A stretch of DNA of 64,000 nucleotides, from assembly GCF_900141885.1 (NCBI RefSeq), contig NZ_FQYY01000006.1, forward strand, positions 186,001-250,000. Reading direction: 5' to 3'. The translations under genes and the position numbers were made by a program. The stretch is from Mesonia phycicola. Its GTDB lineage: Bacteria; Bacteroidota; Bacteroidia; Flavobacteriales; Flavobacteriaceae. This document shows, piece by piece, positions 1-64,000 of this stretch. Within the stretch, counting starts at the first letter, position 1, and every line of letters starts with the position of its first letter. The notes below the pieces were generated by a model that worked only from the letters and a program-made list of their open reading frames with translations, ran no database searches and was not told the origin of the DNA.

Positions 1-1
1 A

Positions 2-166
2 GTAGATAAAATTTGTATTTATAGCTTACTTGGCAAAAAAATATTAGAAAATCATCCAGAAAAAATGTCTTCTAGTATTAGTTTACAAGGGCTGCAATCA
101 GGTGTTTATTTAGTTGAAATTCAAAAAAATAATCAAACTAAAGTATTTAAAGTGATAAAAGAATAA
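2..166 (+). CDS. C-terminal end of a T9SS cargo protein (partial)
   Basis: Only the last 54 codons are inside the window; the frame is open from the left edge to a TAA at 164-166. The fragment has the usual beta-strand pattern of the type A sorting domain that sends proteins through the type IX secretion system: an IYSLLGKKI strand, a LQSGVYLVEI strand and a final KVFKVIKE. In this family the domain is recognised at the outer membrane and cleaved on export. The tail closely resembles that of the next gene (IYSIEGKKI, YASGIYLMKV, VFKLIKD), so both are probably secreted or surface-attached. The function of the missing body cannot be judged. Confidence 0.85.
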   Translation, partial: VDKICIYSLLGKKILENHPEKMSSSISLQGLQSGVYLVEIQKNNQTKVFKVIKE

Positions 167-186
167 ATTTTTTAATCTAACTATTT

Positions 187-217
187 TAAAACCTAGCAAA
201 TTAGCTAGGTTTTTTTG
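187..217 (+). terminator. Rho-independent terminator
   Basis: A perfect 7-bp stem (ACCTAGC / GCTAGGT, 191-197 with 204-210) closes a 6-nt loop and is followed directly by a run of seven T. It lies 25 bp after the stop of the partial T9SS gene and separates it from the next one. Confidence 0.85.
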
Positions 218-288
218 TTTGCAATAATTTAGTTTTATTTGGCATTTCTTTCTAACAATGAGTATTTTAGAGAGACTTAAACTATATT

Positions 289-2358
289 ATGAAAAAACTA
301 TACTTTGTTGCCTGTTTGTTTTTGTCTTTTTTCACTAACGCACAAATACAGCTTACAGAAAATTTTGATCAATCTGCTTTTCCTTCTAATTGGACTTATA
401 GTGGCTCTTACGGGGTATCAAGTAATTTTGCTTGTCAAAATAATAGTGCAAGTAGTAACTTAAACTTACAGTCTCAAAATAGTTCAATAACCTCTCCAAA
501 CATAGAAAAACTATCTACGGGGACTATTGTAAATATTCAATTTGATTATAAAATATTAGAAAATTCTACGTCAGGTGTAGTAAATACAGCCACTGCTTCA
601 GGTTGGGGAAATATGGAGGTATTGTATAGCTTAGATCAAGGGGTTACTTGGAGTAGTTTACATATTATAGATAATACTAATTATTCAGCTTCTACATCTT
701 GCACCACTGTTTTATTGTCTATACCAAGTACATCTATTCCTATTGGTTCAGATTTTCAATTGCGTTTTGAAACTAATTGGCTTCAAGGTGATTACTTTTT
801 TTATTTAGATAATATAGCTATAGATCAAGTAGTTACTAGTATACCTAATTGTGATGCTAATGTCACTAGTCCATTAAATACAAGTGTAGATATAAGTGTA
901 AATGAAGATATTCAATGGCAACACGCAACAGGTGGTGCAGTAGGTTATAAAATTACAATGGGAGATACTTCTGGAGGCAATAATATAGCTAATAATACAG
1001 TAGTTAATGGAGGTATTACTGTGTTTGATCCTGGTACATTAAATGAATTAACAACCTATTATTTTACAATTGTTCCTTATAATAGTTTAGGTGATGCCGT
1101 AGGTTGTACCGAATATTCTTTCACCACAGAAGAAGTTTGTGATATACCTTCTAATATTTCATTTACAGGAATAACACCATATGAAGCTAACGTTGTTTGG
1201 TTAGAAAATGGAACAGCTACAGAGTGGGAGGTGCTTTATGGAGATGCTGGTTTTGATGTTTCTACCCAAGGCACGGCTGTGATAGATAATGATGGAGTTT
1301 CAGACTTGATAATTAATAACTTGCAACCAAATACCTCTTACGATGTTTATGTAAGATCTATTTGTGATGTAAATAATTTTAGTGAGTGGAGTGTAATAGA
1401 GAGTTTTTCTACTTTATCTCTACCAACTAATGATGCTTGCTCTAACTCTATAAGTATAGCTAATTTCCCTTATACAACTTCTCAAGATGCCACTTGGGCT
1501 ACTAATAATGACGGTTTTATTACAGTTTGCCCAGGATTTGGGATGAATGATGGCGTGTGGTATACCTTTGCAGGTACAGGGTATGATATAACAGTAACTG
1601 TAGAAGAAACCAGTATTTGGGATTCTGAAATAGCAATTTATAGCGGAGATTGCTCTAATTTAAGTTGTGTAGATTCTCAAGATTTAGCAGCAGATATTCA
1701 AGAAATTACATTTACTTCTACCTTAGGTGATATTTATTATGTTAATATAGGTTACTACAGTGGTGCTATAAATAACAGTGAGGGAGTTTTTAATCTATCT
1801 GTAGTAGCAGAAGATGCTCCACCTTGTATTTCTCCAAGTAATATTGTATTTAATCAAGTAGATTCTACTAGTATTGAAGTAATTTGGCAAGAAAACAACT
1901 CTGCAACAGAGTGGGAGTTAGTTTATGGGTTGCAGGGTTTTGATATTAATGGGGCTAATGCAATTACAATTATAGATAATGATGGAGTGAGTGACGAAAT
2001 ATTAACCAATTTAATTGCTGATGAAGATTATGAAGTTTATATAAAATCTATTTGTGATGATATTACAACAAGCGAATATTTGGGGCCAATTTCATTTAAC
2101 TCAACTCTAAGTGTAGTGTCTCAAAATTTTGAAACTTTTTCATTTTACCCAAATCCATTTAATTCAGAAATTACTTTAGAGTCACAAAAAAACATTTCAA
2201 AAGTAGAAATCTATTCTATTGAAGGAAAAAAAATATTTCAAAAAAATGTAAATACATTATTTAGCAATATAAATTTATCTAACTACGCCAGCGGAATTTA
2301 TTTAATGAAGGTGTATATAGAAAATAACTCTAACGTATTTAAATTAATAAAAGACTAA
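289..2358 (+). CDS. T9SS-secreted multidomain protein with fibronectin III-like repeats
   Basis: This 689-aa protein has a signal peptide (residues 1-18, ending TNA|Q). Residues 20-185 start with a LTENFD...P.NW pattern typical of choice-of-anchor J / cleaved-adhesin beta-sandwich domains. Three fibronectin III-like modules follow near residues 190-280, 283-375 and 510-605, with a different all-beta module starting NDACSNSI at about 378-508. A type A sorting domain occupies about 618-689 (FYPNPF, then YASGIYLMKV). The second and third FnIII modules are near copies of each other. Nothing catalytic is visible, so an adhesin or matrix role is likely. The ATG at 289 directly precedes the signal peptide. 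Confidence 0.85.
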   Translation: MKKLYFVACLFLSFFTNAQIQLTENFDQSAFPSNWTYSGSYGVSSNFACQNNSASSNLNLQSQNSSITSPNIEKLSTGTIVNIQFDYKILENSTSGVVNTATASGWGNMEVLYSLDQGVTWSSLHIIDNTNYSASTSCTTVLLSIPSTSIPIGSDFQLRFETNWLQGDYFFYLDNIAIDQVVTSIPNCDANVTSPLNTSVDISVNEDIQWQHATGGAVGYKITMGDTSGGNNIANNTVVNGGITVFDPGTLNELTTYYFTIVPYNSLGDAVGCTEYSFTTEEVCDIPSNISFTGITPYEANVVWLENGTATEWEVLYGDAGFDVSTQGTAVIDNDGVSDLIINNLQPNTSYDVYVRSICDVNNFSEWSVIESFSTLSLPTNDACSNSISIANFPYTTSQDATWATNNDGFITVCPGFGMNDGVWYTFAGTGYDITVTVEETSIWDSEIAIYSGDCSNLSCVDSQDLAADIQEITFTSTLGDIYYVNIGYYSGAINNSEGVFNLSVVAEDAPPCISPSNIVFNQVDSTSIEVIWQENNSATEWELVYGLQGFDINGANAITIIDNDGVSDEILTNLIADEDYEVYIKSICDDITTSEYLGPISFNSTLSVVSQNFETFSFYPNPFNSEITLESQKNISKVEIYSIEGKKIFQKNVNTLFSNINLSNYASGIYLMKVYIENNSNVFKLIKD

Positions 2359-2381
2359 AGAATAAAAATATATTAAATAAG

Positions 2382-2408
2382 ACCTAAGGCATTTGCCTTG
2401 GGTTTTTT
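2382..2408 (+). terminator. Rho-independent terminator
   Basis: The 8-bp stem CCTAAGGC / GCCTTGGG (one T-G wobble) at 2383-2390 and 2395-2402 is followed by TTTTTT. It lies 24 bp after the T9SS gene and insulates the glycosyltransferase operon. Confidence 0.85.
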
Positions 2409-2428
2409 AGTTTATGTATTTTAGCAGA

Positions 2429-3430
2429 ATGAATGTGAAATATTCTTTTATAGTCCCTGTTTTTAACAGACCTCAAGAAATTCAAGAACTTTTAGAAAGT
2501 TTCTTGTCTATGAAGGGAGATATCCCTTTTGAAATTGTAATTGTAGAAGATGGGTCTACCATACCTTCAGAAGAAATAATTAAGAGTTTTAATAGTCAAC
2601 TTAATATTCTTTATCTAAAAAAAACAAATTCAGGCCCAGGAGATTCTAGAAATTACGGAATGCATAGAGCTAATGGAGAGTTTCTTTTAATTTTAGATAG
2701 TGATGTGGTAATGCCAGAGCATTATGTCTTGGCGGTAGATGCTTATTTAAAACAAAACCCTGTAGATTGTTTTGGTGGTCCAGATGCGGCAAAAGCAAAT
2801 TTTTCAGATATACAAAAGGCAATAAATTTTGTAATGACTTCTTTTTTAACCACTGGAGGAATTAGAGGAAAAGAAACATCTGTGAAAGAGTATGAGCCAA
2901 GAAGTTTTAATATGGGAATTTCTAAAAAAGCCTTTTTAAAAACAGGTGGTTTTGGTAAAATTCATCCAGGAGAAGATCCAGATTTATCTATTCGTATTAA
3001 AAATGAAGGCTTTAAAATAGGATTTATAAAAGAAGCTTACGTATATCATAAAAGAAGAATTAGTTGGGGAAAATTTTATATTCAAGTAAATAAATTTGGA
3101 AAAGTAAGACCAATTTTAAACTCTTGGCACCCACAAACTGCTAGTATTGTTTTTTGGTTTCCAAGCGTATTTACTTTAGGTCTTTTTGCTAGCTTACTAC
3201 TCTTAATAATTGGTTACACGTTTGCTATTAAACTTTATGGTCTATATTTATTACTCATTTTTATTTTATCTTCAGTACAAAACAAAAGTATTAAAATAGG
3301 AGTGTTATCTATTAGAGCAACATTAACACAGTTTTTAGGCTACGGTTTTGGGTTTTTAAAATCTACCTACTATATTAGAGTATTAGCAAAACAGCCAACC
3401 AAGGTATTCCCTGAACTATTTTTTGATTAA
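2429..3430 (+). CDS. Membrane-associated glycosyltransferase family 2
   Basis: The product starts MNVKYSFIVPVFNR, the classic opening strand of GT-A fold family 2 enzymes. It continues with VEDGST (nucleotide-sugar binding), SRNYGMHRANGE and the metal-binding LDSD. An ED motif in HPGEDPDLSIRI fits the catalytic base region. Two hydrophobic segments near the C-terminus (around residues 235-285) suggest attachment to the inner membrane. Donor and acceptor cannot be told; surface polysaccharide or lipid glycosylation is the usual role. An in-frame ATG at 2414 exists, but it lies only 6 bp past the upstream terminator and the family start pattern fits 2429. The stop overlaps the next start (TAATG). 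Confidence 0.85.
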   Translation: MNVKYSFIVPVFNRPQEIQELLESFLSMKGDIPFEIVIVEDGSTIPSEEIIKSFNSQLNILYLKKTNSGPGDSRNYGMHRANGEFLLILDSDVVMPEHYVLAVDAYLKQNPVDCFGGPDAAKANFSDIQKAINFVMTSFLTTGGIRGKETSVKEYEPRSFNMGISKKAFLKTGGFGKIHPGEDPDLSIRIKNEGFKIGFIKEAYVYHKRRISWGKFYIQVNKFGKVRPILNSWHPQTASIVFWFPSVFTLGLFASLLLLIIGYTFAIKLYGLYLLLIFILSSVQNKSIKIGVLSIRATLTQFLGYGFGFLKSTYYIRVLAKQPTKVFPELFFD

Positions 3431-4386
3431 TGGAAAATTATATTTATAAATTAAGAAATACCGTCTTTAAAAAAACCAATTTTAAAGCATTTTTCTTCTT
3501 CTTGTTTTTTTCTATAGTAATATGGGTTTTGGTTCAATTTGGTAAAAACTATAAACAAGAAGTTGCAATAGAAGTTAATTATATACACATACCTAAAGAT
3601 AAAATTGTAAAAAAGAAGAATGATAAATTTTCAGTTCGGTTAAATGATAACGGTTTTAATATAGCTTGGTTTAGTTTTTTAACCCCTTCTGTAGAAGTAA
3701 GTCTAGAAGATTTAGAAGTAAAAGGCTCTGAGTTAATCTATACCTTACAAGATCATAAAGATACTTTACAAGAACAATTAGATATAGATTTAAATGAAGT
3801 AGTTTTTTTAAAAGATACACTGGTAGTTCCATTTTCTCAAAAAAAAGTAAAAAAATTACCTATAAAATCTAATATAAAAATCACTTACGCAGCAGGTTAT
3901 TCTTCTAATGAAAAAATGGTTTTAAAGCCAGATTCTGTAAAAGTTAGTGGTTCACCAGAAATTATAGATTCTTTAAAATTTGTAGCTACTAAAGAACTAA
4001 TTTTAAAAGATGTTCAAAAAAAATTAGAAGGGAAGGTAGGTTTAGACACTAAAGGTTTTGATAATGTAACTCTTTATAGCTCTACAACCAATTACTCTAT
4101 TAAAGTAGAAAAATTTACAGAAGGTAGAGCAGAAGTACCTATAGAAATAATAAATGCACCAAAAAACATTAATCTTAGCATATTTCCTAAAAAGATTGTA
4201 GTAATATACGTAGTGAGTTTAAAAAACTATAGTTCTATTGTAAAATCTAACTTTAAGGTAGTTTGTGATTTTAAAGATTTAAAAGAAGATCAAAATTTTC
4301 TTATTCCTAAACTCATTAAAAAACCAGATAATATAACATCTACAAGATTAAATATTAATAAAGTACAATTTGTAATTAAAAAATGA
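3430..4386 (+). CDS. YbbR-like domain protein (CdaR-like)
   Basis: The 318-aa protein has one N-terminal membrane anchor (about residues 20-40, FFFFLFFSIVIWVLVQFG) followed by an extracytoplasmic beta-rich region that fits repeated YbbR modules. In Firmicutes the related CdaR regulates the diadenylate cyclase CdaA, but no cyclase gene is nearby here, so that role is not supported. The gene is translationally coupled on both sides: its ATG shares a base with the glycosyltransferase stop, and its stop overlaps the coaE start (ATGATGG). The GT2-YbbR-CoaE order suggests a housekeeping operon. The domain assignment rests on architecture and neighbourhood rather than a catalytic motif. Confidence 0.75.
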   Translation: MENYIYKLRNTVFKKTNFKAFFFFLFFSIVIWVLVQFGKNYKQEVAIEVNYIHIPKDKIVKKKNDKFSVRLNDNGFNIAWFSFLTPSVEVSLEDLEVKGSELIYTLQDHKDTLQEQLDIDLNEVVFLKDTLVVPFSQKKVKKLPIKSNIKITYAAGYSSNEKMVLKPDSVKVSGSPEIIDSLKFVATKELILKDVQKKLEGKVGLDTKGFDNVTLYSSTTNYSIKVEKFTEGRAEVPIEIINAPKNINLSIFPKKIVVIYVVSLKNYSSIVKSNFKVVCDFKDLKEDQNFLIPKLIKKPDNITSTRLNINKVQFVIKK

Positions 4387-4976
4387 TGGTAGTAGGTTTA
4401 ACAGGTGGTATAGGTAGTGGCAAAACTACTATAGCAAAAATGTTTCATGAGTTGGGAGTGCCTATTTATGTAGCAGATAATAGAGCTAAATACCTAATGG
4501 AAACTTCTACAGAAATTCATACAAAACTTATTTCTTTATTGGGACCAGAAGCTTTAGATAAAAACGGATTACCAAATAGAAGTTTTATAGCTAGTAAAGT
4601 ATTTAAAGATAAAGTGTTACTAGAGAAATTGAATGCTATTGTTCATCCAGAAGTAGCTAAAGACTTTCAAACTTGGGTGAAATTGCAAAAATCTGCTTAC
4701 GTAATTTACGAAGCTGCTATCATTTTTGAAAAAAAATTACAAGATAGATTTAATTTTACCATATTAGTTACGGCTCCTAAAGACATTAAAGTTAAAAGAA
4801 TACAAGGTAGAGATAATGCTACTTTAGAAGAAATTGAAGCTAGAATGAATAACCAATGGTCTGATAGTGAAAAAATTAAGCTCGCAAACTTCTCTATAGA
4901 AAACGTAGATTTAGATCAAACAAAATTAAAAGTATTATCTCTACATAAAATACTTCTGGGGCTTGTAAATACCTGA
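4383..4976 (+). CDS. coaE: Dephospho-CoA kinase
   Basis: CoaE phosphorylates the 3'-hydroxyl of dephospho-CoA, the last step of coenzyme A synthesis, in the cytoplasm. The protein opens MMVVGLTGGIGSGKTT with the P-loop at residues 8-15, and carries the family signatures VYVADNRAK-like (IYVADNRA), LNAIVHPEV and a lid segment rich in R/K (VKRIQGRDN). The 197-aa length is normal. The ATG at 4383 overlaps the preceding stop by 4 nt; a second ATG follows immediately at 4386. Confidence 0.95.
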   Translation: MMVVGLTGGIGSGKTTIAKMFHELGVPIYVADNRAKYLMETSTEIHTKLISLLGPEALDKNGLPNRSFIASKVFKDKVLLEKLNAIVHPEVAKDFQTWVKLQKSAYVIYEAAIIFEKKLQDRFNFTILVTAPKDIKVKRIQGRDNATLEEIEARMNNQWSDSEKIKLANFSIENVDLDQTKLKVLSLHKILLGLVNT

Positions 4977-4977
4977 T

Positions 4978-5016
4978 GTTAACATTTGGTTAAACCGTTT
5001 AATCTGTAAATGTTAA
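4978..5016 (+). promoter_or_regulatory. GTTAA repeats, candidate response-regulator binding region
   Basis: GTTAA occurs at 4978-4982 and again at 4989-4993, exactly 11 bp apart, and a third copy is at 5012-5016 just before the -7 box of the histidine kinase gene. OmpR/PhoB-type winged-helix regulators bind tandem direct repeats with 11-bp spacing, and such a regulator (RprY-like) is encoded by this operon. Autoregulation is an inference. Confidence 0.4.
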
Positions 5017-5021
5017 AATCT

Positions 5022-5029
5022 TACTTTTG
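5022..5029 (+). promoter_or_regulatory. -7 promoter box of the rprX operon
   Basis: TACTTTTG matches the Bacteroidota -7 consensus TAnnTTTG exactly. The start codon is only 5 bp after the box, so the transcript would begin at or next to the ATG. No clear -33 TTG is visible at the usual spacing. Confidence 0.6.
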
Positions 5030-5034
5030 GCGGT

Positions 5035-6594
5035 ATGAATAAGAAGTTGTTTTTAATTTTAATACTGCTAATGAGCCTATCTTTGATAGGGATCATCTTT
5101 GTACAAGGCTATTGGATTAAAAATACAGTAGAAACTAACGAAGAACAATTTTCATTTAATGCAAAGCAAGTTCTTATCAATGTTTCAGAACAGCTAGAAA
5201 GAGAAGAAATAGATAAGTATTACGTGCAATACGCTATCTTGGCAGATTCTACAAAGCCAACCAGCTCTAGATTAAGTGAGCTTTTTCAAATAAAGCAAAA
5301 TGAGCTTACTAATGAGACTTTTTATTATACCAACAGTCTTCTACAAGAAGATTATAAACTAAGTTCTCCGTTTTTAGATGCAGATCAAGACTCTATAGAT
5401 TTTAAAAAAATGGTTTCTAGCAAAATAACACGTGTGGTTAGAAACGATCAATTAGATGGAAATGAGCTTTCTGCAGAAGAACGTTTTGAAAGAATAACAA
5501 GATTAGAAGAGAATGAAAAATATTTGCTTTTAGAAGCAATTAAAGAAAAAGCATCACTTTTACCTATTCACAAACGTGTAGATACAGCACTAGTAAAATC
5601 ATTAATAGAAGCACAGTTAATAGCTAGAGATATCACATCAGACTTTGAGTTTGCTATTTATAGTAACGATTTAGCTACCAAAGTGATGACAGATAAATTT
5701 AAAAAAGACTCTCACGGTACTTACGGAATTCCAATTTTTGAGTCTAACGATACTAATTATGAGTTTTACATCAATTTTCTAGATAAAAAGCAAGAAATAT
5801 TAAGTTCAATAGCTTTAATGGCTCTGTTAAGTATCGTATTTACTTTAATTATAATTGTTGCTTATTCTAGTGCATTGTCTCAATTAATAAAGCAAAGACA
5901 AATTTCTCAAATAAAAACAGATTTTATTAATAATATGACGCACGAGTTTAAAACTCCAATTGCAACTATTAATTTGGCATTAGACTCTGTAAAAAACCCA
6001 AAAATAGCAGGTGATCCAGAAAAAGTAGCTCGTTATATGGGAATGATTCGAGAAGAGAATAGACGTATGCACGCACAAGTAGAAAATGTGCTACGCATGT
6101 CTAAACTAGAAAGAAACGAATTAAATATCAAGAAAGATAGAATAGACTTGCACGAGTTAATACAAGATGCAATTAGCCATATAGAACTTATTGTAGACGA
6201 CCGTAACGGGTATGTACAAACACATTTTGGAGCTTTACAATCTTGTATTTTAGCAAGTGATTCTCACTTTACCAATGTAGTAGTAAATATTTTAGATAAT
6301 GCGGTAAAATATTCTACCGGAAAACCTAAGATTGATGTCTATAGAGAAAATGTAAAAAACTACATTATCTTAAAAATTAGAGATCAAGGTAAAGGGATGA
6401 GTAAAGCAGTACATAAAAAAGTATTTGAAAAATTTTATAGAGAACATACAGGCGATGTCCACGATGTAAAAGGTCACGGACTTGGATTAGCCTATGTAAA
6501 ACAAATTGTAATAGACCATCACGGGCAAGTGACGGTTGAAAGTGAAAAAGGAAAAGGAAGTACCTTTATTATTAAATTGCCACTAATATCTTAA
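5035..6594 (+). CDS. rprX: Sensor histidine kinase, RprX-like
   Basis: A membrane-bound sensor kinase of 519 aa: a transmembrane helix at about 5-27, a periplasmic sensor region of about 225 residues with no recognisable domain, and a second helix at about 255-280. The HisKA dimerisation helix follows, with phospho-acceptor H303 in MTHEFKTPIATI. The ATPase domain has an N box (NILDNAVKYS), G1 (DQGKGMS), F box (FEKFYRE) and G2 (GHGLGLAY). It pairs with the response regulator 4 bp downstream. The arrangement matches the RprX/RprY system of Bacteroidota. The signal sensed is not evident. Confidence 0.9.
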   Translation: MNKKLFLILILLMSLSLIGIIFVQGYWIKNTVETNEEQFSFNAKQVLINVSEQLEREEIDKYYVQYAILADSTKPTSSRLSELFQIKQNELTNETFYYTNSLLQEDYKLSSPFLDADQDSIDFKKMVSSKITRVVRNDQLDGNELSAEERFERITRLEENEKYLLLEAIKEKASLLPIHKRVDTALVKSLIEAQLIARDITSDFEFAIYSNDLATKVMTDKFKKDSHGTYGIPIFESNDTNYEFYINFLDKKQEILSSIALMALLSIVFTLIIIVAYSSALSQLIKQRQISQIKTDFINNMTHEFKTPIATINLALDSVKNPKIAGDPEKVARYMGMIREENRRMHAQVENVLRMSKLERNELNIKKDRIDLHELIQDAISHIELIVDDRNGYVQTHFGALQSCILASDSHFTNVVVNILDNAVKYSTGKPKIDVYRENVKNYIILKIRDQGKGMSKAVHKKVFEKFYREHTGDVHDVKGHGLGLAYVKQIVIDHHGQVTVESEKGKGSTFIIKLPLIS

Positions 6595-6598
6595 ATAT

Positions 6599-7324
6599 AT
6601 GGAAACTGAAAACAAGAAAATTTTATTAGTAGAAGACGATCCAAACTTCGGAATCGTACTTAAAGATTATTTAGCAATGAATGACTACGATGTGACTCAT
6701 GCTAAAAACGGAATGGAAGGCTTTGAAAAGTTTAAAAAAGACGATTACGATCTTTGTATTTTAGATGTAATGATGCCTTACAAAGATGGTTTTACTTTAG
6801 CCAAAGAAATTAGAGAGAAAAATGAAGATGTACCAATTATTTTCTTAACTGCAAAAGCAATGAAAGAAGATGTACTTAAAGGGTATAAAGTTGGTGCAGA
6901 TGATTATTTGAACAAACCTTTTGATAGTGAAGTTCTTTTAATGAAAATAAAAGCTATTATGCAGCGTAAAGCTACAGATAGTATATCAGATAGTAAACAA
7001 TTTGAGTTTCAAATAGGTGGTTTTCACTTAAACTCTAAATTGAGGTTTTTAACTTTTAATGAAGAAGAACCAATAAAACTATCTCCAAAAGAAAATGAAT
7101 TATTGCGTTTACTGGCATTACATGAAAATGATTTAATGCCTCGTGAGTTAGCATTAACCAAAATTTGGAGAGATGATAACTACTTTACTTCTAGAAGTAT
7201 GGATGTTTATATCGCCAAATTACGTAAGTATTTAAAGAAAGACGAAAACGTAGAGATTTTAAATATTCACGGTGAAGGGTTTAGACTTGTAATTAAAAAT
7301 AAAGAAGAAGAAACTAAAGCTTAA
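6599..7324 (+). CDS. rprY: Response regulator, OmpR/PhoB family, RprY-like
   Basis: This 241-aa DNA-binding regulator has an N-terminal receiver domain with the acidic pocket E12-D13-D14, phospho-acceptor D56 (ILDVMMP), switch residue T84 and K106 (NKPFD). The C-terminal winged helix (about 135-235) ends with the recognition-helix and wing pattern SRSMDVYIAKLRKYL...IHGEGFRL. It is the partner of the upstream kinase and presumably feeds back on the GTTAA repeats in front of the operon. Confidence 0.92.
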   Translation: METENKKILLVEDDPNFGIVLKDYLAMNDYDVTHAKNGMEGFEKFKKDDYDLCILDVMMPYKDGFTLAKEIREKNEDVPIIFLTAKAMKEDVLKGYKVGADDYLNKPFDSEVLLMKIKAIMQRKATDSISDSKQFEFQIGGFHLNSKLRFLTFNEEEPIKLSPKENELLRLLALHENDLMPRELALTKIWRDDNYFTSRSMDVYIAKLRKYLKKDENVEILNIHGEGFRLVIKNKEEETKA

Positions 7325-7346
7325 TATTAGTTATTAGTGATTTCAG

Positions 7347-7387
7347 TTTCAAAAAACATATCCTGAGGTAAGTTACTTTATCTCAGG
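7347..7387 (-). terminator. Terminator overlapping the miaA stop codon
   Basis: Inverted repeat CCTGAG (7362-7367) / CTCAGG (7382-7387) is followed on the minus strand by a run of six T at 7351-7356. The miaA stop codon (7373-7375) is in the loop, so the stem begins inside the coding region. It sits between the convergent rprY and miaA genes. Confidence 0.6.
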
Positions 7388-8293
7388 AAGTGTTTTTGAA
7401 TCTATGTAATCTATCATCTCTTCAATAGAAGAGTTATATTCAAACCATTTGGTAGCTTCATCTTTTCTAAACCAAGTAAGTTGTCTTTTTGCAAATCTTC
7501 TGGTATTCTTTTTTATTTCAGAAATAGCAAAATCTAAAGACCAATTACCAGCAAAGTATTGAAATAGTTCTTTGTAACCTACAGTATTTAAAGCATTCAT
7601 TTCTCTCTTAGAATATAGAGATTTTGCTTCTGCTAGTAAGCCATTTTTTACCATTATATCTACACGTTGCTCAATACGTTGGTAAATAAGCTCTCTAGGT
7701 GCAGTTAGTCCAATTTTTATAGCCTGAAAATTTCTATTTGTAGAAGAAGAGTTATGTAAAAAGCTAGAATACGGCTGATTACTGCCTATACAAACCTCTA
7801 GTGCTCTAATTACTCTGTGCGGATTGTCTAAATCTACTTTTTTAGCATAAACAGGATCTAATTTAACCAATAATTGTTGCAAAGGTTCTAATCCTTTTTT
7901 TTGCAAATCGAGATTTAATTGCTCTCTAATAGAAGCATCTATCTCAGGAAATTTATCTAAGCCCTCTAACACTGCTTTTACGTATAAGCCACTACCACCA
8001 ACCATTAAGGCTTTATTGTTGTTTTGAAATATTTGATCTAGTAAATTCAAAGCTTCTGTTTCAAAATCTCCAACAGAATAATTATCTTCAATAGAAATAT
8101 GCTGAATAAAGTGATGTTTAGCAGCAGCCAATTCATCTTTATTTGGTACAGCAGTACCTATTTCCATTTCTTTAAAAAATTGCCTAGAGTCTGCAGAAAT
8201 AATTTCTGTATGATAATGTTGTGCCAATTTTACTCCTACAGAGGTTTTACCAATAGCAGTTGGGCCAACAATAGTAATTAGAGAATTGCTCAT
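7373..8293 (-). CDS. miaA: tRNA dimethylallyltransferase
   Basis: MiaA transfers a dimethylallyl group from DMAPP to N6 of A37 in tRNAs reading UNN codons. The 306-aa protein carries the P-loop GPTAIGKT (residues 10-17), the signature SADSRQFFKEMEIGTA that positions the target adenine, GGSGLYVKAV, and NPHRVIRALEV. The C-terminal RFAKRQLTWFRKD segment is a family hallmark. Length and motifs are complete. It has its own -7 box in the 29-bp gap behind the LacI-family gene. Confidence 0.97.
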   Translation of the reverse strand: MSNSLITIVGPTAIGKTSVGVKLAQHYHTEIISADSRQFFKEMEIGTAVPNKDELAAAKHHFIQHISIEDNYSVGDFETEALNLLDQIFQNNNKALMVGGSGLYVKAVLEGLDKFPEIDASIREQLNLDLQKKGLEPLQQLLVKLDPVYAKKVDLDNPHRVIRALEVCIGSNQPYSSFLHNSSSTNRNFQAIKIGLTAPRELIYQRIEQRVDIMVKNGLLAEAKSLYSKREMNALNTVGYKELFQYFAGNWSLDFAISEIKKNTRRFAKRQLTWFRKDEATKWFEYNSSIEEMIDYIDSKTLPEIK

Positions 8294-8309
8294 TGAAAAA
8301 AATTGAATA

Positions 8310-8317
8310 CAAAATTA
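8310..8317 (-). promoter_or_regulatory. -7 promoter box of miaA
   Basis: On the minus strand the sequence reads TAATTTTG, an exact TAnnTTTG match, ending 16 bp before the miaA ATG. It implies that miaA can be transcribed independently of the upstream regulator gene. Confidence 0.5.
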
Positions 8318-8322
8318 CAATT

Positions 8323-9345
8323 TTATAATTTTAAAGTAGACTCTCTTACCACCAAGTGTGTTTTTATTTCAATAGTTTTATTAGTTAATTGTGTTTCGTT
8401 ATCTAATTCTTCAATTAAATATTTAACAGCTGTACCTCCTATTTTTTGACCTGGCTGATCTACCGTAGTAAGTTTGGGAGATATAATAGTAGAATTTAAA
8501 GAATTACTAAAACCAAGTACTGCAATATCATCTGGTATTTTAATATTTAGTTTTTTTAATGTTTTAATAACTCCAATAGCACAATCATCTGTAATAGTAA
8601 ATATAGCATCAGGTCTTTTTTGTAAACTTAATAGTTGGTAAGCTAACCGTTGCCCGTGCTGTAAAGAAATATCTTCGGTACTTAAAATGTATTGTTCATC
8701 TACAGGAAGATTGTGTTTTTTTAGTGCTTTTAGGTAGCCTGCAAAACGCATTTCAGAGTTAAAAGTTTTTTCTGTTTCTTTAATAATAGCAATATTTTTT
8801 TTACCAGTATGTATCAAATGCTCTACAGCCTCAAAAGCAGCTTGTTCTTCATTAATTATCACGTGGGTACAAGGTATTTTATTAGAAATTTTATCTAATA
8901 AAACCAGTGGTATACGTTCTGATGCAGAAATAATACTTTGCACATCTTTAGTTTTTCTTGTAAGAGATAGCAAAAGACCGTCTACCCCAAACTGCATCAT
9001 CATTTGTATAACTTCATTTTGTTTTTTAGGGGAGTTTTTAGATTCAGACACAATTACTCGGTAACCTTTTTCTTCAGCCTCATTAAGTACTCCTTCAATA
9101 ATTGTAGAAGTGAAGTAATTAGAAATTTGTGGTACTACTAAACCAATAATATGTGTTTTTTGAGACCTAAAACCCTTTGCAAAAAGATTAGGGTGATAGT
9201 TCATTTTTTTAGCGTACTTGCATATAACTTCTTTAGTAGAAGCACTAATATCTGGATGATTATTTAAAGCTCGAGACACCGTTGAAACAGAAAGTTCTAA
9301 ATCTTCAGCTAATCTTTTTAAGGTAATGGTGGCTCTTTTTTTCAT
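8323..9345 (-). CDS. LacI-family transcriptional regulator
   Basis: A 340-aa regulator with an N-terminal LacI helix-turn-helix: ITLKRLAEDLELSVSTVSRALN at about residues 6-27, then the hinge-helix region NYHPNLFAKGFRSQ. The rest is a periplasmic-binding-protein-like effector domain (IGLVVPQISNYF, GVDGLLLS, DAIFTITDDCAIG, TTVDQPGQKIG). An in-frame TTG at 9351 could extend it by two codons, but the ATG at 9345 puts MKKRATITL in the usual position. It is divergent from the TonB receptor, hydrolase, symporter and glycerate kinase genes, and two LacI-type half-site palindromes lie between them, so it is very likely the local regulator. Its effector may be the glyceryl sugar or a product. Confidence 0.93.
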   Translation of the reverse strand: MKKRATITLKRLAEDLELSVSTVSRALNNHPDISASTKEVICKYAKKMNYHPNLFAKGFRSQKTHIIGLVVPQISNYFTSTIIEGVLNEAEEKGYRVIVSESKNSPKKQNEVIQMMMQFGVDGLLLSLTRKTKDVQSIISASERIPLVLLDKISNKIPCTHVIINEEQAAFEAVEHLIHTGKKNIAIIKETEKTFNSEMRFAGYLKALKKHNLPVDEQYILSTEDISLQHGQRLAYQLLSLQKRPDAIFTITDDCAIGVIKTLKKLNIKIPDDIAVLGFSNSLNSTIISPKLTTVDQPGQKIGGTAVKYLIEELDNETQLTNKTIEIKTHLVVRESTLKL

Positions 9346-9350
9346 ATACA

Positions 9351-9366
9351 ACTATTACGTTTTCGT
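9351..9366. promoter_or_regulatory. Candidate LacI-type operator 1
   Basis: ACTATTACGTTTTCGT is centred on CG and its right half GTTTTCGT resembles the half-site GTTTGCGT known from LacI/PurR-family operators. It shares 11 of 16 positions with the second site 39 bp away. It sits 5 bp upstream of the regulator ATG, where binding would also block the regulator's own transcription. Confidence 0.5.
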
Positions 9367-9389
9367 AAAAATACAAATTTCAAATGTTC

Positions 9390-9405
9390 CCGGTAACGTT
9401 TGCGT
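9390..9405. promoter_or_regulatory. Candidate LacI-type operator 2
   Basis: CCGGTAACGTTTGCGT is CG-centred with a perfect LacI/PurR-type half-site GTTTGCGT on the right. It stands out from the surrounding AT-rich DNA by its GC content. TATTTTG, one base short of a -7 box, follows at 9409-9415, so a bound repressor would cover the receptor promoter. Assignment to the adjacent regulator is inference from position. Confidence 0.6.
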
Positions 9406-9492
9406 GAATATTTTGTATAATTTCATTAAAATTAATGTTAAATAATAATAATTTCACAAAAAAACACATAGTTATAACCTAAATAATTAATA

Positions 9493-12087
9493 ATGAAAAC
9501 AAAATTACTAACCCTTATTGTATTATTTTGCGGTTTGTTTGTAGTAGGGCAAACTAAGATTTCGGGACAAATTACAGATCCTTCTGGGATGGCAATTCCT
9601 GGAGTAAATGTTGTTGTTAAAGGAACCTCTGATGGAGGAATTACAGATTTAGACGGGAACTTTTCTTTTGTAAGTAATCAAGTTGGTGCTCAAAAAATAC
9701 AAGCATCTTATGTTGGCTTTGAGATGTATGAAGAAACGAAAACGTTTGATGGCTCAGAAATTAAATTAGCTATTCAAATGAAAGCAAGTTCAGAGCAATT
9801 AAATGAAGTTGTTTTAACCGCTACTTCTACAAGACGTAGCCAAAAAGAAACACCATTATCTATTACATCATTTGGTCAAAAAGAACTGGCTCAAAAAAAT
9901 ACTGGTAGTCAAGCAGATATTTTAAGAAGTGTACCAGGTATTACTGCAGAAGGTGGTGGTGGTGAAGTAGGTGCCAACGTTTTTGTAAGAGGTTTACCTT
10001 CTGGTGGGCAATATCAATTTAACCCTATACAAATTGATGGAATGCCAGTATTAGGTACCTTTGGTTTAAATTCTTCTGCTCATGATGTTTATTTTAGAAA
10101 CGATTTGGGTATGAGAAGTTTAGAGTTTGTAAGAGGTGGTTCTTCAATTTTATACGGAGTAGGTTCTGTTGCAGGTATTATTAACTACACTAGTGTTACC
10201 GGAAGCGCTCAACCTAAAACAACTTTAAGAATAGAAACGGCAACTAACTCTCGTTATAAAGCAGATTTTGTTACTAGCGGACCTTTAGGAGGTGAAGATT
10301 CAGATCTTTTTTACTCTTTTTCAGGTTTTTATAGATATGATGAAGGCCCTATTAAAACAGGACTTACTACTCGTGGTTTTCAATTAAGAGGAAATATAAA
10401 AAAGAAGTTTGAAAATGGCTCTTTTACCTTGTCTGGTCAAACGATAGACGATAAAGTACAATTCTTTCTTCCATTACCATTAGAGGGGGGTACAAGAGCA
10501 AGACCTACAGGTAATGACGGAGAAACTATTTATACTTTACAAACCGCAGCAGCCTCAGATTTTTCTTACCAAACTCCAGATGGAATGTATCACTCACCTA
10601 TAGATGACGGAGTTAAAACAAAAGGAGGTTATTTTCTAGCAAATTACATTTACAATTTTGAAGATGATTTAAAATTTGATGCAAAATTAAGATATAGTAA
10701 ATACCAACATGAATTTAATCTGTTTTTAGACGGAAGTGGTTTAGCTGATGCAAACGTGGTAGAAACTCAAGCTGAATATCTTGCAGCAAGAAATTTAAGT
10801 AGTGGAGATTTTACATACTTAAATGGAGAGGCTTTAGATAGTGATGCATTATTGTTTGAAAATAGAGTATTAGATCGTGATAGACCTATACAAGAACTAA
10901 TGGCAGACATTAAACTAGTAAAAAGTTTAAATGCACATACCTTTACGTTAGGTTCTTTTATGACACACTCAGAAGCAGATGATGTTAATTTTATAACTAG
11001 CTATTTAAGTGAGTATAGAGATCGTCCAGATTTAATTAATGTTTCGGGTTATACCGTAAATGGTATAACAAATAGAGGGACAAGCTATAGTAATAGAAGT
11101 GTAACTAGTAATAAAATTGCTGTTTACTTAGCAGATGAAATTAGATTAGATAAGTGGAATTTTGACGTAGGGCTAAGATACGAAAGAGCTTCTGGAGATA
11201 TTAAAATTGAAGGAACAAAAAGTTATGTAGTAGATAATACTGGTATAGAGAATATAGACAATGTAATGTGGGGTAACGGCAGCTATACAAGAGGTCATGT
11301 AACAGCAGATGGTTTGGCTGTAGCATTAGCTGCACTTTATAAAATAGATGAATCTTACAGTGTGTATGGTAACTTTTCTAAAGGTTATTTCTTCCCAGAA
11401 CTTAGAAGTATTAGTTTTGATGGTTTTGGAAATCCTGCCTCTTATAAGCCAGAAAATATTTTACAAGGAGAAGCTGGTTTAAAATACGGAAAAGGTAAAT
11501 TATCTGGTACGGTTGCTTTATACGGAGTAACTTTAAAAGATAGAAGAGCAGTTACCTTTGTAAATACAGATGATGGTGGTGCTACAGAGCAAGTAGATAT
11601 TCAAGATAGTGAAACTTATGGAGCAGAAGTTACCTGGAACTGGAGATTTGTAAAAGATTTTAGCTTTGGCGGTTCTGTAACTTACCAAGATCACCAATTA
11701 ACAAAATCTGAAGGTAATCCAGAATTTGTAGGAAACGAGTTAAGACGTCAACCAAAATTACTAGGTACCTTAAACTTAGGCTATAATAACACCAAAGTAG
11801 ATGCAGCTTTTGGCTATAACTATACAGGAGAGAAGTATAGTAATGATGCTAATACCATTTTATTAGATGCTTTTGGTTTAGCTTCTTTAAATATGGGATA
11901 CACCTTTAGTATGGGAGAAAACTTAGAGTCTATTCGTTTAGGTGCTCGTGTTTACAACTTATTTAATAGTGAAGGCATTACAGAAGGTTCTCCTAGATTG
12001 GCAGATAACCAAACAGAAGAAGCATATTTTGTAGGTCGTCCGGTATTACCAACACGTTTGTTTTTATCGGCAACCATCAATTTTTAA
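9493..12087 (+). CDS. TonB-dependent receptor with carboxypeptidase-like N-domain
   Basis: An outer-membrane active transporter of 864 aa. It has a signal peptide (about 1-19), a carboxypeptidase regulatory-like beta domain at about 22-108 (GVNVVVKGTSDGGITDLDG), the join LNEVVLTATSTRRS, and a plug domain at about 115-235 (SQADILRSVPGI, VFVRGLPSGG, FVRGGSSILYG). A 22-strand barrel should follow, ending in the aromatic residue of SATINF. There is no SusD lipoprotein gene next to it, so it is a stand-alone receptor and not a SusCD pair. As first gene of the putative glucosyl-/mannosylglycerate operon it probably imports the sugar acid or a larger conjugate. Confidence 0.93.
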   Translation: MKTKLLTLIVLFCGLFVVGQTKISGQITDPSGMAIPGVNVVVKGTSDGGITDLDGNFSFVSNQVGAQKIQASYVGFEMYEETKTFDGSEIKLAIQMKASSEQLNEVVLTATSTRRSQKETPLSITSFGQKELAQKNTGSQADILRSVPGITAEGGGGEVGANVFVRGLPSGGQYQFNPIQIDGMPVLGTFGLNSSAHDVYFRNDLGMRSLEFVRGGSSILYGVGSVAGIINYTSVTGSAQPKTTLRIETATNSRYKADFVTSGPLGGEDSDLFYSFSGFYRYDEGPIKTGLTTRGFQLRGNIKKKFENGSFTLSGQTIDDKVQFFLPLPLEGGTRARPTGNDGETIYTLQTAAASDFSYQTPDGMYHSPIDDGVKTKGGYFLANYIYNFEDDLKFDAKLRYSKYQHEFNLFLDGSGLADANVVETQAEYLAARNLSSGDFTYLNGEALDSDALLFENRVLDRDRPIQELMADIKLVKSLNAHTFTLGSFMTHSEADDVNFITSYLSEYRDRPDLINVSGYTVNGITNRGTSYSNRSVTSNKIAVYLADEIRLDKWNFDVGLRYERASGDIKIEGTKSYVVDNTGIENIDNVMWGNGSYTRGHVTADGLAVALAALYKIDESYSVYGNFSKGYFFPELRSISFDGFGNPASYKPENILQGEAGLKYGKGKLSGTVALYGVTLKDRRAVTFVNTDDGGATEQVDIQDSETYGAEVTWNWRFVKDFSFGGSVTYQDHQLTKSEGNPEFVGNELRRQPKLLGTLNLGYNNTKVDAAFGYNYTGEKYSNDANTILLDAFGLASLNMGYTFSMGENLESIRLGARVYNLFNSEGITEGSPRLADNQTEEAYFVGRPVLPTRLFLSATINF

Positions 12088-12115
12088 AAAAAATAAAAAA
12101 TTAATTAATAAAAAC

Positions 12116-12143
12116 ATGGTTGTCTTGTAATCAAGGCAACCAT
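12116..12143 (+). other. Intercistronic stem-loop
   Basis: A 12-bp stem with one T-G wobble (ATGGTTGTCTTG at 12116-12127, CAAGGCAACCAT at 12132-12143) closes a TAAT loop. No T-run follows, so it is not a standard terminator. Its position 29 bp after the receptor gene and 13 bp before the hydrolase ATG suggests an mRNA-stabilising or partial-attenuation element that keeps receptor mRNA more abundant than the downstream genes. Confidence 0.6.
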
Positions 12144-12156
12144 ATTATTCTTGTTT

Positions 12157-13467
12157 ATGAAAGAGACATTAGTAGAAAAAGCAAAAACAATATTAAAAAA
12201 CAATAATCAAGGTGGGTTTACCATTCCCTGTGAAGGTTTGTACCCTTTTCAATGGAACTGGGACTCAGGGTTTATAGCTGTAGGTTTAGCTCATATAGAT
12301 ATTGAATTAGCAAAAGAAGAATTACAATCTTTATTAGATGCACAGTGGGAAAACGGTTTTATTCCGCACATCGTTTTTCATAATGATTCTGATAGTTACT
12401 TCCCTGGTCCAGATTTCCATCTTTCTAAATTACACAAAGACGCTTCTAAAAAATATAGAACAACAGGGATGACACAACCCCCCGTTTTAGGTTTTGTGCT
12501 TCAAGAAATGTATAGAATTGCAGAAGATAAAGAAGCTACTTTAAAGTTTATAGATACTATTATTGATAAAATTTACAAGAAGCACGAGTACCTTTATAAT
12601 AATCGCGACCCTAAAAATGAAGGTTTAGTTTACATATGGCATAATTGGGAGTCTGGTACAGATAATTCTCCTATTTGGGATGAGGTTTGGGAAACTATGA
12701 GTGATATTCCGCAATATACTTTTGAAAGAAAAGACACCACACATATAGATGCATCTCAACGCCCTTCTAATAAAGAATATAATTATTACATACACCTTAT
12801 AGAAGTAGCAAAAGCTGGTAATTATGAAGAAAGTGTTATTGCAGAAAAATCTCCGTTTTTAATTCAAGACCCTTTATTTAATGCTATGCTATTAGCATCT
12901 AATGAAGCATTAATAGATTTGTATAAGCAATTAGGTAGAGAAGAGCGTATCTCTCAGTTGGAAGAATGGACGCTAAAAACTAAGCAAAGTTTAAATGAAA
13001 AATTATTTGATGAAGAGTTAGGAGCGTATATGCATTACGATCTTAGAAATGAAAAACGTATTCAAAAAATAACTTCTTCATCTTATGCACCTTTATTTTC
13101 AAGTGCTCCTGAAGAAAAACAACTAAAATTAATATTAGAAAGTTACAATCAAAAATTTGCAACCTCAAATTTATATGCGTGTGCTTCTTTTGATCCTACG
13201 CACGAAGATTTCAATCCTAAAAAATATTGGCGTGGACCTATTTGGGTAAACTTAAATTGGTTAATTTACAAAGGTTTACTAAAGCATAACCAACCAGAGT
13301 TAGCGAACAATATAAAAACAGACACCATAGAATTAATAGAGAAATTCGGGTTTTATGAGTATTTTAATCCGCACAGAGAAATTTCTACAGAAAATGAAAG
13401 CAATGGTTGTGGAGGAGTTAATTTTTCTTGGTCTGCAGCTTTAATATTAGATATCTTGAAAGCCTAA
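12157..13467 (+). CDS. GH63-type glucosylglycerate/mannosylglycerate hydrolase
   Basis: A cytoplasmic (alpha/alpha)6-barrel hydrolase of 436 aa with no signal peptide. Its motifs match the mannosylglycerate/glucosylglycerate hydrolase branch of GH63: PFQWNWDSGFIAVGLA (residues 30-45), LLDAQWENGFIPHIVF, YFPGPDFH, TGMTQPPV, WHNWESGTDNSPIWD and the C-terminal FYEYFNPHRE...NFSWSAA. The likely acid is D169 (in GTDNSP) and the likely base E401 (in YEYFNP); their spacing of 232 residues is close to the D167/E402 pair I recall from the Thermus enzyme. The family releases glucose or mannose plus glycerate. A TTG at 12151 could add two residues. The sugar specificity cannot be decided from sequence; trehalase-like annotation would be a family-level alternative. 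Confidence 0.85.
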   Translation: MKETLVEKAKTILKNNNQGGFTIPCEGLYPFQWNWDSGFIAVGLAHIDIELAKEELQSLLDAQWENGFIPHIVFHNDSDSYFPGPDFHLSKLHKDASKKYRTTGMTQPPVLGFVLQEMYRIAEDKEATLKFIDTIIDKIYKKHEYLYNNRDPKNEGLVYIWHNWESGTDNSPIWDEVWETMSDIPQYTFERKDTTHIDASQRPSNKEYNYYIHLIEVAKAGNYEESVIAEKSPFLIQDPLFNAMLLASNEALIDLYKQLGREERISQLEEWTLKTKQSLNEKLFDEELGAYMHYDLRNEKRIQKITSSSYAPLFSSAPEEKQLKLILESYNQKFATSNLYACASFDPTHEDFNPKKYWRGPIWVNLNWLIYKGLLKHNQPELANNIKTDTIELIEKFGFYEYFNPHREISTENESNGCGGVNFSWSAALILDILKA

Positions 13468-13471
13468 ACCT

Positions 13472-15079
13472 ATGAATTATTTAGATTACATAATTATAGC
13501 AGTTTATTTATTAGGCTTTTTAGGGATAGGCTATTTCTTCAAAGAAAATAAAAATTCAAGTGATTATTTTTTAGGAGGAAGGTCTATTGGTTGGTTCCCG
13601 TTAAGTTTATCTACAATGGCAACGCAACTTTCAGCAATCAGCTTTATTTCTGCTCCTGCTTTTGTAGGCTTAAAAGAGGGTGGAGGTTTGCAATGGCTTA
13701 CTTATGAGCTTGCAGTACCTTTAGCAATGGCATTTTTGTTAGTAACCATTATCCCTACTTTATATAAATCAGGAATTATTAGTGTCTATGAATTTTTAGA
13801 AAAAAGATTTGATGCCTCTTCTAGGCTGTTAATAGCATTTGTTTTTCAAATAAGCAGGTCTGTAGCAACTGGAGTAATGGTGTATACTATGGCTTTAATT
13901 TTACAAGCTACCACTGGAATAGAATTTTGGATATCTGTTATTTTAATAGGCATTATCACTATGATTTACTCTTTTCAAGGAGGGATGAAAGCCGTTATTT
14001 GGGGAGATGTAATTCAAATGTGTATTCTTTTTTTCGGTATTGTTATCTGCTTGGCTTACGGTTTAAGTGAACTAGGTGGAGTTTCTAATTTTTTAACCGA
14101 AGTAGATGCAGATCGTTTAGTGGCTATAGATTTTACAAAATGGGGATTTAATAATGCAGATGGTAACGATGAGTTTGGTTTTTGGCCAATGATAATAGGT
14201 GGTTTCTTTTTATATGCTTCTTATTATGGTACAGATCAAACACAATCTCAACGTTTACTTTCTTCTAAAGATATGCCTACTATTAAAAGATTATTATTGG
14301 CTAATGGTATATTTCGTTTTCCTATAACACTTACCTATTGTTTTATGGGGCTTGTTTTAGGTACATTATTAATGCAAGATGTTGGTTTTCAAAATTTACT
14401 AGAATCTACTTACCAAGAAAATATAGGGAATCTAGCAGGTAAAAAAGCAGACTTAATGGTGCCTATTTTTATCATTAAATACTTACCTAATGGTATTATT
14501 GGTATTTTAATAGTAGCAATTATGTCTGCCGCTATGTCTTCTTTAAGTTCTACTGTAAATTCTTTATCTGCAGTCACTTTAGAAGATTTTGTAAAACGTT
14601 TTAAACCAAATGTTACAGATAACGAGTATGTAAAATATTCTAGATTTATCTCTCTATTTTGGGGATTAGTTTGTTTAGGTTTTGCATTTTTTGCAGGTAG
14701 TATAGAAGGGACTGTGATAGAAGTAATTAATAAAATTAGTTCTGTTTTTTACGGACCAATATTAGCAGCTTTTATCTTAGCTATAGCTTCTAAAAAAGTG
14801 CAAGCAATGGGAGCAAACATAGGTATTGTTGCCGGTGTAGGTCTTAATATTTATTTATGGCTTGCTGTGCCAGAAGTATTTTGGTTCTGGTGGAATGCTA
14901 TTGGTTGCTTAACTACCATTATAGTTGCTATAGTAATTAGTAGTTTTATAAGAAATAAGAAAAGCAAAACCATAGAAGTGGTTTGGTATAAAAATGCAAA
15001 ATCTGCAGTGATAACTTTATTGATTTACTTTTTAGTTATTGTAGTTTTAGCTTGGTCACTTTCAAAAATATTAAGTTAA
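13472..15079 (+). CDS. Sodium:solute symporter (SSS family)
   Basis: An inner-membrane secondary transporter of 535 aa with about 13 hydrophobic helices, starting MNYLDYIIIAVYLLGFLGIGY. The SSS hallmarks are present: SSDYFLGGRSIGWFPLSLS, TQLSAISFISAPA in the first core helix (Na+ site region), SFQGGMKAVIWGDVIQ, and YYGTDQTQSQRLL. Relatives carry sugars, amino acids or organic acids with Na+. It begins 4 bp after the hydrolase stop and abuts the glycerate kinase, so it is most simply the cytoplasmic-membrane importer for the substrate of this operon. Confidence 0.9.
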   Translation: MNYLDYIIIAVYLLGFLGIGYFFKENKNSSDYFLGGRSIGWFPLSLSTMATQLSAISFISAPAFVGLKEGGGLQWLTYELAVPLAMAFLLVTIIPTLYKSGIISVYEFLEKRFDASSRLLIAFVFQISRSVATGVMVYTMALILQATTGIEFWISVILIGIITMIYSFQGGMKAVIWGDVIQMCILFFGIVICLAYGLSELGGVSNFLTEVDADRLVAIDFTKWGFNNADGNDEFGFWPMIIGGFFLYASYYGTDQTQSQRLLSSKDMPTIKRLLLANGIFRFPITLTYCFMGLVLGTLLMQDVGFQNLLESTYQENIGNLAGKKADLMVPIFIIKYLPNGIIGILIVAIMSAAMSSLSSTVNSLSAVTLEDFVKRFKPNVTDNEYVKYSRFISLFWGLVCLGFAFFAGSIEGTVIEVINKISSVFYGPILAAFILAIASKKVQAMGANIGIVAGVGLNIYLWLAVPEVFWFWWNAIGCLTTIIVAIVISSFIRNKKSKTIEVVWYKNAKSAVITLLIYFLVIVVLAWSLSKILS

Positions 15080-16213
15080 ATGAAGTTTGTAATTGCGCCA
15101 GATAAATTTAAAGGGTCATTAACCGGATTTGAATTTTGTACCGCAGTAGAAAAGGGATTATTAAAAGTATTCCCTAATGCAGAGATAATTCATCTACCCT
15201 TAGCAGATGGTGGTGATGGTACTTTAGATATTGCACAGCACCACCTAAAAGGAAGTAAAACAGATTGTTTAGTAAAAGATCCTTTTTTTAGAGAAATACA
15301 AGCTTCTTATGTTTTTTCAGAAGAAACAGAAACGGCTTATATAGAAATGGCAGAAGCTTCTGGATTAAAACGTATTGCTGAAAATGAAAAAAATGTAATG
15401 CAAGCAACCACCTATGGTACGGGAGAATTAATTCTGAATGCTATAGAAAAAGGAGCTAAGCATATATTGTTGGGTATAGGAGGAAGCGCTACTAACGACT
15501 GTGGTATGGGAATGGCAGCTGCATTAGGCTATTCATTTTTAGATGCAAGTGGTCAAAAGTTAAAACCAATTGGGGCTAATTTGTCACAAGTAGAAACAAT
15601 AGATATTTCTAACGTGCACGAAAAGTTGAAAAATATAAAATTCTCTATAGCTTGTGATGTACAAAATCCGTTATACGGAAATGAGGGAGCTGCTTTTGTG
15701 TATGCAGAACAAAAAGGAGCAAGCGTAGAAGATATTTTACAATTAGATAAAGGCTTGCAACATTTTGCAAGCATATTACAACAGCAGTTTGGAGTAGATT
15801 GCCAGCAAATTAATGGTGCAGGAGCAGCAGGAGGTATTGGTGCAGGAAGCGTGGTGTTTTTAAATGGTAATTTAGTTTCTGGTATAGAGCTTATTAAAAA
15901 TATAAGCAATTTTGATGAGGTTATACAAGATGCAGATTGGTTAATTACTGGAGAAGGTAAACTTGATGAGCAAACTTTTTACGGAAAAACCATACAAGGT
16001 GTTATTAATTCTGCAGAGCAATACAACATACCGGTAGCTGCTTTTTGTGGAGCAATTTCTCTAAGTATAGAACAACAACAGAAAATGGGATTAACGTATT
16101 GCACTTCAATTTTAAAATCTATTTCTACCTTAAATGAAGCTATAGAAGCATCAGAAAAAAACTTAATCTTTTCAGCATATAATCTAGCGCAGCTTATTTA
16201 TTTAAAAAAATAA
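15080..16213 (+). CDS. glxK: Glycerate kinase (class I, GlxK/GarK type)
   Basis: This 377-aa kinase phosphorylates D-glycerate; family members of this class usually make 2-phosphoglycerate, which enters lower glycolysis. The start MKFVIAPDKFKGSLT is the family signature, followed by LPLADGGDGTLDI, GIGGSATNDCGMGMAAALGY (residues about 133-152), GAGAAGGIGAG and DWLITGEGKLDEQTFYGK. The ATG follows the symporter TAA with no spacing. Its place after a glycosylglycerate hydrolase explains it: glycerate is the non-sugar product. No glyoxylate carboligase or tartronate semialdehyde reductase is nearby, which argues against a glyoxylate route. Confidence 0.95.
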   Translation: MKFVIAPDKFKGSLTGFEFCTAVEKGLLKVFPNAEIIHLPLADGGDGTLDIAQHHLKGSKTDCLVKDPFFREIQASYVFSEETETAYIEMAEASGLKRIAENEKNVMQATTYGTGELILNAIEKGAKHILLGIGGSATNDCGMGMAAALGYSFLDASGQKLKPIGANLSQVETIDISNVHEKLKNIKFSIACDVQNPLYGNEGAAFVYAEQKGASVEDILQLDKGLQHFASILQQQFGVDCQQINGAGAAGGIGAGSVVFLNGNLVSGIELIKNISNFDEVIQDADWLITGEGKLDEQTFYGKTIQGVINSAEQYNIPVAAFCGAISLSIEQQQKMGLTYCTSILKSISTLNEAIEASEKNLIFSAYNLAQLIYLKK

Positions 16214-16291
16214 AGGTATTGCAAGATATTTTATACTTATAAGCTACATAAAACTTATCAAAAAAAATACGAAAGCTAGTTGGTGTAAAGT

Positions 16292-16332
16292 AAAAACCTC
16301 TTTCATATTTTAACTATTAAAGAGGTTTTTAT
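16292..16332. terminator. Bidirectional terminator
   Basis: A 12-bp perfect stem AAAAACCTCTTT (16292-16303) / AAAGAGGTTTTT (16319-16330) has A-rich and T-rich flanks, so it can end both the glycerate kinase operon on the plus strand and the ion-channel gene on the minus strand. The loop is 15 nt. Confidence 0.8.
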
Positions 16333-16341
16333 AAAAATTGT

Positions 16342-17190
16342 TTATTTTTCTCGATTTAAAGGGTATCCGCAATTGTGGCAAAAATCTGCGCCGTCTAAAT
16401 GTTTAGACTCATTACAGTGATAACAAGATTGTGTATTGGTTCTTAAATTATTATCTGCACTTTTATCTTTTTTAGAGTATTCTGCACTTACAATACCAGT
16501 AGGTACAGCAATTACCCCATAACCTAATATCATAATAAGTGAAGCTAAAAATTGCCCAAGTGGCGTTACAGGGTGTATATCTCCAAATCCTACTGTAGTT
16601 AAGGTAACAATACACCAATATAAACTTACAGGTATATTAGTAAAACCACTTTCTTCTCCCTCAATCATATACATAGCAGTCCCAAAAATTAGGCATAAAA
16701 TGATTACAGCAAATAAAAAGACCAATATTTTGGCTTTACTTTCTCTTAGTGCTTTCATTAATTTATCACCTTCTCCTATATATCTACTTACTTTTAAAAT
16801 TCTAAAAACTCTTAATAATCGTAATGCTCTTACAGTAATTAATGCACTACCACCACCAGGAAAAAGTAAAGAAACATAAAGTGGTATGGTAGAAAAGAAA
16901 TCTATTAGTCCGTAAAAACTGAAAATGTATTTTTTTGGTTTTTCTATAGAAATAATTCTAGCAATGTATTCAATAGAAAATAATACGGTAATAATCCATT
17001 CTGCATAATACAGAAAATTATAAACCCAAGCATCTAAGCCTTTTACACTTTCAAGCATTACAAATACAATACTTAAGAGAATAAGAATAAGTAAAACAAC
17101 ATCAAAGGTTTTACCTGCAGGAGTATCTGCTTCATAAATTACTTCGTGAAGTTGTTCTCGCCAAGAACTATTTTTAGGAGTATTTTTCAA
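16342..17190 (-). CDS. Voltage-gated K+ channel-like ion transporter with zinc ribbon
   Basis: A six-helix cation channel subunit of 282 aa. S1 to S3 span about residues 25-115, and S4 carries regularly spaced arginines (VRALRLLRVFRILKVSRYIG). S5, pore loop and S6 follow, with the K+ selectivity filter TVGFGD at about residue 197. After S6 a short C-terminal tail holds two CxxC pairs (CYHC, CHNC) about 17 residues apart, which look like a zinc ribbon. No ATG is available before the first helix; the only start before an upstream in-frame stop at 17203 is TTG at 17190, giving MKNTPKNSSW. It is a single gene transcribed toward the glycerate kinase terminator. Confidence 0.88.
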   Translation of the reverse strand: MKNTPKNSSWREQLHEVIYEADTPAGKTFDVVLLILILLSIVFVMLESVKGLDAWVYNFLYYAEWIITVLFSIEYIARIISIEKPKKYIFSFYGLIDFFSTIPLYVSLLFPGGGSALITVRALRLLRVFRILKVSRYIGEGDKLMKALRESKAKILVFLFAVIILCLIFGTAMYMIEGEESGFTNIPVSLYWCIVTLTTVGFGDIHPVTPLGQFLASLIMILGYGVIAVPTGIVSAEYSKKDKSADNNLRTNTQSCYHCNESKHLDGADFCHNCGYPLNREK

Positions 17191-17343
17191 TAAAAATAAA
17201 TTTTAAATTTTCTTTTTTTCTGAAATTCTTTTCAGAAGTTTTATAGTTAATTTTTATATCCATTTTAATGGATGCTGAATTACATTAAGCAAGTCAACTT
17301 CGAAAATATTATAAATAACCGACAAATAAAATTTTAAAATAAT

Positions 17344-18705
17344 TTAAAACTCTACAATTTTTAATGGTTTTTTTCGGCGTAAATAACTCTGTATAATGTG
17401 TTGACTATCTCTGTTGTTTTGCATAGGAGTAATAATATTTTTAACTGTTTCTATATGATTCACTTGAAAATTTAGATTGTAATAACCTATACCTTTAAAT
17501 TTACCATCTTCAATTAAAATAACACTTTTCTCATCTACCTCCCGACCTCTATCTATTACTAACATATTCTTATTTTCATAAGAGTATTTGTTAATTACTT
17601 GCTGTGCTCGTTTATTATAATCTTCAGCAGATTCTTCGGTTACACAAGCTCCATAACATTCTTTAATAGAATAGTTAAAACAACTACCAGAGGTTTTGTG
17701 CAATCCTGTATGTTTTTGACATAATTTAAACTCTTCTACAATTTTTTCTAAAATGCTTTTAGCTTGATTAAGATTGGTAAAAGTGGTGATGTTTTCTTTT
17801 TCAGGGTCTGCTTTACCTATTTTAAACTGTACATAATTGTTTTTATCTTTATCAGTATAAAGTGCGTGACTAAAAATATCTTTTATTAATGCACGGTTGT
17901 ATTTAGGTTTATTTTTTTTAATCTCTTCATTTTCTTTTAAAAGAGCCAATAATTCGTTTCCTGTACTTTCAAAAGTAACTACAGAAACTTCTTGCTGAAT
18001 TTTTTTAGATTTATGAGAGCTATTGGTAAAATGTTGGTTAACGCGTTTTTTTATGTTTTTACTTTTACCAATGTAAATAATGTTTCCTGCTTGGTTATAC
18101 ATATAATATACGCCAACTATAGCAGGTAGCTCATCAATTATATGAATAAGTTTACTCTCCATTTGTAGTTTAGGGTTACTACTTATAGAGTGTTTTATAA
18201 TTTCTTTGCTAGAATCTTTTTGCAGTAATAATTTAAATAGTTTTACAGTGGCAATGGCATCACCACTAGCACGATGCCTATCTGTAATAGGTATACCTAG
18301 GTTTTTAACCAATTTGCCTAGACTGTATGAAGGCATATTGGGAATTAGCTTTTTAGAAAGTTCTACTGTACAAAGAGATTTTCTTTGAAACTCGTAACCT
18401 AATCTTCTAAACTCTAAGCGTAGTATACGATAATCAAATTTTGCATTGTGAGCTACAAGTGTACAATCTGAAGTAATTTCTACAATGCGTTTTGCTACCT
18501 CAAAAAACTTGGGAGCATTTCTCAACATTTCATTATTAATACCAGTTAACCCTACTACAAAAGGTTGTATTGGGATTTCTGGATTTACTAAACTAATAAA
18601 TTGATCTACTACTTCATGGCCATCAAATTTGTAGATGGCAATTTCTGTAATGCCTTCTTCATTATATTTTCCGCCGGTGGTTTCTATATCTAGTATTGCG
18701 TACAA
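17344..18705 (-). CDS. DEDDh exonuclease fused to GIY-YIG nuclease domain
   Basis: A 453-aa protein with an N-terminal DnaQ/epsilon-like 3'-5' exonuclease domain (about 1-165): DIETTG with the first D and E, VAHNAKFDYRIL with the second D, and HRASGDA with the final H and D. A second region at about 192-275 has the GIY-YIG fold seen in UvrC/Cho (VGVYYMYNQAGNIIYIGKSKNIKKRVNQHF). The rest resembles the region behind GIY-YIG in these fusions, with a few cysteines. It is likely an auxiliary DNA repair nuclease. The start is TTG at 18705 (MYAILDIETTGG), since no ATG lies before the stop at 18712. It follows the yggS stop by 6 bp. Confidence 0.88.
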   Translation of the reverse strand: MYAILDIETTGGKYNEEGITEIAIYKFDGHEVVDQFISLVNPEIPIQPFVVGLTGINNEMLRNAPKFFEVAKRIVEITSDCTLVAHNAKFDYRILRLEFRRLGYEFQRKSLCTVELSKKLIPNMPSYSLGKLVKNLGIPITDRHRASGDAIATVKLFKLLLQKDSSKEIIKHSISSNPKLQMESKLIHIIDELPAIVGVYYMYNQAGNIIYIGKSKNIKKRVNQHFTNSSHKSKKIQQEVSVVTFESTGNELLALLKENEEIKKNKPKYNRALIKDIFSHALYTDKDKNNYVQFKIGKADPEKENITTFTNLNQAKSILEKIVEEFKLCQKHTGLHKTSGSCFNYSIKECYGACVTEESAEDYNKRAQQVINKYSYENKNMLVIDRGREVDEKSVILIEDGKFKGIGYYNLNFQVNHIETVKNIITPMQNNRDSQHIIQSYLRRKKPLKIVEF

Positions 18706-18711
18706 AAAAGT

Positions 18712-19374
18712 CTAATTATAATTTCGAGCTCCAAAAATAGAGCTTCCTATTCTTACCATATTACTTCCGTGAGTAATGGCTAGTTGATAATCTCCACTCA
18801 TTCCCATAGATAAAATTTTAATATCTGGATTAGTAGAGGCTACTTGATCAAATTTCTTTTTTAAGAAACTAAATTCTTTTTCTATTTGGGCAGTATCTTC
18901 TGTTAAAGTAGACATTCCCATAAGACCAACAATTTTTACATTGCTCATATTTTGATAGGCTTCAGAAGCTAAAATATTATCTACTTCTTCTGCATTCATA
19001 CCAAATTTACTATCTTCTTCAGCAATTTTAACTTGTAATAAACAATTTATTACACGGTTATGTTCTAACGCACGTTTATTTATTTCTTTTAGTAGTTTTA
19101 ATTTATCTACAGCGTGAATTAAGCTTACATAAGAAGCCATGTATTTCACTTTATTGCTTTGTACGTGACCAATCATATGCCACTCAATATCTTTAGGGAG
19201 CGCTTCATGCTTATCGGTCATTTCTTGAATTTTATTTTCTCCAAAAATACGCTGCCCAGCTTTATAAGCTTCTAAAAGATCTTCGTTAGGTTTTGTTTTT
19301 GAAACCGCTACAAGGGTTACTTCTGCCGGAATTTCTTCTCGATATTTAGTTATATTTTCTTGTATGCTAGCCAT
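18712..19374 (-). CDS. yggS: YggS-family PLP homeostasis protein
   Basis: A 220-aa alanine-racemase-fold protein without known catalytic activity that binds pyridoxal phosphate and buffers its level. The PLP lysine is in LVAVSKTKP (residues about 21-29). Other signatures are FGENKIQE, WHMIGHVQSNK, LLQVKIAEEDSKFG, GLMGMSTL and LSMGMSGDYQLAITHGSNMVRIGSSIFG. It starts at an ATG and is followed 6 bp after its TAG by the exonuclease gene, so the two are probably cotranscribed. Confidence 0.95.
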   Translation of the reverse strand: MASIQENITKYREEIPAEVTLVAVSKTKPNEDLLEAYKAGQRIFGENKIQEMTDKHEALPKDIEWHMIGHVQSNKVKYMASYVSLIHAVDKLKLLKEINKRALEHNRVINCLLQVKIAEEDSKFGMNAEEVDNILASEAYQNMSNVKIVGLMGMSTLTEDTAQIEKEFSFLKKKFDQVASTNPDIKILSMGMSGDYQLAITHGSNMVRIGSSIFGARNYN

Positions 19375-19464
19375 GGTTTAAATTTTATTTCCAAATTATA
19401 TACTTCTGTAATTTTATTTTTACAGATGATAAAATTGTAAATGCTTATAAAGTAAAGTGTTTTA

Positions 19465-20706
19465 TTAATGAAGCTCATAAATAGTAACCCCACTTCTTAG
19501 CTTAGGTTGAATATACGTTGTTTTTGGAGGCATAGTAAGTGCTTCGTCAGAAATTTGTTTCATTTCTTGAATATTTACTGGTAACATACCAAAACCAATT
19601 TTGTAAGCTCCTTCATCAATTTTACCTTTTACGTAAGCCATTCCGTTAATACCGTGAGAGTAATCAATACGTTTATCGTTACGTAAATCTACAATACCTA
19701 AAATAGGTTTTAAAATAGTATCATATAAAATTTTAGCATCTAAAGAAGAAAGAGCATCTGTAAATTGATATGCTGTTTTTCTTAACTGAAGAGAGTAAAA
19801 CTCACCTTCTAAATACATGCTAAATTGGTGTTTCTTTTTAGGTCTGTAATATTCTAACCCTCTATTTTCTATTCTGAAATAAGCATCTAACTGAATTAAA
19901 AATTCTTCTTTAGATAAACCGTTTAAGTCTTTAATTAACCTATTAAACTCGTGAATACGTAAATCTTTTTCAGGAATTATATAAGTCATAAAAAAATTAT
20001 ATGCTTCTTCTCCTGTATGTTGTTCATTTTTAGATTTAAGCTCTTCTCCTAGTAAATACGAAGAAGCAGAACGGTGGTGACCATCTGCAATATACAAACA
20101 GTTCATCTTTTTAAATTCTTCTTGTATGGTTTTTAGTACATTTTCATCTTCTAAAATCCATAAATAATGCGTATCTCTATAGGTAGTAGTAAACTCAAAC
20201 TCTGCTCTTGTTTTGGTTACTTCTGTAAGAATTTTTGCTAAAGTATTATTTTCTGGGTGTGTTAGTAAAACAGGCTCTGCATTAAAACCCACCGTATTTA
20301 AATAGTCTTTAAAGGTTTCTTCTCTAAAAGAGATAGTATCTTCATGACGTTTAATAAGATTGTTTTTATAGTCTTCTACACTAGCAGCTGCTATAAAACC
20401 TGTAAATTGCTCTCCCTCACGATTAATTATTCTATACACATAGTAACAAGGCTTTTTATCTTGAATAAAAATATCATCTTCTTTAAATTCTTGGTAGCGG
20501 TTTCTTACTAGTTGAAAACGCTCTGGACCAGAAATTTCTTTATGATATTTGTAACCAGGGTTTACAATATGCAAAAAGGAAAACGGATTGTTGTCTAGCC
20601 TTGCTTCCCTTTCAGACTGGGTATAACTTTGGTAAGAGCGTGAAGCAATTAAACTTACTTTATCTCTAGTGGGTCTTACCGCTTGAAAAGGAAGTATTTT
20701 AGGCAT
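19465..20706 (-). CDS. DUF1015 family protein
   Basis: A 413-aa soluble protein of the DUF1015 family, recognised by its opening (KILPFQAVRPTRDKV), NPFSFLHIVNPG, the central LYIADGHHRSASSYLLGEEL and the C-terminal GFGMLPVNIQEMKQISDEALTMPPKTTYIQPKLRSG. The biochemical role of the family is not established; the conserved ADGHHR looks like an active-site or metal-binding segment. It starts 8 bp after the 3-hydroxybutyryl-CoA dehydrogenase stop and is likely in one transcript with it, an arrangement common in flavobacteria. Confidence 0.9.
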   Translation of the reverse strand: MPKILPFQAVRPTRDKVSLIASRSYQSYTQSEREARLDNNPFSFLHIVNPGYKYHKEISGPERFQLVRNRYQEFKEDDIFIQDKKPCYYVYRIINREGEQFTGFIAAASVEDYKNNLIKRHEDTISFREETFKDYLNTVGFNAEPVLLTHPENNTLAKILTEVTKTRAEFEFTTTYRDTHYLWILEDENVLKTIQEEFKKMNCLYIADGHHRSASSYLLGEELKSKNEQHTGEEAYNFFMTYIIPEKDLRIHEFNRLIKDLNGLSKEEFLIQLDAYFRIENRGLEYYRPKKKHQFSMYLEGEFYSLQLRKTAYQFTDALSSLDAKILYDTILKPILGIVDLRNDKRIDYSHGINGMAYVKGKIDEGAYKIGFGMLPVNIQEMKQISDEALTMPPKTTYIQPKLRSGVTIYELH

Positions 20707-20714
20707 CTAATTAA

Positions 20715-21605
20715 TTATATTTTAAATTGAGCAGCAACATTTTCTGCTTTTCTACTTTCAGAATAATCGTAAAAACCTTCTCCAGATTTTACTCCTAATT
20801 TTCCTGCTCTAACCATATTAACTAATAAAGGGCAAGGCGCGTATTTTGGATTTTTAAATCCGTCGTACATTACTTCTAGTATAGAGTGGCAAACATCTAA
20901 GCCAATAAAATCTGCTAATTGTAAAGGTCCCATTGGGTGTGCCATTCCTAATTTCATTACGGTATCAATTTCTTGTACCCCAGCAACACCATTGTAAAGA
21001 GTTTCTATGGCTTCATTAATCATTGGCATTAAAATACGGTTGGCTACAAAACCAGGATAATCGTTTACCTCTGTAGGAACTTTGTTTAATTTCTTAGAAA
21101 GCTCCATAATGGTATTAGTTACTTCATCTGAAGTATTATAACCTCTAATAATTTCTACCAATTTCATGATAGGTACTGGGTTCATAAAATGCATACCTAT
21201 TACCATTTCTGGTCTATTGGTTACTGCGGCTATTTTGGTAATAGAGATAGAACTAGTGTTAGATGCAAGAATAGTATCTTCTGGGCAAGCTTTATCTAAA
21301 GTTCTAAAAATGTCTAGTTTTATTTTTTCATTTTCTGTAGCAGCCTCTACTACTAAACCAGCATATTCTACACCTTCTTCAATAGAAGTATAAGTGGTAA
21401 TGTTATCTAGGGTTTGTTTTTTGTCTTCTTCAGAAATTTTTTCTTTAGCTACCATTCTATCTAAATTTTTAGTGATAGTAGCAATACCTTTAGCAAGGCT
21501 TTCTTTAGAAATATCAATAAGTTTTACTTTAAAACCAAACTGAGCAAAAGTATGTGCTATACCATTACCCATAGTTCCGGCTCCAATAACTGCTATATTT
21601 TTCAT
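20715..21605 (-). CDS. hbd: 3-hydroxybutyryl-CoA dehydrogenase
   Basis: This enzyme oxidises (S)-3-hydroxyacyl-CoA to acetoacetyl-CoA with NAD(P)+, or the reverse, in short-chain acyl-CoA metabolism. The 296-aa sequence has the Rossmann motif GAGTMGNGIAH (residues 7-17), LDKACPEDTILASNTSSISITKIA, and MHFMNPVPIMKLVEIIRG with the catalytic His of GMHFMNP. It also has DYPGFVANRILMPMINEA and a C-terminal dimer domain ending KSGEGFYDY. All catalytic positions look intact. Confidence 0.95.
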   Translation of the reverse strand: MKNIAVIGAGTMGNGIAHTFAQFGFKVKLIDISKESLAKGIATITKNLDRMVAKEKISEEDKKQTLDNITTYTSIEEGVEYAGLVVEAATENEKIKLDIFRTLDKACPEDTILASNTSSISITKIAAVTNRPEMVIGMHFMNPVPIMKLVEIIRGYNTSDEVTNTIMELSKKLNKVPTEVNDYPGFVANRILMPMINEAIETLYNGVAGVQEIDTVMKLGMAHPMGPLQLADFIGLDVCHSILEVMYDGFKNPKYAPCPLLVNMVRAGKLGVKSGEGFYDYSESRKAENVAAQFKI

Positions 21606-21693
21606 TTTGATGTGATTTTTTAATTCTTTTTATTAGACTTAGTGATAACGAGGTAAAGTAATTTTTAGAAAATTTTTCTAGCTTTTATTTTCT

Positions 21694-22659
21694 TTACTTG
21701 TCAAAACTTTGAATAATCATTTTTGCAATTCTCAATGCTTCTGTACCTTGTTCTAAAGTTACCACAGGAGTGGTATTGTTATTAATGGCATCTGCAAAAG
21801 TTTCTAATTCATCTAAAATAGCATTGTTATTTGCTACGTCTGGATTATCAAAATAGATTTGCTTTTTTACCCCTTCTGCATTTTGTAAAATCATAGCAAA
21901 ATCATCTGGGTTTTCTGGAGCATCTTTCATTTTTACTACTTCAGATTTTTTTTCTAGAAAATCTACAGAAATATAAGCATCTCGCTGAAAAAACCTTGAT
22001 TTACGCATGTTTTTAAGTGAAATTCTACTGGCTGTAAGGTTTGCTACACAACCATTTTCAAACTCTATACGCGCGTTTGCAATATCTGGAGTATCACTAA
22101 TTACAGAAACTCCACTAGCATTTACACTTTTTACCTTAGATTTTACCACGCTTAAAATAGCATCAATATCATGAATCATTAAATCTAATACCACAGGTAC
22201 ATCTGTACCACGCGGATTAAATTCTGCCAATCTATGTGCTTCAATAAACATAGGGTGATCAATCTTAGTATTTACAGATTGAAAAGCAGGGTTAAAACGC
22301 TCTACGTGACCTACTTGGCCTTTTAGACCTTTTTCTTTAGATAATTTGGTAAGTTGTTCTGCCTCTTCTACCGTATTGGTAATTGGTTTTTCAATAAAAA
22401 AGTGTTTTCCTGCTTCAATAGCTTTTAAAGCAGTATTGAAGTGAGAAAGGGTAGGAGTAACAATATCTATAACATCTACTTCTTGCAGTAAATCGTCTAT
22501 TGTTTTAAAATTTTTATAATTAAACTCTTTCGCTATCTCTTCAGCATACTTCTCATTAGCATCGTAAAAGCCAATAAGTTCATATTTTTCTGATTGATTT
22601 AATAAACGCAAATGAATTTTACCTAAATGGCCAGCGCCTAAAACTCCTACTTTCAGCAT
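21694..22659 (-). CDS. Gfo/Idh/MocA family oxidoreductase
   Basis: An NAD(P)-dependent dehydrogenase of 321 aa. Residues 1-120 form the Rossmann domain with GVLGAGHLGKIHLRLL and the family signature HFFIEKPITNT (EKP). The second alpha/beta domain includes GQVGHVERFNPAF and DLMIHDIDAILSVV, where the HD pair fits the catalytic region. The family acts on sugars, inositols, biliverdin and related compounds; the substrate here is unknown and the gene stands alone, divergent from pcm. Confidence 0.9.
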   Translation of the reverse strand: MLKVGVLGAGHLGKIHLRLLNQSEKYELIGFYDANEKYAEEIAKEFNYKNFKTIDDLLQEVDVIDIVTPTLSHFNTALKAIEAGKHFFIEKPITNTVEEAEQLTKLSKEKGLKGQVGHVERFNPAFQSVNTKIDHPMFIEAHRLAEFNPRGTDVPVVLDLMIHDIDAILSVVKSKVKSVNASGVSVISDTPDIANARIEFENGCVANLTASRISLKNMRKSRFFQRDAYISVDFLEKKSEVVKMKDAPENPDDFAMILQNAEGVKKQIYFDNPDVANNNAILDELETFADAINNNTTPVVTLEQGTEALRIAKMIIQSFDK

Positions 22660-22678
22660 ATTTCTTAAATGTTTTACA

Positions 22679-22686
22679 CAAAAATA
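22679..22686 (-). promoter_or_regulatory. -7 promoter box of the Gfo/Idh oxidoreductase
   Basis: The minus strand reads TATTTTTG, an exact TAnnTTTG match, 19 bp before the ATG at 22659. It pairs divergently with the pcm promoter 100 bp away. Confidence 0.55.
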
Positions 22687-22785
22687 CTATTTCTTTTAAG
22701 AATTATGAATGTAATTTCTTTAAATGAAGTAGTAAATTGTTAATAGTTGAATGCTGAAAAAATTCCATAAAACAGGCTTAATCCT

Positions 22786-22793
22786 TATTTTTG
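22786..22793 (+). promoter_or_regulatory. -7 promoter box of pcm
   Basis: TATTTTTG matches TAnnTTTG exactly and lies 22 bp before the TTG start at 22816. This agrees with translation starting at that TTG, because no ATG is near. Confidence 0.55.
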
Positions 22794-22815
22794 TTACTGA
22801 AAAACTTACCAGCTT

Positions 22816-23457
22816 TTGAAAGATACATTTAGACATCAGGGAAAACGTAAACAATTGGTTGAGGTTGTGAAATCTAAGGGAGTAAAAGACGAGAACGTCT
22901 TGGCTGCTATTAATAAAATACCTCGTCATTTATTTATGGATAGCTCTTTTGAAGACCATGCTTACCAAGATAAAGCATTTCCTATTGCGGCAGATCAAAC
23001 CATTTCTCAACCTTATACAGTTGCTTTTCAATCTGAATTGCTACAAGTGCAAAAAGGAGAAAAGGTGTTAGAAATTGGTACTGGTAGTGGTTACCAAACA
23101 GCTGTTTTGTGTGAACTTGGCGCAAAAGTATTTTCTATAGAACGCCAACAAGAGCTTTATAAAAAAACAAAGCTTTTTCTGGCCAAAATTAATTACCGAC
23201 CAAAATTTTTAAGTTTTGGAGATGGGTATAAAGGTTTACCAAATTATGCCCCTTTTGATAAAATTATTGTTACTGCAGGCGCTCCTTTTGTACCGCGCCC
23301 ACTATTAGCACAACTTAAAGTAGGAGGTAGGCTAGTGATTCCTGTGGGAGACGACCCACAAATTATGACTCTTTTTGTAAGAAAATCTGCCAAAGAGTTT
23401 GAGAAGAAAGAATTTGGAGAATTTAGATTTGTACCTTTATTAGAAGATAAAAATTAG
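22816..23457 (+). CDS. pcm: Protein-L-isoaspartate O-methyltransferase
   Basis: Pcm methylates L-isoaspartyl residues with S-adenosylmethionine, starting repair of age-damaged proteins. The 213-aa sequence has DQTISQPYTVAFQSELL, the SAM-binding motif VLEIGTGSGYQTAVL (about residues 80-94), and the later motifs FDKIIVTAGAPFVP and LKVGGRLVIPVGD. The start codon is TTG, giving MKDTFRHQGKRKQLV, the usual flavobacterial N-terminus; there is no suitable ATG. It has its own promoter. Confidence 0.93.
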   Translation: MKDTFRHQGKRKQLVEVVKSKGVKDENVLAAINKIPRHLFMDSSFEDHAYQDKAFPIAADQTISQPYTVAFQSELLQVQKGEKVLEIGTGSGYQTAVLCELGAKVFSIERQQELYKKTKLFLAKINYRPKFLSFGDGYKGLPNYAPFDKIIVTAGAPFVPRPLLAQLKVGGRLVIPVGDDPQIMTLFVRKSAKEFEKKEFGEFRFVPLLEDKN

Positions 23458-23512
23458 CATTTGTAAAGTTTCTTTTAGCTTTTTTATAAGATATACTGAA
23501 ATATCACGTTTT

Positions 23513-23520
23513 TATATTTG
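23513..23520 (+). promoter_or_regulatory. -7 promoter box of the outer-membrane barrel gene
   Basis: TATATTTG fits TAnnTTTG and ends 16 bp before the ATG at 23537. Confidence 0.55.
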
Positions 23521-23536
23521 AATAAAAATAAAAGCT

Positions 23537-24085
23537 ATGATAAAGAAAATTGTATTTGTATGTATTCTTTCTGTTATGGGAATTACTTCTCAAGCACAAG
23601 AATTAGATTTTGGTCTTAAAGCAGGGGTTAATTTTGCAGAATTAACAGATGCTGATGATTTAGATAATAGAACAGCACTTTTAGCTGGAGCCTTTGTTGG
23701 GTTAAAGTTTAACGATAAGTTTGCTATACAACCAGAAATTTTATACTCACAACAAGGAGGCGATTCAGATTTTGGAGACTATCATATAGATTACATCAAT
23801 ATTCCCGTAATTTTTAAATTTTATTTAATAGGAGATGTACTAAATGTACAAGCGGGACCACAATTTGGTTTTGTGGCTAACGATGATTTTCCTGAATTTG
23901 AAAACATAGAAGATCAAATTGAAGCTAAAAGTTTTGATATGTCTGCCGCAGTTGGTGCTGGTTTAGATTTACCTTTTGGCGTACGTGTAGATGCTCGTTA
24001 TAATTTTGGTGTTACAGATGCTATTGAAAATACAGATGCAAAAAACGGAGTATTCTCTATTGCTGTTGGTTATTCATTTTTATAA
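23537..24085 (+). CDS. Outer-membrane beta-barrel protein (porin family)
   Basis: A small 182-aa outer-membrane protein with a signal peptide ending SQAQ (about residue 21). It continues with alternating amphipathic strands: FGLKAGVNFAEL, AFVGLKFNDKFAIQPEILYSQQG, VQAGPQFGFVAND, AAVGAGLDLPFGVRVDARYNFGVTD and a final VAVGYSF-like strand (IAVGYSFL) with an aromatic near the end. This is the pattern of the eight-stranded OMP_b-brl family common in Bacteroidota. No substrate can be inferred. It is monocistronic, with promoter and terminator visible. Confidence 0.88.
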   Translation: MIKKIVFVCILSVMGITSQAQELDFGLKAGVNFAELTDADDLDNRTALLAGAFVGLKFNDKFAIQPEILYSQQGGDSDFGDYHIDYINIPVIFKFYLIGDVLNVQAGPQFGFVANDDFPEFENIEDQIEAKSFDMSAAVGAGLDLPFGVRVDARYNFGVTDAIENTDAKNGVFSIAVGYSFL

Positions 24086-24111
24086 GTTACCACAGTGGTA
24101 AAATTTATAAA

Positions 24112-24145
24112 CAAGCCTTTTAATTTTTGTAAAAGGCTTTTTTTG
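24112..24145 (+). terminator. Rho-independent terminator
   Basis: The 9-bp perfect stem AGCCTTTTA (24114-24122) / TAAAAGGCT (24130-24138) has a 7-nt loop and is followed by TTTTTT. It lies 28 bp after the barrel gene. Confidence 0.88.
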
Positions 24146-24158
24146 TTATCGTAAATCA

Positions 24159-25109
24159 CTAAAATTCTATTTCTATAGAAATGGGCAAATGGTCTGAGCC
24201 AATATTATTACCAATACTTCTATTAATTACTGTTATATTTTTAGAAACTAAGCAATGATCTAAGGTGGTTTGCAGTATAGAGAAATTTGCAGGCCAAGTA
24301 GGGAGTAAGCCAAAACCTAATCGGCTATCTTTTAAATCTTCTTTTATTAATTGCTGAAAATGATTAGAAAAAGATGAATTATTAAAATCTCCCAAAATGA
24401 GTAATCTATCAGAAAATGCAGATCTATTTTTAATTAGATAATTCATTTGTTTATTTCTAGCTTCAAAAGCAAGCTTACCTAAAGGAGGAAAAGGATGCGT
24501 AGCTATAATATCTATTTTTTTCTGATTTACTTGTACTTCTGCAATAATAGAAGGTTTTCCCGTACTAATTAAATCTTGAACCTCTGCAGTTATAGGTTTT
24601 TTACTTATTAAAGCAATCCCAAAATTGTCTGTTCTTGGTACTAATTTTTTATACGGATATTCAGCAAGTGTTGATTGTAAATTTAACTGCCATTGCGGCG
24701 TAAATTCTAACAAAATTAAGACCTCTGGGTTTTCTGACTTGATATATTTTTCAACTAAATTTATTTCAGAATTACTAGAGAGCAAGTTAATACTCGTTAC
24801 TTTTAATTGCTCAGGTTTTACAATAGAAACCTGAGGTGATGGCAAATAATAAGGAAGTATGTAATATGCATTAAAAATAATACTAGGAATTAGTAGAGTA
24901 AGACTCCAAATTTTCTTCTGAATAAATACTAGTACTAAAACCAATAGCAATATTGCTATAATTATGTATTGAAATTTAAAATTTGCTAGTATATCTGTAA
25001 ACCAATAATTAGCAAAGATGTTTGGGATTAAAGATAATGCCAAAATAACAATGCTTACCAGTAAAATAAGTTTAGCAAAACAAGATTTTTTTTTAGCTAT
25101 AGGTTTCAT
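24159..25109 (-). CDS. Membrane-anchored endonuclease/exonuclease/phosphatase family protein
   Basis: Residues 1-90 contain three hydrophobic segments, and the remainder (about 100-316) is an EEP-fold metal-dependent hydrolase. Visible motifs are LILLEFTPQW (metal Glu), ATHPFPP, LGDFNN (catalytic DxN) and GSDHLPISIEIEF (final DH). Members cleave nucleic acid or phospholipid phosphodiesters; the target is unknown. A paralogue with the same 3-TM plus EEP layout lies at 41691-42713. It starts 18 bp after the stop of the DUF5686 gene, so it is probably last in the smpB transcript. Confidence 0.85.
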   Translation of the reverse strand: MKPIAKKKSCFAKLILLVSIVILALSLIPNIFANYWFTDILANFKFQYIIIAILLLVLVLVFIQKKIWSLTLLIPSIIFNAYYILPYYLPSPQVSIVKPEQLKVTSINLLSSNSEINLVEKYIKSENPEVLILLEFTPQWQLNLQSTLAEYPYKKLVPRTDNFGIALISKKPITAEVQDLISTGKPSIIAEVQVNQKKIDIIATHPFPPLGKLAFEARNKQMNYLIKNRSAFSDRLLILGDFNNSSFSNHFQQLIKEDLKDSRLGFGLLPTWPANFSILQTTLDHCLVSKNITVINRSIGNNIGSDHLPISIEIEF

Positions 25110-25127
25110 TTTTTATTTAATCAAGAT

Positions 25128-27584
25128 TTACAAACCTAAACTTAGGCCAAACATCACACCATTATCTTTCCAATCACCTTGATATGCTTGTACATAATCT
25201 ACTCGTAAAATTCTGTACTTACCAAAACCTATGTTACTTATCCCTATAGAATATTCAGAATATGGTTTGTTACCTGTAGTCCACAATGTATTTACTCCCA
25301 ATACGGTATTAAAATTAAGCTTGTTTATAAGTGGTACTTTGCCTAATAAATACCCTTTAAAATTATGTTCTATATGAAATTCTCCATAAGCATCATTAGC
25401 GCTATTAGCGTAGTAAGGCAAAAGATTGAATTGATTAATGGTTGGAGATAATTTTACATGAGTTAGGTTACCATTAAAATGTTGGTAATCTACAAGTGAA
25501 ATATTATCTGCATTTAAAAATTTACCACCTTTTATGCTATATTTTAAATCTCCTTTATTTTGAAGACTCACATTTTGAGTAGCTGTAATTTTAAAATGAT
25601 CAAAATTATAATCGTCTACCGTAGCTGCAAATCCTTTTTCATAGCTTACATAAAGCGTCGGGTAGTCTGAATTGGTTACGTTGTATTTACCGTCAGGGTA
25701 GTTATAGTATTTTTGTCCGAAATTAATTCTTCCTGTAATTCCAATTTTAGCAATATTATGTTCTTGAAACGGAACAGAATTAAAATTGTTAGGCGCTAAC
25801 GGATTGTTGGCTGTAAAATCATCTTCATCTTCTATAATTTCTGCATTATCTAACAATGCTTTTCTACGCTCGAAAGAAGCATTAGCATAAAGTCTAAATC
25901 CGTTAAATAATTCTTCAGAATAATTAGCTTCTATAAAAGTTCTATCGTAAATTTTTAAGTAGTTTTTATCAAATAAAATAGTAGCAATAGAGCTAACTAA
26001 AGTAGAAATAGGCTCTGTATCGTTAATTTGTTTAGCTTCAATCCCTCCATTTATTTGTAGGTATGGTTTAGATTTGTTGTTAAACTTTTTGGTAAATCCG
26101 CCAGTTACTCTCAAACGATTATCTGCTAGCCCATAATTGGCAGAAGCATTTAACCTCCAAAATTTTTCGTAATCATCTTCCCATTTTACAAAATTTGCAT
26201 CTACGGTGGTGTTCCAACCTTGTACGGTATTGTAACGAATACCTTGTACAGGCCCTGAAATTCCCATAGAATATTTTTTGTGAGAGTTTTTGTAGTTGTA
26301 ACCAAATAAAATATCTGTGATACCAAATTTATTGTATACCTGGTCTATAGAGTCTTTGTAAACCTTAGAGTTTTTTCTTTCTTGTATGCTATCTTTTCTT
26401 ACATAATCGTTAAGTTCTTCATTAGTAAGAGGCATAGGCCTAATACTCTCCCAATAAAGAGAGTCTTTTTTATTAGCACTCTCTGCAAAACTTAAAAGCT
26501 CGTTACTAAAGTCTTTTTTAGTGAATTGTGGAGTAAAATTATAATTGCTGTAAACGGCAGAAAATCTACCATTACCACCAATACCAAAAATTTTCCAGGT
26601 AAAATTTACTGTTTGAGAAAGTTTTACCCATAGTTTATCTTTTTCTGAATAAGTAAAATTCTGTTTAAATTCTAAAGTTTCTATAGGTGCAATTTGGGTA
26701 GACTCGCCTGTGGTGGTTAATTCTATTCCGTAAATTTCCCAAGAGTTTTCTAAAATATAGATGTAGCCAGAAAAAACTCGGTCTTTAGGGCGTTTTGGGG
26801 TAACTTTTATTTTATTAATAAGGTTACCTAAATCATCATAAAAAATACCTTCTAATTTGTAGTTATAATAGTTAAAAGCATAGTCTGCAATAGGAGAGAC
26901 CAATTCTGTATTAAGCTCTATGGTATTGTTGTAAAAAGTATATTCTGCATCTTGTGCACTGTTTAAACTAAAACCATTATCGTCACCACTTACTTTAGAA
27001 GCAATAATTTCTTCATGAAAATTTTTAGGAGCTTGAAATTTTATTTTAGAGCTAGTTTCAGAAAGATAAACAATTCCGCTTCTGGTAGAATCTAAACCAC
27101 CGCCAAGATCACCAACTTCTTGCCCTAAAATTTTATTAGGGGCATTCTCAATTTTCCACATTCCGCGAGAATAAAAATCTGCAGTGTATGCTTCAATTTT
27201 AGCAAGATTACTTTTACGGTTTTCAATAGCTTTTTTAATAACTCTATCGGCAGGATTTTCGTTAGAGTTAATTACAACTTCTTCTAAACTAGTAGATTCT
27301 TCTGTAAGAGTAACATTTAGCGTATAGGGAAAATTTTGAATATTTACTGTTTTACGTTCTGTTTTAAAACCTAAAAATTGATAAACAATAGTGTACTTAC
27401 CTGTATGTTCTATCTCTAGTTCATATTTACCTTCTTGGTTAGACGTGGTACCTGTAAAACTATTTTCTAGGTAAATATTTACATAAGGTAATTTTTCTCC
27501 ATTAGTACCTGTAATTTCTCCTACTACTTGAGCAGAAGCAATACCGGTAACTAAGAGTAGTGTTAACAGTAAAAATTTTTTCAA
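25128..27584 (-). CDS. DUF5686 / carboxypeptidase-like regulatory domain outer-membrane protein
   Basis: An 818-aa outer-membrane protein. A signal peptide (about 1-18, GIASA|Q) is followed by a carboxypeptidase regulatory-like beta domain at about 20-100 (LPYVNIYLENSFTGTTSNQEGKYEL). After a middle region (ENRKSNLAKIEAYTADFYSRGMWKIE) comes a long barrel-like C-terminal half with alternating aromatics ending in GLSLGL. This matches the Bacteroidota DUF5686 family, whose role is unknown. The start is TTG at 27584, giving MKKFLLLTLLLV; no in-frame ATG precedes the signal peptide. It begins 13 bp after the smpB stop. Confidence 0.85.
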   Translation of the reverse strand: MKKFLLLTLLLVTGIASAQVVGEITGTNGEKLPYVNIYLENSFTGTTSNQEGKYELEIEHTGKYTIVYQFLGFKTERKTVNIQNFPYTLNVTLTEESTSLEEVVINSNENPADRVIKKAIENRKSNLAKIEAYTADFYSRGMWKIENAPNKILGQEVGDLGGGLDSTRSGIVYLSETSSKIKFQAPKNFHEEIIASKVSGDDNGFSLNSAQDAEYTFYNNTIELNTELVSPIADYAFNYYNYKLEGIFYDDLGNLINKIKVTPKRPKDRVFSGYIYILENSWEIYGIELTTTGESTQIAPIETLEFKQNFTYSEKDKLWVKLSQTVNFTWKIFGIGGNGRFSAVYSNYNFTPQFTKKDFSNELLSFAESANKKDSLYWESIRPMPLTNEELNDYVRKDSIQERKNSKVYKDSIDQVYNKFGITDILFGYNYKNSHKKYSMGISGPVQGIRYNTVQGWNTTVDANFVKWEDDYEKFWRLNASANYGLADNRLRVTGGFTKKFNNKSKPYLQINGGIEAKQINDTEPISTLVSSIATILFDKNYLKIYDRTFIEANYSEELFNGFRLYANASFERRKALLDNAEIIEDEDDFTANNPLAPNNFNSVPFQEHNIAKIGITGRINFGQKYYNYPDGKYNVTNSDYPTLYVSYEKGFAATVDDYNFDHFKITATQNVSLQNKGDLKYSIKGGKFLNADNISLVDYQHFNGNLTHVKLSPTINQFNLLPYYANSANDAYGEFHIEHNFKGYLLGKVPLINKLNFNTVLGVNTLWTTGNKPYSEYSIGISNIGFGKYRILRVDYVQAYQGDWKDNGVMFGLSLGL

Positions 27585-27597
27585 AATATATAAGCAT

Positions 27598-28056
27598 TTA
27601 GTTATACTCTTTTTTAATACGGTCTAAACGGCGCTTGTTATCACGATCTTTAATAGTTTCTCGCTTATCATGCGTTTTTTTACCTTTACAAAGAGCTATT
27701 ACTAATTTTGCTAAGCCACGGTCGTTTACAAATAACCTAAGCGGGATAATGGTTAAACCAGATTGCTTAATTTCTTTTTCAAGCTTTCTTAGTTCTTGCT
27801 TATTTAAAAGTAATTTACGTTCACTTTTAGGGTTGTGGTTAAAATGCGTTGCGTGAGAATATTCTTCTACGTGCATATTAATAACATACAATTCTCCTCG
27901 GTGAAACTCACAAAAACTTTCAGCTATATTAGCTTTACCTTCCCTAATAGCCTTAATTTCTGTACCTGCTAATTTTATACCTGCGGTATATTTATCAAGT
28001 ACGTCATATTGAAATTTAGCTTTCCTATTCTTTATGTTGATATTGTTCTTCTGCAT
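27598..28056 (-). CDS. smpB: SsrA-binding protein SmpB
   Basis: SmpB binds tmRNA and brings it to stalled ribosomes for trans-translation. The 152-aa protein shows NRKAKFQYDVLDKYTAGIKLAGTEIK, the tmRNA-binding segment SFCEFHRGELYVINMHVEEYSH, RKLLLNKQEL and GLTIIPLRLFVNDRGLAKLVIALCKGKKTHDKR. The C-terminal tail that enters the decoding channel is present (ETIKDRDNKRRLDRIKKEY). The tmRNA gene itself is not in the window. Confidence 0.97.
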   Translation of the reverse strand: MQKNNINIKNRKAKFQYDVLDKYTAGIKLAGTEIKAIREGKANIAESFCEFHRGELYVINMHVEEYSHATHFNHNPKSERKLLLNKQELRKLEKEIKQSGLTIIPLRLFVNDRGLAKLVIALCKGKKTHDKRETIKDRDNKRRLDRIKKEYN

Positions 28057-28212
28057 AGTAACCGCTAAAATAGGAAGCTTTTTTTAAATAAGAATAACTC
28101 TTCTCTATTATAGAGACATCTTTAAGATAAATTTGTTACAATTTATTATATATAAAGGTTAGATTTTAAAAATCTAAAAGGTTAAAATAGATTAAAGAAT
28201 GCTTGATTTTGC

Positions 28213-28220
28213 TACATTTG
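28213..28220 (+). promoter_or_regulatory. -7 promoter box of the lipoprotein gene
   Basis: TACATTTG matches TAnnTTTG and ends 22 bp upstream of the ATG at 28243. Confidence 0.55.
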
Positions 28221-28242
28221 TTGAAATAAATTCAATAAAAAA

Positions 28243-29064
28243 ATGAAAAAAATATACACTGCTTTATTTATAACTTTATCTCTATTAGCTTGTAAAAATG
28301 AAGTTAAAAAAGAAGAAATTATAGAGGTGAAAGAAGCTAAAAAGGTTACTTATACACCAAAAGATGGAGGTAAAGGAGCAGAAATTATTAATACTGTTAT
28401 AGACTCTGCAGGAGGTAATCTTTATGAAACTGCCACTATTGAATTTACATTTAGAGATGCTACTTATAAAAGTATTAGAAACTGCGGTATGTTTGAATTT
28501 TCTAGAAAGAAGACAGATAATAATGGCAACCAAACTTTAGAAACGGTTTCTAACTTAGGCTTTAATTATTTAAAAAATGAAAAAGAAGAAGATTTGGCAG
28601 ATACTTTGGTAACCAAGTACACTAACTCTATAAATTCTGTGCTTTATTTTGCTCAATTACCTTTTGGTTTAAATGACTCTGCCGTAAGAAAAGAACTAAT
28701 AGCAGAAGACTCTATTCAGGGAAAACCTTATTATAAAATTCAAGTAAATTTTGCAGAAGAAGGAGGAGGTGAAGATTTTCAAGATATTTATGTGTACTGG
28801 GTAAATAAAAATAATTATCATGTAGATTATTTAGCTTACTCTTACGAGGTGAATGGTGGCGGAATGCGTTTTAGAGAAGCTGTAAACCCAAGAGAAATTA
28901 AAGGGATACGTTTTGTAGATTATAAAAATTACGCACCTAAAAAAGGAACCTCTCCAAAATTAGAAGACTTAGATGATCTTTTTGAAGAGAATGAATTAGA
29001 ATTATTTTCTACCATAGAAAATGAAGATATTCAGGTAGAAGTTTTAGACAGAAACTGCGGGTAA
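28243..29064 (+). CDS. Lipoprotein of the DUF6503 type
   Basis: A 273-aa lipoprotein: signal sequence with lipobox LLAC at about residues 14-17, then an acidic/lysine-rich linker (KNEVKKEEIIEV). The mature part resembles flavobacterial DUF6503 proteins, with repeated beta-strands such as YETATIEFTFRDATYKS, YYKIQVNFAEEGGGEDFQD and IYVYWVNKNNYHVDYLAYSY. The fold may be related to LolA-like lipid carriers, but that is a guess. It has a promoter and ends directly at the convergent histidine phosphatase gene, with no gap between the two stop codons. Confidence 0.75.
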   Translation: MKKIYTALFITLSLLACKNEVKKEEIIEVKEAKKVTYTPKDGGKGAEIINTVIDSAGGNLYETATIEFTFRDATYKSIRNCGMFEFSRKKTDNNGNQTLETVSNLGFNYLKNEKEEDLADTLVTKYTNSINSVLYFAQLPFGLNDSAVRKELIAEDSIQGKPYYKIQVNFAEEGGGEDFQDIYVYWVNKNNYHVDYLAYSYEVNGGGMRFREAVNPREIKGIRFVDYKNYAPKKGTSPKLEDLDDLFEENELELFSTIENEDIQVEVLDRNCG

Positions 29065-29646
29065 TTAATCTGTAACTTTTTGAGATAAAGGGAAGTTTTC
29101 TAACAAACTTTCCTTTCTTCCGTTAGGGTGTATAATTACTGTATAAAGATTACCATTTTCATTATCAGAAATGTTTTTATACTTATCTTCTCCTAAAATT
29201 TTATTAATAAATAGAGGAGTGGTATCACTATGACCTACTACTAATACTGTTTTTCCTGCAGTTTTTCGTTGAAACTCTTTTGTGTAAAGTTTACTAGGTT
29301 TATAAAATTCTATAGTTGTGTTTACAGCATCTGCAGTAGGTTTTGCGGTTTCTATAGTACGTTGATAACTAGTACTAAAAACAACTTCAATATTTTTATC
29401 GGCCAATATTTTAGCCCATTGGTTGGCTCTATCCATTCCTATAGAAGTTAAATGCGGATCGTTAGTTTCTGCTTTTCTATCTTTTTCTGCGTGTCTTATA
29501 AAATAATAAGTAGTTTTATTTTTATCGGTAAAATTTTTATCTGCATCAATCTCAGATAAATTTTCTGGCGTATTAGTATTTTCTTTGCTTTCTTGTTTAC
29601 AAGACGCTATAAAAATGCTGAACAAGATAATTGTTAAGTATTTCAT
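29065..29646 (-). CDS. Histidine phosphatase (SixA/phosphoglycerate mutase-like) lipoprotein
   Basis: A 193-aa protein with lipobox IASC (residue 16 Cys) and a histidine-phosphatase domain. The catalytic RHG-type motif is YYFIRHAEKDRK (about 47-58), followed by LTSIGMDRANQWAKIL, VVFSTSYQRTIETAKPTADA and VLVVGHSDTTPLFI with the second catalytic His. This is the SixA/PhoE-like small branch. The lipid anchor suggests a periplasmic phosphatase; substrate unknown. Confidence 0.88.
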   Translation of the reverse strand: MKYLTIILFSIFIASCKQESKENTNTPENLSEIDADKNFTDKNKTTYYFIRHAEKDRKAETNDPHLTSIGMDRANQWAKILADKNIEVVFSTSYQRTIETAKPTADAVNTTIEFYKPSKLYTKEFQRKTAGKTVLVVGHSDTTPLFINKILGEDKYKNISDNENGNLYTVIIHPNGRKESLLENFPLSQKVTD

Positions 29647-29800
29647 TTTTGATTGGTTTTACATAAAAATACCAATAATCTGCTAATTTACTTTTAAAGT
29701 AAGCTTAAAAAAATATAGATTTTGGTTTAACGTTAATGTAGATGCTCTCTTCATTATAAATTTTATAGATAAAGCATATTAAGTAAATGCAATCTCTCAA

Positions 29801-30928
29801 TTATTCTGTAACTATTTCTAACCAAATTACCTGATTAATTTGCTTGGTATATGCATTAAAATTATTGTCTGCAATTAACATTAATGTTTTATTTCCGTTA
29901 GGTAAAGTAGGGCCAAAGCAAATACCTTCTATATTGTCTACTATTTTTTGCTTTAGTTGTTTTCTAATCTCTTTAAAATTGAAAATCAACTCTTTTTCTG
30001 CAGGGATAACTTCTTTTTGTATTTTTCCTTTTAATTCATTTATAGCTAAGGTATTGGTAGCTTTACTAGCATCTACTTTATACAAAAGTATCGAGTTTGA
30101 TTTTTTACCTCTTCCTGCAGAATATGCTCTTTCAATAACAATAAATTGAAGCGGAGCAATTTCTATAAAATCTGTTACTCCATTAAGAGAAAAAGGATAA
30201 TATGGTATTTTTTGAATAGGTTCAAGCAGATAAGAAAATTGATTAGTTGCCTTTAAATTTTCATTAAAAAGTGTAAATCTAACAGGAGATTTTGTTCTAT
30301 ATAATTTGGGGTTTTTACCGTCTTTTACTAACGGAAGCTCATTTGCTACCCAAATATGTTTAGAGTTTACTGCAGAAGTAGAAAGACCTTCAAACACACC
30401 ATTGTTTCTTGGTTTCTGGTTTCTTTCTGCCAAAAAATAAGTTGGGAGTTGATAATGATTTAGATATTGTCCCGCAGTATCTACTCTAACTATAAACGGA
30501 TTTTTAAAATTATCTATAGCACCTTCACTACTTATAATAAATTCTTTTTTATAAGCATCTACAATTATAGACTCTAAATCAAACTTACTCTCTAATTTAT
30601 CTGTGATGTTAGAAGAAAGATAAGTTACATTTTTAAAGATAATTGTATCTATTTTAGAAGAAGAGGTTTTAATGTTAAACTCATAAAACCTGGGTTTGCT
30701 ACCTTCATCACAAACTGCGTAATAATTTTTGCCATCATAATCTATAGCACTAAGTCCGCCAACGTGAGAGTTTTTAAAAGTAAAATTTGCAGGGATAATA
30801 TAATCATCTAAAAGTTGTAATTTAATCGAAGTGTCTTCAGGTATTTTGCCTGCACCACAGCTTATAAAGGTTAAAGAAATGCAGGCAAGTAGATACAGAT
30901 AATTTTTTCTGAAATAGTAAAATAACAT
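29801..30928 (-). CDS. Esterase-like activity of phytase family lipoprotein
   Basis: A secreted protein of about 375 aa from ATG 30928: MLFYYFRKNYLYLLACISLTFISC gives a lipobox ending ISC, then a beta-propeller-like region. Recognisable segments are VGGLSAIDYDGKNYYAVCDEG, FDLESIIVD, VFEGLSTS, FIVIERAYSAGRGKKSN and DNIEGICFGPTLPNG, which match the Bacteroidota phytase-esterase-like family. An in-frame ATG at 30994 would bury the lipobox 22 residues further in and leave only 25 bp to the divergent csbD gene, so 30928 is preferred. Substrate unknown. Confidence 0.82.
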   Translation of the reverse strand: MLFYYFRKNYLYLLACISLTFISCGAGKIPEDTSIKLQLLDDYIIPANFTFKNSHVGGLSAIDYDGKNYYAVCDEGSKPRFYEFNIKTSSSKIDTIIFKNVTYLSSNITDKLESKFDLESIIVDAYKKEFIISSEGAIDNFKNPFIVRVDTAGQYLNHYQLPTYFLAERNQKPRNNGVFEGLSTSAVNSKHIWVANELPLVKDGKNPKLYRTKSPVRFTLFNENLKATNQFSYLLEPIQKIPYYPFSLNGVTDFIEIAPLQFIVIERAYSAGRGKKSNSILLYKVDASKATNTLAINELKGKIQKEVIPAEKELIFNFKEIRKQLKQKIVDNIEGICFGPTLPNGNKTLMLIADNNFNAYTKQINQVIWLEIVTE

Positions 30929-31019
30929 AGCATTAAGATAATTATGGGATTTTTTTGGCAATGACTCTTTCTTTAAACTAGTAAATTTAATCATTGTTAA
31001 ACAATAAAAACTAAAAGCT

Positions 31020-31205
31020 ATGACCGAATTAGAAATGAAAGGTAAATGGAACCAAGTAAAGGGAAAATTTAAAGAGAAATATGGAGAGGTAACCGATGAT
31101 GATGTGACATTTTCTGAAGGAAAATGGGATCAAATGTTAGGAAAGCTACAAGAGAAAACAGGAAAATCTAAAGAAGAGTTACAGAAAGAAATTGAAGCTC
31201 TGTAA
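31020..31205 (+). CDS. CsbD family stress protein
   Basis: A 61-aa cytoplasmic protein of the CsbD family: MTELEMKGKWNQVKGKFKEKYG then TFSEGKWDQMLGKLQEKTGKSKEELQKEI. These small, highly charged helical proteins are induced in general or osmotic stress in other bacteria; the molecular role is unknown. It is monocistronic with a strong terminator. No exact TAnnTTTG box is visible upstream, which could fit use of an alternative sigma factor. Confidence 0.92.
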   Translation: MTELEMKGKWNQVKGKFKEKYGEVTDDDVTFSEGKWDQMLGKLQEKTGKSKEELQKEIEAL

Positions 31206-31234
31206 ATAAAAAGAAAAAAATTGCTATAAAAAGA

Positions 31235-31265
31235 GAAAACCTCACCAATTTGGTGAGGTTTTTAT
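31235..31265. terminator. Bidirectional terminator
   Basis: A perfect 10-bp stem AAACCTCACC (31237-31246) / GGTGAGGTTT (31252-31261) with loop AATTT. T-rich sequence follows on the plus strand and TTTTCTCTTTTT on the minus strand, so it can serve csbD and the convergent peptidyl-prolyl isomerase gene. Confidence 0.85.
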
Positions 31266-31284
31266 ATATGGTATAAACTGTAAA

Positions 31285-32334
31285 TTACTTTACAATACTA
31301 ATTAATTCTACATCAAAAATTAGTGGAGAGTTTGGAGGGATTGGGCCAATACCACGCTCACCATACGCTAAATGAGCAGGAATTACTAACCTTGCTTTTT
31401 CACCAGTTTTTAATAACTGAAGCCCTTCATCCCAACCTGGAATAACTTTTCCGGTTCCTACAGGAAACTCTATAGGTTGATCTCTTTCTACAGAAGAGTC
31501 AAAAGTAGTACCGTCTAATAATTTACCTGTGTAGTGAACTTTAATGGTTTGTCCGCTAGTAGGAGATTCTCCTTTATCATTAGTTTGAGTAATTTTGTAA
31601 CGTAAACCGCTATCTGTTTTTTCAAACCCTTCACTTAATGTTTCTAATTCTTTTTGTAAAGCTGCTTTTTCTTCTTCCTTAGCTTGCTCTGCCTTATCTA
31701 ATTCTTGTTTAAAAACCATTGGTGCATCAAAAGATTTAGCATCATCTCCTTTTCTAATAATGTTTACTTCTTGCATCACCACGTCTTCAACAGGCTTATC
31801 TCTTTGTGCAGTTTTAACACTACCAATAGAGTCTACAATATCTATACCTTCTACAATCTCACCAAAAACACTATGTCTGTTATTTAAGTGCGGAGTAGCT
31901 TTTAAGGTGATAAAAAATTGACTTCCGTTAGTTCCTGCACCAGCGTTAGCCATAGATAAAATACCTTTTTTATCGTGTACCAACGTATCATTAAATTCAT
32001 CTGGGAACTTGTAACCTGGCCCACCTTGCCCAGTTGCATCTGGATCACCACCTTGAATCATAAAATCTTTAATAATTCTATGGAAAATAAGACCGTTGAA
32101 GAATTTTTTTCCTTGGTAAGAAGAGTCTACCATTTGGTTCTCTCCCTCTGCTAAAGAGACAAAGTTAGCAACTGTAATAGGAGTTGCTTTATAAAAAAGC
32201 TCTGCAACAAAAGTACCTTTGTTTGTTTTAAATTCTGCGTAAATACCATCATTTAAATTTGGGTAAGGTTCTTTTTGGCATGCAAAAGCGCTAATTGCTA
32301 CTGCTAACAGTAAAAATAAAGTTTGTTTTTTCAT
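31285..32334 (-). CDS. Dual-family immunophilin lipoprotein: cyclophilin fused to FKBP
   Basis: A 349-aa periplasmic or outer-membrane lipoprotein (lipobox AFAC, Cys19) with two unrelated prolyl isomerase domains. Residues about 30-195 are cyclophilin type (FFNGLIFHRIIKDFMIQGGDP, GILSMANAGAGTNGSQFFIT, HLNNRHSVFGEIVEG). After an alpha-helical charged linker (about 205-240), residues 245-349 are FKBP type (GQTIKVHYTGKLLDGTTFDSS, VIPGWDEGLQLLKTGEKARLVIP, LAYGERGIGPIPPNSPLIFDVELI). Both active sites look intact. It is probably a chaperone for exported proteins. Next upstream is gldI, another FKBP-type protein. Confidence 0.93.
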   Translation of the reverse strand: MKKQTLFLLLAVAISAFACQKEPYPNLNDGIYAEFKTNKGTFVAELFYKATPITVANFVSLAEGENQMVDSSYQGKKFFNGLIFHRIIKDFMIQGGDPDATGQGGPGYKFPDEFNDTLVHDKKGILSMANAGAGTNGSQFFITLKATPHLNNRHSVFGEIVEGIDIVDSIGSVKTAQRDKPVEDVVMQEVNIIRKGDDAKSFDAPMVFKQELDKAEQAKEEEKAALQKELETLSEGFEKTDSGLRYKITQTNDKGESPTSGQTIKVHYTGKLLDGTTFDSSVERDQPIEFPVGTGKVIPGWDEGLQLLKTGEKARLVIPAHLAYGERGIGPIPPNSPLIFDVELISIVK

Positions 32335-32354
32335 GGTTGTTTTAAATTCTAAAT

Positions 32355-32909
32355 TTAATTTAAGTTATCTTCTTTCAATATTTTATTTAATGTAATAGTA
32401 GATCTAATAGGTACATTTCTTCCTATTTTTTCTTGATCTCCATAATAGCCAAATGCTTTGTGAGAAGGGAATAGAAAAGTAACGGTTTCTCCCTCTTTCA
32501 TGAGTTTTAAACCTTGCCTTAAGCCATTAAAAACATTTTCTTGGTCAATTTTATATTCTCTAGTACCTATTTCTTTTTCTGAATAAATTGCAGTACCCTC
32601 TAAAGTAGAGATGTTATAATTAAAATTCACTAAATCTCCGTAATTAGGAGAAGCTACAGAATCTTGCATTACTTGTATATTATAGTAATACCAAAAACCA
32701 TCACTTGAAGAAATGTAATTGTGAGTTGTATCTTTTTGAATAATTTCAGAAATTCTTTCTTCTTCTTTCTTTACAAGTTTTTGGTTTCTTTTTACAGACT
32801 CTTTAATAAAAGAGCCAGAACTTTTAGAAATGGGTTGCCTTGCCTCGGGTGTTTTACAGCTAGTTGTACAAGCTATTAAAAACAATACACTAATTATTTT
32901 AATTTTCAT
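32355..32909 (-). CDS. gldI: Gliding motility lipoprotein GldI (FKBP-type isomerase)
   Basis: A 184-aa lipoprotein (lipobox TTSC, about Cys18) with a single FKBP-like domain: YNIQVMQDSVASPNYGDLVNFNY, ENVFNGLRQGLKLMKEGETVTFLFPSHKAFGYYG and IPIRST-like VPIRSTITLNKI. Size, lipidation and the loop DQEKIGRNVPIRST match GldI, needed for gliding in Flavobacterium and tied to type IX secretion folding. Its start overlaps the end of the DHH phosphoesterase gene by 11 bp, so translation is probably coupled. Other gld genes are not in the window. Confidence 0.88.
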   Translation of the reverse strand: MKIKIISVLFLIACTTSCKTPEARQPISKSSGSFIKESVKRNQKLVKKEEERISEIIQKDTTHNYISSSDGFWYYYNIQVMQDSVASPNYGDLVNFNYNISTLEGTAIYSEKEIGTREYKIDQENVFNGLRQGLKLMKEGETVTFLFPSHKAFGYYGDQEKIGRNVPIRSTITLNKILKEDNLN

Positions 32910-33924
32910 TTTTTAGTTCTTTTTGATAATCCACTAAAAGGGCTTCAAATTTTTTAGTAGTTTCTTCTAAACTATCATCACTTTTACCGCCTGCAGCATT
33001 AATATGGCCACCACCGTGAAAATGATTTCTAGAAAATTGATTTACATCAAAATCACCTTTAGAGCGTAAAGATATTTTAATTATTTTATCTGCTTTATTT
33101 TCAATAAAAATGGCAGCAAAAATAATACCCTTAATCCCTAAGCTATAATTTACAAAACCTTCTGTATCTCCTTTTTTAAAATTATGATTATCTAATTCTT
33201 CTTGTGAGAGCGTAATATAAGCAGTTTTATATTCTGGTACAATTTTCATGTTTCTTAGCGCTACTCCCAATAGTTGAAATCTTTCATACGAGCTATTATC
33301 AAATGTATCTTGGTGTATGGCAGAGTTTTTGGCTCCTTTATCTATTAAGTCTGCAATTACTCTATGGGTAGTGCTTGTAGTAGAAGGAAATCTAAAAGAA
33401 CCAGTATCTGTCATTATTCCTAAGTAAAGAGCACTTGCAATAGCAGGAGTAATATATTGAGTTTCGTCTAACATCTCTATAAAATGATACACCATTTCAC
33501 AAGTAGAAGAGTAGCTTACATCACTAAATGTATATTTAGCATAATTATCTGGTTGCTGGTGGTGATCAATCATTACAAAAGTAGTTTTAGCACTCGCTAA
33601 AACAGGCTCCATAACTGGTCCTGTTCTAGAAAAATGATTAAAATCTAATGTAAAAATAATATCAGCACCTGTAATAAGCTGTTTTGCTTCTTCTTGATTT
33701 TTGTCAAAAATAACCACTTCTTCTTGTCCTGGTACCCATTTTAAAAATTCAGGATAATCATTAGGAGCAATAACTGTTGCTTGATGATTTTTATTTTTTA
33801 AAAAGTTGCAAAGACCAACGGTAGAGCCAATAGCATCACCATCTGGATTTTTATGAGGAACAATCACAATTTTTTTAGGTGAATTTAAAAGTGATTTTAG
33901 TTCTTTAATTTCTGTTGAATTCAT
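32899..33924 (-). CDS. nrnA: DHH-family phosphoesterase (NrnA-like oligoribonuclease/PAP phosphatase)
   Basis: A 341-aa cytoplasmic enzyme with DHH (PHKNPDGDAIGS, LDFNHFSRTG, MIDHHQQPDNY) and DHHA1 domains (HFHGGGHINAAGG). It fits NrnA, which degrades short oligoribonucleotides or cyclic-dinucleotide breakdown products and 3'-phosphoadenosine 5'-phosphate. The start is ATG 33924 (MNSTEIKELK); an upstream in-frame TTG at 33933 lies inside the -7 box and can be excluded. The -7 box ends 6 bp from this ATG, so the mRNA may be leaderless. Confidence 0.9.
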   Translation of the reverse strand: MNSTEIKELKSLLNSPKKIVIVPHKNPDGDAIGSTVGLCNFLKNKNHQATVIAPNDYPEFLKWVPGQEEVVIFDKNQEEAKQLITGADIIFTLDFNHFSRTGPVMEPVLASAKTTFVMIDHHQQPDNYAKYTFSDVSYSSTCEMVYHFIEMLDETQYITPAIASALYLGIMTDTGSFRFPSTTSTTHRVIADLIDKGAKNSAIHQDTFDNSSYERFQLLGVALRNMKIVPEYKTAYITLSQEELDNHNFKKGDTEGFVNYSLGIKGIIFAAIFIENKADKIIKISLRSKGDFDVNQFSRNHFHGGGHINAAGGKSDDSLEETTKKFEALLVDYQKELKNEN

Positions 33925-33930
33925 AGCAAA

Positions 33931-33938
33931 CAAAGATA
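33931..33938 (-). promoter_or_regulatory. -7 promoter box of the nrnA-gldI transcript
   Basis: The minus strand reads TATCTTTG, an exact TAnnTTTG match, with 6 bp between the box and the ATG at 33924. Transcription would start almost at the start codon. Confidence 0.6.
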
Positions 33939-34018
33939 CAATTTATAATTTTTCTGCTTTTAATTTTATTGCTACTTTATTAAAAGTCTAGAAATTTAGG
34001 TATTATGAAGGATTTGAT

Positions 34019-34026
34019 TATTTTTG
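34019..34026 (+). promoter_or_regulatory. -7 promoter box of ndk
   Basis: TATTTTTG fits TAnnTTTG and lies 23 bp before the ATG at 34050. It rules out an upstream ATG at 34005 as the real start. Confidence 0.6.
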
Positions 34027-34049
34027 CAGCAAATTTTAAAAAAAATACG

Positions 34050-34469
34050 ATGGCAGCAAATAGAACATTCACAATGATTAAGCCAGATGGGGTTGAAAAC
34101 GGCCACATAGGAGCAATCTTAGATCAAATTACAGCTTCAGGCTTTAGAATTGTAGCAATGAAACTTACGCAAATGACAACAAGAGATGCAGAAGCATTTT
34201 ACGCAGTTCATAAAGAGCGTCCGTTTTTTGGAGAATTAGTAGAATTTATGACTCGCGGACCTATTGTAGCTGCTATTCTTGAAAAAGATAATGCAGTAGA
34301 AGATTTTAGAACCTTAATTGGTGCTACTAACCCTGAAGAGGCTGCAGAAGGTACTATTAGAAAGAAATTTGCAACTTCTATTGGAGAAAATGCTGTTCAC
34401 GGAAGTGATAGCGATGAGAATGCACAAATTGAAGGTGCTTTTCATTTTGCAGGTAGAGAGCAATTCTAA
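34050..34469 (+). CDS. ndk: Nucleoside-diphosphate kinase
   Basis: Ndk transfers the gamma phosphate of ATP to NDPs through a phospho-histidine. The 139-aa protein is standard length: [45 protein letters not shown], and the active-site His in [10 protein letters not shown] start it at 34050; a 15-residue extension from 34005 is not seen in the family and would include the promoter. It is monocistronic with its own terminator. Confidence 0.97.
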
Positions 34470-34489
34470 ACCATACATAACTGTTTATA

Positions 34490-34524
34490 AAAAAACCATT
34501 AGCATTTGCTAATGGTTTTTTTTT
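34490..34524. terminator. Bidirectional terminator
   Basis: Perfect 10-bp stem AACCATTAGC (34494-34503) / GCTAATGGTT (34508-34517), loop ATTT, with eight T after it on the plus strand and an A-run before it, so it can end both ndk and the convergent DUF721 gene. Confidence 0.9.
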
Positions 34525-34541
34525 GCTTGTAATTAATGAAA

Positions 34542-34835
34542 TTATCTGAGTATGAGTTTGGTAATTAGTTTTTTGCCTAATTCTTCGTTCATCATTTTAA
34601 TAATTTTGTCTTTACCGTAGCTTAACTCTTCTCTTAATACAGAAGAAGTTAATTCAATATAAAGAGTATCGTTATTAAGTTTTATAGAAGAGGTATACTT
34701 ATTAATAGCGGGGCCCATTTGTGCTTGCCATATTTCTTTTACATTGACTTTATCTAAACCTTTTTGTAGTTTATTTTTATCAACAAAATTTTTAAGTACA
34801 TCACTTATAGTTTGGTTTTCATTATTTCGTGCCAT
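34542..34835 (-). CDS. DUF721 (DciA-like) protein
   Basis: A 97-aa protein of the DUF721 family. Key features are ISDVLKNFVDKNKLQKGLDKVNVKEIWQAQMGPAINKYTSS, then LYIELTSSVLREELSYGKDKIIKMMNEELG, the KH-like core of this family. In other phyla DUF721 proteins (DciA) help load the replicative helicase. Its place downstream of recF in the same transcript fits a replication-linked role. The start overlaps the lipocalin gene by 14 bp. Confidence 0.9.
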   Translation of the reverse strand: MARNNENQTISDVLKNFVDKNKLQKGLDKVNVKEIWQAQMGPAINKYTSSIKLNNDTLYIELTSSVLREELSYGKDKIIKMMNEELGKKLITKLILR

Positions 34836-35250
34836 CTAAATATCCGTTAAATCGTTGGTAGGTATAAGTTATTCCTCTATTATTTTTTACTATAAATTCA
34901 TTTTCATTCAGCTTTAGTAAAGTCTCTGTCCACTCATCTAATTCTGTTTGGTAGTGAAAAACCCAAGACTCTCCTTGTTGGGAGATAGTGAAATTTTCAG
35001 CATCATTGGTAGCTTTGTAACCGCCTTCTAAAGAAGGTTGTACTTTTTTTCTAATACCATTTAAGTTTTTAACCTCTATAAAATCTACCATTTCATTAAA
35101 TTTAAAAACTATTTCTTTTCCATTTTCTTGTTTTACTTCTTTAATTTCCCAATACCCATTTAAATTTTTTAAGTCTTCCTTTTTGGTAGTGCTACAACTA
35201 AAGCAAAAAGTAACTAAGAAAAGAATTAAAACCGTTTTTTTTATGTTCAT
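34822..35250 (-). CDS. Lipocalin-like lipoprotein
   Basis: A 142-aa lipoprotein with signal and lipobox FSCS (about Cys19), followed by a small antiparallel beta domain: LNGYWEIKEVKQENGKEIVFKFN, AENFTISQQGESWVFHYQT, WTETLLKLNENEFIVKNN, ITYTYQRF. The G.W start and overall pattern suit Bacteroidota lipocalin-like domains. The ligand is unknown. It lies between recF and the DUF721 gene, 4 bp after the recF stop. Confidence 0.8.
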   Translation of the reverse strand: MNIKKTVLILFLVTFCFSCSTTKKEDLKNLNGYWEIKEVKQENGKEIVFKFNEMVDFIEVKNLNGIRKKVQPSLEGGYKATNDAENFTISQQGESWVFHYQTELDEWTETLLKLNENEFIVKNNRGITYTYQRFNGYLDGTK

Positions 35251-35254
35251 AAAC

Positions 35255-36334
35255 TTATAATTTAATTATTTTGTATTGACTTGCATTTGCTTTTACCACA
35301 TTTTCAGTTCTTTCTGCATGGGTGTCACTTATAAAAAGCTGTCCTAAGTCATCTTTAGTAACCAGGTCTACAATTTGTGCAACTCTATTTTCATCTAACT
35401 TATCAAAAACATCATCTAACAACAAAATAGGGTTTACCTTACTTTGTTCTTTCATAAAATCATATTGAGCTAGTTTTAAAGCTATTAAATAAGATTTTTG
35501 TTGGCCTTGAGATCCAAATTTTTTAACAGGATGCCCGTTAATTTTAAACGTAAGATCATCTTTATGCACCCCAACGCTAGTGTATTGTACTGCCATATCT
35601 TTTTGCAGGCTTTTGTCAAGTAAAGTAGATAAATTATCTTCAGTAAGTTGACTTTTATAACTAATACTAACCTTTTCTTTAGAGTTGCTTATACTTTTAT
35701 ATCTTTCTTTAAAAATAGGCGTGAAAGTTTTTAAAAACTCATTTCTTGTTTCGTGAATTTTGGTTCCCATACTATTCATTTGCTCATTATAAATAGAAAG
35801 GGTTGCGCTATCAAAAGTATGGTTGGCCGCAAAGTATTTTAGTAGTGAATTACGCTGAGATAGTGTTTTATTATACTTAACAAGTAAATCTAAATATACT
35901 TTATCGTTTTGAGAGATAATACTATCTATAAATTTTCTTCTAGTTTCACTCCCTTCTACAATTAAATCTCTATCTGCTGGTGAAATAATTACTACGGGTA
36001 TTAAGCCAATGTGTTCACTAAATTTCTCGTATGCTTTAGCATTGCGCTTAATTACTTTTTTATTTCCTTTTTTAACGCTGACTACAATTTTTTCAGTCCT
36101 TTCTAATTTTTCAAACTCACCATCAATAACAAAATAATCTGCGTGATGATTTATATTTTGAGAAGAAACAGGATTAAAATAACTTTTACCATAAGCTAAA
36201 TGATAAATACTATCTAAAATGTTTGTTTTTCCAACCCCATTATAGCCAACTAGGCAATTTATTTTTTCATCAAAATCAAAATTAACAGTTTCAAAATTTT
36301 TGTAATTAAGTAAAGATAATTTTTTTAAGTGCAT
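35255..36334 (-). CDS. recF: DNA replication and repair protein RecF
   Basis: RecF is an SMC-like ATPase that acts with RecO/RecR in loading RecA at gaps. The 359-aa sequence has the Walker [18 protein letters not shown] (about residues 26-42), the signature [18 protein letters not shown], and Walker [16 protein letters not shown]. The ATG at 36334 gives the usual [14 protein letters not shown] start; an in-frame ATG at 36421 would add 29 residues without homology to the family. First gene of a recF-lipocalin-DUF721 transcript. Confidence 0.95.
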
Positions 36335-36452
36335 AAAACGCTGGTATACAGTAATTTTGTAATTTGTAGATTTTTTTGAGAATACTTCAATATAATGATG
36401 CAAAGTATTGAAAAATAACAAAAAAAATCTCTTTTATATATAAATAAAAATT

Positions 36453-36460
36453 TTATTTTT
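36453..36460 (+). promoter_or_regulatory. -7 promoter box of the TPR-ribH transcript
   Basis: TATTTTTG fits TAnnTTTG and is followed 22 bp later by the ATG at 36483. Confidence 0.6.
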
Positions 36461-36482
36461 GCGCATCAATTAAGATAATTTT

Positions 36483-37274
36483 ATGGCAACATATAAGAAA
36501 AGAGGCTACAAGCCGAAACCTGAAAAGGAGAACGAAGAAATAGGAGAAGAAGAAAATGGATATGTAGAAGGTGAATCTACTACTCAAGAAGTTTTTGACA
36601 ACCTAGATGAAGGTGCAAATAAAACAGAAGAGTGGATTGCTGAAAACCAAAAACCTATTTTAGTAGTTATAGCAGCTGTAGTAGTTGTTGCTTTGGGTTA
36701 CTTGGGGTATCAAAAATTTATTGATGAGCCAAAACAAGGAGAAGCAGCTAACGAAATAGCACAATCTCAAATTTATTTTGAAAACGCTCTAGATGCTTCT
36801 GGTAAAGCTCAAGATTCTTTATACAATTTAGCTTTAACAGGTGGAGCAGGTAAATTTGGTTTCTTAGATATTATTGAAAACTACGGAAATAGTGATGCTG
36901 CTAATTTAGCTAATTACTATGCAGGTATGTCTTACCTTAATACAGGTAAATATGACAAAGCGGTAGAGTATTTAGAAAATTTTTCTAGTGAAGACGAAAT
37001 TTTAGCACCATTAGCTAAAGGAGCTATAGGAGATGCTTTCATGCAATTAGAGCAACCAAAAGAAGCTTTAGGTTATTATGAAGAAGCAGCTAAAATGAGA
37101 ACAAACGATTTTACATCTCCTAAATTTTTATTAAAAGCAGCCATCACTGCTTTAGAGTTAGGAGAGGGATCTAAAGCTGAAGGTTACTTAATGACTATTC
37201 AAGATGAATATGCAGAAGCACCAGAAGCAGATAAAATAGCAGTTTACTTAGGGCAAGCAAAAGCACTTAAATAA
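36483..37274 (+). CDS. Membrane-anchored tetratricopeptide-repeat protein
   Basis: A 263-aa protein with a charged cytoplasmic N-terminus (RRGYKPKP-like KKRGYKPKPEKENEE), one transmembrane helix at about 58-77 (PILVVIAAVVVVALGYLGYQ) and a C-terminal helical repeat region. The TPR signatures are NLANYYAGMSYLNTGKYDKAVEYLENF and GAIGDAFMQLEQPKEALGYYEEAAKM. The layout resembles YfgM-type periplasmic chaperone-scaffold proteins. Its stop codon overlaps the ribH start (TAATG), coupling the two. Confidence 0.85.
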   Translation: MATYKKRGYKPKPEKENEEIGEEENGYVEGESTTQEVFDNLDEGANKTEEWIAENQKPILVVIAAVVVVALGYLGYQKFIDEPKQGEAANEIAQSQIYFENALDASGKAQDSLYNLALTGGAGKFGFLDIIENYGNSDAANLANYYAGMSYLNTGKYDKAVEYLENFSSEDEILAPLAKGAIGDAFMQLEQPKEALGYYEEAAKMRTNDFTSPKFLLKAAITALELGEGSKAEGYLMTIQDEYAEAPEADKIAVYLGQAKALK

Positions 37275-37780
37275 TGGCAACAGCAGGTAAAAACTTATCC
37301 GCTTACGATAAAAATACAATCCCAAACGCGAAAGATTTTCGGTTTGGGATTGTTGTTTCTGAGTGGAATGATGATATAACAGAAAACCTTTTTCAAGGAG
37401 CGTTTGATGTTTTGTTAGAAAACGGAGTTTTAAAAGAAAACATTGTAAGATGGAACGTTCCTGGTAGTTTTGAGCTTATCTACGGATGTAAAAAAATGCA
37501 AGAGTCTTTTGAGATGTTAGATGCAATTATAGCTGTAGGTAATGTAATACAAGGAGAAACAAAACATTTTGATTTTGTTTGTGAAGGTGTTACTCAGGGA
37601 ATTAAAGATTTAAATATACAGTCTGATATACCTGTAATATTTTGCGTACTTACAGATAATGTAAAACAACAATCTATTGACAGAAGTGGAGGTAAACACG
37701 GTAATAAAGGAGCAGAAGCAGGTATTGCCGCTATTAAAATGGCGCAGTTACGTAAAGATGCTAAGTTCTATAAAAATTAA
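37274..37780 (+). CDS. ribH: 6,7-dimethyl-8-ribityllumazine synthase
   Basis: RibH condenses 5-amino-6-ribitylaminouracil with dihydroxybutanone phosphate in riboflavin synthesis. The 168-aa sequence has FRFGIVVSEWNDDITENLFQGA (substrate-binding W), VRWNVPGSFELIYGCKKM, AVGNVIQGETKHFDFVCEGVTQGI with catalytic His of TKHFDFV, and PVIFCVLTDN. The other riboflavin genes are elsewhere, as is usual in flavobacteria. Confidence 0.95.
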   Translation: MATAGKNLSAYDKNTIPNAKDFRFGIVVSEWNDDITENLFQGAFDVLLENGVLKENIVRWNVPGSFELIYGCKKMQESFEMLDAIIAVGNVIQGETKHFDFVCEGVTQGIKDLNIQSDIPVIFCVLTDNVKQQSIDRSGGKHGNKGAEAGIAAIKMAQLRKDAKFYKN

Positions 37781-37810
37781 AAAAAACTTCTTACATACTG
37801 TTAACAAATT

Positions 37811-37843
37811 ATGCCGCTTTAGAGCGGCATTGTTTTTGATTTT
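37811..37843 (+). terminator. Rho-independent terminator
   Basis: ATGCCGCT (37811-37818) / AGCGGCAT (37823-37830) with loop TTAG forms a GC-rich 8-bp stem, followed by TTGTTTTTGATTTT. It ends the TPR-ribH transcript. Confidence 0.8.
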
Positions 37844-37845
37844 AG

Positions 37846-37853
37846 TAACTTTG
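37846..37853 (+). promoter_or_regulatory. -7 promoter box of the small membrane protein-mutL operon
   Basis: TAACTTTG fits TAnnTTTG and lies 15 bp before the ATG at 37869, immediately downstream of the ribH terminator. Confidence 0.6.
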
Positions 37854-37868
37854 AAATAAGCTAAAGTT

Positions 37869-38156
37869 ATGGGAATTTTAAAGACAAGAAAGAATAAACA
37901 ATTCAATTACAATCCTCGTTATTTTGATGATAAAGGAGAGGGTAATCCCTATAAAATAGAATCTAAATTTGATAAATACAGAAAAACCGTTGGTGATAGT
38001 CAAGGGTTTGTTTCTAGGTTTAAAAATGCTTTTGCAGAATTAAAAGACAAGTCTGATAGAGATTCTAACAGAAGAATAATTTATATAGTGGCTATTTTAA
38101 TTTTAGTATTCTTATTTATTATAGACTTTGATTTATCAATTTTCTTCCAAAATTAA
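37869..38156 (+). CDS. Small conserved membrane protein upstream of mutL
   Basis: A 95-aa protein with a basic soluble N-terminus (MGILKTRKNKQFNYNPRYFDDKGEG) and one C-terminal membrane helix at about 68-88 (IIYIVAILILVFLFIIDFDL), so the bulk should face the cytoplasm. I do not recognise a function. Similar proteins in flavobacterial genomes are sometimes labelled riboflavin synthase subunit beta because of the ribH neighbour, but nothing in the sequence supports that. Its stop overlaps the mutL start (TAATG), and a terminator plus promoter separate it from ribH. Confidence 0.85.
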   Translation: MGILKTRKNKQFNYNPRYFDDKGEGNPYKIESKFDKYRKTVGDSQGFVSRFKNAFAELKDKSDRDSNRRIIYIVAILILVFLFIIDFDLSIFFQN

Positions 38157-40033
38157 TGGCAGATATTATTCAATTACTTCCAGATCATGTAGCTAATCAA
38201 ATTGCTGCGGGAGAGGTCGTTCAACGTCCTGCATCCGTAGTGAAAGAATTGCTTGAAAATGCAATTGATGCAGATGCTACTTCTATACAATTATTAATTA
38301 AAGAGGCAGGTAAAACACTTATTCAAGTTTCAGATAATGGAAAAGGAATGAGTGAAACAGATGCGCGTTTATCTTTTGAGCGTCATGCTACTTCTAAAAT
38401 TAAATTAGCAGAAGATCTTTTTCAATTAAAAACAAAAGGGTTTAGAGGGGAGGCTTTAGCTTCTATTGCAGCTATTGCTCATGTAGACTTAAAATCTAAG
38501 CAAGAAGATACAGAAGTAGGTACAGAGATTAAGATAAATGGAACCAAAGTAGAGTTACAACAACCTTGTGTGACCCCAAAGGGAACTGTGGTAAGTGTAA
38601 AAAATTTATTTTTTAATATTCCTGCTAGAAGAAATTTTTTAAAGTCTGATGCGGTAGAATTACGCCATATTATAGATGAATTTCAACGTGTAGCGCTAGC
38701 GCACCCTCAAATAGCTTTTTCATTACACCATAATGGCAATGAGTTATTTCAACTACCATCTTCTAATCACAGGCAACGAATAGTAAATGTGTTTGGCGGG
38801 AAAACCAATGAAAAATTGGTGCCGGTAGAAGAAGAAACAGAGATTTTAAAAGTAGATGGTTTTGTAGGAAAACCAGAATTTGCTAAAAGAACAAAGGGAG
38901 AGCAGTTTTTCTTTGTAAATGATCGTTTTATTAAAAGTCCTTATCTAAATCATGCAGTTACTGCTGCTTTTGAAGGCTTATTAAAAGATAAAACCTATCC
39001 TTCTTATTTTCTGTATTTAACTATAGATCCTAAGCGAATAGATATCAATATTCATCCTACTAAAACAGAAATTAAGTTTGATGATGAACACGCACTCTAT
39101 GCAATTTTAAGAAGTGCTATAAAACATAGTTTGGGGCAGTTTAATGTAGCTCCAGTTTTAGATTTTGATAGAGATGCTAATTTAGATACTCCATATAATT
39201 ATAGTGGTAAGCAAGCAACAAGTCCTGTAATTGAAGTAGATAGAAGTTTTAATCCGTTTGAAAGTGAATCTAAATTTACTTCTAAATCCTCTGGAGGAAA
39301 TGCAAAAAGTAATTACCAATCTTCTTCCTATGCTAAAAAGAATGAAGGTTCTTGGGAAGCTTTATATACTGCTTCAGGCTTAAATTCTGAGCATGAGTCT
39401 AACTTTAGTAACGTAGAGTTTGAGAGTGAAGAAGTGACAGGTAGTTTGTTTGATGATGATAAAAAAACGGAGTCTGGAAATACTTTTCAGCTTCAAAAAA
39501 AATTTATTATCAGTTCTTTAAAAAGTGGTTTACTGGTGATAGATCAGCATAGGGCGCATACCAGAATTTTATATGAAGATCTTTTAAAAAGTATAACGGT
39601 AAAAGCGGCAATTAGTCAGCAATTATTATTTCCGTTAGTACTTCAATTTTCTCAGCAAGAAACCGCTATGTTAAAGGAGTTGAAAGACTCTTTAGTACAA
39701 ACAGGTTTTGTTTTTGAACGTATAGACACCCATGAAGTTGAAATAAAAGGAATACCTAATTTAATTTCAGAAAGTGAAGTTTCTATACTTTTAGATCAAT
39801 TATTGTCAGATTTTGAAAATGAAATACCAGAAAGTGGCTTTACACAAACTGACTTATTGGCAAAATCTTTAGCAAAAAGTATGGCTATTAAAACAGGCGC
39901 GGTTTTAGATAAGGTAGAACAGATTGCAATTGTTAATGGTCTTTTTGCTTGTAAAGAGCCAAACGTGACTCCTTCTAATAGAAGAGTGTTTACTACTTTA
40001 TCTGCAGACGATCTTGAAAAAAAATTCATGTAA
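38156..40033 (+). CDS. mutL: DNA mismatch repair protein MutL
   Basis: MutL links mismatch recognition by MutS to strand incision and removal. The 625-aa protein has an intact GHKL ATPase: VVKELLENAIDADA, IQVSDNGKGMSETDA, HATSKI, FRGEALASIAAIAHVDL and GTVVSVKNLFFNIPARR. A low-complexity linker (about 345-430) precedes the C-terminal dimerisation domain. The endonuclease motif is degenerate: D463 starts DQHRAHTRILYE where DQHAxxExxxxE is expected, and the CPHGRP-type motif is not seen after ACKEPN. The neighbours downstream are two rhomboid protease genes, the first with no spacing. Confidence 0.95.
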   Translation: MADIIQLLPDHVANQIAAGEVVQRPASVVKELLENAIDADATSIQLLIKEAGKTLIQVSDNGKGMSETDARLSFERHATSKIKLAEDLFQLKTKGFRGEALASIAAIAHVDLKSKQEDTEVGTEIKINGTKVELQQPCVTPKGTVVSVKNLFFNIPARRNFLKSDAVELRHIIDEFQRVALAHPQIAFSLHHNGNELFQLPSSNHRQRIVNVFGGKTNEKLVPVEEETEILKVDGFVGKPEFAKRTKGEQFFFVNDRFIKSPYLNHAVTAAFEGLLKDKTYPSYFLYLTIDPKRIDINIHPTKTEIKFDDEHALYAILRSAIKHSLGQFNVAPVLDFDRDANLDTPYNYSGKQATSPVIEVDRSFNPFESESKFTSKSSGGNAKSNYQSSSYAKKNEGSWEALYTASGLNSEHESNFSNVEFESEEVTGSLFDDDKKTESGNTFQLQKKFIISSLKSGLLVIDQHRAHTRILYEDLLKSITVKAAISQQLLFPLVLQFSQQETAMLKELKDSLVQTGFVFERIDTHEVEIKGIPNLISESEVSILLDQLLSDFENEIPESGFTQTDLLAKSLAKSMAIKTGAVLDKVEQIAIVNGLFACKEPNVTPSNRRVFTTLSADDLEKKFM

Positions 40034-40786
40034 ATGGGTAGAATAACAGAAACAGTAAAAGTACTTTTAATAGCTAATATTTTATTTTTTGTTGGAAGCC
40101 AAATTTCAGGAGATTATACCCTGAAGATTTTAGCACTTTGGTTTCCTGAGAATGATAATTTTGGCGTTTGGCAGTTGGTGACACATATGTTTATGCATGG
40201 GGGAGTTTCTCATATTGTATTTAATATGTTTGCTTTGTATATGTTTGGTAGCGTTTTAGAACAAGCTATTGGTAAAAATAGATTTATTTTTCTTTATTTT
40301 TCTTCTGGTTTAGCTGCGGCTGGTTTGCAAATTCTTTTTAGTTATTTAGATTTTAATCCTGGTTTTCAAGCCTGTATTGACGCAGGTATAGATCCTGCTA
40401 CGGTTTATCAATCTTTAGAAAAAGCAGTACAAACAAATCAATACCAATTTTTTTCTGGGGTGTCTCAAGAAATGGTGGTTCAAATGACAGATGCTTATGT
40501 TACACCAATGGTGGGAGCATCTGGAGCAATATTTGGTGTTTTAGCAGCGTTTGCTGTAGTATATCCTAATTTGCCATTGTATATTATGTTTATCCCTATT
40601 CCTATAAAAGCAAAGTACTTGATAGGAGGTTACTTTTTGTTAAATGTTTATTCTGCAGTAACAGGAATGACCCTTTTAGGTCCGTCTAACACAGCATATT
40701 GGGCGCATATTGGAGGGGCGGTAATAGGATTTGTAACTATGTGGTATTGGCAAAAAAATCAATTTAACCAAAATCGTTGGAATTAA
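40034..40786 (+). CDS. Rhomboid family intramembrane serine protease
   Basis: A 250-aa polytopic membrane protease with about six helices. The catalytic serine is in VGASGAIFGVLAAFA (GxSG), and the partner histidine in AYWAHIGGAVIGF. The early HGGVSHIVFNMFALYMFGSVLE is the HxxxN motif region typical of rhomboids. Substrates are unknown. The start follows the mutL stop directly, and the second rhomboid gene begins 1 bp after its end. Confidence 0.93.
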   Translation: MGRITETVKVLLIANILFFVGSQISGDYTLKILALWFPENDNFGVWQLVTHMFMHGGVSHIVFNMFALYMFGSVLEQAIGKNRFIFLYFSSGLAAAGLQILFSYLDFNPGFQACIDAGIDPATVYQSLEKAVQTNQYQFFSGVSQEMVVQMTDAYVTPMVGASGAIFGVLAAFAVVYPNLPLYIMFIPIPIKAKYLIGGYFLLNVYSAVTGMTLLGPSNTAYWAHIGGAVIGFVTMWYWQKNQFNQNRWN

Positions 40787-40787
40787 C

Positions 40788-41678
40788 ATGAATTGGAGAG
40801 ATCAATTACAATATAAATACAACATGGCTGGCGTAGTTGAAAAACTTATCGCTGTCAATGTGCTTGTGTTTATCGTTATATTTCTTCTAAAAGCAATTGC
40901 TTTTTTATTCAATTTTCCGGATGTTATTACTACTTGGCTTGTTTTTCCTAAAGAAATAGGAGAGTTTATTTATAAGCCTTGGACGCTTATTACTTATGCT
41001 TTTATGCATAGTGGAATATGGCATATTTTATCTAATATGCTAATTCTTTATTTTGCAGGTAGAATGTTTCTAACGTTTTTCTCTCCTAAGCGTTTATTGA
41101 ATTATTACTTTTTAGGAGCTATTGCAGGTGCGTTACTGTATATGCTTAGTTATAATATTTTTCCAGCGTTTACCAATGCGGGTAATTCTTATTTATTAGG
41201 TGCCTCTGCAGCGGTAATGGCAGTATTGTTAGGGGTGACTACACAAGCGCCTAACATGCAAGTAAGATTAATGATTATTGGAAATATAAAATTATGGTGG
41301 ATAGCTGCTTTTTTTGTGATTTCAGATATTGTACAAATGCCATTTAATAACCCTGGTGGTCACCTAGCGCATATAGGTGGCGCTTTATTAGGTTTTTTAT
41401 ATACTTCTCAATTACAAAAAGGGACAGATATTGGTTCTTGGTTTGAAAAGTTGGTAGATAGTCTAGTTTCGTTATTTTCTAAAAAAGAAAAAACTCCATT
41501 TAAGAAGGTTTATAAAAATAGAAGCAATACTGCTACACAAAAAACTACAAGTAGCTTTTCTAATTCTGCAGAAAAGCAAAAACAAATAGATAGTATTCTA
41601 GATAAAATAAGCAAAAGCGGTTACGAAAGTTTGAGTAAAGCTGAAAAAGATTTTTTATTTAATGCCGGCAAAGATTAA
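40788..41678 (+). CDS. Second rhomboid family protease with C-terminal tail
   Basis: A 296-aa rhomboid paralogue of the preceding gene. It has the HSGIWHILSNMLILYFAGRMFL motif region, a presumed catalytic serine in LLGASAAVMAVLLG (GASA in place of the usual GxSG), and GHLAHIGGALLGF. After the last helix comes a cytoplasmic tail of about 90 residues that is Lys/Ser-rich and ends SILDKISKSGYESLSKAEKDFLFNAGKD. That ending resembles a conserved flavobacterial rhomboid tail of unknown role. Catalysis is likely since the Ser and His remain. Confidence 0.9.
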   Translation: MNWRDQLQYKYNMAGVVEKLIAVNVLVFIVIFLLKAIAFLFNFPDVITTWLVFPKEIGEFIYKPWTLITYAFMHSGIWHILSNMLILYFAGRMFLTFFSPKRLLNYYFLGAIAGALLYMLSYNIFPAFTNAGNSYLLGASAAVMAVLLGVTTQAPNMQVRLMIIGNIKLWWIAAFFVISDIVQMPFNNPGGHLAHIGGALLGFLYTSQLQKGTDIGSWFEKLVDSLVSLFSKKEKTPFKKVYKNRSNTATQKTTSSFSNSAEKQKQIDSILDKISKSGYESLSKAEKDFLFNAGKD

Positions 41679-41683
41679 CTTTG
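41676..41683 (+). promoter_or_regulatory. -7 promoter box overlapping the rhomboid stop codon
   Basis: TAACTTTG fits TAnnTTTG; its first three bases are the stop codon of the second rhomboid gene. The next ATG is 7 bp after the box, so an internal leaderless transcript for the EEP hydrolase gene is possible. Confidence 0.45.
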
Positions 41684-41690
41684 ATAGTCT

Positions 41691-42713
41691 ATGAAGCCAT
41701 TAAATATTTTTAACAAACTTATTTTCTTTATAAATTCACTGTTTGCAACAGCGCTTTTATTAGCTTATTTATTACCATATATCCCACCAAGTACTTTTCC
41801 GTTTTTATCTGTACTTAGTTTAGGTATGCCTATATTATTGGTTATTAATATTGTCTTTTTAATTTATTGGGTAATAAAGCTAAAAAAACAATTTTTACTA
41901 TCTACTTTAGTATTATTACTTGGCTTTAATCATATTTTATCTCTTTATAGAATAGAAGCAGATAAGTATGAAAAACAACCAGAAGATATTAAACTATTAA
42001 GTTATAATGTAAGACAATTTAATAGGTATAATTGGATTGAAGGAGATACAGTAACCAATCAAATTATACATTTTATTGAAAATGAAAAACCTGATATTGT
42101 ATGTCTGCAAGAATACCACAAAAGAAATGATATTAAGTTTAATGGTTTTAAATATAAGTATGAGGTAATTACTAATGAAGGTGAACGTTTTGGGCAAGCT
42201 ATTTATACCAATTACCCTGTAATAAATAAAGGCTCGTTAGAGTTTGAAGATTCTAATAATAACGCTATATACTTAGATGTTTTAGTAAATAAAGATACTA
42301 TTAGAGTAATTAATATTCATTTAGAAAGCTTAAAAATTATACCTAAGGTTACCGAGTTTCAAGAAGAAAAAAGAGAAAAACTAGTAAGTAGAATGGGTAA
42401 CTCTTTTAAAAAACAAGAAGCACAAGTAAAACAGATTTTAGAAAATTTAAAAGATTGTTCGTACAAGTCTGTTATTAGTGGAGATATGAATAATAGTGCT
42501 TTTTCTTACGTTTATAGAAAATTGGCGCAAGATCATTTAGATGCGTTTAAAGAAAAAGGCAAATCTTTTGGTAAAACTTTTGATTTTGATTTTATTCCTT
42601 TGAGAATAGATGCTATTTTGGTAGATGAAGCAATGAAGGTAAAAGAATTTAAAAACTTTCCAGAGGTTAAATATTCAGATCACTATCCTATCACTTGTAC
42701 TTTTTCACTTTAG
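41691..42713 (+). CDS. Membrane-anchored endonuclease/exonuclease/phosphatase family protein
   Basis: A 340-aa protein with three N-terminal hydrophobic helices (about 10-85) and an EEP-fold hydrolase. Motifs are LSYNVRQFNRYNW (metal Asn), DIVCLQEYHK (metal Glu), INIHLES, ISGDMNNSAFSYVYR (catalytic DxN) and YSDHYPITCTF (final DH). It is a paralogue of the gene at 24159-25109 with the same layout. The outward or cytoplasmic placement of the domain is not clear. It converges with the wbqC gene only 11 bp away, without an evident terminator. Confidence 0.88.
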   Translation: MKPLNIFNKLIFFINSLFATALLLAYLLPYIPPSTFPFLSVLSLGMPILLVINIVFLIYWVIKLKKQFLLSTLVLLLGFNHILSLYRIEADKYEKQPEDIKLLSYNVRQFNRYNWIEGDTVTNQIIHFIENEKPDIVCLQEYHKRNDIKFNGFKYKYEVITNEGERFGQAIYTNYPVINKGSLEFEDSNNNAIYLDVLVNKDTIRVINIHLESLKIIPKVTEFQEEKREKLVSRMGNSFKKQEAQVKQILENLKDCSYKSVISGDMNNSAFSYVYRKLAQDHLDAFKEKGKSFGKTFDFDFIPLRIDAILVDEAMKVKEFKNFPEVKYSDHYPITCTFSL

Positions 42714-42724
42714 AAGAAGCTTAC

Positions 42725-43357
42725 TTACTCTAAATTTTGATTTTCTAAATAGTTTAAGCTATTTGGTCCTTCGTTAAACAGTAAATCTAAAATAGAGAGG
42801 TTGGGTAAAAAGCCGTGTTTCTCTTCAAATACTTGGGTGTAATTTTCAAGTAAAGGTTTTTTTAGCCCCTTTGCATTAATCAATTTACGTTGGTCTGTAA
42901 TCTCCTTTGGTAAATCTTCTGTAAAATATTCTGTTGTTTTTTGGTGCGGTATATCTATTTGTAGACAATCTACAGTTGCTTGAAAGCAAGCATAATTAAA
43001 ATCTAAAAGAAAATTATACTCTTTTTGGTAAAGTTGAATTAATTCATCTTCGTAAAACTCAAAAAACGGAGAAGTTCTATAAGCAGCCTCTAAAGAGCGC
43101 CAATGTATGGTTTGCCAGTTAAACTGCTGCTCTATTTTTACATCTTTATATTTCTGTTTTTTTTCTTTGTTACCTGTATGTTTTATAGGTATGTTTAATA
43201 ACAAAGAGCCATTTGCGCCATAAATATATTGACGTGTTCTGTAAGTTTGTTTTTGGTAATTATCTTCATTCTCAAAAAGAATTTCTTCTGCTTGTGCAAT
43301 ATGGCAAAATTGAAAAATAGTTCCAAAATAAGCAGGATGTAGTAAAACCGTTTTCAT
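42725..43357 (-). CDS. WbqC-like family protein
   Basis: A 210-aa soluble protein of the WbqC-like family, with the opening LLHPAYFGTIFQFCHIAQAEEILFE, then YQKQTYRTRQYIYGANGSLLLNIPIKHTG and WQTIHWRSLEAAYRTSPFFEFYEDEL. The family occurs in O-antigen clusters and is thought to be enzymatic, but its reaction is not known. It is the last gene of the parA-to-wbqC transcript, 3 bp after lepB. Confidence 0.9.
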   Translation of the reverse strand: MKTVLLHPAYFGTIFQFCHIAQAEEILFENEDNYQKQTYRTRQYIYGANGSLLLNIPIKHTGNKEKKQKYKDVKIEQQFNWQTIHWRSLEAAYRTSPFFEFYEDELIQLYQKEYNFLLDFNYACFQATVDCLQIDIPHQKTTEYFTEDLPKEITDQRKLINAKGLKKPLLENYTQVFEEKHGFLPNLSILDLLFNEGPNSLNYLENQNLE

Positions 43358-43360
43358 GTT

Positions 43361-44932
43361 TTAGCTATTCTTTTTTCTTTTTCTGAAAAAATTAAAACCA
43401 ATAACTATTACTAAACCAATTAAAAAATAGTAGAAATAAGAAACAGGTTTGCCGTTACCGCCTACGGTAGTAAACAATCTTTCCCAACGTATTTTATTAA
43501 AAAAGCCGTCACCGTTACTATCCCAACTCATCCAAATAAATACAGGCTTACCTACCACGTGGTTTTCTGGCACATATCCCCAAAAGCGACTATCTTCACT
43601 ATTATGGCGGTTATCTCCCATCATAAAGTAGTAGTTCTGTTTAAAGGTGTATTCTGTAATCTGTTTTCCGTTAAGAAGAACTTTGGTTCCGTTTACAGAA
43701 ATTTTATTGTCAATACCCATTTCTTTTCCTTCATAAACTTCAATAATACGTTTGTAAAACGGAAGTGAAGCAGGAGTGATGGCTACTGTTTTACCTTGCT
43801 CCGGAATATAGATACCACCAATTTGATCGTGATTCCAATTCATTCTTGGAGAAGGAAAAATTCTAGGGTCTGTTTTACCTGCAGGGTCTATAATTTTTGT
43901 TATAGAAGCTACATTCGGGTGATTTTTAAATTTCTGTATAGCTTCTTCAGACAAAGAGATAAACCTATATTGTCTTTCTGCTTGATTATACCAAGCCACA
44001 CCATCTGTAATACCGTAGCGTTGTGCTAAATTTTTTAAATCAAAACCTTGACCTTTACCTTGTACAATGTAAGAGTATTGAGGTTTAGCTCTCTCTGGTA
44101 ACACCAATGGTTCATTGTTAATATAGATTTTTCCGTCAACAATTTTTAAAGAATCTCCTGGTATACCAACAGCTCTTTTTACGTAGTTAGATTTTTTATC
44201 TATAGGTTTTTGGTAATGTTTACCGGAACGGTCAAAAAACTTTCTAACTGTATCTACAGGCCAGTTAAAAACCACAATATCATTACGTTCTATTTTTTCA
44301 AACCCTGGAAATCTAAAATAAGGAAGCTCTGGCCAATTAGTATAAGATTTTATACCTAAAACAGGTATTGTATCATGTACCATTGGAAAAGAAACCGTAG
44401 TTTTTGGAGCTCTTGCTCCGTAATGAAACTTACTTACAAATAAAAAATCACCTACTAATAACGTTTTTTCTAAAGATGAAGTAGGTATAGTAAATGGCTG
44501 TATAAAATACGTATGCACAATAGTAGCGGCAACTACAGCAAATAAAATAGAACTTACCCATTCACCAACTTCTGTTCTAGGTTTTAAACTTCTTTCTTCA
44601 ATATAAGAAACTTCTTGGGTGTAGTTAATATAGTACAAATAGAAACCTAAAGTTAATATAGTAAGCCAAGTATCTAATTTAGTGTGTTTACCAAAACTTC
44701 TAGCAGTTTCTACCCAAATTACAGGAAACATAATTAGGTTAACAATAGGTATAAATAGTAAGATAGTCCACCACCAAGGTCTATTGATGATTTTCATGAG
44801 AACTACTGCGTTATAAATAGGAATAATAGCTTCCCAAGCCTGTCTTCCTGCTTTTTTATAAAGCTTCCAAGTACCTGCCGCATGAATTACTTGAACTACT
44901 AAAAAAAATATAAACCACTGAGTAAACGTCAT
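43361..44932 (-). CDS. lepB: Signal peptidase I, long Bacteroidota form
   Basis: LepB cleaves signal peptides outside the cytoplasmic membrane. This version has 523 aa, far longer than E. coli's 324. Residues 1-115 add hydrophobic helices (a DUF5684-like domain, AWEAIIPIYNAVVLMKIINRPWW). The peptidase starts near 125 with FIQPFTIPTSSLEKTLLVGDF (catalytic Ser in PTSSLEKT) and continues with NYVKRAVGIPGDSLKIVDGKIY (catalytic Lys) and YYFMMGDNRHNSEDSRFWGYVPENHVVGKP. A large insertion of about 130 residues lies between the last two boxes. A final membrane helix closes it. All catalytic residues are present. Confidence 0.94.
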   Translation of the reverse strand: MTFTQWFIFFLVVQVIHAAGTWKLYKKAGRQAWEAIIPIYNAVVLMKIINRPWWWTILLFIPIVNLIMFPVIWVETARSFGKHTKLDTWLTILTLGFYLYYINYTQEVSYIEERSLKPRTEVGEWVSSILFAVVAATIVHTYFIQPFTIPTSSLEKTLLVGDFLFVSKFHYGARAPKTTVSFPMVHDTIPVLGIKSYTNWPELPYFRFPGFEKIERNDIVVFNWPVDTVRKFFDRSGKHYQKPIDKKSNYVKRAVGIPGDSLKIVDGKIYINNEPLVLPERAKPQYSYIVQGKGQGFDLKNLAQRYGITDGVAWYNQAERQYRFISLSEEAIQKFKNHPNVASITKIIDPAGKTDPRIFPSPRMNWNHDQIGGIYIPEQGKTVAITPASLPFYKRIIEVYEGKEMGIDNKISVNGTKVLLNGKQITEYTFKQNYYFMMGDNRHNSEDSRFWGYVPENHVVGKPVFIWMSWDSNGDGFFNKIRWERLFTTVGGNGKPVSYFYYFLIGLVIVIGFNFFRKRKKNS

Positions 44933-44983
44933 TTCTTGTATTGTTTATTTTATAAGTACGTATAAAAAGATTTTTGTTACAGA

Positions 44984-45694
44984 TTATAAATCTAAAACAT
45001 CTTTCATAGTAAATACTCCATTTTTATTTTTAATCCATTCTGAAGCAATTACGGCACCTAAAGCAAAACCTTCTCTAGAGTGTGCGGTATGCTTTATTTC
45101 AATTTCATCAATTTCTGAAGAATATTTAATAGTGTGGGTACCTGGTACTTCATCTTCTCTTTTAGCAACCACAGGGATTGTTTTAGAATCTACCTTCTCT
45201 TGGTTTTCTATAAGTTTCCAGTCTGTTTTGCTAGTGTTTTCTAGAATACCTTTGGTTAAAGTGATAGCTGTACCGCTAGGTTTGTCTAATTTTTTAGTGT
45301 GATGTATTTCTTCTACTTCTACATCATACTCGTTAAACTTGCTCATCATTTTTGCAAGTTTATTATTTAATTCAAAAAATAAATTAACTCCTAAACTAAA
45401 ATTAGATCCGTAGATAAAAGCAGCGTTATTAGCTTTACAGATAGAAACTGCTTCGTCGTATTTTTCTAACCAACCAGTTGTACCACATATTACAGGTACA
45501 TTTTCTTTAAAACAAGTAGTAATATTGTTAAAAGCCGCTGTTGGAATACTAAAATCTATGGCAACTTCTGCTTTTTTAAGTTCGGTAATATTTATAGGTT
45601 CTGAAGTTTTGTAAACTATTTCGTGACCTCTTTCAATAGCAATTCGTTCAATGGTCTTTCCCATTCTTCCGTATCCTAAAATTGCAATTTTCAT
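44984..45694 (-). CDS. dapB: 4-hydroxy-tetrahydrodipicolinate reductase
   Basis: DapB reduces dihydrodipicolinate with NAD(P)H on the way to diaminopimelate and lysine. The 236-aa protein has the Rossmann motif ILGYGRMGKTIE (residues 4-15), VICGTTGW, NFSLGVNLFFELNNKLA, and the catalytic region EEIHHTKKLDKPSGTAI with the HH pair and Lys. It lies between the DUF5683 gene and lepB, in the chromosome-partition operon. Confidence 0.96.
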   Translation of the reverse strand: MKIAILGYGRMGKTIERIAIERGHEIVYKTSEPINITELKKAEVAIDFSIPTAAFNNITTCFKENVPVICGTTGWLEKYDEAVSICKANNAAFIYGSNFSLGVNLFFELNNKLAKMMSKFNEYDVEVEEIHHTKKLDKPSGTAITLTKGILENTSKTDWKLIENQEKVDSKTIPVVAKREDEVPGTHTIKYSSEIDEIEIKHTAHSREGFALGAVIASEWIKNKNGVFTMKDVLDL

Positions 45695-45696
45695 AT

Positions 45697-46278
45697 TTAA
45701 AATTTTATATTTAGAGACAAGCCAAAATTTGCTTCTCCAGTGAATTGGTTATAATCAAAACTTGGGTTTAATGTAAGATCGTTGCTTACATTAAATTGTT
45801 GTAAATGCGCATCTACATTGGCATCTACTATATTTAAAATGTAAATAGCTGCTGTTACTAAGAGAGTAAGTTCTTTATTACTCTGAAATTGTTCTTGTGC
45901 ATCTATTAAACTATCATCACTTAACAGATCTTGAAACTCATCATCATTATAACCTGCTAATCTTCTTTTATACGCATCTCTATAACGGTGGTATTGATCG
46001 TTATTATAAATGTAAATAGCCACACTTGTACCAATAGCACCATATACTATAGGTAATTTCCAATAGCGTTTATTATAAATTTGACCTAAACCAGGAAATA
46101 TAGCAGAATAAAACGCAGCTTTTGCAGGCGCTAGAGGGTTATACTCTTTAAAATCACCTTGATTTTCATTTACTTGAGCAATATTATCTGTACGAAATGC
46201 TAAAGTATCTTTTTCTTGAGCACTTAATTGAAAGATAGAAAAAGTAATGAATAGAACAATTATGATTTTATGCTTCAC
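45697..46278 (-). CDS. DUF5683 family membrane protein
   Basis: A 193-aa protein with a signal peptide (QLSA|Q near residue 20) and the DUF5683 core PLAPAKAAFYSAIFPGLGQIYNKRYWKLPIVYGAIGTSVAIYIYN, two hydrophobic stretches and a C-terminal beta-like part. The family is Bacteroidota-specific with no known role; its steady position next to parB suggests a cell-envelope or cell-cycle task. The start overlaps the parB end by 11 bp, and dapB starts 2 bp after its stop. Confidence 0.88.
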   Translation of the reverse strand: MKHKIIIVLFITFSIFQLSAQEKDTLAFRTDNIAQVNENQGDFKEYNPLAPAKAAFYSAIFPGLGQIYNKRYWKLPIVYGAIGTSVAIYIYNNDQYHRYRDAYKRRLAGYNDDEFQDLLSDDSLIDAQEQFQSNKELTLLVTAAIYILNIVDANVDAHLQQFNVSNDLTLNPSFDYNQFTGEANFGLSLNIKF

Positions 46279-47176
46279 CTTCTATGAGTTTTTGTAGACG
46301 TTTAAAGTCTTCTTCAGAAGAAAACGGAATAATTAGTTTTCCATTGCCTTTTTTGCTAACTTTTACATCAACTTTTGCTCCAAAATATTCTGAGAAATTT
46401 TTTAATGACGAATTAATTTCTGAAGGTATACTTGGTGTTGTATTTTTTTTATTGACAGATGCTTTGCCATTTTTTTGATAAGATCTTACCAGTTGTTCTG
46501 TATCTCTTACAGATAAAGATGCCTGAATTATTTTTTCGTAAATATTTAATTGTACATCTGGGTCTTCAACATTAATAAGAGCTCTACCGTGCCCCATAGA
46601 TAAGAAGCCGTCACGCATACCTGTTTGAATAATAGGATCTAATTTTAGCAACCTAAGGTAATTGGCAATAGTAGATCTATTTTTACCAATACGCTCACTC
46701 ATTTGTTCTTGAGTTAAATCTATTTCGTCTATTAAACGTTGGTAAGAAAGTGCAATTTCTATAGGGTCTAAATCTTGACGTTGTATATTTTCTACTAACG
46801 CCATTTCTAGAGACTCTTGATCGTTAGCTATTCTTATGTAAGCAGGTACAGTTTTTAAACCTACTATTTTAGAAGCTCTATAACGACGCTCACCAGATAC
46901 TAATTGGTATTTGTTAAAATCTATTTTTCTAACAGTTATGGGCTGAATTACACCTAGCTCTTTAATAGAAGTAGCTAATTCTTTTAAAGCATCTTCATTA
47001 AAGCTTGTTCTTGGCTGAAAAGGGTTAACCTCAATAGCTTCTAGCTCTAATTCTACAATATTGCCTACCACTTTATCTGCATTTTTATCTTTTGCAGATT
47101 TAATGTCATTATCTGGATCTTTTAATAATGCAGAGAGACCACGACCTAGTGCTTGCTTTTTTGTTGCCTTCGCCAT
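46268..47176 (-). CDS. parB: Chromosome partitioning protein ParB
   Basis: ParB binds parS sites, spreads as a CTP-dependent clamp and is moved by ParA. The 302-aa sequence starts KKQALGRGLSALLKD, then has the ParB/Srx-like CTPase domain (IEVNPFQPRTSFNEDALKELATSIKELG, LVSGERRYRASKIVG) and an HTH domain (QEQMSERIGKNRSTIANYLRLLKL). A C-terminal dimerisation segment ends the protein. It follows parA by 6 bp. I could not identify a convincing parS site in the window. Confidence 0.96.
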   Translation of the reverse strand: MAKATKKQALGRGLSALLKDPDNDIKSAKDKNADKVVGNIVELELEAIEVNPFQPRTSFNEDALKELATSIKELGVIQPITVRKIDFNKYQLVSGERRYRASKIVGLKTVPAYIRIANDQESLEMALVENIQRQDLDPIEIALSYQRLIDEIDLTQEQMSERIGKNRSTIANYLRLLKLDPIIQTGMRDGFLSMGHGRALINVEDPDVQLNIYEKIIQASLSVRDTEQLVRSYQKNGKASVNKKNTTPSIPSEINSSLKNFSEYFGAKVDVKVSKKGNGKLIIPFSSEEDFKRLQKLIEGEA

Positions 47177-47182
47177 ATATGC

Positions 47183-47947
47183 TTAACTATTTTTCTTTAT
47201 AATTTCTTCAGCTAAACTCAAGTAATTATTAGCACCCTTACTACTAGCATCATAATTAATAATACTTTCACCATAACTAGGGGCTTCACTTAGTCTAACG
47301 TTACGTTGAATAATGGTTTTGAATACCATTTCTTCAAAATGCTTTGTAACTTCATCTACTACTTGATTAGATAATCTAAGGCGAGAATCGTACATGGTTA
47401 ATAATAAACCTTCTATATCTAAATTAGCATTGTGAATTTTTTGAACGCTTTTTATGGTGTTAAGTAATTTACCTAAACCTTCTAAAGCAAAGTATTCACA
47501 TTGAATAGGGATAATAACAGAGTCTGCTGCGGTTAATGCATTAAGAGTAAGTAAACCTAAAGAAGGAGCACAATCTATCAAAATATAGTCATACTTTTCT
47601 TTTAGATGTACTATCGCTTTTTTAAGCATAGATTCTCTCTGTTCTTGATCTACTAATTCAATTTCTATAGCTACTAAGTCTATATGAGCAGGAATTATAT
47701 CTAAATTTGGAGAATCTGTAGCAATTATAGCATCATCTGCTTTTAGCGTATGTTCTAAAAGTTGATATGTGCCAGCTTCTACAGTTTCTACATCTATCCC
47801 TAAACCAGAACTTGCATTTGCTTGCGGATCTGCGTCTATTAATAGTACTTTTTTCTCTAATACACCTAGCGCTGCAGCTAAGTTAACAGAGGTAGTGGTT
47901 TTACCAACTCCTCCTTTTTGATTAGCAATTGCAATGATTTTACCCAT
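47183..47947 (-). CDS. parA: Chromosome partitioning ATPase ParA
   Basis: ParA is a Walker-type ATPase that coats the nucleoid and positions ParB-bound origins. The 254-aa sequence begins MGKIIAIANQKGGVGKTTTSVNLAAAL, with the deviant Walker A KGGVGKTT at about residues 11-18, then LLIDADPQANASSGLG and YDYILIDCAPSLGLLTLNAL. An in-frame TTG at 47950 adds one residue, but ATG 47947 is the normal start. It is the first gene of parA-parB-DUF5683-dapB-lepB-wbqC. Confidence 0.97.
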   Translation of the reverse strand: MGKIIAIANQKGGVGKTTTSVNLAAALGVLEKKVLLIDADPQANASSGLGIDVETVEAGTYQLLEHTLKADDAIIATDSPNLDIIPAHIDLVAIEIELVDQEQRESMLKKAIVHLKEKYDYILIDCAPSLGLLTLNALTAADSVIIPIQCEYFALEGLGKLLNTIKSVQKIHNANLDIEGLLLTMYDSRLRLSNQVVDEVTKHFEEMVFKTIIQRNVRLSEAPSYGESIINYDASSKGANNYLSLAEEIIKKNS

Positions 47948-48047
47948 CAAGAATTTTTAGATTTAGATGGTAAAAATACAATTTATTATACCAATTAAAA
48001 ATGCTAAAAGAAATTACTTATAGTTGTTTTTTAACAATGGGTAATAA

Positions 48048-48929
48048 TTACTTGTTTTTCTTTTTTCTAATCATTTCTTCTAACATGTCCCACATTTCAG
48101 ATGGTATGTCTTCTAGTAGATTAAATTGACCTGCGCCTTTAAGCCACTCACCTCCATCTATGGTGATAACTTCCCCATTAACGTATGCAGAAAAATCTGA
48201 AACTAAATAGGCTGCTAAGTTGGCAAGTTCTTGGTGTTCTCCCACACGTTTTAATGGTACTTTTTGTGCTAAATCAAACTTTTCTTTTAAATTACCAGGC
48301 AATAATCTGTCCCAAGCACCTTTGGTAGGGAATGGTCCTGGTGCTACGGCATTAAACCTAATTCCGTATTTAGCCCATTCTACAGCTAAAGAACGCGTCA
48401 TTGCTAAAACTCCTGCTTTTGCTGTTGCAGATGGTACTACGTATGCAGAACCCGTCCAGGCGTAGGTTGTAACAATATTTAAAACTGTTTTATTGGTTTC
48501 TTTTTGGTCTATCCAATGTTTACCAAATGCTAAGGTGCAATTTTTACTTCCTTTTAAAACAATATCTATAATAGTGTCAAATGCATTGGCAGAAAGTCTT
48601 TCTGTTGGTGATATAAAATTACCAGCAGCATTGTTTAAAAGTATATCTACGCTTCCCATTTGTTTAATGGCCTCGTCTCTCATTTGCTTTACTTCTTCAT
48701 AAAGTCTTACATCACATTGAATAGCAAAACATTTACCACCTGTTTCTTCTTCTAGTTCTTTAACGGTAGTTTGTAGCTTTTCTAAATTTCTACTAGTTAT
48801 AGCAACTTGCGCTCCTAGTTCTAAGAAGTATTTAGTCATTGCTTTACCTAAACCACTACCACCACCAGTTACTACAATATTTTTATTTTTAAGTGCGTCG
48901 TCACGCAACATTTTAGCTTGAAAATTCAT
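48048..48929 (-). CDS. SDR family reductase, 2,4-dienoyl-CoA reductase-like
   Basis: A 293-aa short-chain dehydrogenase with the NADP-binding TGGGSGLGKAMTKYF (about residues 21-35) and VDILLNNAAGNF. Around the active site it has AYVVPSATAKAGVLAMTRSLAVEWAKYG, where the canonical YxxxK tyrosine is replaced. This pattern, with GNFISPTERLS, matches peroxisomal-type 2,4-dienoyl-CoA reductases, which use a different catalytic arrangement. The likely role is reducing polyunsaturated acyl-CoA in fatty-acid degradation. It is monocistronic. Confidence 0.88.
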   Translation of the reverse strand: MNFQAKMLRDDALKNKNIVVTGGGSGLGKAMTKYFLELGAQVAITSRNLEKLQTTVKELEEETGGKCFAIQCDVRLYEEVKQMRDEAIKQMGSVDILLNNAAGNFISPTERLSANAFDTIIDIVLKGSKNCTLAFGKHWIDQKETNKTVLNIVTTYAWTGSAYVVPSATAKAGVLAMTRSLAVEWAKYGIRFNAVAPGPFPTKGAWDRLLPGNLKEKFDLAQKVPLKRVGEHQELANLAAYLVSDFSAYVNGEVITIDGGEWLKGAGQFNLLEDIPSEMWDMLEEMIRKKKNK

Positions 48930-49073
48930 GGATCTTAGTTTTTTTTAAATATACTTTCTTTTTCAGAAAAAATAAGACGTATAAATGAAAAATTATCAGT
49001 GAATAGCAATAGCATCTCAGCTTTGTTTAGTAACAAGTAGTGTATGTAATCGTTGTAATAATAAAGCGTATCT

Positions 49074-49946
49074 ATGAAAAATTTATTATTTACTATTTTC
49101 TTTACTTCTTTCGTAGTTTTTTCACAAGAAAGAAAAGAGCCAGTAATTATTCCATTTCAATTAACTCCTAACGGACATATATTGATAAATGCTAAAGTGA
49201 ATGGGGTAGAAGGGAAGTTTATTTTTGATACTGGAGCAGGGATGAATCTTTTAATAAAAAAGTTTGCAGATAAAATTTCAGATTTAGAAAAAACACACCA
49301 CTTTCATACAGGGCATCGTGCAACAGGAGAAGAGATTATGAGTGATATATGGAATTCTAAACTTATTGAGATTTCAGATTTTAAATTTAAAAAAGACGTA
49401 TGTGCAGTTTATGATTTAGATTTTCCTATAGATGGATTAATCTCTCTAACTCCATTTGTAAATACCCCTTTAACAATAGATTTTAAGAAAAAACAATTGG
49501 TGGTAGAGACTGCTGAATCTGTAAATAAAAGAGTAGCAGCAGCAGATTTTGAAATGCCTATTAAAGTACATTATGATAAAGGGATAACTGTAGCGATTGC
49601 TACAAATGTAACCTTGAACGACCAGCTTTCTTTATTAGTGAATTTAGATAGTGGTGCGGGTTCTGGAGTTTTTAGATTTAATGCTCGTTATTTAGAAAGT
49701 CTTGCAATTGACACTCTAAGTACAGAGGTACAAGTTAGAGCAAGTATGTTTAAACCAGAGCATAGTAATAAGTTTTACTTTACTAAGTTGAATAAATTGA
49801 GTACTGCTAAAAACCAAACAGAAATAAATAATGTGAAGGCTCAGTTTATTACAGGTTTAATTCACGAAGGTATTATGGGAATTGATTGGATAGGAGAAAT
49901 TATCACTATAGATCTGCAAGGGCAAAGATTGGTTGTACAGAAATAA
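49074..49946 (+). CDS. Secreted aspartyl protease family protein
   Basis: A 290-aa protein with a signal peptide (about 1-17, FVVFSQ) and two retropepsin-like halves. The first half has the catalytic motif FIFDTGAGMNLL (about residues 49-60), and the second half LLVNLDSGAGSGVFRF (about 184-199). Most bacterial retropepsin-like proteins with one motif act as dimers; this chain could form a complete pepsin-like site alone. It lacks the PDZ domain often found in Bacteroidota relatives. The substrate is unknown and the gene stands alone. Confidence 0.82.
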   Translation: MKNLLFTIFFTSFVVFSQERKEPVIIPFQLTPNGHILINAKVNGVEGKFIFDTGAGMNLLIKKFADKISDLEKTHHFHTGHRATGEEIMSDIWNSKLIEISDFKFKKDVCAVYDLDFPIDGLISLTPFVNTPLTIDFKKKQLVVETAESVNKRVAAADFEMPIKVHYDKGITVAIATNVTLNDQLSLLVNLDSGAGSGVFRFNARYLESLAIDTLSTEVQVRASMFKPEHSNKFYFTKLNKLSTAKNQTEINNVKAQFITGLIHEGIMGIDWIGEIITIDLQGQRLVVQK

Positions 49947-49951
49947 GATAA

Positions 49952-49990
49952 CTTCCTCTATAATTTAAATATAGAGGAAGGTGATTACTT
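49952..49990. terminator. Probable bidirectional terminator
   Basis: A 10-bp perfect stem CTTCCTCTAT (49952-49961) / ATAGAGGAAG (49971-49980) lies between convergent genes. The T-run on the plus strand starts 7 nt after the stem and the minus-strand tail is only T-rich, so termination strength is uncertain. Confidence 0.5.
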
Positions 49991-49993
49991 TTT

Positions 49994-52120
49994 TTATTCT
50001 ACAGAATCAATTAAAATTTCTAAAATTTGAATAGCAGCATCGCTAATTTTAGTTCCTGGACCAAAAACAGCAACAGCACCTGCATCAAACAAGTATTGAT
50101 AATCTGCAGAAGGGATAACACCACCTACAATTACCATAATATCTTCTCGTCCATAATTTTTTAGCTCTTCAATTACTTGAGGTACTAAAGTTTTATGTCC
50201 AGCTGCAAGAGATGAAACCCCTAAGATATGTACATCATTTTCTACCGCTTGTTTAGCCGCTTCTTTTGGTGTTTGAAACAACGGACCAATATCTACATCA
50301 AAACCAACATCGGCATAACCTGTAGCTACTACTTTTGCACCACGATCGTGACCATCTTGCCCCATTTTAGCAATCATAATTCTTGGCCTTCTTCCTTCTA
50401 ATTCAGCAAATTGATTTGCTAATTCTTGTGCTTTTTTAAACGATTTGTCATCTTTAATTTCTTTACTATACACACCGCTAAAAGATTTGGTTTGTGCTTT
50501 ATGTCTGCCATAAATTTTTTCTAAAGCTATACTAATTTCACCAATACTGGCTCTAGCTTTAGCAGCATTAACGGCTAGTTCTAATAAATTATCAGTTTTA
50601 TTTTTGGCAGCTTTAGTTAATTTATTTAATGCTTCTTCAACTTTTTCATTATTTCTACTAGATTTAATTTCTTCCAACCTAGCAATTTGTTGCTTACGTA
50701 CGGTTTGGTTATCTACCTCAAGCGTAACAATAGGGTCTTCTTTTTCTCTTCGGTATTTGTTAACACCTACAATTACATCTTGGTTACTGTCTATTCTAGC
50801 TTGTTTTCTAGCTGCAGCTTCTTCAATTCTAAGTTTTGGGATTCCTTTTTCTATAGCTTTGGTCATTCCGCCCAATTCTTCAACCTCTTCAATTAGTTTC
50901 CAAGCTTTTTGCGCAATTTCATCAGTTAATTTTTCAACGTAATAGCTACCAGCCCAAGGGTCTACTGTTTTGGTGATATCTGTTTCGTCTTGTAAATATA
51001 GTTGTGTGTTTCTAGCAATTCTAGCAGAAAAATCTGTTGGTAAAGCAATAGCTTCATCTAAAGCATTTGTGTGTAAACTTTGCGTACCTCCAAATGCAGC
51101 AGCAGAAGCTTCAATACAAGTTCTAGCTACGTTATTAAAAGGATCTTGCTCTGTTAAGCTCCAACCGCTAGTTTGGCAATGAGTTCTTAATGAAAGTGAT
51201 TTTTGGTTTTTTGGGTTAAATTGCTTTACCAATTTTGCCCATAACATTCTGCCTGCACGCATTTTAGCAATTTCCATAAAATGATTCATTCCAATAGCCC
51301 AGAAAAAAGAAAGGCGAGGGGCAAAGCTATCTATATCCATCCCGGCAGCTAGACCTTTTCTTATATATTCTAATCCGTCAGCTAGTGTGTATGCTAGTTC
51401 AATATCACAAGTGGCACCAGCTTCTTGCATATGATATCCAGAAATACTAATGCTATTAAAACGAGGCATTTTGTTGGAAGTATATTCAAAAATATCTGAG
51501 ATAATTTTCATGGATGGGCTAGGTGGGTAAATGTATGTATTACGCACCATAAACTCTTTAAGGATATCGTTTTGAATGGTTCCTGATAGTTGTTCTGGTT
51601 TTACACCTTGCTCTTCTGCAGCAACAATATAAAATGCCATGATAGGTAAAACTGCTCCGTTCATGGTCATAGAAACTGACATTTTATCAAGCGGTATTTG
51701 ATCAAAAAGAATTTTCATGTCTTCTACCGAGTCTATGGCAACTCCTGCTTTACCAACATCTCCCACCACACGTTCGTGATCACTATCATAACCACGATGT
51801 GTTGCTAAATCAAAAGCTACAGAAAGTCCTTTTTGTCCTGCGGCTAAATTTCTTCTGTAAAAAGCATTACTTTCTTCTGCGGTAGAAAACCCAGCGTATT
51901 GCCTAATTGTCCAAGGTCTACGTACATACATAGTAGAGTAAGGGCCACGTAAAAAAGGAGAAATTCCTGCTGCAAAATTTAGATGTTCTAAATCTTTTGT
52001 GTCTTCTGCAGAATAAAACTTTTTTAGTTTAATTTTTTCTGCGGTAGAAAAAGTTTCTGAAGAAGAAGTTTTATTGTCTGAATTTTGAAGTTGTATATGT
52101 TGAACGTCTTTTCTTGACAT
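49994..52120 (-). CDS. scpA: Methylmalonyl-CoA mutase, large (B12-binding) subunit
   Basis: The catalytic subunit interconverts methylmalonyl-CoA and succinyl-CoA with adenosylcobalamin. Of 708 aa, about 1-560 form the TIM barrel ([66 protein letters not shown]). The cobalamin domain follows at about 575-708 with the base-off motif [27 protein letters not shown] (DxHxxG). It is the last gene of the udk-ftsB-mutase transcript, 62 bp after the small subunit. Confidence 0.96.
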
Positions 52121-52182
52121 GTTCTTGATTTGTTTTAGAGTTTTACATCAACCTAAATTTATTTTAGGTTCTCATTCTACTA

Positions 52183-53559
52183 TTATTCTTTTTTTAAACG
52201 CTCTTGTTCATTTTTCTCTGCAAGTCTTTTTTGAATAATAGGGATAATCAATGTTTTTCTACTTTCTTTTAAAAGAAAAGGGTCTTTCTCTAAATCACCT
52301 TTCATTTTATCTTCCATATTTTGATACTTATTAGTACCAACTAATATTTTTTCTACTTTATTAAACTGTGCTTCTTCTTTATTTGCTTGTTCTTTTATTT
52401 TTCTCTGAATGGTGCCTTCTATTAAAGAGGTGATCCAGCCGCCAGCTTTTTCTATATCTTTAAATATATCTAAAGCTTTTTCTGCTAATTGAGTTGTAAT
52501 TTCTTCTATATAATAGCTTCCTTCGCTAGCATTTGCTACTTTATCAAAATAGCTTTCTTTTTTAAGAACTAGAAGCTGATTGCGGGCTATTCTTCTTCCA
52601 AAATCATTATCGTGGTGATAAATTTCATCGTAAGCAACATTGCAAACCCAATTTGCTCCTCCTAAAATAGCACTCATACTTTCTGTTGTGGTACGTAACA
52701 TATTTACATTATAATCGTAAATAGTTTTATTACGTTTGGTAGGGTAGGCTAGAATATCTATCTCTTCTGAAATTTGATAAACTTTAGCCAAGCTAGCATA
52801 TAATTGCCTTAATGCTTTTAGTTTAGCAATTTCAAAAAAGTAGTTAGAGCCTGTAGTAACTTTAAAAGTAGGTTTAAAGTTTTTTAATTGTTCTGGTGAT
52901 TTTTTATTTAAATAGTTTAAATATTCGTTTACGTGTGACAACGCATAGGCTAGTTGCTGTACTATATTGGCACCAGCATTTTGGTAAATAGAAGTGTCTA
53001 TACTAATTGTAGTAGAAACTATATTATTTAGCAGAATAAAGTTATCTAAAATTTTAAAATCTTCTTGTTGGTTAGAAAACCAATTTCCGGTTGCAGAAAG
53101 ATGACCAACTATATCTATACTTACAGAAACTTGATGTTTCTTGTTTTTTAAAAATTCTCTAAGTTGTAGAGGAGTTTCTGGAGATAAAAATTGAAAATCG
53201 AGAAAAATGGGTGTTTTCTCTAAATCGATTTCGGTAAGTAGGTTTGATAAATTAATCTCAGAAGAGGGGATAATTAACCAAAGAGCTTCTGCTCCTTTTT
53301 TTAAACTTTCTAAAAGTTGTTGACTTGTAGTTTTTGAGTTTATTACAAATTGCTCTGTAATATACCAATTAGTAGGGTTTGCAGGAGCGTGATTTTTGGT
53401 GAAATTTTCTTGATGATAAAACGGTTTTACATCTATCCCTTCATCTGTATGAAAAATTAGACTTTCATAGGCTGCACCTTTCAAATCTACCTGAATTTTT
53501 TGTTTCCATTCTTTTTCAGAAACTTCAGTAAAATCTTCAAATAGTTTTTTAGTCATCAT
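52183..53559 (-). CDS. Methylmalonyl-CoA mutase, small subunit (short form)
   Basis: The non-catalytic partner of the mutase, 458 aa. It contains the barrel region (FTEVSEKEWKQKIQVDLKG, TGSNYFFEIAKLKALRQLYA, TTTESMSAILGGANWVCNVAYDEIYH, FGRRIARNQLLVLKKESYFDKV) but no cobalamin-binding DxHxxG motif. It is also much shorter than the roughly 640-aa partner in Propionibacterium: the degenerate C-terminal B12-type domain is missing. Two adjacent ATGs (53559, 53556) are possible. Its start touches the stop of the FtsB-like gene without spacing. Confidence 0.93.
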   Translation of the reverse strand: MMTKKLFEDFTEVSEKEWKQKIQVDLKGAAYESLIFHTDEGIDVKPFYHQENFTKNHAPANPTNWYITEQFVINSKTTSQQLLESLKKGAEALWLIIPSSEINLSNLLTEIDLEKTPIFLDFQFLSPETPLQLREFLKNKKHQVSVSIDIVGHLSATGNWFSNQQEDFKILDNFILLNNIVSTTISIDTSIYQNAGANIVQQLAYALSHVNEYLNYLNKKSPEQLKNFKPTFKVTTGSNYFFEIAKLKALRQLYASLAKVYQISEEIDILAYPTKRNKTIYDYNVNMLRTTTESMSAILGGANWVCNVAYDEIYHHDNDFGRRIARNQLLVLKKESYFDKVANASEGSYYIEEITTQLAEKALDIFKDIEKAGGWITSLIEGTIQRKIKEQANKEEAQFNKVEKILVGTNKYQNMEDKMKGDLEKDPFLLKESRKTLIIPIIQKRLAEKNEQERLKKE

Positions 53560-53883
53560 TTAATCTTTTTTTACGCTATCTTCATATTCAATAATAAATA
53601 TTTCTTCATTTTCACGCTTCATATAATATTCTTCTCTAGCAAATTTTTCTAGTTCAGAAGAGTCATTTAAGCCTTCAATAATAGCTTTATCTTTTTTTAT
53701 TTCTGTTTGGTAGTATTCTTTATTGTTTTGCAATTTGTTTAGATCTTGATTTAATTCTTCGTGAACTAACCAAGAGTTACTGTCTAAAAAAAGCATCCAA
53801 AAAGAGAATACTAGTAAAATAAGCACGTATTTATTGCTTATAATTTTAAACCAGCGTTTTTGCCGAAGTTTTTTTAGTGTCAT
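53560..53883 (-). CDS. Septum formation initiator (FtsB/DivIC-like)
   Basis: A 107-aa bitopic membrane protein: a short basic cytoplasmic start (KKLRQKRWFKIISNK), one helix at about 18-37, then a coiled coil (LNQDLNKLQNNKEYYQTEIKKDKAIIEGL) and the family ending LEKFAREEYYMKRENEEIFII. FtsB/DivIC proteins stabilise the division complex with FtsL/FtsQ. It is between udk (18 bp upstream) and the mutase small subunit (no gap). Confidence 0.92.
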   Translation of the reverse strand: MTLKKLRQKRWFKIISNKYVLILLVFSFWMLFLDSNSWLVHEELNQDLNKLQNNKEYYQTEIKKDKAIIEGLNDSSELEKFAREEYYMKRENEEIFIIEYEDSVKKD

Positions 53884-53901
53884 TGTTACGAAGATACAAA
53901 A

Positions 53902-54510
53902 TTAGTCTAAGCGTTCTCTAATAATTGTTTGTACAATATCTACTGCAACGGTATTGTATCTATTGTTTGGGATAATTATATCTGCAAATTCTTTAGAAGG
54001 TTCTATAAATTGCTGGTGCATTGGTTTTAAGGTGGTTTGGTAACGATTTAAAACTTCGTCTAAATCGCGGCCACGTTCTTTCATATCTCTTTTTAATCTT
54101 CTAATTAAACGCTCATCACTATCTGCGTGTACGTAAATCATGATATCAAAAAGTTCACGAAGCTCAGGGTTGGTAAGTATTAAAATACCTTCTACTAACA
54201 TTACTTTTTTAGGGGGAGTTTCTATGGTTTCTCCTGTACGGTTATGGTCTGTAAAAGAGTATACTGGTTGCGGAATAGATTTACCTTCTTTTAATTGTTT
54301 AAGGTGTTTTACTAATAATTCAAAATCTATAGACTGCGGATGGTCAAAATTAATTTTAGTACGTTGATCGTAAGAAAGATCACTTGTATCTCTGTAATAA
54401 GAATCTTGAGAAATTACTGCTACTTCTTCATGCTGTAATTCATCTATAATGGTATTTACTACTGTTGTTTTACCACTTCCGGTTCCTCCAGCTATCCCTA
54501 TAATAAGCAT
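53902..54510 (-). CDS. udk: Uridine kinase
   Basis: Udk phosphorylates uridine and cytidine in pyrimidine salvage. The 202-aa protein has the P-loop GIAGGTGSGKTTV (residues 5-17), SQDSYYRD, NFDHPQSIDFELL, PVYSFTDHNRTGET and FVEGILIL-like MLVEGILILTNPELRELFDIMIYV. It heads the udk-ftsB-mutase transcript and has its own -7 box. Confidence 0.95.
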   Translation of the reverse strand: MLIIGIAGGTGSGKTTVVNTIIDELQHEEVAVISQDSYYRDTSDLSYDQRTKINFDHPQSIDFELLVKHLKQLKEGKSIPQPVYSFTDHNRTGETIETPPKKVMLVEGILILTNPELRELFDIMIYVHADSDERLIRRLKRDMKERGRDLDEVLNRYQTTLKPMHQQFIEPSKEFADIIIPNNRYNTVAVDIVQTIIRERLD

Positions 54511-54527
54511 AATCTAATTTTTTTTGA

Positions 54528-54535
54528 CAAAATTA
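54528..54535 (-). promoter_or_regulatory. -7 promoter box of udk
   Basis: The minus strand reads TAATTTTG, an exact TAnnTTTG match, 17 bp before the udk ATG at 54510. Confidence 0.55.
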
Positions 54536-54698
54536 ACTAATATTTAAACTTATGAAATAGGATAAAGGTTTTGTTATCAACGATTTTTTAGTTGGTTTAC
54601 ATATTAGTAAAACAATATAGGTAGCCATTACCCAAAACTCTATTTTAGAGTTTACTTGTAATTTTAAACTAAAAATGAAAAGTTAGAAAAACAATAAA

Positions 54699-55319
54699 TT
54701 AACCTAGAAGTCTTTTTTTCTGTCTAAATACAAACAATTTTAAGTGGTATAGAAAATAAGATTTTTCGTGTTCTTTAGCAGTATTGTGTCTTTTATTAAA
54801 ACTATTTAAGGCAGACGTTAAATCTCCTTCTGCATTAATTGCATTCCAAAAATTTTCAAAATCTTCTTTAATATTTTCAAGGCGAATGGTAATGTGTTGC
54901 GGTTGGTGCTTTAAAAAAGAATGGATATTTGCAGTAACAGTGTCTACATAATCATAGCAAAGCTGAAGTTGCTCTTCTTTAGAAAGAGTTTCTGGAGGAG
55001 TCATTTTAATACCTCCTGCATAAGCATCTACCATACTTTTCTTTTTAAAGAAGCGCTTGTTATAACTCGATGCTGTTTTATCTCGATTTCTAACCAAATG
55101 CACATAGAAAACTTGCTTAGGAAAGTTTTTTTCTAATTCTCCCAAATGCCAACTTAAGCGATTATCAGCTTCAATATGGTTATCTGGATAATTAAAACGT
55201 TCTTGCCCTAATTTTTGAGATTGCGTTTCATGGCCACAAGTATAATTTGTTATGTACTTACAGGCTTCTACAAAACTAAAAGAACCACAACGTCCCGTAC
55301 TTAAAACAAATATGCGCAT
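54699..55319 (-). CDS. Sulfotransferase-like P-loop protein
   Basis: A 206-aa protein opening MRIFVLSTGRCGSFSFVEAC, which resembles the 5'-phosphosulfate-binding loop of sulfotransferases (S/TGRCGS). A later segment KQVFYVHLVRNRDKTASSYNKRFF fits the 3'-phosphate-binding region (HLVRN). The donor would be PAPS and the acceptor is unknown; no sulfate activation genes are nearby. An in-frame ATG at 55352 is upstream of the -7 box, so the start at 55319 is preferred. The family call is tentative. Confidence 0.7.
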   Translation of the reverse strand: MRIFVLSTGRCGSFSFVEACKYITNYTCGHETQSQKLGQERFNYPDNHIEADNRLSWHLGELEKNFPKQVFYVHLVRNRDKTASSYNKRFFKKKSMVDAYAGGIKMTPPETLSKEEQLQLCYDYVDTVTANIHSFLKHQPQHITIRLENIKEDFENFWNAINAEGDLTSALNSFNKRHNTAKEHEKSYFLYHLKLFVFRQKKRLLG

Positions 55320-55339
55320 TGAAAAATTGATTTTGATTT

Positions 55340-55347
55340 CAAAAATA
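55340..55347 (-). promoter_or_regulatory. -7 promoter box of the sulfotransferase-like gene
   Basis: The minus strand reads TATTTTTG, an exact TAnnTTTG match, ending 20 bp before the ATG at 55319. Confidence 0.5.
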
Positions 55348-55475
55348 GACAAAGAATTGATAGTAGAACTATTTTATACTTGTCACTTTTTCAACTTTTA
55401 CAAAAAGCCATACTCTTTAAATAATAGTAAATGCTTTATTATTTGTAGTTAGTTATTTTATTGAGAAACGGATAA

Positions 55476-56072
55476 CTAGTAAATTTCTGAAAACTGTTGT
55501 TTCAAAATTCTTAAATTGATTTCTTTTTGAGGCTGAAGTTCTTTTTTACCGTAAGAAGTAAAATATTTATGACGCTCTAAAAAGTCTATATTTAGTTTTA
55601 CCCACTCTTTATTACTAAAGCACATTTTTAAGTGCTCACTCCATTCTTCTCTAAGAAGTTTATTTTTAGAGATAAAGTTTTTTTTCCCTAAGTGAGATAA
55701 ATCTGCATCACAAATTACTTGCTCTAATAAATTAGTTGGTGTTTGTGGCATTTTGGTAGCTAAAATACATTTTACCACTTTTTCAATTTTAGAAGAATTA
55801 AAACCAATAGAAGTTAAATAGTCTGAAGCCTTGCGAGCGCTCATGTCTTCATGGTCTTTAAAACAATCAATATTACCAGTGTCATGAAACAAAGCTGCTA
55901 AAAGTACAATCTCTAGCTCTTCTTCATTTAAATTTGAGTATATGCCTATTTTCTTTGCAGAAGCAAAAACTTCATTAGTATGCTGGTTGTTATGAAAAGC
56001 AAGCTCATTACAGCGACTTTTTAATAGTAGCTGCGTGCAGTGTTTTTTTGTTTTTTCAAGTAAAGCATTCAT
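55476..56072 (-). CDS. HD domain metal-dependent phosphohydrolase
   Basis: A 198-aa cytoplasmic protein with an HD domain: first His in AFHNNQHTNEVFASA, the HD pair in VLLAALFHDTGNIDCFKDHEDMSARKASDYL, and the last Asp in LEQVICDADLSHLG. Such proteins hydrolyse nucleotides or cyclic nucleotides, but the substrate cannot be read from the sequence. It is isolated, between the sulfotransferase-like gene and the metal-efflux cluster. Confidence 0.85.
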   Translation of the reverse strand: MNALLEKTKKHCTQLLLKSRCNELAFHNNQHTNEVFASAKKIGIYSNLNEEELEIVLLAALFHDTGNIDCFKDHEDMSARKASDYLTSIGFNSSKIEKVVKCILATKMPQTPTNLLEQVICDADLSHLGKKNFISKNKLLREEWSEHLKMCFSNKEWVKLNIDFLERHKYFTSYGKKELQPQKEINLRILKQQFSEIY

Positions 56073-56176
56073 AATTTATAAAAATTAAATAGTAGCTTTT
56101 ACGGCATAGTTGTTTTTGCGATTATTTATATTAACTAAATTAATAAAAAAATATTGCTTTAATTATAAATTGACGT

Positions 56177-57844
56177 TTAATTAATTACATCTATCACACT
56201 TCCGCATTGTAACATAGAGTTACCGTAATACGGATTTTCAATTTTTTTACTCAAACTAATCCAAGTGGCTCCTTTATTATTATTGGTCATTGGGCATTTT
56301 TGTACATATAATTGCTGGGTAGATGCAATTTGTTTAGCCAACTGAATTATATTTTGTGAGAGAGTAATAAAATATTCTCTTTGTTTTACTATAGAAGAAG
56401 TATTGCGTATAAGAAGAAGGTTTTCTTGTAATTTTTGAAATTCTTGCTGAAGTTTTTCTTCTCCGGTAGAGATATTTTTTAATAATGCTAAAGTTTTTTG
56501 AGCAGATAGTTGTGCGGCAGTAGAATCTGTTTTTACCAAATTATTTTTTATAGATAAGTAGTTATCTACTATTTGATAAAACTTTCCTGTATTCTCTTCA
56601 TTAATACTTAATAAATTATTTTCTGCAGTCATCATAGATTTTTTGCCTTGTAGTTGCGCCGCTGCATCTACAGTAAATGTTCCGTTAGTAACAATCTCGT
56701 CCCCTTTTTGTAAACCATGTAGAACTGCATAGGTATTGCCAGTTTCATTTCCTAATTGAATTTCACGCATTTCAAAAACAGGTAGGTTTTTATCTACCTT
56801 TAAGTAAACAGTAGAACGCTCTCCCGTCCACATCACTGCACTTTTAGGTACGCTAATTAGATTTTTTTTAGATACATTATCATTTTCTAAGTAACCTGTG
56901 ATAAACATACCTGGTTTTAAAAGTTTATTTTTATTTTGAAGCTCTGCTCTAATTACAAGTGTTCTGGTAGTGGCATTTAAAACAGGATCTATAAAATTTA
57001 TGGTAGTTTTAAATTCTTGAGTAGGGTAGGCATCTGCTTTTACAAGTATTGGTTGCCCTTTTTTAAATTGATACATCTCATTTTCATAAGCATCTAACTC
57101 TGCCCATACGGTAGACAGGTTAGAAACTTTAAAAATAGGTTTACCATCCATAATATGTGCTCCTTCAGTTACATCTATAGAAGTAACTACTCCAGCAACG
57201 TGTGAGTAAATGGTAATTTTAGTAAGTGGCTTTTTGCTTTGTTCTATTTTTTTTAATTGATTTTCATGAATACGCCAGTTTTTAAATTTATTACGTACCG
57301 CTTCATATAATCTAGGCTGATTTTTTTTGTTTTTATAGGCAGAAATTAATTCTTGCTGAGCAGCAACTAAATCTGGAGAATAAATAACCGCAACAGGTTG
57401 TCCCATTTTCACATATTCACCAAGAGAATTTACGTATAACTTTTCTATTCTACCATTAAAATGAGCAGGTTGGGTGGCAGTTTCTTCTTTATTTTCTGTG
57501 ATTTTTCCTGAAAGAGTTACTTTATTGGCGGTAGAGGAAGATTGCCCAACTACTGTGGTCTCTATATTAGCAAGAGCCATAGCATTTTTAGAGAGTGAAA
57601 ATTGATTTTCACTTAGTTCACTTCCATTTGTTTCTAACGGAATTAATTCCATTCCGCAGATTGGGCAATCACCAGGTTCTTCTCTTATAATTTGTGGGTG
57701 CATAGAGCACGTCCAAAGTTCATTTGTTTCTGCAGTAAGAGGTGTTTGTGTTTTTTCTAAATTTTTTTCAGAAGAATTAAAAAATAGATAGCCTAGAAAA
57801 ACTCCTACAATTAACAATAAAATATATATCAAGTATTTTTTCAT
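56177..57844 (-). CDS. CusB-like efflux adaptor with metal-binding N-domain and DUF3347-like tail
   Basis: A 555-aa periplasmic adaptor of the RND metal-efflux type, anchored by a helix at about 4-25. Residues 43-72 form a heavy-metal-binding domain (LWTCSMHPQIIREEPGDCPICGMELIPLE cut in two here: WTCSMHPQI then GDCPICGMELI). The membrane-fusion core spans about 110-400 (biotinyl-lipoyl-like hairpin, GHVAGVVTSIDV-like YSHVAGVVTSIDVTEG). The C-terminal part (about 430-555) is a DUF3347-like helical module ending KCPMTNNNKGATWIS and NPYYGNSMLQCG. It is the last gene of the metal cluster, 6 bp after copA. Confidence 0.9.
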   Translation of the reverse strand: MKKYLIYILLLIVGVFLGYLFFNSSEKNLEKTQTPLTAETNELWTCSMHPQIIREEPGDCPICGMELIPLETNGSELSENQFSLSKNAMALANIETTVVGQSSSTANKVTLSGKITENKEETATQPAHFNGRIEKLYVNSLGEYVKMGQPVAVIYSPDLVAAQQELISAYKNKKNQPRLYEAVRNKFKNWRIHENQLKKIEQSKKPLTKITIYSHVAGVVTSIDVTEGAHIMDGKPIFKVSNLSTVWAELDAYENEMYQFKKGQPILVKADAYPTQEFKTTINFIDPVLNATTRTLVIRAELQNKNKLLKPGMFITGYLENDNVSKKNLISVPKSAVMWTGERSTVYLKVDKNLPVFEMREIQLGNETGNTYAVLHGLQKGDEIVTNGTFTVDAAAQLQGKKSMMTAENNLLSINEENTGKFYQIVDNYLSIKNNLVKTDSTAAQLSAQKTLALLKNISTGEEKLQQEFQKLQENLLLIRNTSSIVKQREYFITLSQNIIQLAKQIASTQQLYVQKCPMTNNNKGATWISLSKKIENPYYGNSMLQCGSVIDVIN

Positions 57845-57850
57845 CTTGTT

Positions 57851-60346
57851 TTAAATATTAGCTCCACGTAATCTTAGAGCGTTGGTAATTACAGAAACAG
57901 AGCTAAAACTCATTGCTAAAGCTGCAATCATAGGAGATAATAAAATCCCGAAAAAAGGAAATAATATTCCTGCAGCAATAGGAACCCCAATACTATTGTA
58001 AATAAGGGCAAAAAATAAATTCTGTTTTATATTCTTAATTACTTTTTCACTTAAATGTATGGCTTTTACAATCCCTTGTAAGTCACCTTTTACTAAAGTA
58101 ACTTCTGCACTTTCTATAGCAACATCTGTACCAGTACCCATAGCAATACCTATATTACTTTGAGCTAGAGCAGGAGCGTCATTAATACCATCACCAGCCA
58201 TTGCTACTTTTTTACCTTCTGCTTGTAAACGTTTTACTTCTTCTTGTTTGGCACCAGGTAGCATACTTGCTTTAAAATGCAAAAGACCTACCTCTTTAGC
58301 TACTGCTGCGGCAGTTTGTTTATTATCTCCGGTAAGCATAACTACTTCAATATTTTTGCGTTGTAGTTCTTGTATTGCTTTTTTAGAGCTTTTTTTAATT
58401 GGGTCTCCAATAACTACATAACCCAAAACCTCTTTTGTATTAGCGAGATAAGAAACTGTTTTACCTTTTTCTTGTTGCTGAAGTATTTCTTGTTGTAAAT
58501 CTTGAGATACATTAATAGAATGGTCTTCTATTAAACGTTTATTTCCTAAAAAGTACAATTCATTATCTATTTTGCCTTCTACACCTTTACCTGTAATTGC
58601 TTTAAAATCTTGTGTTTTTTGTAGTTTAATCTCTCTTTTTTTAGCATAATTGAGTGTTGCTTTTGCTAAAGGATGTTCACTGTATTGATTTAAAGAAGCA
58701 ATGAGGTGAAGTGTTTTTTCTTCAGAATAATTTTTAGCAAAACCTATTTTTTCTACTTTAGGTTTTCCTTCTGTAAGTGTACCTGTTTTATCTACAATAA
58801 GTACATCTATTTGGTTAAGTTTCTCTAGCGCTTCTGCATTTTTAATTAGCACTCCGTTTTGTGCTCCTTTACCAATACCAACCATAACAGACATAGGTGT
58901 TGCTAGGCCTAAGGCACACGGACAAGCAATAATTAATACTGCAACTGCATTTACAAAACCAAAAACATACGCAGGTTCTGGTCCCCAAATGGCCCAAATA
59001 AAAAATGTAATGATAGAAATAATTACTACCACAGGTACAAAATAAGCAGATATTTTATCGGCTACTTTTTGAATAGGAGCCTGACTTCTGCTAGCTTTAT
59101 TTACCATTTCTATTATTTGAGAAAGTAGTGTTTCTTTACCTACTTTTTCGGCTCTCATTACAAAACTTTGCTCGCCATTAATGGTACCAGCACTTACTGT
59201 GTCTCCTTCTATTTTTTCTGCAGGAATAGGTTCTCCTGTAATCATAGACTCATCTATACTACTAGAACCTTCTATAATTACTCCATCTACAGGGATTTTA
59301 TCTCCTGGTTTTACACGTAATTTATCACTAACTTCAATTTGATTAACAGAAATTTTCTCTTCTAGATCTCCGTTAATTCGTGTAGCTTCATTAGGGCTTA
59401 GTTTTATTAGTTCTTTTACAGCAGAGTTAGTTTTACTGTGTGCACGAGCCTCCATTAATTGCCCTAATAAAACGAGGGTTAAAATTACCGTTGCTGCTTC
59501 AAAATAAACGTGAACCGTTCCGCTTTCGGTTTTAAATTGCGCGGGAAAAATATCAGGAAATAAAAGTGATACCACACTAAACAACCAAGCAACACTAGCC
59601 CCAATACCAATAAGGGTAAACATATTTAAATTCCAAGTGATAATGGATTTGTAGGCACGTTCAAAAAACATCCAAGTAGCATAAAAAATCACAGGAACAG
59701 ATAATACTAACTGAATCCAATTCCAATACTTTAGATCTAAAATATTGTAAAGAGGATTGTTATTAAACATATCTGACATAGAGATGATAAATACCGGTAA
59801 GGTAAAAGCAACAGCTATCCAGAATTTTCTTTTTAATTGAGCATACGTTTTTTCTTCTGCAGAGAGGTCTGGTTTTTTAGGTACCAAATCCATCCCACAC
59901 TTAGGGCAATCTCCTGGTTGGTCTTTTATAACCTCTGGGTGCATTGGGCAAGTATATTGCGTGTTGGTTGGTACAGTAGAAACTTCTTCTACCAAATCCA
60001 TTCCGCATTTTGGGCAATCACCAGGTTGAGAGTAAGTTTTATCTCCCTCACAATGCATTGGGCAATAATAAACCCCTGTACCATTTTCTTGTTTTTTAAG
60101 AGAAGATGATTTTTTTTTAGGTTTAGGTTTTTGGTCTAGAGGATGAATGGAGTAACTACCGCCATCATTTTTTAAGGCTTCTTGAAATTTTTTTAACGGA
60201 ATATGTTTTTCCATTTCAATTTCAGCTTGGGCTTTTTCTAGATTTACCTCTACGTTTTTAACTCCGTTAACTTTTGCTAAGGTTTGTTTTACGTGATTTT
60301 GGCAACCACCGCAAGACATTCCGTGTATATGATAGGTATATTTCAT
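57851..60346 (-). CDS. copA: Copper-transporting P-type ATPase (CopA-like)
   Basis: An inner-membrane P1B ATPase of 831 aa that exports Cu(I) or a related soft metal. Order: an HMA domain with [10 protein letters not shown] (residues 9-18), two heavy-metal-binding domains at about 92-122 and 132-160 (each with CPMH then [11 protein letters not shown]), then the membrane region. The actuator loop has SMITGEPIP, the ion-pathway helix [13 protein letters not shown] (about residue 479), and the phosphorylation site [10 protein letters not shown] (about D519). Further on come TGDNKQTA and [12 protein letters not shown]. All catalytic motifs are intact. A -7 box and repeats lie just upstream. Confidence 0.96.
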
Positions 60347-60364
60347 CTCAAATTATTTTATAAG

Positions 60365-60372
60365 CAAAGTTA
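60365..60372 (-). promoter_or_regulatory. -7 promoter box of copA
   Basis: The minus strand reads TAACTTTG, an exact TAnnTTTG match, 18 bp before the copA ATG at 60346. It shows that copA and the adaptor gene can be expressed apart from the upstream genes of the cluster. Confidence 0.6.
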
Positions 60373-60391
60373 AGCAGAGAATAAAGCAGAG
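60372..60391 (-). repeat. Direct repeat upstream of copA, candidate regulator site
   Basis: On the minus strand CTCTGCTT occurs twice, at 60384-60391 and 60372-60379, separated by TATT, a 12-bp period. The second copy touches the -7 box. The first copy is also part of a short palindrome AAAGC-AGA-GCTTT at 60383-60395. AraC-type activators bind direct repeats next to the -35 region, and an AraC-type gene lies just upstream. Confidence 0.5.
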
Positions 60392-60414
60392 CTTTACATA
60401 ATTATAGGTAGGGT

Positions 60415-60975
60415 TTACACAATTTTATCTAAAGATGTTCTATTCCAATCTTGGTTATTTTTATAGGCACTCATGGTGAGGCCTGTTACGGTTTTAAATT
60501 GATTGGATAAATGATGGATAGAGTTATAATTTAGTTGATAGGCAATTTCAGAAAACGAAAGTTTATTCATCTGTATTAATTCTTTTACCTTTTCAATTTT
60601 TAGTTTAATAAAGAATTTCTCGATGGTTTGTGACTCTATTTTTTTAAAAGTTTTGCTTAAAACAGTATAATCTTTATGCAGGCTTTTGCTTAAGTAAGAA
60701 GATAGATTTTCTGTAGAATTGTGGTTTTCAACTAAAGAAATAAGTTCTGTTTTTATAGCTTCTGCAATTTGAATTTCTGGATCTTGAATTAATTCAAAAC
60801 CATTTTTTTCTAATTCTTTTTGAAACTCATTTTTATCAAAATTATCGTCTATATGAAGTACAACTTTGCCTAGCTGAATATTTTCTGCCATAGCATTACC
60901 AGCTTCGGCAATTTGTTTCACCACCATTTTACAGCGGTCACATACCATATTTTTAATGTAAAATTCTTGTTTCAT
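60415..60975 (-). CDS. Metal-sensing AraC-type regulator (HMA-like/HTH fusion)
   Basis: A 186-aa regulator. Residues 1-65 resemble a heavy-metal-associated ferredoxin-like fold with the CxxC pair C12/C15 (KNMVCDRCKMVVK) and strands GKVVLHIDD and KNGFELI. Residues about 85-186 form an AraC HTH: LSKTFKKIESQTIEKFFIKLKIEKVKEL, LSFSEIAYQLNYNSIHHLSNQFKTVTGLT. The fusion suggests direct sensing of copper or a related metal. It lies between the permease and copA genes, only 3 bp after the permease stop. Confidence 0.88.
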   Translation of the reverse strand: MKQEFYIKNMVCDRCKMVVKQIAEAGNAMAENIQLGKVVLHIDDNFDKNEFQKELEKNGFELIQDPEIQIAEAIKTELISLVENHNSTENLSSYLSKSLHKDYTVLSKTFKKIESQTIEKFFIKLKIEKVKELIQMNKLSFSEIAYQLNYNSIHHLSNQFKTVTGLTMSAYKNNQDWNRTSLDKIV

Positions 60976-60978
60976 TTT

Positions 60979-62202
60979 TTAGAAAAAGTATTTTACAGTC
61001 AATCCTCCTGCCAACCAAAGGTAACAGATAAATGCTGTATATTTTAAAATCGTTTCTAGTAATTCACTCTTTGGTGCCATTTCACTCATAGAGTAGTCTA
61101 TATCTTTCTTTTTAAAGAAGCCTAAGTAAATTAGGAAGCCAGAAATACCAAGAAAGCATAGGTTTAAAAACAGAGTATAATTAACTTTAAAATATTCTTG
61201 ATTTTGAATTTTAACTTGAGAGGGGTTGGGAAGAATACTAAATAAATCAAAAGTGTAATGTAATATTAATGAGGCGCCAATTAAAGCTGTAAATAATAGA
61301 AAAACTATAAATAAAGACATTTTCCATCCGTAATATTTTGCATTAATGCGTAATACCGGAAAAACTACTAAATCACTAAAGATAAATGCTATTACTCCTG
61401 CAAAACTAACCCCTTTACTAAATAATAATGCCGCTAGAGGAATGTTTCCCATAGAACCAATAAAAGTTAAAAATGCCGCTACGGGACCAACAATAGTATG
61501 CTCTAAAATTTCTATAAACGTAAAATCTGTATTTTCTGGACCACTATTTATAAATAAAGTTTGAAAAAAAGAGTCGGGTACAAAAGCGGCAACAATACCG
61601 GCAATAGTAAAACCAACGGTTACATCTTTCCAGACCATTTGCCATTCCATTTTATATTTTTTACCTACTCGTGCCCAACTTTCTTCTTTTTTTATCTGTT
61701 GTTTCCAATTTTTAGAATTGTTGGAGGTATCATTTTCTTCATTTTCTAACTTTTTGCGAGCATTTTCAATGAGTTTTTTCGGATTAATAATGCGTATTAA
61801 TGCCCAAGAAATAAGTATTAATAAAATTCCGCCAAGATATTCTCCTACAACAAATTGCCAACCTAAAAAGATAGAAATAATAATACCTAACTCTATCACT
61901 AGATTAGTAGAAGCTAAGAGAAATGCGATAGAAGAAACAAAACTAGCTCCTTTTTTAAATATAGATTTAGTAGAGGCAAGTGCAGCAAAACTGCACGAAC
62001 TGCTTATGAAACCAAAAAATGTACCTAACAGTATACTTTTGCCTTCATTTTTACCCATAGATTTTTGCATCCGTTTTTCGGTTACAAAAACTTGTATCAT
62101 ACTACTAATTATATACCCAAGGATAAAAGCCCATAATGCCATCCAGAAAAATCCGAGAGAGGTATTAGCTGCTTCACCCCATTGTTTAAAAAAGGAGTTC
62201 AT
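60979..62202 (-). CDS. Permease (ArsP/SO_0444-like metal efflux family)
   Basis: A polytopic membrane protein of 407 aa with about ten helices, typical of the DUF318/ArsP-type permeases. It carries FISSSCSFAALASTKSIFKKGASFVSSIAFLLAST with a Cys-containing polar motif in a re-entrant or membrane helix, and later a mirrored FIGSMGNIPLAALLFSKGVSFAGVIAFIFSDL, suggesting internal symmetry. Relatives are linked to arsenical, Cu or Zn efflux. In this operon a metal exporter role is likely; which ion is unknown. It is between the DUF3347 lipoprotein and the HMA-AraC regulator. Confidence 0.85.
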   Translation of the reverse strand: MNSFFKQWGEAANTSLGFFWMALWAFILGYIISSMIQVFVTEKRMQKSMGKNEGKSILLGTFFGFISSSCSFAALASTKSIFKKGASFVSSIAFLLASTNLVIELGIIISIFLGWQFVVGEYLGGILLILISWALIRIINPKKLIENARKKLENEENDTSNNSKNWKQQIKKEESWARVGKKYKMEWQMVWKDVTVGFTIAGIVAAFVPDSFFQTLFINSGPENTDFTFIEILEHTIVGPVAAFLTFIGSMGNIPLAALLFSKGVSFAGVIAFIFSDLVVFPVLRINAKYYGWKMSLFIVFLLFTALIGASLILHYTFDLFSILPNPSQVKIQNQEYFKVNYTLFLNLCFLGISGFLIYLGFFKKKDIDYSMSEMAPKSELLETILKYTAFICYLWLAGGLTVKYFF

Positions 62203-62213
62203 AATGTGTTTTT

Positions 62214-62750
62214 TTACTTAATAATATCTTGTACTTCTCCGCATTTTAGCATTTTATCTCCAAAATAAGGATTCATGATTTCTTTTTCTGAAGAAAACCA
62301 AAACGCACCTTTACCATCAAAAGCCATTGGGCAATATTGTTTGTAAAGTTTACCGCCAGTAATATTTTTTTCAAAGGCAGGAGCCAAATTGGTACTTAGC
62401 TGATAAAAAGCCTCTCTTTGGGCTTCAATATTCTCTTCGTTGTCTACTATAGTTTGCGCTATTTTTTTGTTTTCTTCTTCTTTTGTATCGTTAAACTTAA
62501 TTACTATTATCTCAGATATTTTTTTAGAAGCGTAACTGTCTTCGTTGGTTAATGCTTCTTTTAAATCTAGGTATAGTCTAGCAATTTCGTATTGTTTTTC
62601 AGAAGTAAAAGCAAGAGGTAAATTCTCTGTGTTTTCTTCTTTTTCTTCCACTTGTACCTTTTCTTCTTTATTTTCATCTGTCTTAGCTTCGTTTTTACAT
62701 GCAGTAAAACTTAGAGCGATAAGGCTTAAACATAAAATTGTTTTTTTCAT
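62214..62750 (-). CDS. DUF3347-type metal-cluster lipoprotein
   Basis: A 178-aa lipoprotein (lipobox FTAC, about Cys18) with a Lys/Glu-rich linker (residues 20-45) and a helical DUF3347-like domain ending QYCPMAFDGKGAFWFSSEKE and NPYFGDKMLKCGEVQDII. The CPM, W and CG pattern repeats the C-terminus of the CusB-like adaptor in the same cluster, so the module exists both as a free lipoprotein and as a fusion. Cys and Met point to soft-metal binding in the periplasm. The gene starts 3 bp after the TolC stop. Confidence 0.85.
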   Translation of the reverse strand: MKKTILCLSLIALSFTACKNEAKTDENKEEKVQVEEKEENTENLPLAFTSEKQYEIARLYLDLKEALTNEDSYASKKISEIIVIKFNDTKEEENKKIAQTIVDNEENIEAQREAFYQLSTNLAPAFEKNITGGKLYKQYCPMAFDGKGAFWFSSEKEIMNPYFGDKMLKCGEVQDIIK

Positions 62751-62753
62751 AAT

Positions 62754-64000
62754 TTAGTTACTTAAATAATTAATAATAGCAGTTTGTAAATAATAGTTTT
62801 TAATGGCTTCAATTTGTTTTAATTGAAACTTTAGTTGTAATTCTTGAATATCTAAAACATCTCTAAAATTAAGAGTACTGGTTTCATATTGTTTTAGTAA
62901 TATTTCTTCTGCATTTTTTGCTTGTGTTATATTTTTTTGTTGTGCATTATAACTAATTCTTGCAGAAATTCTTTGCTGTATAGCATCTTTTAATCTGGAG
63001 TCTAATTCATTTTTTCGGTTTTCTTTTTTTAATTTTAATTCTTCTTGTTGGATTTTTAATTGGCGGTTAGCAGATTTATATTGTTGATTAAAAATAGGAA
63101 TAGAAACAGAAACGGTTGGCATAAAAACATCTTTACCATTATCGTTAAAAGTTTCGTTTGGTAACTTTTGTACGGCAATATAATCTAAACCAAAACCAAT
63201 GTTTGGTAACGACTCTGCAGAGTTTAATTTTGTAGATTGTTTTATAGAAAGATAGAGCTGGTCATATTTTTCTAACTCTGGGTGTAATTCTAAATCATTC
63301 ATAGTTAAAAAAGGCTCTTCTTCTAAAATAGTAATAGAGTCTTCTACCATTATAGGTTGTTCTTCTTGGTTGAGTAGGTTGTTAAATTTACTTTCTGTAG
63401 CAAACTCATCACCCATTAGTAACTCTTTTTGTTCATTAATTTCATTTTGTCTAATTTGAAGTTTTAGTACATCTACTGCAGAAGCTTTATTTACTTCTAC
63501 TGCGTTTAAAGCTAAATCTTCATAAGTTTTTAGTAAGTCTATGTTTTGTTGTAGAATTTTTTGTTTTGTTTTTAGAGCGTATAGTTGGTAATAAGTTTGG
63601 GTAACCTGCATTGCTAATTGCCGTTTGGTAATAACAATATCTACATAAGCGGCATCTGCCAAAGAAGAACTATAATTTTCTCTAGCGGTAATAGTACCAA
63701 ACCAAGGCATCATTTGGTGAATAGAGACTTTTGCTTTTTGTGGTCCTGTTTTAGTTTCTGGTTCACTCACAAAATACCCTGCGCTAAATTCTGTATTAGG
63801 CAATGTATTTGCTTCGTTTATTTTTTCTTCTGCAACTTTATAGTTAAGCTCGACAGCTTTTACTTGCGGACTGTTTTCTATGGCTTGTTTAATGTAATTT
63901 TCTAATAATTGTGCATGTCCATAAAATCCACAAAATAGAGTTACTATTAGGCAAAATGCATATTTAAAATACGAGATTTTGAGTATATTTTTATATTGAA
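62754..64000 (-). CDS. TolC family outer-membrane efflux protein (partial)
   Basis: The frame is open to the right window edge, and the true start lies at or just beyond it: the last visible residues read YKNILKISYFKYAFC..., followed by a signal peptide ending YGHA|Q. The mature part shows the TolC-type helical hairpin pattern with two repeats: IKQAIENSPQVKAVELNYKVAEEKINEA, LKTYEDLALNAVEVNKASAVDVLKLQIRQNE and LKQYETSTLNFRDVLDIQELQLK. It should be the CusC-like channel of a tripartite metal efflux system with the CusB-like adaptor. The RND pump (CusA) is not in the window and is expected upstream, beyond 64000. Confidence 0.88.
   Translation of the reverse strand, partial: QYKNILKISYFKYAFCLIVTLFCGFYGHAQLLENYIKQAIENSPQVKAVELNYKVAEEKINEANTLPNTEFSAGYFVSEPETKTGPQKAKVSIHQMMPWFGTITARENYSSSLADAAYVDIVITKRQLAMQVTQTYYQLYALKTKQKILQQNIDLLKTYEDLALNAVEVNKASAVDVLKLQIRQNEINEQKELLMGDEFATESKFNNLLNQEEQPIMVEDSITILEEEPFLTMNDLELHPELEKYDQLYLSIKQSTKLNSAESLPNIGFGLDYIAVQKLPNETFNDNGKDVFMPTVSVSIPIFNQQYKSANRQLKIQQEELKLKKENRKNELDSRLKDAIQQRISARISYNAQQKNITQAKNAEEILLKQYETSTLNFRDVLDIQELQLKFQLKQIEAIKNYYLQTAIINYLSN

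Follow-up and report, generated by a model that had tools for sequence, protein, structure and literature searches.

A putative operon for the uptake and breakdown of environmental glycosylglycerates in Mesonia phycicola

Described systems for glycosylglycerate breakdown

Glucosylglycerate and mannosylglycerate are salt-protection sugars of algae and cyanobacteria. External mannosylglycerate serves Escherichia coli as a carbon source by way of the mng system, which comprises the PTS importer MngA and the GH38 hydrolase MngB. Two characterized GH63 hydrolases act on these solutes: the Mycolicibacterium hassiacum enzyme (MhGgH; PDB 5ohc) is almost tenfold better on glucosylglycerate, and Thermus thermophilus MgH (PDB 2z07, 4wva-c) is reported to accept both solutes with similar efficiency (PMC6608630). 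Digeneaside is equated with mannosylglycerate (PMC8490865) and named among the predicted substrates of North Sea Flavobacteriia (PMC6298971), and Maribacter homologues of the digeneaside-degradation genes of Zobellia galactanivorans are mentioned (PMC8072126). An earlier, sequence-only reading of the DNA analyzed here, which knew of no described flavobacterial pathway of this kind, was mistaken on this point, digeneaside degradation having already been predicted in the latter two sources. The predicted genes concern the same solute in the same bacterial group and possibly represent the same kind of locus as the one described below.

Layout and recurrence of the locus

The window, i.e., the whole analyzed stretch of 64,000 nucleotides, contains five genes whose arrangement had been correctly recognized by the sequence-only reading: ORF coordinates and Pfam matches confirm a LacI gene divergent from a receptor gene, and spacers of 4 bp between hydrolase and symporter and of 0 bp between symporter and kinase (Table 1). 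Unlike in the mng system of E. coli, neither a PTS component nor a GH38 enzyme is found by Pfam among the five genes; the solute would be hydrolyzed without prior phosphorylation, a glycerate kinase being encoded next to the hydrolase. The hydrolase gene shares an operon with the genes for the TonB receptor, the sodium symporter, and the kinase, and the LacI gene lies beside it.

Table 1. Genes and candidate regulatory elements of the locus (positions within the window)
Feature	Coordinates	Strand	Remarks
LacI/GalR-family regulator	8323..9351	(-)	Divergent from operon; Pfam LacI + Peripla_BP_3
Operator-like site 1	9356..9368	(+)	WACGTTTNCGTNA; just upstream of LacI start
Operator-like site 2	9395..9407	(+)	Same consensus as site 1
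TonB-dependent receptor	9493..12087	(+)	Pfam CarbopepD_reg_2 + Plug + TonB barrel
Stem-loop, receptor-hydrolase gap	12116..12143	(+)	12-bp stem, 4-nt loop; -17.1 kcal/mol, z -5.7
MgH/GgH-type GH63 hydrolase	12157..13467	(+)	ORF from 12151, ATG at 12157; PF22422 MGH1-like_GH 4.8e-89
Sodium:solute symporter	13472..15079	(+)	Pfam SSF 3.4e-47
Class I glycerate kinase	15080..16213	(+)	Gly_kinase PF02595 6.9e-140

Recurrence was surveyed in two samples, the best 80 of 578 relatives by hydrolase similarity (39–78% identical; a choice that favors close kin) and 249 genomes of the family drawn without regard to the locus. The grouping is not due to chance, as shown by how often its members lie together in these samples, and the same hydrolase-kinase pair is found again in other Bacteroidota. 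Among the best 80 of 578, a symporter lies within 5 kb of the hydrolase in 72 loci and a kinase in 57, whereas a receptor is present in only 43 (40 of the 65 with at least 3 kb of upstream sequence). Many of these relatives' loci thus lack the receptor.

The hydrolase and its active site

As the sequence-only reading had supposed, the hydrolase belongs to the MgH/GgH branch of GH63 and not to the trehalases. In Pfam, it matches PF22422 with 299.8 bits (cut-off 27) over the full profile (1–356 of 356) and the Trehalase profile with 60.3 bits (2.2e-16; cut-off 21). Its best sequence matches in the PDB are Thermus MgH (304 bits; 39% identity over 408 aligned residues) and MhGgH (up to 233 bits; 34% identity over 420 residues). 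When the AlphaFold2 model (pLDDT 92.3) is compared by Foldseek, ranks 1–20 are MgH/GgH chains (E 2.5e-32 to 4.7e-28) with the Thermus enzyme on top; further down, among the first 50 rows, YgjK appears at 1.3e-14 and weaker, and trehalases begin at 3e-12. Clustering with trehalases, which the sequence-only reading had named as the outcome that would speak against it, was seen in none of these searches. A tree including trehalases and other outgroups has branches too long to place both reference enzymes, and its use was restricted to relationships among members of the family.

Eighteen of the 19 MhGgH contact residues checked are identical in the hydrolase, both catalytic acids (Asp182 and Glu419 in MhGgH) among them, and the positions that correspond to the acid, the base, Arg216, and Tyr222 are invariant in 87 of 87 aligned rows. 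The sole change replaces Gln434 of MhGgH by Phe423; Thermus MgH carries Phe at this position as well and agrees with the hydrolase at all 19. Among the contacts, Gln434/Phe alone distinguishes MhGgH from all other rows in which this position is occupied, yet this difference does not decide between glucosyl and mannosyl substrates since Thermus MgH, with Phe, takes both. The score of 347.2 bits against NF047898, the NCBIfam equivalog model for GgH, lies under the NCBI cut-off of 550, and the hydrolase is therefore not filed as a strict GgH, nor is glucosylglycerate to be preferred over mannosylglycerate. Judged from these comparisons, the two substrates cannot be told apart for this enzyme. It is taken to be cytoplasmic, no signal peptide being apparent by eye.

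PF22422 alone was rejected as a marker of this enzyme because the profile also covers a class of about 525 codons in other loci. Of 45 PF22422 rows with at least 279 bits in the 249 family genomes, seven have open frames of 522–563 codons and were excluded when co-occurrence was counted; a kinase lies near none of these seven genes, and two of their seven genomes have one somewhere. One long-frame gene (in locus L085) has neighbors that, judged by eye, resemble rhamnosidases and other large hydrolases.

The glycerate kinase and its tie to the hydrolase

The kinase, a full-length match, scores 466.6 bits against PF02595 (Pfam cut-off 23.3) and 445.6 bits against TIGR00045 (cut-off 168.45); the genome contains no other PF02595 match. 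Within the 249 family genomes, PF02595 is present in 38 of 38 with this class of hydrolase versus 82 of 211 without it (Fisher p 2e-14, genomes being treated as independent). In 34 of the 38, the kinase lies downstream of the hydrolase at a distance of 1652 to 3433 bp and in the same orientation; in the remaining four, the two genes are on different contigs. The hydrolase is thus tied to a glycerate kinase far above background, and the kinase has other uses too, as it is common in the family where this hydrolase is missing. All 14 genomes searched for having a hydrolase locus devoid of the kinase encode one elsewhere; in two loci (L019 and L028, of which the L019 member was scanned), its position is occupied by a member of a GntP-type permease cluster.

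The sequence-only reading had regarded glycerate as the only product requiring a kinase and the locus as complete. Neither statement holds, as phosphorylation of the hexose also requires a kinase, a ROK-type kinase cluster is represented in 5 of the 80 related loci (best 80 of 578), and profile searches of the genome found neither a ROK hexokinase nor a PF02685 glucokinase. A BadF-type gene scores below cut-off in the hexokinase search; the PF03727 search, in which no control genome was positive, is uninformative.

Origin of the substrate and competing explanations

A profile search of the genome gave no match to PF09488 mannosyl-3-phosphoglycerate synthase, one control genome being positive, and six matches to glucosyl-3-phosphoglycerate synthase (GpgS, NF010496), all below cut-off (best 56.4 of 262 bits). 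Judged by these two-step synthases, the substrate is therefore probably imported. The one-step mannosylglycerate synthase belongs to another family. Because an MgH/GgH-type hydrolase is tied to a glycerate kinase and no two-step synthase was found, an external glycosylglycerate is the best reading, and the locus is interpreted, with a probability of roughly 85%, as an inducible operon for the uptake and breakdown of environmental 2-O-alpha-glycosyl-D-glycerates, i.e., mannosylglycerate and/or glucosylglycerate. The substrate class proposed by the sequence-only reading stands on these three grounds, but the glucosyl and mannosyl forms remain inseparable.

An improbable alternative substrate is another small alpha-glycoside with an acidic aglycone, such as the longer glucosyl-glucosylglycerate or a different glyceric-acid glycoside, from which glycerate would still be released. 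Few members of the MgH/GgH family have been characterized, the 80 relatives are 39–78% identical to the hydrolase, and the active site of the family is described in PMC6608630 as a capped pocket with a narrow access tunnel. However, all but one of the residues contacting glycerate and hexose are kept, and glucosylglycerol and glucosylglycolate are not hydrolyzed by MhGgH (PMC6608630). Still less probable, and rejected, is an internal role in which the cell recycles glucosyl- or mannosylglycerate that it has made itself, with receptor and symporter serving something else. Such a role after nitrogen starvation has been proposed for MhGgH (PMC6608630), but the lack of a PF09488 match and of GpgS above cut-off in the genome, the transport genes within the same tight operon, and the recurrent symporter near the hydrolase argue against it. 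The Pfam trehalase match notwithstanding, an ordinary trehalase- or glucosidase-like enzyme adjoining the kinase by accident is rejected as scarcely credible in view of the Pfam, PDB sequence, contact-residue, and fold comparisons, of the kinase tie, and of a separate trehalase gene in the genome (L098; PF01204 491.5 bits; 24.6% identity with the hydrolase across 167 residues).

In the favored operon for external glycosylglycerates, the receptor would take the solute across the outer membrane and the sodium symporter would move it intact into the cytoplasm. There the hydrolase is expected to cleave it by inversion, with D169 as acid and E401 as base by homology, yielding hexose and D-glycerate, and the kinase would make phosphoglycerate for glycolysis, namely 2-phosphoglycerate should it behave as class I kinases do.

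Transport genes

The symporter scores 249.2 bits against TIGR00813 (cut-off 184) and, in the NCBI profile search, reached none of the equivalog models that specify a substrate; its subfamily is common to loci L002 and L030 and those of Saprospiraceae type. A SusC/SusD polysaccharide utilization locus was considered and rejected, as the receptor's score against the SusC-type model TIGR04056 (86.7 bits) falls under the cut-off of 368.25 and Pfam detects no SusD domain in the five operon genes or the five flanking genes scanned. Receptor and symporter appear to have been exchanged between operons while hydrolase and kinase stay together. A bolder and rather doubtful extension holds that both are swapped as modules round a fixed hydrolase-kinase pair, such that transport rather than the enzyme sets which glycosylglycerate each lineage takes, mannosylglycerate from red algae or glucosylglycerate from picocyanobacteria; the enzyme should then accept both sugars.

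Regulatory elements

Relatives of the regulator are likewise divergent from the receptor in type A loci. The operator consensus has two matches in the window versus 0.06 expected. The LacI-type core ACGTTTKC, picked after a stricter pattern had proved absent from about half of 20 loci, occurs between regulator and receptor genes in 18 of 18 type A regions (shuffled mean 0.7) and in one of three further distant loci (absent from L057 and L061), i.e., in 19 of 21 overall. Genome-wide, the strict pattern has three matches versus nine for a reversed control and is therefore uninformative outside this locus. The LacI regulator may occupy one operator or two in the region separating its gene from that of the receptor, and the solute or a product would release it. 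The stem-loop 3′ of the receptor gene has counterparts at the equivalent position of the 17 type A loci and probably causes the receptor and the cytoplasmic proteins to be made in different amounts.

Implications

The operator core, the receptor-hydrolase stem-loop, and the apparent exchange of both transport genes go beyond the sequence-only reading; in the full-text searches of the literature, no description of a regulator site, stem-loop, or transporter exchange was found for such an operon. The candidate regulator-operator pair offers a possible sensor for glycosylglycerates, and the locus provides an example of uptake genes apparently swapped round a constant catabolic core. The gene signature of hydrolase, symporter, kinase, and often receptor, found in Flavobacteriaceae, Saprospiraceae, and related Bacteroidota, could be used to trace, in genomes and metagenomes, heterotrophs that may recycle dissolved glycosylglycerates.

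Hydrolase and glycerate kinase

A class I glycerate kinase (PF02595) accompanies the mannosylglycerate/glucosylglycerate hydrolase (MgH/GgH)-type enzyme throughout the family. In a survey of 249 Flavobacteriaceae genomes, 38 carry the hydrolase class (matches of at least 279 bits, open frames of at most 480 codons), and the kinase is found in all 38 versus 82 of the 211 remaining genomes (Fisher p 2e-14, with genomes counted singly though related). It lies downstream on the same strand, 1652-3433 bp off, in 34 of the 38. The sequence-only reading had proposed such a co-occurrence survey in other flavobacteria, and the glycerate kinase is indeed tied to the MgH/GgH-type hydrolase. In the genomes G158, G095, G183, and G065, the kinase resides on a different contig, near a contig end in G158; the hydrolase and symporter genes of G065 are still adjacent (locus L082). 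Among the best 80 of 578 related loci, ranked by hydrolase similarity, 23 have no kinase within reach. Follow-up of 15 of these in 14 genomes (14 loci whose downstream sequence reaches 4 kb or more, plus L079, where it is short) revealed a PF02595 gene elsewhere in all 14 genomes. The class II kinase domain PF13660 was absent from 16 genomes (the same 14, the window's own, and G065). In L019 and, by the same gene cluster, L028 (one representative scanned), a GntP-type permease of the gluconate family occupies the kinase's place after hydrolase and symporter; the PF02595 kinase of both genomes is located elsewhere.

The five-gene layout proved to be as the sequence-only reading had claimed in coordinates, orientation, and gaps (4 and 0 bp), and the expected domains are present. 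The locus is flanked by a miaA-like IPP-transferase gene and a gene for an ion channel.

Coordinates of locus genes and further features (window positions unless a related locus, L-number, is named)
Feature	Position	Strand	Remark
LacI regulator	8323-9351	-	
TonB receptor	9493-12087	+	
Stem-loop	12116-12143		between receptor and hydrolase genes; 12-bp stem, -17.1 kcal/mol, z -5.7
Hydrolase	12157-13467	+	
Symporter	13472-15079	+	
Kinase	15080-16213	+	
MurQ-type gene	L017:7115-7945		adjoins hydrolase; 11 further loci
GntP-type permease	L019:10967-12313		
PF22422 protein	L085:3716-5290		
Tandem hydrolase pair	L038:6626-9314		

Assignment of the hydrolase

Compared with characterised enzymes, as had also been proposed, the hydrolase sides with MgH/GgH and not with trehalase. 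Its Pfam score is 299.8 bits for PF22422 versus 60.3 for trehalase, and its top solved relatives are the Thermus MgH (304 bits) and the Mycolicibacterium hassiacum GgH, MhGgH (up to 233 bits). Of 19 MhGgH substrate contacts and catalytic residues, selected from PMC6608630, 18 are the same in the window hydrolase; the exception, Gln434, is replaced by Phe, as in the Thermus enzyme. In an 87-row alignment (window, the best 80 of 578 loci, the second L038 copy, three copies from other family genomes, and two references), equivalents of the catalytic acid, the base, Arg216, and Tyr222 are invariant. Departures comprise Gln for His78 (once), Tyr for Phe89 (ten times), and Asn for Gln115 (once), with single-row gaps at some positions, and Gln434 occurs in MhGgH only. 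The predicted structure (pLDDT 92.3, pTM 0.93) retrieves MgH and GgH chains at ranks 1-20, the next family among the matches listed having an E-value about 13 orders of magnitude worse. Judged by sequence and predicted fold, the window enzyme is thus of the MgH/GgH type. It does not reach the NCBI GgH equivalog cut-off, and the sugar was therefore left unchosen: the sequence cannot separate mannosylglycerate from glucosylglycerate as substrate.

The L085 protein, about 525 codons long and encoded beside genes judged by eye to be rhamnosidase-like, reaches a PF22422 score as high as that of a true MgH; annotation by PF22422 only will therefore mislabel such proteins. The tandem copies in L038 (Sediminibacterium) are 42% and 46% identical to the window hydrolase.

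Locus variants among relatives

Within 5 kb of the hydrolase, the best 80 of 578 loci contain a symporter in 72 cases, a kinase in 57 (58 by gene clusters, which include the truncated kinase of L023), and a receptor in 43. In the 68 loci with 4 kb or more of sequence downstream, symporter and kinase number 63 and 54; in the 65 with 3 kb or more upstream, the receptor numbers 40. Seventeen flavobacterial loci with both LacI and receptor (L002-L016, L035, and L036) are termed type A; L036 bears a second LacI-receptor pair directly after the kinase gene. A second flavobacterial set, L017-L034, matched neither LacI nor receptor, and in 12 loci of this second type, from several genera, a MurQ-type (N-acetylmuramic acid 6-phosphate etherase) gene adjoins the hydrolase (one member scanned). 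Many Saprospiraceae-type loci feature a receptor and a divergent AraC-type gene in place of LacI; the AraC-type cluster spans 24 loci (representative L069 scanned), L013 having it at another position. Extra genes include a ROK-type kinase cluster in five and a GNAT-type gene in nine of the 80 loci (one representative each scanned). Opitutae contribute five: L061 has a symporter and no kinase, neither gene turns up within about 8 kb in L067, L068, or L074, and the L079 sequence stops just behind the hydrolase.

Putative regulatory elements

Palindromes of the shape found here are typical of LacI/PurR/CcpA-type operators. The region separating the LacI and receptor genes contains WACGTTTNCGTNA twice, with 0.06 occurrences expected in the window, and the stricter pattern ACGNNNNCGT occurs in about half of 20 loci having both genes. 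A shorter core, ACGTTTKC, chosen after inspecting the loci missed by ACGNNNNCGT, is present in all 18 type A regions, those of the window and of the 17 loci (200 shuffles, mean 0.7, maximum 4; random pieces of the 17 loci, mean 0.6, maximum 4). With three distant loci having both genes (L038 positive, L057 and L061 negative), the total is 19/21. ACGTTTKCGT occurs in 10 and the complete palindrome GCAAACGTTTGC in 12 of the 18 type A regions, the latter missing from the window, L002, L012, L013, L016, and L036.

Each of the 17 type A loci has a stem-loop at the corresponding position. One stem sequence is common to several Winogradskyella loci, different ones being found in Kordia loci and in the window. 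Since 0 to 6 of 40 random pieces per case fold equally well, each stem-loop by itself is moderate evidence, and the weight lies in the recurrence; the element may be an attenuator or processing site.

Probable exchange of transport genes

The closest hydrolase among the matches listed in the genome collection (78%) is that of Salegentibacter sp. R32 (L002), where the five genes and both flanks are ordered as in the window. In the hydrolase tree, these two cluster with Winogradskyella, Kordia, Tenacibaculum, and L030, and in the symporter tree with L030 and a Saprospiraceae locus. For 27 chosen rows without L030, type A hydrolases form one clade (97*), and single symporter clades are rejected for type A (p-AU 1e-75) and for all flavobacteria (p-AU 3e-79). 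Type A kinases form one clade (99*, 26 rows), and one type A receptor clade is rejected (p-AU 8e-6, 21 rows). These p-values are not strict because the symporter tree had been seen before testing, though it was gene content that set the groups. Compared with L002 in 300-bp windows, the DNA is mostly 90-96% identical in the symporter, 85-91% in the kinase, and 72-88% elsewhere, a profile that fits recent exchange or strong constraint. The closeness of the symporter to that of Salegentibacter sp. R32, in a subfamily otherwise of L030 and Saprospiraceae loci, suggests gene exchange within the operon.

Distribution and solute supply

For the degradation of digeneaside by flavobacteria, Barbeyron et al. 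2016 is reportedly the primary source. Digeneaside is mannosylglycerate according to PMC8490865. PMC6298971 lists it as a possible substrate of flavobacterial loci from the North Sea, and PMC8072126 reports homologous digeneaside-degradation genes in Maribacter, screened for traits characterised in Zobellia galactanivorans. The notion is therefore in print, although the sequence-only reading knew of no such flavobacterial pathway. For the operator, the stem-loop, the family-wide kinase tie, and the transporter exchange, no description was found in searches of open-access full text.

The designation of the locus as complete is not supported, because profile searches of the host genome (3.28 Mb, 99.95% complete), including ROK and PF02685, found no hexose kinase. 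The ROK family has 0 matches there but is represented in 12 of 14 control genomes. Within the genus, the locus appears to be accessory, since the congeneric genome G053 (99% complete) had no PF22422 or PF02595 match in the family survey. Among two-step synthases, the search confined to these, PF09488 had no match and GpgS nothing above cut-off in the host genome, which supports a supply of glycosylglycerate from outside the cell.
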